Shown in pieces: positions 1-20,497 of a stretch of 20,497 bases of DNA. Under the pieces are notes generated by a model that worked only from the letters and a program-made list of their open reading frames with translations, did not search any database and was not told where the DNA came from. Numbering within the stretch: the stretch's first letter is position 1; the number at the start of each line of letters is the position of its first letter. A program made the position numbers and the translations under genes. Source of the DNA: a virus; the IMG/VR virus record IMGVR_UViG_3300042471_000767, positions 1 to 20,497 of that record, one strand, 5' to 3'.

Positions 1-212
1 TACTTGAATACTATTTACCCGAGGAAAACGACGATTTCCAATCAGCAATAAATGGCCATAACTATAAGAGTGCCATTTGGGATTTTGACCAGCTTTTGCG
101 CTCAGAGATGAAGTATAAAGAATTATCCGAGGAAACTTACAAAGCGTTTGATTTTTGCCGTAAGGAATTACGAAAAATACTAGAACAAGACAACCTATTT
201 ATTGAGCAATGA
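1..212 (+). CDS. Partial hypothetical protein (C-terminal end)
   Basis: An open frame enters from the left edge (first full codon at position 3) and ends at TGA 210-212, giving 69 C-terminal residues. The peptide is acidic and helix-rich, with Trp/Tyr/Phe residues and a charged tail ending in LFIEQ; no signal peptide or membrane segment is visible in this part. The stop overlaps the next start (ATGATG at 209), so both genes belong to one rightward operon that ends near 760. I do not recognise the function. Its place just before a membrane-anchored protein and an operon end suggests a late or lysis-region gene, but this is positional inference. Confidence 0.75.
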   Translation, partial: LEYYLPEENDDFQSAINGHNYKSAIWDFDQLLRSEMKYKELSEETYKAFDFCRKELRKILEQDNLFIEQ

Positions 213-760
213 TGGAATTCTCAACAGACAATCAAAAGATTAAAATTGCAACGCTATCCTTTTTTGCGGGAATACTTGTTGCGTACATATTTTTTCCAAA
301 GATTGAAAGCGAAACTGTCTATAAGTTTAAAACCGTGACAAAAACAGACACTTTATTTGTCGACAAAGTGTCGACAGTTTACATCCCTAAAACAAAGATA
401 AAAACCGAAGTTTTAAGGGATACAATCCTAATCGATTTTAAGCCACAAATTAGCCTGTTTAAGACCACTATACCTTTCGAATATGGTAATACATATCTGA
501 GCGGAGAAGTCCTCGGAGAAGTGCTTAAAATGACCGCTACGAACGACTATAAGATACCTGTGGTAACGAATACCATTACGAACACGGAAACTAAGACAAT
601 TATTGAAAAACCTAAGGGAATTTACCTTGGTGCAGGAGTTAATTCATTGCTTCAGCCAAATGCTAAAGTTTCCTACTTGGACAACAAGTATTTGTTCGAG
701 TATCAGTACCAACCATTACAGAAGGTACATCAGATAGGAGTAAGTAAAAAGTTATTCTAA
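209..760 (+). CDS. Membrane-anchored phage protein, spanin-like candidate
   Basis: 183 aa. A single hydrophobic segment near residues 14-30 (IATLSFFAGILVAYIFF) follows a short charged N-terminus, which suggests an inner-membrane anchor with the rest in the periplasm. The body (about 35-130) is rich in Thr, Lys and Val and looks beta/extended, with repeated TxT/KT patterns. The C-terminal 45 residues alternate aromatic and polar residues and end in Phe, reminiscent of outer-membrane beta strands. The start overlaps the upstream stop by 4 nt (ATGA); a second ATG at 212 is equally possible. As the last gene of the rightward operon before the hairpins at 798-868, a role in lysis (i-spanin-like) or envelope function is plausible. 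No catalytic motif is seen and the function is unproven. Confidence 0.7.
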   Translation: MMEFSTDNQKIKIATLSFFAGILVAYIFFPKIESETVYKFKTVTKTDTLFVDKVSTVYIPKTKIKTEVLRDTILIDFKPQISLFKTTIPFEYGNTYLSGEVLGEVLKMTATNDYKIPVVTNTITNTETKTIIEKPKGIYLGAGVNSLLQPNAKVSYLDNKYLFEYQYQPLQKVHQIGVSKKLF

Positions 761-797
761 TGGTTAACAAAAGTTCCCAATCTGTGAACTTATAAGT

Positions 798-840
798 ACC
801 CAAGTAGCATACCGTTGGATCTGCTCTTGGGTCATTATTT
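798..840 (+). terminator. Bulged hairpin after the rightward operon
   Basis: ACCCAAG(T)AGCA at 798-809 pairs with TGCTCTTGGGT at 822-832, giving an 11-bp stem with one bulged T and a 12-nt loop. CATTATTT follows. It lies 38 nt after the stop at 760 and has no gene over it, so it probably ends the rightward transcript. The T-tract is imperfect. Confidence 0.5.
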
Positions 841-847
841 ATCATAC

Positions 848-868
848 AATTCGGATATTTTCCGAATT
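848..868. terminator. Perfect 8-bp hairpin between convergent operons
   Basis: AATTCGGA (848-855) and TCCGAATT (861-868) are exact inverted copies around a 5-nt loop. The hairpin sits 2 nt beyond the stop of the last leftward gene (871) and downstream of the rightward operon, so it could act in both directions. There is no strong T-run on either side, so termination strength is uncertain. Confidence 0.5.
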
Positions 869-870
869 AC

Positions 871-1068
871 TTATTTAGGCTTGACAATATCCTTGAGCTG
901 GTTAAAAATAGCCTCTGCATTGTCTCCCCAATACATATCACATTTGCCATCTTTAATTGGAGGAACAGAAAAATAGCTTTGCCAATCGCTAGGCTTTGCA
1001 GTATAGCGGTAACAAGTTTCTTTGTAGGGACAATCTGTCCCCAGGCATTTTGCGATATCAGGGCTCAT
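871..1068 (-). CDS. Small Cys-rich protein (possible metal-binding)
   Basis: 65 aa, the last gene of the leftward operon. Four cysteines are arranged C8-x4-C13-x5-C19 and C43, with the local pattern C19-Y-R-Y-T and C43-D-M-Y-W. Four cysteines in so small a protein suggest a zinc or Fe-S site or a compact knuckle, but no named family can be assigned from sequence alone. It overlaps the upstream gene (stop at 1058) by 11 nt. The same Cys spacing and the R-[YF]-T element recur in the 58-aa plus-strand protein at 17600-17776, so the two look like members of one family. Function unknown. Confidence 0.75.
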   Translation of the reverse strand: MSPDIAKCLGTDCPYKETCYRYTAKPSDWQSYFSVPPIKDGKCDMYWGDNAEAIFNQLKDIVKPK

Positions 1069-1324
1069 TATTACTAATTTTTAGTAGAACTAGGTAACCA
1101 ATCAAATCGTTTACCACATCCTCATCATCTTTCTCTAAGCTTCCGTTCTTTATTCTCTTTAGCTTGTCATCGATGCGGATCAGTAGTCCTTCTTTTGCGG
1201 ACAACTGACTAAATACTCCTAGAGGCTCTAATGCAGAGTTTCCATACTTACGATTCTTGTCGATAAGCATTTTATGAATCTGCTCTAGGACTTCTTCTAC
1301 CTGGATTGCGAATGGAGGTGTCAT
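1058..1324 (-). CDS. MazG/Nmad1-like all-alpha protein
   Basis: 88 aa, all-alpha in appearance. Residues 23-32 (KNRKYGNSAL), 49-58 (IRIDDKLKRI) and 67-80 (DEDVVNDLIGYLVL) match the layout of small phage proteins of the nucleotide-modification-associated domain 1 (DUF1599) or MazG-like NTP pyrophosphohydrolase type. In those folds the acidic residues on paired helices bind Mg2+ and a nucleotide. The expected role is nucleotide-pool hydrolysis or supply for modified DNA, but only part of a MazG acidic set is evident here, so the enzyme activity is an inference. The ATG follows a purine-rich GGAGGTGTC stretch on the coding strand. It is followed by the Cys-rich gene with a short overlap. Confidence 0.65.
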   Translation of the reverse strand: MTPPFAIQVEEVLEQIHKMLIDKNRKYGNSALEPLGVFSQLSAKEGLLIRIDDKLKRIKNGSLEKDDEDVVNDLIGYLVLLKISNNEP

Positions 1325-1367
1325 ATTTATATAAAGGTTAAAATTGCTCGTCTTTCCGATCTGTCAT

Positions 1368-1395
1368 GCGTCTTCCTCTATTCCGCAACCTGACT
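1368..1395 (-). pseudogene. 5'-half tRNA-like fragment
   Basis: On the minus strand AGTCAGG (1395-1389) is followed by TT, GCG, a 13-nt loop beginning GAAT and ending AGA, then CGC (1370-1368). This repeats the acceptor 5' strand and D-arm of the tRNA-like gene at 1639-1732 (same AGTCAGG, GCG...CGC stem and shared GCGGAAT and AGACGCA). No matching CCTGACT 3' strand or T-arm lies downstream, so it is a remnant or partial duplicate. It fills the gap between the genes at 1324 and 1401. Confidence 0.55.
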
Positions 1396-1400
1396 ATATT

Positions 1401-1622
1401 CTATTCAATATGTGAAAATATATTTCCTAAAAAAGTAACTTCATCCCATCCATTCATTTTATTATCGTGGATTAATTTAGTTAAATCTTCTTGAAGGTAT
1501 TCATATTCTTTTGTAATATTTTCTGCGTAATAATGCCATCTATCGTTAAAATAAATAAATTTTGAAATACCATTAACTGTCTGACCAACATCATAAACGT
1601 CACCATTGAAAAATTTCATCAT
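1401..1622 (-). CDS. Hypothetical small protein between tRNA-like sequences
   Basis: 73 aa starting with two Met codons (1622 or 1619). It is rich in Asn, Tyr, Phe and Trp and acidic in the second half, with no membrane segment, signal peptide or recognisable motif. It is unusual in lying between the complete tRNA-like sequence (1639-1732) and the tRNA 5'-half fragment (1368-1395), both on the same strand. It may therefore have arrived with, or been trapped by, a duplication of that tRNA. Unlike most of the operon it does not overlap its neighbours. I do not recognise it. Confidence 0.55.
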   Translation of the reverse strand: MMKFFNGDVYDVGQTVNGISKFIYFNDRWHYYAENITKEYEYLQEDLTKLIHDNKMNGWDEVTFLGNIFSHIE

Positions 1623-1638
1623 AACTTTTAATTTTAAG

Positions 1639-1732
1639 TAGTCAGGACAGGATTCGAACCTGTAAATAGGATGAGCGTATACCTATTACTCACTCGCTCT
1701 GTGGTTGCGTCTACCAATTCCGCCACCTGACT
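1639..1732 (-). tRNA. tRNA-like gene, type II (Leu-like body), atypical anticodon arm
   Basis: 94 nt on the minus strand. The acceptor AGTCAGG (1732-1726) pairs perfectly with CCTGACT (1646-1640), with discriminator A at 1639 and no encoded CCA. The D-arm is GCG-GAATTGGTAGA-CGC. The T-arm is perfect: ACAGG, TTCGAAT, CCTGT (1663-1647). A long variable arm can pair AATAGG with CCTATT. The D-arm and long arm are Leu-like. The anticodon arm is poor: only three central pairs of ACCAC/GTGAG form, and the 7-nt loop AGAGCGA has G instead of U at position 33; AGC would fall at 34-36. It may be a decayed tRNA, a tRNA-like structure or one needing a different fold. tRNA-like origin is sure; function and identity are not. 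Confidence 0.7.
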
Positions 1733-1764
1733 AGATATTAATCTTTAAAAACTAAATCCACCAT

Positions 1765-2073
1765 TTAACTAAACAGGTCGTGAGCAACAGAGACAAAATT
1801 ATAATTGATGTCTTCTTTAAGTAGCTTTTCTTTATCATAGTATTGCTTGAACGAGATAAACCTATCTCCTTTTAGATATTGGCTAGTCCTAAACTTAGAC
1901 CTTCCTTTCTTAATCAGTAAGCCATCTCCAAACAGAACATAGAACTCGTTTTCAGCAACTATTTCATTAAACTCCAGGTACTCAATCCACCACTCACTAG
2001 GTTTGCGGTTTTCATCGAGTACCTTGGTCGCAGATAGGTATCCAAAGGGATTGAGTACTTGAGCTTCTTCCAT
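1765..2073 (-). CDS. Hypothetical protein
   Basis: 102 aa, acidic and aromatic-rich (WWIEYLEF near residues 28-35), predicted to be mixed alpha/beta from its alternating pattern. There is no membrane segment or known motif. It starts at ATG 2073, one base after the stop of the upstream 63-aa gene (2075), so it is probably translated with it. Downstream is the tRNA-like gene. Function not recognised; it belongs to the group of small early genes. Confidence 0.65.
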   Translation of the reverse strand: MEEAQVLNPFGYLSATKVLDENRKPSEWWIEYLEFNEIVAENEFYVLFGDGLLIKKGRSKFRTSQYLKGDRFISFKQYYDKEKLLKEDINYNFVSVAHDLFS

Positions 2074-2074
2074 C

Positions 2075-2266
2075 TTATTTAAAGAATCGTTTAATTACAC
2101 TTTCTTTCTGTTCCTTGTGTAGATAAAGCTTTTGTCTTAATATTTCAAGAAGCTCTATCGCTACATGGTTTTCTATTTCGGCTATATTTTCTTTATAGTC
2201 AATAACCAAGTTTCCTGTTTCTGAATCGACATAAAAGTCCAACTCTTCGTATTTATATTTAATCAT
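2075..2266 (-). CDS. Hypothetical small protein
   Basis: 63 aa. The N-terminal half alternates Tyr/Asp/Glu as in short beta strands, and the C-terminal half (about 33-63) looks helical, Leu-rich then Lys-rich, ending KRFFK. The start ATG shares one base with the upstream stop (TAATG at 2266), indicating coupled translation. No function recognised. Confidence 0.65.
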   Translation of the reverse strand: MIKYKYEELDFYVDSETGNLVIDYKENIAEIENHVAIELLEILRQKLYLHKEQKESVIKRFFK

Positions 2267-2496
2267 TATCTGTAATTGTGGTGTAAGTGTCTAGTAATAA
2301 GTTGAAGCTTGATAACATATCTAGGATTCTCTAGCAGTTCTGTAAGCCTAGGCTCTACCATTCCCATGAAGTGGTTAAAGAATATCTCTCCTGCTTCAGG
2401 ATGGTCTTCCATGTCTAGGTCAACCTTAATTCCATTTCTCTCACAGAATACGCAGGATCGTACCGCTCTTTTAATCTGTTCCTTTGAGTATTTCAT
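2266..2496 (-). CDS. Hypothetical small protein
   Basis: 76 aa from ATG 2496; a TTG at 2499 directly before it is less likely to be the start. The sequence has one C-x2-C pair (SCVFCERN), an acidic stretch (DLDMEDHPEAGE) and His-rich C-terminal residues (RHLHHNY), so a metal-linked role is conceivable but unsupported. The first 26 nt overlap the end of the upstream membrane-peptide gene in another frame. No family recognised. Confidence 0.6.
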   Translation of the reverse strand: MKYSKEQIKRAVRSCVFCERNGIKVDLDMEDHPEAGEIFFNHFMGMVEPRLTELLENPRYVIKLQLITRHLHHNYR

Positions 2497-2638
2497 CAAT
2501 CAAGATGTTTAAGTAAGTGACGAAAATAGCAAGTACCAATGCAAACATCCCAAGAGACTTAGATATTAAATATAGGCAGGTCATAAAACCCCATGCTACA
2601 TTTATAAATTTAAGTAACTGCAATAGATGCCTTTTCAT
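2471..2638 (-). CDS. Small membrane protein (55 aa)
   Basis: A 55-aa frame starts at ATG 2638, overlapping the TGA of the upstream gene by 4 nt (ATGA), and stops at TAA 2473-2471. After a basic start (MKRH) the residues from about 9 to 49 are strongly hydrophobic and can form one long or two short membrane segments (FINVAWGFMTCLYLI and MFALVLAIFVTYLNILI). It ends in a charged tail (DEILKGTD). It fills what would otherwise be a 135-bp gap and overlaps the next gene by 26 nt. The coupled start and hydrophobicity support a real gene. A holin or membrane-stress role cannot be claimed from this. Confidence 0.6.
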   Translation of the reverse strand: MKRHLLQLLKFINVAWGFMTCLYLISKSLGMFALVLAIFVTYLNILIDEILKGTD

Positions 2639-2892
2639 TTAGGTGTAAATTTAATAGGATGTGATATTTCATTTCCATTAAAATCTAAGAGTTTGCCGTT
2701 CATTTCAAAGTGTACCTCCATGTGTTTATTCTTATAGTTCTGAATCAGCAGCTTGATTTTCTCCTGAACATCTTCAATGGAGAGAAACTCTCCATATCCG
2801 ATGTCTTGCCACTCTGTGAATTCGTTGAACTTATTTATAAACCTACGCTTCAGTATGAAATCAGAAGGGGAGTGAACTTTCTTTCTCGGCAT
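2635..2892 (-). CDS. Hypothetical protein
   Basis: 85 aa with a basic N-terminus (MPRKKVHSP) and mixed alpha/beta character; residues 40-55 look helical and charged (VQEKIKLLIQNYKNK). ATG 2892 lies inside the end of the upstream gene (32-nt overlap). The stop overlaps the start of the 55-aa membrane protein by ATGA. No known motif. It probably belongs to the replication-accessory stretch of the early operon. Confidence 0.65.
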   Translation of the reverse strand: MPRKKVHSPSDFILKRRFINKFNEFTEWQDIGYGEFLSIEDVQEKIKLLIQNYKNKHMEVHFEMNGKLLDFNGNEISHPIKFTPK

Positions 2893-3172
2893 ACTGAGGT
2901 TTAGATTGATGTGCTTGCTTTTTCTCTATCACCATCGCTGGTTTACCATCAGACCAAAATACTTTGCCTGATCCTGTCCAGAACTTCTGTTTTTTAGCCT
3001 CTCTGTCCTCTTTTGTTTGAGATACATAGGACTGAACATTCTGTCCGTAATCGTTCGCCTCATCGCTCATTGAGATGGTTAGAGAGACTCCTTTAAGACC
3101 CTTTGCCTTAACTGTGGTAAGTAGGGTTTCTAGTGTTTCCTGCTTTAGGAAGATTTCTGATAAATTTGCCAT
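2861..3172 (-). CDS. Small protein with SSB-like C-terminal tail
   Basis: 103 aa. Residues 1-60 form a compact domain (MANLSEIFLKQ..., KGLKGVSLTISMSDE) followed by a QNVQSYVSQTKEDREAKK segment and a short GSGKVFWSDG strand. The extreme C-terminus is AEKESSLPF, resembling the LPF/DLPF ending of Bacteroidota single-stranded-DNA-binding proteins that docks to replication partners. It could be a small phage ssDNA-binding protein or a replication accessory. An OB-fold is not demonstrable by eye, so the SSB role is inference. An A-rich leader precedes ATG 3172, and a 32-nt gap separates it from the nuclease gene. Confidence 0.65.
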   Translation of the reverse strand: MANLSEIFLKQETLETLLTTVKAKGLKGVSLTISMSDEANDYGQNVQSYVSQTKEDREAKKQKFWTGSGKVFWSDGKPAMVIEKKQAHQSKPQYAEKESSLPF

Positions 3173-3204
3173 TTTTTTAATTGTTTTTGGTTTGTCTTGT
3201 AATA

Positions 3205-3693
3205 TTAACTTATTGATTTATTGGATTCAAGTAAATTTTGATATTTTTCATAGAAGTCAGCAAAGTTTTTTACTATCCAATACTTTCCTTTTGCCTTTTC
3301 TATATTTTCCTGATAGATTTTTTGATATTCTGACTGCCTGTCTTTCCCTATCTTAACTTCTATTTTTACTGATAATCCTTCGATTGTTGCAGATATATCT
3401 GCTGATCCTTTGGTTGCCGTAGACTTTCCCCATGTCATGGAGCCAATGGTCTTGGTTCTGCCTAGCACATCTGTCACTTGCTTTCTGTTGTCGATTGGTC
3501 TGCCCATGGTGTTGATTCGCTCTACCTGATAATCGCATAGTTCTAAGAAGTCAAGTATGCACCTAGTAAGTCCATTGGCTGTTTTATCTGTGTATTTAGG
3601 TAGTGCAGATTCTAAAGCGTATAAAGGAACATTTGGTCTCTTTTTTATAGACTCATTTAGTTTAAGTTTTTTAAGAATGTCAAGTGGTTTCAT
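3205..3693 (-). CDS. PD-(D/E)XK nuclease (VRR-NUC-like)
   Basis: 162 aa. The C-terminal half holds a restriction-endonuclease-fold signature: GSADI with D99, then IEVKIG with E112-x-K114, then RQSEYQ (Q120) and a closing KGKYWIVKNFADF strand/helix. This is the order seen in VRR-NUC and Holliday-junction-resolvase-like phage nucleases, which cut branched or damaged DNA with Mg2+. The N-terminal 80 residues look helical and basic and may bind DNA. The start ATG shares one base with the upstream stop (TGATG at 3693). Close to the primase-helicase, a replication or recombination role fits. Confidence 0.75.
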   Translation of the reverse strand: MKPLDILKKLKLNESIKKRPNVPLYALESALPKYTDKTANGLTRCILDFLELCDYQVERINTMGRPIDNRKQVTDVLGRTKTIGSMTWGKSTATKGSADISATIEGLSVKIEVKIGKDRQSEYQKIYQENIEKAKGKYWIVKNFADFYEKYQNLLESNKSIS

Positions 3694-3914
3694 CAGAAGG
3701 GGAGATCGAATGCTTCTAAATGCAATACAGGAGTCTTGTAGTCTGTACCAAATCTGGACATATATTCAAATGCAAGAACCCTATTTGCTTCTCTCATTTT
3801 TAGCCAAATTCCTTGGGTGTAGGTCTTATCATAGTCCCCAGGTCTTGCTTCAATGTACTTATCCCAAAATACTTCAAATGGGATTTCTGATACTTCGTCT
3901 AGTGCTTCAATCAT
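3693..3914 (-). CDS. Small acidic protein ending in DLPF
   Basis: 73 aa, predicted helical, acidic (EVSEIPFEVFWDKYIEARP at the start) and ending LEAFDLPF. The last six residues AFDLPF strongly resemble the C-terminal tip of Bacteroidota SSB. The protein has no SSB domain, so it may mimic the SSB tail and bind the host or phage proteins that normally dock there; that is inference. Coupled by ATGA to the upstream 66-aa gene and by TGATG to the nuclease downstream. This type of protein beside phage primase genes is otherwise uncharacterised to my knowledge. Confidence 0.7.
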   Translation of the reverse strand: MIEALDEVSEIPFEVFWDKYIEARPGDYDKTYTQGIWLKMREANRVLAFEYMSRFGTDYKTPVLHLEAFDLPF

Positions 3915-4111
3915 TGTTCTAGGTTTTTAAATGTGATAGGATATTGACATAGGTAAGGTATTACTGATTCTAACTTAGCAAACTTAATGTATGCACCATT
4001 TACATCAAGAGCCTTAATCTGATGTATTAAAATCTTTGGCTCTCCTTTTACTTGTTCAAATGAGTATCTAACAATCTCAAATGACCCTAACTCTTTTCCG
4101 TTAATTATCAT
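3911..4111 (-). CDS. Hypothetical small protein in primase operon
   Basis: 66 aa, mostly beta-like (MIINGKELGSFEIVRYSFE...), with no membrane segment or metal motif. ATG 4111 overlaps the primase-helicase stop (ATGA), and its own stop overlaps the next start in the same way, so it is translated in strict coupling with the replication genes. A replication-accessory role is plausible by position only. Confidence 0.65.
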   Translation of the reverse strand: MIINGKELGSFEIVRYSFEQVKGEPKILIHQIKALDVNGAYIKFAKLESVIPYLCQYPITFKNLEQ

Positions 4112-6315
4112 TTCTTTAAGTGTTTATAAATCGTTGTTCTACTAACATTTAATAACTCTGCTAACTCAGAGCGGTTAAAATCAGGGATGGTCTTATTAAT
4201 CATCTCGATTTTCTTTTCTATGGACTCATTTTTCATCGAGCGAATAATCTCACTAAGCTCATTAGACTCCAAGCTACTTACTTTAATCTTCTTAGACATA
4301 GCAATAAAGTAGTTACTTAACTTCTCTGCCTTCAGCAAGGATTCCTTAGTAACAAAGTCAAAGTCCTTTCCTGTCTCAAATGACCACAAGGTATTAATTA
4401 ACAGAGCAAATCTAGGAACATAAGCCTTCTGCTTACTCAACATCGACTTTACATATTCCGATATGTCATCAGAGTTCTGCAAGTCTGTGATGTTATTAAA
4501 TATACGCTCCCACTCAATATCTGCTTGGCTATCAAATCGAATGATTCGACTCTCAATCTCACCGAACTTATTGTACTGCAAGACTTGGTTTCTCACTAGG
4601 TTATAGAACTGACTAATGTAAGCCTCGTACCAATCCAATATCTCTTGGTCAATTGAGTTCTTGTTGTAATGCTCAATCTCCTTATCAGGGTAGCTGACAA
4701 GCAATCGGTCTAGGAATCCATTGTCTTTGTTTTCCATAGTGGATATCTGCGAGAATATACCAGGCTGAATACCACCAAGCACAGGAATCAATGGACTTGC
4801 AACAAAGCTACTCTTAGCAGTCTTTCGTGTCAGAATCGCTGCTTGGTTAGACCAACAAGACAACCAAAATTCGAGATCAGAACCAGGCTTGTACTTGTTC
4901 ATGTCCTTAATCCATCCGTTTAGCTCATCCTTAAATACCGCAATGCCTACTTGGTTTTCCTCATGCAAATCCGCCAAGGCTTCGACAGTAATATCGTTTA
5001 CTATCAACTGCTTTCTCACAGGCTCCTTGACTTCCTCCACATCCTTCTTCTCCTTAGCAGTCAATCGCTCATATTCCTTGTACTTCTTGTACTCGTTTTG
5101 ATAGTGCTTAATTTCAAAGCTATTCTTCTTAGCAATCGGAAAGATTATGGCATTTATACTAGGGGTCTTTCCTAGTCCTGCTTTTCCTATCAAGCCAATC
5201 CAAATGTTGCAAGACTCTCTCCATCCTGTTTTTACCTCAACCTTGCATGCGTTACCAATGCATAGTGACAAAAGCCAAAGTAAGCTACACCCCATGTAGT
5301 CAATAGAATGATTAAGTGTTTTCTGATTTAACAGAATATAACTCTGTATTGAGTCTGGAAACACATCAATCGGAAATATCAAGTCTTCTTTAGGAATCTC
5401 AATCTTCTCTATCTCTACCTTTCTAATCTTCCGCTCTCCATAGCCTTCCTTGTACAACTCCTTAGCAGCAGCAGAAAAGTCACCATTGAAGTACTTGTAA
5501 GCGTAGATACTAAACGGAGTCAAAGGGCTCTGATGAGGGTAAATCGTGGCCGTGGTGAAGAGATAACACATTCCAGTATCCTTGTAGATAAATCCATGCA
5601 AGGCATCCTTAGAATTCGTTTTTCTTATTACTATGCGGTCGGTCAAGTGCTTGACTGCGGTGAACTCATTTGCAATCAAGTCTAGGACTCTGTTTCTCTG
5701 ATTGTAATCTTCCCAAGGGGTCAATCCACTATACTCTGTGTTTTCCACCTTGACTTCCACCTTGGCTTCATCGTAGTGGAAGTATCTACATAGGCTAAAC
5801 AGAATGTCTCTTTCCTCTTCTGTGATCTCCTGGATTTGCTCATAAGACATCTCCGATACTTGGTTGTCATAGATATAAATATACCCACCTGTGCCCCTAG
5901 TTTCAATTAAGGCTTGAGAATGTCCCTTCAGCGTTGCAAGCTTTCTATTGCCTTCTACCTTACAACATCTATATATAATATGATAACCTGAGTTTATAGT
6001 CTTATATATAACAAACTTTCTATTAAAGTCATCAATGTGATCAGATATAAACGATACAAACTCACTCCAAAACTTCTTACCGTCTTGGATGGTTGGGAAT
6101 ACCTTTAAATCTACATCTATACACTCAACATTATAATAACCTGTTATAATACCGTACCCTTTGGTCTTGGCTTCGAGCTTCTCTAATTCTGACTTTTCTA
6201 TCTTTTTTGTCTGGTACTCCTTCCATAAAATCAGAGGCTTTTTACCCTCCGATATGGGCATTACGCTGAACCCTGAGTTCAGTAAATTGATTGCTCTTCC
6301 TAGCGTTACATTCAT
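4108..6315 (-). CDS. Primase-helicase (prim-pol + DUF3987-like ATPase)
   Basis: 735 aa. The N-terminal 150 residues show archaeo-eukaryotic primase/prim-pol motifs: D67-V-D69 (ECIDVDL), SGYHIIYR with H112, and ETRGTGGY at 138-145. A linker is followed by a P-loop ATPase: Walker A GKAGLGKT at 377-384, and a Walker B-like VFKDE ending in D463-E464, in the DUF3987 style of phage helicases. The C-terminus (about 710-735, SELAELLNVSRTTIYKHLKK) is a helix-turn-helix, a useful origin-binding element. It lies just downstream of the iteron cluster at 6366-6636, which it may recognise. It should prime and unwind phage DNA. A possible -7 box (ACCTTTG) lies 12-18 nt before the ATG. The start at 6315 is the first ATG after the repeats. 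Confidence 0.9.
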   Translation of the reverse strand: MNVTLGRAINLLNSGFSVMPISEGKKPLILWKEYQTKKIEKSELEKLEAKTKGYGIITGYYNVECIDVDLKVFPTIQDGKKFWSEFVSFISDHIDDFNRKFVIYKTINSGYHIIYRCCKVEGNRKLATLKGHSQALIETRGTGGYIYIYDNQVSEMSYEQIQEITEEERDILFSLCRYFHYDEAKVEVKVENTEYSGLTPWEDYNQRNRVLDLIANEFTAVKHLTDRIVIRKTNSKDALHGFIYKDTGMCYLFTTATIYPHQSPLTPFSIYAYKYFNGDFSAAAKELYKEGYGERKIRKVEIEKIEIPKEDLIFPIDVFPDSIQSYILLNQKTLNHSIDYMGCSLLWLLSLCIGNACKVEVKTGWRESCNIWIGLIGKAGLGKTPSINAIIFPIAKKNSFEIKHYQNEYKKYKEYERLTAKEKKDVEEVKEPVRKQLIVNDITVEALADLHEENQVGIAVFKDELNGWIKDMNKYKPGSDLEFWLSCWSNQAAILTRKTAKSSFVASPLIPVLGGIQPGIFSQISTMENKDNGFLDRLLVSYPDKEIEHYNKNSIDQEILDWYEAYISQFYNLVRNQVLQYNKFGEIESRIIRFDSQADIEWERIFNNITDLQNSDDISEYVKSMLSKQKAYVPRFALLINTLWSFETGKDFDFVTKESLLKAEKLSNYFIAMSKKIKVSSLESNELSEIIRSMKNESIEKKIEMINKTIPDFNRSELAELLNVSRTTIYKHLKK

Positions 6316-6365
6316 TTTCGTGTTTTACAAAGGTTTATAGAAAAATGGCATTTTTGGGCAAAAAA

Positions 6366-6636
6366 GTGTACACAAGTTTACACTTAGTTTACACTTAGTG
6401 TAAACCCCCCAAAACCACCTATACTCTCTAGATTCGCAGATTTTAGCCCGTTTTTTGCCATAGGTTTACAAGTTTACACTTTTTTTTAGAATATATTTTT
6501 TTTGACTAGGTGAAAATTTATTTTTTTTCAATTTTGCCAAAAAGTGTTCAAAGTGTTCACTTATTGCGATTGGAGCCAATGGAGGCCGATTTTGGTTTAC
6601 ACTTAGGTGTACACTTAGTGTAAACTAGTGTACACC
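6366..6636. repeat. Iteron cluster, candidate replication origin or operator
   Basis: Non-coding gap between the primase-helicase and the triple-HTH gene. GTGTACAC (6366-6373) is followed by two direct AGTTTACACTT units (6375-6385, 6386-6396) and an inverted AGTGTAAAC (6397-6405); the last two form GTTTACACTTAGTGTAAAC. A third set is GGTTTACA-AGTTTACACTT (6463-6481). AAGTGTTCA is repeated at 6542-6550 and 6551-6559. A final set spans 6594-6636 (GGTTTACACTT, GTGTACACTT, AGTGTAAAC, GTGTACACC) and enters the 3' end of the HTH gene. A very A+T-rich stretch (6481-6540) lies between sets and could be an unwinding element. Origin function is inferred from iterons plus the neighbouring primase. Confidence 0.7.
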
Positions 6637-7071
6637 CTCCTTCTTGGCTTTTCGCACCCAATGTGAGACTCTGTTGTAGTCTAAATTCAGCTCTTTTGCT
6701 ATGTCGCAAGTCCTCCACTTTTCCGCTACCATACGCTCGATTTGTCTAACTATTTTTATACTAAGAGACTTTACTCTTCTCTCATCGGTCAGTTTGAGAA
6801 TATCACATAAGTGATGGTATTTTACACCAGTACTATACATAATTTCTTTATATGGTAGACCTTTCTTATATAGTTCGAGAACCTGATCGGCAGACTTCAA
6901 GTGAGAGCAAGTGTTCTTGGCTCTCTCGTTGGTCAACAGATACTCTTTGTATATATAATTATTGACTAGGTTTTTACTAATATTCATAATAGTAGCTATA
7001 TTCTTATTCATTACTTTAAGTTTATATAGTCTAACTATCTCGTCTTTCTGTTCTTGAGTTAGTGATGTCAT
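6625..7071 (-). CDS. Triple helix-turn-helix DNA-binding protein
   Basis: 148 aa made of three HTH-like units: residues 8-45 (EIVRLYKLKVMNKNIATIM...), 62-94 (QVLELYKKGLPYKEIMYSTGV) and 105-142 (IVRQIERMVAEKWRTCDIAKELNL-DYNRVSHWVR). Each resembles the transposase/resolvase-type HTH. No catalytic domain is attached, so it should act as a DNA-binding regulator or origin-binding protein. Its last codons lie within the repeat cluster, and the stop TAG is at 6627-6625; autoregulation or origin binding through the GTTTACACTT repeats is a direct hypothesis. The start overlaps the upstream stop (ATGA at 7071). Confidence 0.75.
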   Translation of the reverse strand: MTSLTQEQKDEIVRLYKLKVMNKNIATIMNISKNLVNNYIYKEYLLTNERAKNTCSHLKSADQVLELYKKGLPYKEIMYSTGVKYHHLCDILKLTDERRVKSLSIKIVRQIERMVAEKWRTCDIAKELNLDYNRVSHWVRKAKKEGVH

Positions 7072-7286
7072 TTGTCTCCGTAGGTTTCTTCGTAGTACTG
7101 TTCTGAATTAATTTCTCCAACATCTGAATACTGAATCTCTAAATCACATGCTCCGCATTTATAAGCTTCTTTAATTTGTCGCTTTTCCTTTTGCTTTGCT
7201 TCATTTAGAATCATCTGCCAAGTGAATTTATCCTTGTGGATTCCCCAGAGCTTTTCAAATAAGTAGTCAACTGCTGTCTTATTCAT
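7068..7286 (-). CDS. Small paralogous phage protein, copy 3
   Basis: 72 aa. It shares with the two genes transcribed just before it an N-terminal K-T-A-V-[DE]-[YW]-L segment, a central A-K-x-K-E-x-x-Q-I-x-x-A(H/Y) helix and a C-terminal Q-Y-Y-E-E-T-Y-G-D-K. This copy is the most diverged and adds C45-x2-C48-like cysteines (KCGACD). Families of this type are common in Bacteroidota phages, but no function is known to me. Start and stop are both ATGA-coupled to the neighbours. Confidence 0.7.
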   Translation of the reverse strand: MNKTAVDYLFEKLWGIHKDKFTWQMILNEAKQKEKRQIKEAYKCGACDLEIQYSDVGEINSEQYYEETYGDK

Positions 7287-7492
7287 TTCTTTCCGTAGGT
7301 TTCTTCGTAGTAATTCTGTCCGCTCTCATAGGTCTTAACTGCATAGAACCAAGCACCTTCTCTGTGGGCCTCTGCAATCTGATCTCTCTCCTTGTACTTA
7401 GCTATCTCTAATACTTCCTTGGAAGACTTTCCATCATACCATGTGGAAGTTAGTTGCTCATGCAACCATTCTACTGCTGTCTGCTTTTTCAT
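7283..7492 (-). CDS. Small paralogous phage protein, copy 2
   Basis: 69 aa, starting MKKQTAVEWLHEQL and ending GQNYYEETYGKK. A longer reading to ATG 7537 is possible but would run into the upstream paralog; the ATG at 7492 overlaps the upstream stop (ATGA) exactly as in the rest of the operon, so I chose it. It shares the KKQTAVEWL start with copy 1 and the YYEETYG end with copy 3, indicating tandem duplication. Function unknown. Confidence 0.7.
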   Translation of the reverse strand: MKKQTAVEWLHEQLTSTWYDGKSSKEVLEIAKYKERDQIAEAHREGAWFYAVKTYESGQNYYEETYGKK

Positions 7493-7719
7493 TTGTCTCC
7501 GTAGGTTTCGTTGTAGTATTGTTCTCCTGTTTTCCAATATTCGTAATTACCAGCCGTTTGAGTTTTTTTCAATTGCTTACCATGTGCTTGAATTATCTGC
7601 TCCTTCTCCATTTGTAATGCTTCGCTTTTGGTAGCACTTCTACTCATCCAATCAATCTGACCATTTTCATGCTTTTCAAATTGGTCAATTAACCATTCTA
7701 CTGCCGTCTGCTTTTTCAT
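7489..7719 (-). CDS. Small paralogous phage protein, copy 1
   Basis: 76 aa, starting MKKQTAVEWLIDQF and ending GEQYYNETYGDK. The ATG at 7719 overlaps the exonuclease stop by ATGA, which favours it over the upstream ATG at 7749. The central part contains an ALQMEKEQIIQAHGKQ helix. It is the first of three tandem paralogs placed between the recombination pair and the triple-HTH gene. The 3' ends of the three genes carry near-identical DNA (for example CCGTAGGTTTC on the plus strand). No function can be assigned. Confidence 0.7.
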   Translation of the reverse strand: MKKQTAVEWLIDQFEKHENGQIDWMSRSATKSEALQMEKEQIIQAHGKQLKKTQTAGNYEYWKTGEQYYNETYGDK

Positions 7720-8315
7720 ATCACCATACCATTTAAATACTCTCTGCATTCCAATACCTTAGCCTTGGCCATCTCAATTACCTGGGGGTCATACTCGATG
7801 TCAAACTCCTTGATTCTGTACTTGTTTTCCACGTGTGCATAGCTCACAGGCTCCTCGTAAGTCAAGAACTCTGGAGTGTCCTGGAGGGTGTACACCAACT
7901 TGGCCTTTTTTAAGCCCGTCAGGTGCATGTAAACCTGAAGTTGATAGTAGTACCCCATGTCAGGGGAATCGTCAAACAGAGGGAAAGTAAAGCAGTCCCA
8001 CGAGGTCTTAAAGTCATAGACTATACCCTCGTGAAAACAATCGGGAGTACCTGTGAAGAAATCATCTTCGAAGTGGTCAAGGTTCTTAATCATAAAGTCC
8101 TTGTTCATAGCTACCGAGTAAAACTCGATAGCCGTATCTTCTAATGCCAATCCCTTTTGGATGTACTTGGACTTAATCTGCTTCTTTACTCCGTAAATCT
8201 GCTCCTTGTACCAATCCTCTAGGTAGCTCTTAGTTGTCTGAGACAATGATTCTGTTTTACTCCGTGCGTTAGTCATCAATTGACCAAGGGCACTTGCTCT
8301 GCATTTGAAGTTCAT
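7716..8315 (-). CDS. RecB/YqaJ-like PD-(D/E)XK exonuclease
   Basis: 199 aa. Motifs appear in family order: KGLALED with E59, FTGTPD with D92, VYDFKTSWD with D101 and K103, then YYYQLQVYM (Q125). This is the active site of phage-type RecB/YqaJ exonucleases, which resect DNA ends with Mg2+. The N-terminal 55 residues are helical, and the C-terminus is helical and charged. It lies next to an ERF annealing protein with an ATGA overlap (8315), a classic exonuclease-annealase pair for phage recombination. Not distinguishable by eye from Cas4-like relatives, but no Fe-S cysteine set is present. Confidence 0.85.
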   Translation of the reverse strand: MNFKCRASALGQLMTNARSKTESLSQTTKSYLEDWYKEQIYGVKKQIKSKYIQKGLALEDTAIEFYSVAMNKDFMIKNLDHFEDDFFTGTPDCFHEGIVYDFKTSWDCFTFPLFDDSPDMGYYYQLQVYMHLTGLKKAKLVYTLQDTPEFLTYEEPVSYAHVENKYRIKEFDIEYDPQVIEMAKAKVLECREYLNGMVI

Positions 8316-8845
8316 GATAATAGAAGTTTTTCGTGTTGTGCTGTAAGAATATAAACCGACTTAATTTGCTCTAAGGTTACCTTGCCATTGGCTAAAGAAT
8401 CCTTTGCTCCGTTCCACTTCACATGAGATGGAGTTAACTCCTCTTTTTTACCACCATGATCGTTGGTCGAATCGGGGTCTTTTGTATCGTCAATTAAAAA
8501 GAGTCCATTCAATGCATACTTTCGGGCATAGGAGGAGGAGCTACCAAAACTTTGTGCCACATCCATGCCTTTGCGGTTGATGTCGATGCCTGCCTGGGCA
8601 GTAACGGCTCTGCCTTCGGTTCTACCTTCTTTATCTACCTGAATCGCTGCGGTAGCTTCTATGAAGACAAGACCGCCTACTTCTTTCACCTCATCTTCAA
8701 TAGTCAAGGTACATTCATACTTCAATAGCAAAGGCTTTACCGCCTCGAGGATATCCTCAACAGATCGGTACTTGTACTTGCCAAATGCATTAAATTGGCT
8801 CTTAGGAGCTTTTAGCTCGTTCTGAATTAGAATTAGTTCTTTCAT
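8312..8845 (-). CDS. ERF-family ssDNA annealing recombinase
   Basis: 177 aa. The N-terminus shows LKAPKSQFNAFGKYKYRSVE (11-30) followed by DILEAVKPLL, and the middle shows SSSSYARKYALNGLFLIDD (102-120), both typical of ERF single-strand annealing proteins. These anneal complementary strands after resection and support recombination and circularisation. A KDPDSTNDHGGKK linker is followed by a short C-terminal helical part, comparable to or slightly shorter than many family members. It is coupled to the exonuclease downstream and starts in an ATGA overlap with the preceding 54-aa gene. Confidence 0.88.
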   Translation of the reverse strand: MKELILIQNELKAPKSQFNAFGKYKYRSVEDILEAVKPLLLKYECTLTIEDEVKEVGGLVFIEATAAIQVDKEGRTEGRAVTAQAGIDINRKGMDVAQSFGSSSSYARKYALNGLFLIDDTKDPDSTNDHGGKKEELTPSHVKWNGAKDSLANGKVTLEQIKSVYILTAQHEKLLLS

Positions 8846-9006
8846 CGTGTTAGGTGTTTATACTTGTTTAGTGTTTTAATCTCTGCGTATCGGAAGTTAA
8901 ACTGATCCCAATACATCTCGAAGGTTTTAAGAATCTCTATTTTTTCACTATGGGGTACTTCCCCAAAGTTCTCTAGTATCCATTCTTTGATTCTATCCTC
9001 TACCAT
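8842..9006 (-). CDS. Hypothetical small protein upstream of ERF
   Basis: 54 aa from ATG 9006 (MVEDRIKEWILENFG...). A longer reading from 9030 is possible but would enlarge the overlap with the upstream HTH gene from 14 to 38 nt. Two helices (MVEDRIKEWILENF, SEKIEILKTFEMYWDQF) and a basic end are seen. The stop overlaps the ERF start by ATGA, so it is coupled to the recombination pair. No function recognised. Confidence 0.6.
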   Translation of the reverse strand: MVEDRIKEWILENFGEVPHSEKIEILKTFEMYWDQFNFRYAEIKTLNKYKHLTR

Positions 9007-9169
9007 TGTTAATCCAGTTAGTTGATACAAATAGAACCCATTGGTTGCCTAATCTCTTAGGCGGATAAACCCATTCCTCAGGCCATACACCTGAGCGGAT
9101 AATCTGGTGAACTCTAGTAGATTTTTCGGTAAAGCCCCGTAGTACACCGTACTCGGTGGCGGTCATCAT
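8993..9169 (-). CDS. HTH (excisionase/AlpA-like) DNA-binding protein
   Basis: 58 aa from ATG 9169, which overlaps the upstream stop as ATGA. TATEYGVLRGFTEKSTRVHQ followed by IIRSGVWPEEW and a GNQWVLFVSTNWI wing-like strand is the layout of small winged-HTH proteins of the excisionase, AlpA or MerR-N type. A role in early operon regulation fits its place as second gene. No integrase is seen in the window, so excision is not supported. An earlier ATG at 9181 exists (62 aa) but is not coupled to the upstream stop. Confidence 0.65.
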   Translation of the reverse strand: MMTATEYGVLRGFTEKSTRVHQIIRSGVWPEEWVYPPKRLGNQWVLFVSTNWINNGRG

Positions 9170-9405
9170 TTCGTAAAGCATAGTCTTACATTGGCTTCTA
9201 GTTGTTCAACAATAAAAGGGTCTAGGATTGCACATACTACCCGATAGTGGTCTGTAAACCGCTCGTTGAGGTCATCGTACAACTCAAGGGTGAGGGACTT
9301 ACCATTACCGAAGTAAAGGTCTAGGACAATGCCTTCGTTTTGGAAGGATTCGAGCTCCAGGCTAAAGCCCGACTGCTCAAGAATAAAGTGGTGATCTTTT
9401 AACAT
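9166..9405 (-). CDS. Hypothetical protein, first gene of early operon
   Basis: 79 aa, acidic and beta-rich (FSLELESFQNEGIVLDLYFG...) with no membrane segment. It is the first gene downstream of the probable early promoter (9427-9453), and its stop overlaps the HTH gene's start. No motif recognised. Small acidic first-operon proteins often act as host-takeover factors, but this is speculation only. Confidence 0.65.
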   Translation of the reverse strand: MLKDHHFILEQSGFSLELESFQNEGIVLDLYFGNGKSLTLELYDDLNERFTDHYRVVCAILDPFIVEQLEANVRLCFTK

Positions 9406-9426
9406 GATTGTTATTGTTTAGTGTGA

Positions 9427-9453
9427 TGCTAAGGTACAAGACTCTGCACAACA
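9427..9453 (-). promoter_or_regulatory. Probable early promoter (Bacteroidota type)
   Basis: On the minus strand TTTG (9453-9450) is followed after 15 nt by TACCTTAG (9434-9427), a one-base variant of the -7 consensus TAnnTTTG. The ATG of the first early gene is 21 nt further on. The spacing is a little shorter than usual, so this is a fair but not certain call. Confidence 0.5.
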
Positions 9454-9481
9454 AATGCAAGGGAATTATTAAATTTATTTT

Positions 9482-9622
9482 TGTTTTCCACTAGTGGTAA
9501 ATTTTTAGTTTAAGTGGTTTTATTTTACACTACCGGTTTTTTTATTTTGTTTTCCACTACCGCTATTTTTCCGCCATGTTTTCCACTAGGCCATGTTTTC
9601 CACTACCACATGTTTTCCACTA
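9482..9622 (+). repeat. Array of TGTTTTCCACTA repeats, DnaA-box-like
   Basis: Exact copies of TGTTTTCCACTA lie at 9482-9493, 9548-9559, 9577-9588, 9594-9605 and 9611-9622; the last three have an exact 17-bp period. A weaker TTTTACACTACC is at 9522-9533, and AAGTGGTTTTA at 9512 is a partial reverse copy. TTTTCCACT differs from the relaxed DnaA-box TTWTNCACA only in the last base. The stretch lies upstream of the early operon and holds no gene. It may be an origin or a regulator-binding array. The 12-bp unit and short spacing exclude a CRISPR. Confidence 0.65.
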
Positions 9623-9625
9623 CCA

Positions 9626-9670
9626 CCCCCCCCATGGGGCCCGGGATGGCACGGTCAGACCTTGGCCCAC
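9626..9670. other. GC-rich dyad patch in AT-rich background
   Basis: A run of eight C (9626-9633) leads into CCCCATGGGG (9630-9639), GGGCCC and CCCGGG. GGGCC (9637-9641) can pair with GGCCC (9664-9668) across a 22-nt loop. This is sharply GC-rich in an otherwise AT-rich region and directly follows the DnaA-like array. The rest, up to 9780, shows only short AGGGC-type repeats and no gene. Possible roles are a structured origin element or cleavage signal; none can be shown. Confidence 0.4.
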
Positions 9671-9780
9671 GAGGGAAAAGGAGGGCATTTTTAGGGACGT
9701 AGTAAAGAGATATTTTTATTTTAATGTAGTGACATAGGCAAAATTTTGAAGGGCTGTAAAGGGCTTAAAATAGGGCAAAA

Positions 9781-9969
9781 TTAGGGCTGTATTTTTTGCA
9801 AATTGTAGGCCATGCAATCTAGCCCGTACTCAATTGAATAACCTATCTTAAAAAGGTCTCTTTGAAGCTGTATTATGTTAGTATAGTTTTGATCCTTTGC
9901 AATGTAGGCAAAGATCAAAGCCCGCAAATTAGCGGGCAATAACTCGGGATATTCAAATAGGTCTTTCAT
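9781..9969 (-). CDS. Hypothetical small phage protein
   Basis: 62 aa with the pattern ELLPANLRALIFAYIA, QLQRDLFKIGYSIEYGLD and a C-terminal AYNLQ. The layout (short N-terminal helix, then a Tyr-Gly-Leu-Asp end) is like small proteins often seen in Bacteroidota phages, whose function I do not know. It starts just beyond the terminator of the upstream gp88-like operon, so it needs readthrough or its own promoter. No membrane segment. Confidence 0.6.
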   Translation of the reverse strand: MKDLFEYPELLPANLRALIFAYIAKDQNYTNIIQLQRDLFKIGYSIEYGLDCMAYNLQKIQP

Positions 9970-9989
9970 GTAGTGTAGTTTTTTAGGGT

Positions 9990-10014
9990 AAAGAAAAAGC
10001 CCTAATTAAAGGGC
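9990..10014 (-). terminator. Rho-independent terminator of the gp88-like operon
   Basis: On the minus strand AGGGC... is read as GCCCT (10014-10010), loop TTAATT, AGGGC (10003-9999), then TTTTTCTT (9998-9991). A 5-bp GC stem with a T-run, 6 nt after the stop at 10021, fits a classical terminator. Confidence 0.65.
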
Positions 10015-10020
10015 CTTATT

Positions 10021-10650
10021 TTAGTGAATTAGCAAGCCTATTTTGTGGTTCTCTGTTAGCCATTTGGTAGCTACGATATCCAAGTAGCTTGAATCCGTGT
10101 AGCCTTGATCTTGCATTTCTTCGCTTGAATAGAAAATTTTTGAATGGCGTTCTGTTTCTTGGTTAATTAATTCGTCGTTTTTTGATCCAAGGCTAAAAAT
10201 TAGGTCAAAATTTTCGGGCAACTCAATCCCTCTTATAAAGCTGTGACTTTTTGTATAAGCATAAAAACGGACGGACGGATTCAAACGGGCAATTGTTAGC
10301 CATTTTTGAAAATAGGACGGGCTGTAAAAATCCCCGCTATCATGGATTCGAATGTAGGTCTGTTTATCTTTTTTAACCTTTGCTAGTTCGTCCGTAATTG
10401 TTTGAACGAAATTATCCTCTTTGCTAGCTTCGTAACGCTTGGTCAAGGCTCTTTCTACATTGCCAAAACGGTACATTCCGCGTTTTGCGTAGCAAAGTTT
10501 TAAACAGCTTCCAGCAAAAGGACACGTTATTTTTCCGCTTTTTTTGTCATTGCCCGCAGGGATTGAAAAATTGAAAATTCTAACATTGAACTCCTTTGCT
10601 GTTTTCTGTAGCTTGGTATTACCGTTACCTAATAAATTTTGAGTCTTCAT
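10021..10650 (-). CDS. gp88-like phage protein (Cys-motif)
   Basis: 209 aa. The N-terminus reads GNGNTKLQKTAKEFNV, then FSIPAG, then TCPFAGSCLKLCYAKRG, giving C43-x5-C49-x3-C53. It is followed by YIRIHDSGDFYSP (100-111), LNPSVRFYAYTKS (123-135) and an FDLIFSLGS strand. This matches the phage 'gene product 88' family, which has a conserved cysteine cluster and a TIM-barrel-like strand order suggestive of a radical-SAM-related Fe-S protein. The substrate is unknown, and the radical-SAM link is my inference; the Cys spacing is not the canonical CX3CX2C. It ends a four-gene leftward operon with tiny membrane proteins. Start ATG 10650. Confidence 0.7.
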   Translation of the reverse strand: MKTQNLLGNGNTKLQKTAKEFNVRIFNFSIPAGNDKKSGKITCPFAGSCLKLCYAKRGMYRFGNVERALTKRYEASKEDNFVQTITDELAKVKKDKQTYIRIHDSGDFYSPSYFQKWLTIARLNPSVRFYAYTKSHSFIRGIELPENFDLIFSLGSKNDELINQETERHSKIFYSSEEMQDQGYTDSSYLDIVATKWLTENHKIGLLIH

Positions 10651-10677
10651 TTCGTGTCTTGTTTTGTGTTGAGTTGA

Positions 10678-10779
10678 TTAAATAAGTTTTAAGCCTAACA
10701 TATAGCCAAGGATAAAAATCGGGATTAAGGCAATCACATAGTAAATAACTAGCCAGATTTTTTTAATAGCTTTTTTCAT
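10678..10779 (-). CDS. Tiny membrane peptide (33 aa)
   Basis: A 33-aa frame runs from ATG 10779 to TAA 10680-10678: a basic start (MKKAIKKIW), then a continuous hydrophobic stretch (LVIYYVIALIPIFILGYML) and a short polar end. It starts 4 nt after the upstream stop and fills the gap before the gp88-like gene. One membrane span, probably N-in. Too small for homology by eye; support comes from the spacing and composition. Confidence 0.5.
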   Translation of the reverse strand: MKKAIKKIWLVIYYVIALIPIFILGYMLGLKLI

Positions 10780-10783
10780 TTTT

Positions 10784-11005
10784 TCAGTAGTTAAATTTAT
10801 TTTGATCAAATTGGTAGTAAAATTCTAGATTATCAATCAATCCATTTAGACTAATAATAGACTTTGAATCCCATTGGAAGGGTTCCAAGTTTCTAGCCTT
10901 CATTTTTGCACCCTTCATGCTTTTTGCTTGAATTATTGTGCTAAAAATTTCTTTAAATTCTAATTTAGAATCTAACTTTTTGTACGTCAATCGATAGTTT
11001 TTCAT
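10784..11005 (-). CDS. Hypothetical protein
   Basis: 73 aa, basic N-terminus (MKNYRLTYKKLDSK), predicted alpha/beta: a first strand, a KAKSMKGAKMKAR-type basic helix (about 25-40) and a Tyr/Phe-rich end. The shape suggests a small nucleic-acid-binding or regulatory protein but nothing specific. ATG 11005 overlaps the stop of the 28-aa peptide by ATGA, so the two are coupled. Confidence 0.6.
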   Translation of the reverse strand: MKNYRLTYKKLDSKLEFKEIFSTIIQAKSMKGAKMKARNLEPFQWDSKSIISLNGLIDNLEFYYQFDQNKFNY

Positions 11006-11088
11006 GCTGTTTTTTGTTTTGGAGTTAAGAAATAAGTAAGGGCAAAAATTAAGATAGTGCCGAGCGAAATAATTAGTAAGTCTGTCAT
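11002..11088 (-). CDS. Tiny membrane peptide (28 aa), first gene of gp88-like operon
   Basis: 28 aa from ATG 11088 to TGA 11004-11002: MTDLLIISLGTILIFALTYF followed by a polar tail (LTPKQKTA). One membrane span with a short acidic start. The stop overlaps the next start by ATGA, the same coupling as the rest of the phage, which is good support for such a short gene. Function unknown. Confidence 0.5.
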   Translation of the reverse strand: MTDLLIISLGTILIFALTYFLTPKQKTA

Positions 11089-11116
11089 ATTTAATTAGTT
11101 AGGGTTAAATGTTAAG

Positions 11117-11140
11117 TAAAGATATTACAAGCATTTGTAA
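11117..11140 (-). promoter_or_regulatory. Probable leftward promoter with dyad operator
   Basis: On the minus strand TATCTTTA (11124-11117) matches TAnnTTTG in all but the last fixed base and lies 28 nt before ATG 11088. Directly upstream TTACAA-GCAT-TTGTAA (11125-11140) is a perfect inverted repeat, and CTTGCAAG (11141-11148) is another. A repressor site overlapping this promoter is plausible. Confidence 0.4.
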
Positions 11141-11194
11141 CTTGCAAGCCTTAAGGGATATTTTTTTAATATTTATTTATTTATTTTTTTAGTT

Positions 11195-11246
11195 TACCTT
11201 TGGTTTGGTTAACCAAATTAAACCTATTTTTTTGTGCATACCTTTG
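11195..11246 (+). promoter_or_regulatory. Tandem late promoter boxes with palindrome
   Basis: Two exact TACCTTTG boxes (11195-11202 and 11239-11246) match the Bacteroidota -7 consensus. Between them TTTGGTTAACCAAA (11204-11217) is a perfect 14-bp palindrome, a likely regulator site. The second box ends only 6 nt before the ATG of the terminase small subunit (11253), implying a very short or absent leader. No canonical -33 TTTG is placed at normal spacing, so an activator may be needed. Confidence 0.55.
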
Positions 11247-11252
11247 TAACAT

Positions 11253-11606
11253 ATGGAAAAGAAACAACGCGGCGGACCTAGGCCTAATTCAGGTAGACCG
11301 CCTAAAATACAGGAAATCAAGCTAATTGAACAGATGGACTCCCTTTGTGTGCCGGATCAAATATGGAAGGCCCTTTTGTATAAATGTGAACAAGGTGACA
11401 CGAACGCTATAAAACTTTGGTTGTCATATCGGTTTGGATTACCGAAGCAACAAATTGACGTTACTTCGAACGGGGAAAAAATCGCGCCGCCTATTCAGTG
11501 GATCGGTAGAAATGTGGCGATCGAAGCGGCAAAGGTAGTAAACGAAGAAGAAGAAGAAGAAAACGAACCTTTGGTAATTGATAATAAACAGACCTACCTT
11601 TTCTAA
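11253..11606 (+). CDS. terS: Terminase small subunit-like protein
   Basis: 117 aa. The N-terminal GGPRPNSGRPPK is a Gly/Pro/Arg-rich DNA-contact segment common in phage small terminases and related DNA-binding proteins. A helical middle (25-60, IWKALLYKCEQGDTNAIKLWL) and an acidic Glu-rich tail follow (EEEEENEP). The stop at 11606 is directly followed by the large terminase ATG at 11607. Position and architecture support small terminase, which selects the packaging site and hands DNA to the large subunit, though the family is weakly conserved. Confidence 0.7.
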   Translation: MEKKQRGGPRPNSGRPPKIQEIKLIEQMDSLCVPDQIWKALLYKCEQGDTNAIKLWLSYRFGLPKQQIDVTSNGEKIAPPIQWIGRNVAIEAAKVVNEEEEEENEPLVIDNKQTYLF

Positions 11607-12818
11607 ATGATTAACCTACTCGAAGACTATAAACCATTATTTTACGAACAGCCCGAAACAAGGTATTATTTAATAACAGGCGGCCGCGGATCGGGCAAAT
11701 CTTGGACTTTGGCGCTGTTTCTACTTAATTTAACGTATCAAAAAGGACACGTAATTTTGTTTACGCGTTATACCTTGGTTTCGGCGTTTATTTCAATTAT
11801 TCCCGAGTTTCTCGATAAGATAGAAATAATGGGCAAAGTAAATGACTTTGAGGTTACCCAATCCGAAATCATTAATAAATTAACAGGATCAAAGATTCTA
11901 TTTCGCGGCATCAAAACAAGTTCCGGCGTTAATACTGCAAATCTCAAAAGTATTGCCGGACTTTCTACGTGGGTGATCGATGAAGCCGAGGAACTAACCG
12001 ATCCGGACGTATTCGACAAAGTAGACTTATCGATACGCGCAAAGGATAACTACAACCGAGTGATCTTAGTAATGAATCCCGCTTATAAAAGCCATTGGAT
12101 TTATAATGATTTCATAAAAAAGAAGCGAACGGACACAACGTACATTCACACGACATACCTAGACAACAAAGAAAATTTATCCGATTCATTCATACAGGCG
12201 GCGGAAAAAACCAAGCGAGAAAATAGGTCAAGATATGAGCATCTATTTTTAGGTACTTGGCTAGATGATGCGGAAGGCATGCTCTGGAATCGGGCAATAA
12301 TCGGAAAAGCCCGAATAAATGAAGCGCCGAATCTAACGCGTATAATTGTAGCAATCGACCCCGCCGTTACGGCTAATATGCAAAGCGACGAAACGGGCTT
12401 AATTGTTGTAGGCAAGGATAAAGAAGGGTTCGGCTATGTCCTCGAGGACTTAAGCGGAAAATATAGCCCGAATCATTGGGCAAAGGTAGCAACGGATGCG
12501 GCTTTGCGTTGGAACGCGGATTGCATAGTGGCGGAAAAAAACCAAGGCGGTGACATGGTAGAAGCTGTATTAAAGTCCCAAGGGAGCAATTTTAGAATAA
12601 AACTAGTAACAGCAACAAAGGGAAAGTACGTGCGAGCCGAGCCCGTTTATTCGTTATATGAACAGGGGCAAATATATCACGTTGGAAGTTTTCCTATCTT
12701 GGAATCGCAAATGGTGACCTTTGATCCCGACAAAGGAAAATCGCCCGATCGAGTGGATGCCCTTGTTTGGGGATTAACTGAATTAATGGTAAAAAACAAC
12801 TTTGAATTCTCAATATGA
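11607..12818 (+). CDS. terL: Terminase large subunit
   Basis: 403 aa, typical length. The ATPase shows Walker A GGRGSGKS (25-32) and Walker B WVIDEAEEL with D125-E126, then LVMNP (coupling motif region). The nuclease shows AIDPAV (D251), CIVAEKNQGG (E310) and SPDRVDALVWGL (D384), the three-acid RNase-H-like centre. It pumps and cuts phage DNA into proheads. First in the head module, it abuts terS and overlaps the next gene by ATGA (12815). It carries many GC-richer codons than the portal gene that follows, suggesting a mosaic junction. Confidence 0.95.
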   Translation: MINLLEDYKPLFYEQPETRYYLITGGRGSGKSWTLALFLLNLTYQKGHVILFTRYTLVSAFISIIPEFLDKIEIMGKVNDFEVTQSEIINKLTGSKILFRGIKTSSGVNTANLKSIAGLSTWVIDEAEELTDPDVFDKVDLSIRAKDNYNRVILVMNPAYKSHWIYNDFIKKKRTDTTYIHTTYLDNKENLSDSFIQAAEKTKRENRSRYEHLFLGTWLDDAEGMLWNRAIIGKARINEAPNLTRIIVAIDPAVTANMQSDETGLIVVGKDKEGFGYVLEDLSGKYSPNHWAKVATDAALRWNADCIVAEKNQGGDMVEAVLKSQGSNFRIKLVTATKGKYVRAEPVYSLYEQGQIYHVGSFPILESQMVTFDPDKGKSPDRVDALVWGLTELMVKNNFEFSI

Positions 12819-12979
12819 AAAAAGAAACAATTGCGGCGCTTATTTTAATGCTAGTCTGTTATTTAATGCTTGCATTTATAACGCTAGATTTTAATGTATT
12901 AACATGGCATTGGTCAGCCCGTGCGGTGATGATAGTATCTTGGTTTTATGGAGTTACATTTTTAGAAAAGAATAAATAA
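12815..12979 (+). CDS. Small two-TM membrane protein between terL and portal
   Basis: 54 aa from ATG 12815 (ATGA overlap with the terL stop) to TAA 12977-12979. Hydrophobic stretches at about 6-24 (IAALILMLVCYLMLAFITL) and 37-51 (AVMIVSWFYGVTFLE) are separated by a short polar loop with NVLTWHWSAR, giving two membrane spans with a basic, Lys-rich end. A membrane peptide is unusual between packaging and head genes. Its function is unknown; possible roles are membrane attachment or superinfection exclusion, but neither is supported. Confidence 0.6.
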   Translation: MKKETIAALILMLVCYLMLAFITLDFNVLTWHWSARAVMIVSWFYGVTFLEKNK

Positions 12980-13001
12980 GTATATTTGTCTAAACGAATA
13001 T
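12980..13001 (+). promoter_or_regulatory. Promoter-like block before portal gene
   Basis: TATATTTG (12981-12988), a full match to TAnnTTTG, is followed by TC, TAAACGAATAT (12991-13001), and the ATG at 13005. The same block, differing in two bases, lies before the protease gene at 15188-15209 with the same 3-nt distance to the ATG. The outer ATATTTG and CGAATAT are near-inverted and could pair in RNA with one G-U. Confidence 0.6.
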
Positions 13002-13004
13002 AGG

Positions 13005-14387
13005 ATGGTACTAAGTGCGCTAAGAAATTACCTTGCTCCAACGATTGTTGAAGCTCCAAAGGGTATGGATGCAAATCTATTGAATAGGATGCTATACGGC
13101 CAATTCACGGCCTCAACTATGGTTGTATGGTATGACTCCAACCAGCAGACATTTATAGATAAGGGATACAAGGGAAACGCACTTGTTTATTCTATAATTA
13201 GAAAGATTGCTGAAAAGGGCAAGCAGTGCCCGACTTTTGTTTATAAGGAGACGCAAGCTTCTAAAAAGTTTAAGGGAGGTAAATATAGCGCAAAAGAGTT
13301 AAACAGGTGGCAGAATGCTACATTTAGAAAAAAGGAGCTTGAGGATGTAAGTTACTCCGATCCTGTAAATCAACTTATTAAAAATCCAAATCCCATGCAG
13401 ACATGGAGCGAGTTCTTGGATTCTATGCTAACGTGGTACAATACTAGCGGTGAAATATTTATTTACGGGTTTTCTCCTAATGATGGCTTAAATAAGGGCA
13501 AGATTAAGGAGATGTATGTTATGCCGTCAAACTATGTTGAATTAGTTGCTGGTAACTTGTTTCAGCCTGTAAAGGGTTATAAGTTGATTATTGGAGATCA
13601 GAACATTGAAATTCCGGCAGATCAGGTGTTGCACATTAAGAACACGAATTTGACTTGGGATTTGAATGGAGCTCAGTTAAGAGGTATGCCTCCGTTGTTG
13701 GCTGGTTTAAAGACATTGCAGGCAAATAACGAATCGACAGAGGCGAAGCAGAAGACTTTCCAGAATGGAGGAGCAAAAGGTATTATTTCTCCGAATGTGA
13801 ATAATCCTGAGTTCTGGCCATCCCCTGACCAGAGGGCAAAAATGGATGAGCGGATTGATGAGAGGATAAACGGTAATCAGAACATTAATAAGATTGTTGC
13901 TTCCTCGATTCCGTTGCGTTACGATGCGATTGGATTAAGTCCTGTGGCGATGGACATTATAAACTCACAGAATAGTGATTTGCAGACCTTGTGCGGATTG
14001 TGGGGAGTTAACCCTGTATTGTTCTCCTCTGACGCTACTTATGCCAACTTGGAGCACGCACAGAAAGCATTGGTGACAGATGTAATTATGCCTCAGTTGC
14101 AGTTGATCGAGGAGAAGTTTACAGAGTGGATTGGAGAGTCTTACGGAGCTGATTATATAATTGATTTTGACATATCATCATATTCTGAGCTTCAGCCTGA
14201 TGTAAAGGTTATTTTGGATACTTATGGTAAGTCTCCTTACTTCACGGGTAACGAGGTAAGAAGCTTGTTGAACTGGCACGCAAGTGAAGACCCTGCAATG
14301 GATGTTCATTGGATTCCTAACAATGTAATTCCAAGCGAGGAAGCGTTAGGGAATGCTACAACTGACTTTGTGGATTTCCAAGCCTAA
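13005..14387 (+). CDS. Portal protein (HK97 family)
   Basis: 460 aa. The N-terminal region has the portal pattern FTASTMVVWYDSNQQ... and GNALVYSIIRKIAEKG (about 57-72); the middle has PNPMQTWSEFLDSMLTWYNTSGEIFIY and LHIKNTNLTWD; the C-terminal third has GLSPVAMDIINSQ, CGLWGVNPVLF and the helix-rich wing region up to EEALG. Length and order match HK97-type portals, which form the DNA-entry ring. It sits between the promoter block and the minor head gene, with a short gap to the latter (14388-14390). A weak leader without Shine-Dalgarno precedes ATG 13005. Confidence 0.9.
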   Translation: MVLSALRNYLAPTIVEAPKGMDANLLNRMLYGQFTASTMVVWYDSNQQTFIDKGYKGNALVYSIIRKIAEKGKQCPTFVYKETQASKKFKGGKYSAKELNRWQNATFRKKELEDVSYSDPVNQLIKNPNPMQTWSEFLDSMLTWYNTSGEIFIYGFSPNDGLNKGKIKEMYVMPSNYVELVAGNLFQPVKGYKLIIGDQNIEIPADQVLHIKNTNLTWDLNGAQLRGMPPLLAGLKTLQANNESTEAKQKTFQNGGAKGIISPNVNNPEFWPSPDQRAKMDERIDERINGNQNINKIVASSIPLRYDAIGLSPVAMDIINSQNSDLQTLCGLWGVNPVLFSSDATYANLEHAQKALVTDVIMPQLQLIEEKFTEWIGESYGADYIIDFDISSYSELQPDVKVILDTYGKSPYFTGNEVRSLLNWHASEDPAMDVHWIPNNVIPSEEALGNATTDFVDFQA

Positions 14388-14390
14388 GAA

Positions 14391-15158
14391 ATGAGAAAAA
14401 TAAATTACGCTAAGGTAAGAAGGTCAACGCAAGCTGATTTAAAGAGATACGAACGCCTGGGTGTAAAGATATTTACTGATGCATTGAAATTGCAGGCAAG
14501 GCCAACAGTTCCGTTGATGCCGATGCAGGAGGCTTATATAAAGTTCTATCAGACTGTATTTGTTGATTCTGCAACTAAAGAGTACAATAGGATAAGACAG
14601 GATAATAGAGAGAAGAAGTTTTTGCCTAATGATTTTTTTCTTAGTACTTGGCTAGAGTATATTAAGAATTGGGTTATTCAGAATTTAGGTCAGTTGATAT
14701 TTGAGGTAACAGATACTAGCCAAAAAAAAGTTAATGAGATAGTTGCTCAAGGTATTAAGGATGGATTAAACCCTAGACAGATTGAAGAACTATTGATTGA
14801 GCAGATTCCAGATATTAAGAGAGCTAGGGCTATTGCTAGAACTGAGTCGACAAGGGCTTACAATGAGGGTAAGATGAGGGCTGCGGTTGATTGGGCCAAT
14901 GAGACAGGTACTCCATTATGGAAGATATGGATTCATGGAGGTGCTAAGGAGCCAAGGATTCAGCACATACAAGCACAGAATAAACCAATAAGATTTGATC
15001 AGCCGTTTGTGTTTTTTACCAATGGAATTCAGGTGTTGATGGATAAGCCTGGTGATTTAAACGGAGGAGCTGCTCAGACTATAAACTGCTCATGCGTAGT
15101 AGTTTACGTTTCGGAATCTTACGCTAGAAGGTACTTTAGGGATACCTTTGTTCTATAA
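14391..15158 (+). CDS. Minor head protein (Mu gpF-like)
   Basis: 255 aa. The C-terminal half carries the minor head signature: KRARAIARTESTRAYNEG (about 143-160), IHGGAKEPRIQHIQA (181-195), then a MDKPGDLNGGAAQTINCSC end (217-235; NCSC has C233, C235). This is the phage Mu F / SPP1 gp7-like head morphogenesis family that follows the portal. The N-terminal half is helical and basic. Its position right after portal supports the call. Role: head assembly or DNA injection; the enzymatic possibility seen in some relatives is not shown here. Confidence 0.82.
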   Translation: MRKINYAKVRRSTQADLKRYERLGVKIFTDALKLQARPTVPLMPMQEAYIKFYQTVFVDSATKEYNRIRQDNREKKFLPNDFFLSTWLEYIKNWVIQNLGQLIFEVTDTSQKKVNEIVAQGIKDGLNPRQIEELLIEQIPDIKRARAIARTESTRAYNEGKMRAAVDWANETGTPLWKIWIHGGAKEPRIQHIQAQNKPIRFDQPFVFFTNGIQVLMDKPGDLNGGAAQTINCSCVVVYVSESYARRYFRDTFVL

Positions 15159-15187
15159 GCAGTTTTGTTTGTTAATTTTATTTATTT

Positions 15188-15209
15188 GTATATTTGCTTA
15201 AACGAATAT
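15188..15209 (+). promoter_or_regulatory. Promoter-like block before protease gene
   Basis: TATATTTG (15189-15196), then CT, TAAACGAATAT (15199-15209), and ATG at 15213. TTTG at 15168-15171 with 17 nt spacing fits a -33 box. It is almost identical to the portal block at 12980-13001, including the 3 nt to the ATG, so each probably starts a short-leader transcript. Confidence 0.6.
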
Positions 15210-15212
15210 CAA

Positions 15213-16235
15213 ATGCTAGACAAAGCAGAGCAATCATATTCAGATTATCCAGAAGCAGTTAGAAATAACGCTAAAAGGGTTCTTAAATATGTTGAAGAGA
15301 ACGGATGGGGGCCATGTGGTACTCCTGTTGGAAAGCAGAGAGCAAATCAGCTTGCAAATGGCGAGGCTGTTTCAGTTGACACGATTAAAAGAATGTTTAG
15401 CTATCTTAGTAGGCATGAAGTTGATTTAGAGTCTTCTTCATCTTATTCTGATGGTTGTGGGCTGTTGATGTACGATGCGTGGGGAGGTAAGGCTGCTTTG
15501 GTGTGGAGCAGAAATAAATTAAAGGAATTAGAAAAGACTAGCGATATGGGTTTTGTAACTAAAGGATTAAACCAAGGCTTTACAGATAGCGACATGAAAC
15601 AAGGTATTGTTTCTGGCTACTTTGCTGTTTTCGGCAACAAAGATTTGGATGGTGATGTCATTGAACCAGGTGCATTTGCCAAGACAGTTATGGAGCGTGG
15701 CCCACAGGGCAAGCAGTTAATTAAGTATCTGCTAGATCACGATAAGAATAAAGTTGTAGCAAAAATTACTAATCTATACGAGGATAGTAAAGGACTAAGA
15801 TATGAGGCTAAGATTGGCACTCACACTGCTGGTCAGGACTTTCAAAAAATGATTGAGAGTGAACTGATTAACCAGCATTCTTTTGGGTTTAGAACCATAA
15901 AGGAGCAGTATGATGCACAATCTAAGTCAAATATGATTAAAGAGGTAATGATGTATGAAGGTTCTGCTGTTCAATTCTTGGGCGCAAATCCTGAAACTAC
16001 ATTTATTGATTTAAAAAACGAAGCGGATGCATTTGAATTCCTTAGCAGACTTGAGAAGTTTGTAAAGACATCTGACGCAACTGACGAGACAATAGTCAAA
16101 CTAGAAAATCAACTTAAATCACTTTTGGAGTTTCTAAAGCCAGCAGAGCCTACTTTAGAAATTAAGGAAGCCGAGGAGGTAGAAATAATAACAATTAACG
16201 AACTTAAAAAACAATTTGAATCATGGAAAATCTAA
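15213..16235 (+). CDS. Prohead protease with N-terminal extra domain
   Basis: 340 aa from ATG 15213; an ATG at 15165 would put the promoter block inside the gene, so 15213 is preferred. Residues 12-100 form a separate domain (YPEAVRNNAKRVLKY, CGTPVGKQRANQLANGE, TIKRMFSYLSRHE, LMYDAWGG) found attached to several phage head proteins. From about 128 comes the HK97-type protease: GYFAVFGNKDLDGD, YLLDHDKNK with H176, and NQHSFGF with H222-S223, the catalytic His/Ser area. It cleaves the scaffold-like N-terminus of the capsid protein. The C-terminus (about 285-340) is coiled-coil-like and acidic. It overlaps the capsid gene by 13 nt in another frame. Confidence 0.85.
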   Translation: MLDKAEQSYSDYPEAVRNNAKRVLKYVEENGWGPCGTPVGKQRANQLANGEAVSVDTIKRMFSYLSRHEVDLESSSSYSDGCGLLMYDAWGGKAALVWSRNKLKELEKTSDMGFVTKGLNQGFTDSDMKQGIVSGYFAVFGNKDLDGDVIEPGAFAKTVMERGPQGKQLIKYLLDHDKNKVVAKITNLYEDSKGLRYEAKIGTHTAGQDFQKMIESELINQHSFGFRTIKEQYDAQSKSNMIKEVMMYEGSAVQFLGANPETTFIDLKNEADAFEFLSRLEKFVKTSDATDETIVKLENQLKSLLEFLKPAEPTLEIKEAEEVEIITINELKKQFESWKI

Positions 16236-17494
16236 CAATTGATGCCGTAAAGGCAGTGATTGCAGAAGCTGGCGAAGCTCTTAAGGCTAAGGCGAGCAAT
16301 GCAGAAGTGAAAGCTAATGAGGCTTTCGAAAAGGCTGAGAGCCTACTTAAGTCTCTTAGCTATGTTGTAACAAAGGATGAAGCTGCTGAGATGCAAAAGC
16401 AACTTGACAAACTTGACATTGCTATGCAAAAGAATGCAGTAGAGAAAGAAGTAAGCGCAGAAGATTTCAAGACTGCATTTATTAAGGCTTACGCTCCAGT
16501 TAAAGCTGAAATCGAGCGTTTGAAGAATGAGCCTAACGCTCGTCTTAAGGCTCCTTTGGTATTTGAAATTAACGAGAAGTCAGTTGGAACTATTACTCTA
16601 GCTTCAACTATTGCTAACGAAGCATCTTCAGGACAAGTAACAATTTCCGAGTTTACTGGTGTTGTTTCTCCAATCCGCCAGAGACTACTTGTTTACCTTG
16701 CTAACGCAAGTGTAGGAGCTATCGGAACTCAATATGCAGTATGGGTTGAAGAATACGATCAGCAGGGAACTCCAGTAATGATTGGCGAAGGTGTTGAGAA
16801 AACTCAAATTGACGTACAATACAAGGAGCAGAGAGCTAAGGTTGAGAAGATTGGTGTACACATGAAGGTTTCTATGGAAATGTTGGAAGATGCTGCTTAC
16901 TTGGCTTCTTACATCCAATCTAATGGAGTTAAGCGTGTTGAGACTGTAATCGAAAATCAGTTGTTCACTGGTAACGGAACTTCTCCTCAGCTTGCTGGTT
17001 TGCTTTCTAAGTCTACTACTTTCACTGGAGGTTCTATGGCCGGTGGTGTTGAGTCTGCTACTAACTGGGATGTTATCCACGGAATCATCGCTCAGGTTAG
17101 AGCTGCCAACGGAACTGCAACTGGAGTATTTGTTGAGACTGGACAGTATCACTTAATGCTTTCTGAGAAAGATGCTGAGAAGCAATATATTTTGCCAGCT
17201 GGCGTTACTTTCAACGCTCAAGGTGGTGTAACTGCTTGGGGAGTAAACATCATCCCAACTAACGCTTTGACTGGAACTGCTGCTAACTTCGTAGGTGGTG
17301 ACCTTTCAGTTATCAACGTACGTTTGAGAAGCGGTTTGCAGGTTGCTATCGGAGAGTCTGGTGATGACTTCATCGACAACTTGAAGACTGTAAGAATTGA
17401 GCAGCGTTTGGTGCAGTTTATCTCTGCTAACGATACTCCAGTATTGGTTAAAGGAACTTTTGCTGCTGCAAAGGCTATCCTCGAAACTACCTAA
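16223..17494 (+). CDS. Major capsid protein (HK97 fold)
   Basis: 423 aa. Residues 1-110 are Lys/Glu/Ala-rich and heptad-like, a delta-domain scaffold that the upstream protease should remove. Residues from about 125 form the HK97 capsid core: TITLASTIANEASSGQVTISEF, SPIRQRLLVYLANASVG, EYDQQGTPVMIGEG and a C-terminal RIEQRLVQFI-NDTPVLVKGTF-A strand. Codon use is strongly biased to a few codons (GCT, GGT, AAC, CTT), as expected for a very highly expressed gene. It begins inside the protease 3' end and ends before a strong terminator at 17521-17552. Confidence 0.93.
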   Translation: MENLTIDAVKAVIAEAGEALKAKASNAEVKANEAFEKAESLLKSLSYVVTKDEAAEMQKQLDKLDIAMQKNAVEKEVSAEDFKTAFIKAYAPVKAEIERLKNEPNARLKAPLVFEINEKSVGTITLASTIANEASSGQVTISEFTGVVSPIRQRLLVYLANASVGAIGTQYAVWVEEYDQQGTPVMIGEGVEKTQIDVQYKEQRAKVEKIGVHMKVSMEMLEDAAYLASYIQSNGVKRVETVIENQLFTGNGTSPQLAGLLSKSTTFTGGSMAGGVESATNWDVIHGIIAQVRAANGTATGVFVETGQYHLMLSEKDAEKQYILPAGVTFNAQGGVTAWGVNIIPTNALTGTAANFVGGDLSVINVRLRSGLQVAIGESGDDFIDNLKTVRIEQRLVQFISANDTPVLVKGTFAAAKAILETT

Positions 17495-17520
17495 TAGTGT
17501 TTTGTGTTTGTGTTTAGTGT

Positions 17521-17552
17521 AAAAGGGCGAGAAATTTTCTCGCCTTTTTTTT
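17521..17552 (+). terminator. Strong rho-independent terminator after capsid gene
   Basis: GGCGAGAA (17526-17533) pairs with TTCTCGCC (17537-17544) around a 3-nt loop, with an A-run before and eight T after (17545-17552). Only about 30 nt after the capsid stop, it separates the head module from the downstream modification genes. Confidence 0.88.
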
Positions 17553-17599
17553 GTTTAACCTGTTGAAAATTAGTTTATTTAAAAAATAAATTATTTGAT

Positions 17600-17776
17600 A
17601 TGGCAGATTTTACAATGTGTAAACCTCAAAGATGCAAGCTAAAATTATCTTGCCTTCGGTTTACTTCTAAGGCTACTGAAGGTCAGGTTTACTTTAATGA
17701 CGAACCATGCAACCACGAAGGGACTGATTGCAAAGTATATTTCAAAAAGAATTGTAAGCCTTGTGGCGAAATATAA
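17600..17776 (+). CDS. Small Cys-rich protein, relative of the 65-aa early protein
   Basis: 58 aa from ATG 17600 to TAA 17774-17776, too short for standard length cut-offs. Seven cysteines: C7-x4-C12-x5-C18, then C37, C44, C52, C55. The C18-L-R-F-T and C44-K-V-Y-F surroundings copy the early minus-strand protein at 871-1068 (C19-Y-R-Y-T, C43-D-M-Y-W), so the two look homologous. A metal-binding role is likely but unproven. It opens the block after the capsid terminator and lies 2 nt before the methyltransferase ATG, so it is probably cotranscribed. Confidence 0.65.
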   Translation: MADFTMCKPQRCKLKLSCLRFTSKATEGQVYFNDEPCNHEGTDCKVYFKKNCKPCGEI

Positions 17777-17778
17777 TT

Positions 17779-18318
17779 ATGAAAAAACCTACAAAAAAAA
17801 CGCTTAATTCAATTGACATGATTAAAATCATGGAATCAATTCCAAATGATGATACCAATTTTCAATATATAGATATGAAAGCTGGAGAAGAGCATTATAG
17901 ATTACTTTCCTGGATTGGTGGGCAGGTAAAAGGTAATATTATGGAATTAGGGACTTTTAGAGGTCATTCAGCTCTTTGTCTATCTAAATCAGGAAACAAG
18001 GTATTTACCTATGATGTTGAAGATTATATTTCTTTAAATCATAAGCCCGAGAATGTTAAGTTTTCAATAATGGAAAATGGTCATAAATTTATTGATGATT
18101 CTTTTGATTTATTGTTTATTGACACAATGCATGATGGAATTTACGAACAAGAAGTATTAAACCATTTAAGAGAAATTAAATGGAAAGGAATAGTTCTAAT
18201 GGATGATATTGTGCTTTTTGATGAGCTTTCTAAACTTTGGGAACAAATTCCAGAGCAGAAAGCAGATTGGACAGATATTGGTCATCATTCAGGTACAGGA
18301 ATAATTTGGTTCAAATGA
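17779..18318 (+). CDS. Class I SAM-dependent methyltransferase
   Basis: 179 aa from ATG 17779; earlier in-frame TTG (17761) overlaps the upstream gene and is not preferred. The Rossmann-fold motifs are NIMELGTFRGHSALCLS (53-69, motif I with E56), VFTYDVEDY (D79, acidic loop), then DLLFIDTMHDGIYEQEVLNH (110-129) and GIVLMDDI (D142-D143), as in the Methyltransf_24 type. The target is probably a sugar, given the flanking glycosyltransferases. The stop overlaps the next start by ATGA. It could also act on a protein or lipid; sequence alone does not tell. Confidence 0.85.
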   Translation: MKKPTKKTLNSIDMIKIMESIPNDDTNFQYIDMKAGEEHYRLLSWIGGQVKGNIMELGTFRGHSALCLSKSGNKVFTYDVEDYISLNHKPENVKFSIMENGHKFIDDSFDLLFIDTMHDGIYEQEVLNHLREIKWKGIVLMDDIVLFDELSKLWEQIPEQKADWTDIGHHSGTGIIWFK

Positions 18319-19625
18319 AATTATCAATTTTAGTTCCTTCAGTAGCAGGCCGAAGAAATACCTTTTTGCCTAAATCATTGGATATGCTTTATGGTCAATT
18401 AGAGGCATTGCCAGAACAAGACCAAAAGGAGGTTGAAATTATTTATTTAATAGATAATAAAACCATTATGCTAGGTGATAAGAGAAATCTTATGATTAGC
18501 ATAGCAAGCGGTAAATACATTTCATTTGTTGATTGTGATGATCGTATTGAGACTGATTACATTTCAACTATTTTACAAGCAATTGATTCTGATGCAGATT
18601 CAATTGTATTTGAGGTTTCTGTTTCCCTAAATGGCAACAATCCTAAAATCTGTTACTATTCTAAAGATTTTCCTAACGACTACAATACAGAGGAAGCATA
18701 TTATAGATTGCCAAATCATATTGCAGTAATAAAAAAGGAAGTTTCTACAAAGGTTTCTTTTCCAAGTTTACCTAGAGCTGAGGATACTGCTTATGCAAAG
18801 ATTCTAAAACCACATCTTAAGTCAGAGTTTAAGATTAATAAAGTTCTTTATCATTATGATTACAGTGATTTAACAACCGTTGCTCAAGAGTATATTCCCC
18901 ACATAAGAAATAAACGAAAAGGTAATATGAATCCAATAGTAGATGTGGTGTTTATTTCAAATGCTACTAAAATGGGGTCAAGAATGACTCAACACGCCAT
19001 TGATAGTTGCATACAAGCAGCAAATGGCTTGGAAGTTAATTGTATTGTTGTAGAAGAAAAAACTAATTTATTCTATAAAAATGCAGCTACCTATAATCCT
19101 CATTCACAATTTAATTATAACAAATTTTTAAATTTTGGTGCAGTTCGAGGAAATGCTCCTTGGGTCATGTTTTGTAACAATGATTTGATATTTAAAAATG
19201 GTTGGTTGCATAATTTGTTGGCTGCTGACTATCCTATTGTTAGCCCTATTGCGATGACTGACTTTAGGCAAAAGGATGTTACAGAAAATGAAATAGGATG
19301 GCAGTGTGGGAGAAACTTATCTGGTTGGGCATTCATGATGAAAAGGTCATTGTATAAAGAGATTGGTGGACTTGATGAGGATTTTGATTTTTGGTTTGCT
19401 GACAATTCTTTAATTGAGCAATTAAAGAAAATTGATATGCCTCCAATGTTAGTACCTTCTGCTAGAGTAAATCATTTGGGTAGTCAAACATTAAAGCAAA
19501 GAAACATTAATGATAGAAATGATTTAATGTGGTCTAAGCTAGAATTATTCAATCAAAAATATAATCAAACTTTATTTTCAGATCATCCAAGATTCTTAGA
19601 ATGGAAACAATCGCAGTCTGCATAA
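18315..19625 (+). CDS. Tandem-domain glycosyltransferase (two GT2-like domains)
   Basis: 436 aa from ATG 18315, which overlaps the methyltransferase stop by ATGA; a frame extended to 18237 would lie inside that gene. Domain 1 (1-200) has KLSILVPSV, YLIDN and FVDCDDR (D73-C-D75, the metal/sugar-nucleotide DxD), then a PRAEDTAYA element (E156-D157). Domain 2 (about 205-436) has VVFISNATK, MFCNNDLIF (N289-D290), GGLDEDFDFWFADN (351-364) and RVNHLGS (H387). Two consecutive GT-A folds suggest sequential sugar transfer. Likely target: virion protein or host surface glycan. Codon use is AT-rich, unlike the capsid gene. Confidence 0.8.
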   Translation: MKLSILVPSVAGRRNTFLPKSLDMLYGQLEALPEQDQKEVEIIYLIDNKTIMLGDKRNLMISIASGKYISFVDCDDRIETDYISTILQAIDSDADSIVFEVSVSLNGNNPKICYYSKDFPNDYNTEEAYYRLPNHIAVIKKEVSTKVSFPSLPRAEDTAYAKILKPHLKSEFKINKVLYHYDYSDLTTVAQEYIPHIRNKRKGNMNPIVDVVFISNATKMGSRMTQHAIDSCIQAANGLEVNCIVVEEKTNLFYKNAATYNPHSQFNYNKFLNFGAVRGNAPWVMFCNNDLIFKNGWLHNLLAADYPIVSPIAMTDFRQKDVTENEIGWQCGRNLSGWAFMMKRSLYKEIGGLDEDFDFWFADNSLIEQLKKIDMPPMLVPSARVNHLGSQTLKQRNINDRNDLMWSKLELFNQKYNQTLFSDHPRFLEWKQSQSA

Positions 19626-20293
19626 CAACGCACAACCGTAAAGAAGTATTTGAAGAAACATTAAGCGAATGGGAAAAGTATTTGCCAAGCAACGCTACAA
19701 TTTTTGTAGTTGATGATGCATCTATAACTCCAGTAAAATCTGATTACCGGTTTGAGCAAAATGTTGGAATAGCTAAGGCTAAAAACAAGTGTTTAGAGTT
19801 AGCTGATAAACATGATCACATTTTTCTTTGTGATGATGATGTAAGACCTAAGTCAGGTGACTGGTATAAGCCATATATTAATTCTGGTGTTAATCACTTG
19901 TGCTTGACTTTTGATAAAAAAAGCAACAATGCTATTTATAGCCCATCAATTAGAGTTAGTGGTGAATATGAAGGTTTAATGACCTATACTGCTCCAAATG
20001 GATGTATGCTTTATTTAAAAAATATATGCCTTCAAGTAGCTGGTGGAATGAGACCTGAATTTGGATTATGGGGATTTGAGCACGTAGAATATACTCAGAG
20101 AATATACGACTTAGGATTGACTCCTGAACGATTTATGGATGTTAAAGGTAGTCTGAATTATTTTGATGTATTAGATTGGCGTTTTGCAGTTAATTCTTCT
20201 TTATCAATTAATGATAGAAGAGAAAGCGGTAGAAAAAACTTGAAACTATATGAAGAGTTTTCAAAGCATCCTGAATTTGTAAATTACAAATGA
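19601..20293 (+). CDS. GT2-family glycosyltransferase
   Basis: 230 aa. Residues 1-12 (AVCITTHNR) and 34-42 (IFVVDDAS, D38-D39) give the nucleotide-sugar strand; FLCDDDVRP (D78-D80) is the DxD; a C-terminal GGMRPEFGLWGFEHVEYTQR (148-167) has the acceptor/base region with E160 and E163. It starts 25 nt before the end of the preceding glycosyltransferase, in another frame, and its stop overlaps the next start (ATGA), so it is tightly coupled. Role as for its neighbours: adding a sugar in a virion- or surface-modifying pathway. GT2 is sure; sugar and acceptor are not. Confidence 0.85.
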   Translation: METIAVCITTHNRKEVFEETLSEWEKYLPSNATIFVVDDASITPVKSDYRFEQNVGIAKAKNKCLELADKHDHIFLCDDDVRPKSGDWYKPYINSGVNHLCLTFDKKSNNAIYSPSIRVSGEYEGLMTYTAPNGCMLYLKNICLQVAGGMRPEFGLWGFEHVEYTQRIYDLGLTPERFMDVKGSLNYFDVLDWRFAVNSSLSINDRRESGRKNLKLYEEFSKHPEFVNYK

Positions 20294-20497
20294 GAATATT
20301 CTACTCAAATCCTTTTAGCTTAGACAAAGATATTGGCAAGGCTTACAATGAGTATTTAAGTTGCTTGAATGCAAATGATGAGGATTGGATAGTAATGCAG
20401 GATGGAGACATCATGTATTTAACACCAGATTGGGGAAAAAGAATAGCTGATGCTTTAATTCTTGATGGTGATAAATTTGGATTGGTTGGATGCTATA
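20290..20497 (+). CDS. Partial glycosyltransferase-like protein
   Basis: 69 codons are visible before the window edge. MRIFYSNPFSLDKDIGKAYN is followed by EDWIVMQDGDIMYLT, where D38-G-D40 in a strand/loop context looks like a GT-A DxD, then WGKRIADALI. Coupled to the preceding gene by ATGA at 20290. It is probably a further glycosyltransferase of the same block; the C-terminal part is not seen, so the family assignment is provisional. Confidence 0.65.
   Translation, partial: MRIFYSNPFSLDKDIGKAYNEYLSCLNANDEDWIVMQDGDIMYLTPDWGKRIADALILDGDKFGLVGCY

Follow-up and report, generated by a model that had tools for sequence, protein, structure and literature searches.

The window, by which we mean the whole 20,497-nucleotide stretch of phage DNA that was analyzed, carries a run of head genes on its plus strand. 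A portal protein gene (13005 to 14387; PHROG_12, 3.8e-52) is followed by a Mu F-like head morphogenesis gene (14391 to 15158; PHROG_2468, 2.5e-37), a prohead protease gene (15213 to 16235; Peptidase_S78, 4.5e-24; also PHROG_80), and a major capsid protein gene (16223 to 17494; PHROG_10, 1.7e-27) that overlaps the protease gene. The protease begins with an N-terminal domain of about 113 amino acids (15213 to 15600; PHROG_2859) that is absent from the 227-amino-acid forms found in relatives. Downstream of the capsid gene, positions 17761 to 20497 read as a methyltransferase/glycosyltransferase-like cassette, judging from the sequence and from how a comparable region is annotated in Cellulophaga phage phi12:1; parts of this cassette are missing in two relatives (G004 and G011). 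On the minus strand, three adjoining small genes at 7068 to 7749 (72, 84, and 86 amino acids) are tandem paralogues with a common C-terminal YYxETYG motif, and their copy number varies among relatives.

Immediately upstream of two of the head genes lies nearly the same 22-nt sequence: GTATATTTGTCTAAACGAATAT at 12980 to 13001 and GTATATTTGCTTAAACGAATAT at 15188 to 15209, which are alike at 20 of 22 positions. Each copy stops 3 nt short of an ATG, that of the portal gene at 13005 and that of the protease gene at 15213. This confirms a preliminary description of the sequence, which reported near-identical blocks at an equal distance from these two start codons. The layout common to both copies is GTATATTTG-nn-TAAACGAATAT. 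Both mismatched bases sit in a 3-nt spacer, and the copies on the plus strand read GTATATTTG-TCT-AAACGAATA-T before the portal gene and GTATATTTG-CTT-AAACGAATA-T before the protease gene. A search of the window that allowed up to 3 mismatches returned no copies beyond these two. The gain or loss of the protease N-terminal domain falls right 3' of the protease copy.

The bare repeat alone is only moderately unlikely to have arisen by chance, as shuffling the window 20 times by dinucleotides produced one equally similar pair of 22-mers; the comparison with relatives is what decides. There, the constant distance to the start codon and the conservation of the block rule out chance. For the motif that relatives share, described below, the first-order Markov expectation is about 1e-5 per 35-kb strand.

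Conservation of the block and its third copy

A scan of IMG/VR with TATATTTGNNTAAACGAATAT returned 34 stretches, and in 33 of them the sequence lay 3 to 4 nt upstream of the start codon of a portal or protease gene. Because such a scan presupposes the motif, we then collected relatives by protein only. What the copies have in common is a bipartite motif, TATATTTG-N3-AAACGAATA, in which 17 bases never vary and the spacer is free. The exact 17-base motif was present in all 22 distinct portal upstream regions (portals at least 86% identical), in all 64 distinct protease upstream regions (56 to 100% protein identity), and in 35 of 36 upstream regions of the major tail protein gene; the pooled set behind these counts includes loci from the motif scan, and the portal and protease lists of protein-collected loci agree. 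Behind the block, mean identity at four-fold sites was 50% for the portal gene, 65% for the protease gene, and 62% for the tail gene, and 115 of the 118 four-fold columns of the portal gene were variable. The N3 spacer took the forms TCT, CTT, TTA, CTA, GGT, CCT, TTT, GCT, GAT, and TTC, always at the same length. The final T of the 22-nt block is not conserved; the base after the motif is A or T, and is A in most relatives. Because the two bases that differ between the window's copies both fall in this free spacer, the motif proper is TATATTTG-N3-AAACGAATA.

Near-complete relatives (G001, 37.1 kb; G003, 35.3 kb; G004, 34.2 kb; G011, 31.5 kb) each contain three perfect copies and no more; all three are on the structural strand, before the portal, protease, and tail genes. 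The third copy precedes a 138-amino-acid major tail protein (Phage_tail_2, PHROG_1407) some 6 to 9 kb further on, and in this phage it would fall past the end of the window. The count of two copies given in the preliminary description therefore holds for the window, and the relatives add a third. Within a genome, the arms of the three copies are 100% identical, whereas their flanks are 33 to 49% identical. In one diverged clade, to which G005 and G020 belong, the block is found at the protease gene only and not before the portal or tail genes.

No DNA match to the window was found in phage records, and no portal relatives were found in cellular genomes (genome_contigs). We also considered that the block might mark a host regulon and rejected this candidate; in genome_contigs and 247 Bacteroidota genomes, its counts lay between about the chance level and double those of the control (37 versus 19 with one mismatch).

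A putative promoter of the Bacteroidota type

The primary sigma factor of Bacteroidota, sigma-A, recognizes a -7 box with the consensus TAnnTTTG (PMC9723704, PMC7366714). In Flavobacterium psychrophilum this box spans positions -12 to -5, and the median leader is 24 nt long (PMC9723704). PMC7366714 cites F. johnsoniae RNA-seq data in which no -33 motif was found. In the window, TATATTTG is an exact match to TAnnTTTG at both the portal copy (12981 to 12988, plus strand) and the protease copy (15189 to 15196, plus strand), and it is invariant in relatives. The copies vary in their -33 element. Before the protease gene, TTTTG (15163 to 15167, plus strand) lies 21 nt before the -7 box and is kept across protease upstream regions, and most tail copies have TTG, 17 nt upstream; at the portal copy, neither TTG nor TTTG was found at the -33 spacing. 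An Escherichia coli-type sigma-70 promoter was rejected as a candidate, as no TTGACA/TATAAT site occurs at either block and the total of such sites in the window is no higher than in shuffles.

We consider it highly probable that the block acts as a late promoter of the Bacteroidota type, present in several copies in a group of uncultivated Bacteroidota tailed phages. A related promoter before a small regulator gene of some relatives (see below) also speaks for this reading; against it stand the missing -33 element of the portal copy, although the F. johnsoniae data lacked such a motif too, and the missing portal and tail copies of the diverged clade. The host primary sigma factor (sigma-A, sigma-ABfr type) would bind TATATTTG as the -7 box. 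Given the -12 to -5 register of PMC9723704, the predicted first base of the RNA is the second A in AAACGAATA (12993 before the portal gene and 15201 before the protease gene, both on the plus strand), and a conserved 12-nt leader (12993 to 13004 and 15201 to 15212) would lead directly into the start codon. The three copies would serve three units, namely, the portal and Mu F-like genes, the protease and major capsid genes up to a terminator, and the major tail gene, and each structural module would be switched on separately. Late timing and separate dosing of the modules are what we infer from this arrangement, and the earlier suggestion that the head genes are tuned apart is plausible.

After the capsid gene, a 13-bp stem with a T run (17521 to 17549, plus strand) is a predicted intrinsic terminator, and one is predicted at the same place in 5 of 5 relatives examined. 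With the block at its 5' end and the capsid terminator at its 3' end, a promoter-protease-capsid-terminator unit is well defined. In the diverged clade, at 56% identity of the protease, two unrelated hairpin terminators, AATCCCTC...GAGGGATT and AACACCTCG...CGAGGTGTT, are predicted just upstream of the protease block and end 22 to 23 nt before its -7 box. Behind such a terminator, transcription of the protease gene would have to restart, most obviously at the block. No intrinsic terminator is present upstream of the protease block in this window. The proposal in the preliminary description that repeated internal promoters precede the head modules is thus supported by the exact -7 box, the -33 TTTTG of the protease copy, the invariance of the motif, and the two terminator positions. 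Elsewhere in the window, only 6 nt separate TACCTTTG from the ATG of the small terminase gene (TACCTTTGTAACATATG, 11239 to 11253); if TACCTTTG is the promoter of that gene, it would give a nearly leaderless message.

The second element and alternative readings

A plain sigma-A promoter falls short as a description of the block because the invariant "nn" of TAnnTTTG and the invariant AAACGAATA exceed what the consensus needs. The second element lies at 12992 to 13000 and 15200 to 15208 (plus strand) and is the same in every block type, whereas the spacer before it varies. Its distance to the -7 box is always 3 nt; its distance to the ATG is 4 nt in 110 of 121 cases and otherwise 5 or 6 nt, or the two overlap. 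With rigid spacing on one side and drifting spacing on the other, AAACGAATA seems to be part of the promoter rather than an appendage of the start codon. It has probably been kept, under strong selection in the structural genes, as a start-site and initial-transcribed sequence, serving promoter opening and escape or fast translation from a short leader. Somewhat tentatively, we also entertain a broader proposal in which AAACGAATA is a second, phage-specific control element over the transcription start of the structural genes; it could be a promoter element of the downstream kind, a site for a late regulator, or a tag at the 5' end of the mRNA. If so, AAACGAATA would let phage messages be preferentially transcribed or translated.

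In one version of this proposal, a late regulator encoded by the phage binds AAACGAATA over the start, and the block is a host -7 box joined to a phage operator. Nine invariant bases past the promoter consensus, at a rigid distance from the -7 box and before a co-regulated set of genes, are what such an operator would look like, and the block is not a host-genome regulon. Potential regulators exist as well. Some relatives encode a small Cro/CI-type protein (HTH_3) about 2 kb before the portal gene (L097, 1388 to 1480; L103, 1288 to 1380; L349, 11676 to 11760), whose gene has a related but looser promoter, TATATTTG-N3-AAAGAATA, AAAGATTA, or AAACGATAC, with a box-to-ATG distance about that of the structural-gene block. 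The window itself encodes a multi-HTH protein of 148 amino acids (6625 to 7071, minus strand), with a C-terminal HTH_23 and a sigma-70 region 4-like N terminus, that diverges fast among relatives (52 to 80% identity). However, no early or regulatory protein common to all carriers was found, and a search for a regulator common to G001, G003, G004, G005, and G011, contigs that are possibly incomplete, returned none. G011 and G005 lack the 148-amino-acid HTH protein, and its gene was rejected as the late activator because these two carry the block; no copy of the Cro/CI-type protein turned up in the window, and AAACGAATA is degenerate in that regulator's own promoter. We therefore view a phage-regulator site as rather unlikely. 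With no regulatory gene common to all carriers, host RNA polymerase is favored as the reader of the block, and it is likely that AAACGAATA is a start-site and initial-transcribed sequence rather than a binding site for a phage regulator.

The block could instead act in translation, as a ribosome-loading leader in a phylum that does not use Shine-Dalgarno sequences or as a 5'-terminal tag of phage mRNA. The short and mostly fixed distance to the ATG fits this, as does an A-rich leader that has no Shine-Dalgarno sequence. But a translation signal leaves TATATTTG unexplained, and it is the ATG spacing that drifts (5 to 6 nt, or overlap), whereas the spacing to TATATTTG never does. In 99 host genomes, AAACGAATA-N4-ATG occurred at about 1.4 times its reversed control and thus is not a general host signal. 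We judge a translational role for the block to be unlikely.

The inverted pair ATATTTG/CGAATAT had suggested a leader hairpin or an operator. Isolated 22-mers do fold better than their shuffles (z of -3.9 and -4.7), but the effect disappears in an 81-nt context (z of 0.0 and -0.8). There is no covariation; the outer (seventh) pair is disrupted in 7 of the 13 types of block, and the remaining six pairs never vary and hence are uninformative on this point. The block is also asymmetric about the dyad, with the variable NNN facing an invariant AAA, and an invariant T and a nearly invariant G before the stem fall outside it. In the register of PMC9723704, moreover, RNA synthesis would begin only after the first arm, which would not be transcribed from there. 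We thus consider it very improbable that the inverted pair acts as a hairpin in RNA or as a dyad operator in DNA, and this part of the preliminary description is not supported. We regard it as extremely improbable that the block is a recombination boundary or the remnant of a mobile repeat shared by descent. It does border modules that change, in that the protease differs in its N-terminal form and the stretch from the Mu F-like gene to the protease gene differs in its insertions, with the block itself unaltered. A neutral boundary, however, would not stay invariant next to genes with 50 to 65% four-fold identity, nor would it always hold one orientation and one distance to the start codon.

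Comparison with known promoters

Little is known of the timing of structural genes in Bacteroidota phages, and a 20-base module that is invariant in dozens of uncultivated phages offers a searchable signature of late transcription units. The block may also prove to be a strong, compact promoter for use in Bacteroidota hosts, and its invariant start-site bases raise the question of what role the initial transcribed sequence plays in a phylum not dependent on Shine-Dalgarno sequences.

Compared with the Bacteroidota sigma-A/sigma-ABfr promoter (TTG or TTTG at -33 and TAnnTTTG at -7), the block shares the exact -7 box, the -33 element in its protease copy (TTTTG) and in most of its tail copies (TTG), and a short leader without a Shine-Dalgarno sequence. 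It differs by the invariant "nn" (TA), by the invariant AAACGAATA at 3-nt spacing, by the lack of a -33 element in the portal copy, and by a leader of about 12 nt in place of the 24-nt median of F. psychrophilum (PMC9723704). Among phages, Flavobacterium phage 11b and Cellulophaga phage phi12:1, whose portals are 28 to 29% identical, have TATATTTG-like boxes before some genes; in contrast, they have no AAACGAATA, longer leaders, and no block before the portal or protease gene. In the literature searched, coverage of which was partial, we found no description of a repeated late promoter with the AAACGAATA composite in Bacteroidota phages, nor of a second control element of the AAACGAATA kind for Bacteroidota. 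Thus, the -7 box and repeated late promoters are already known, whereas their fixed composite with AAACGAATA appears to be new.

In phage T4, one short late promoter motif precedes several structural operons and depends on gp55/gp33. Phage Mu late promoters (PMC4461284) likewise place a short motif before several structural operons for coordinated late expression and need the Mu C protein. The block described here resembles both systems in repeating one motif before structural operons; it differs from them in having no phage factor common to its carriers and in being built around a -7 box of the host type.
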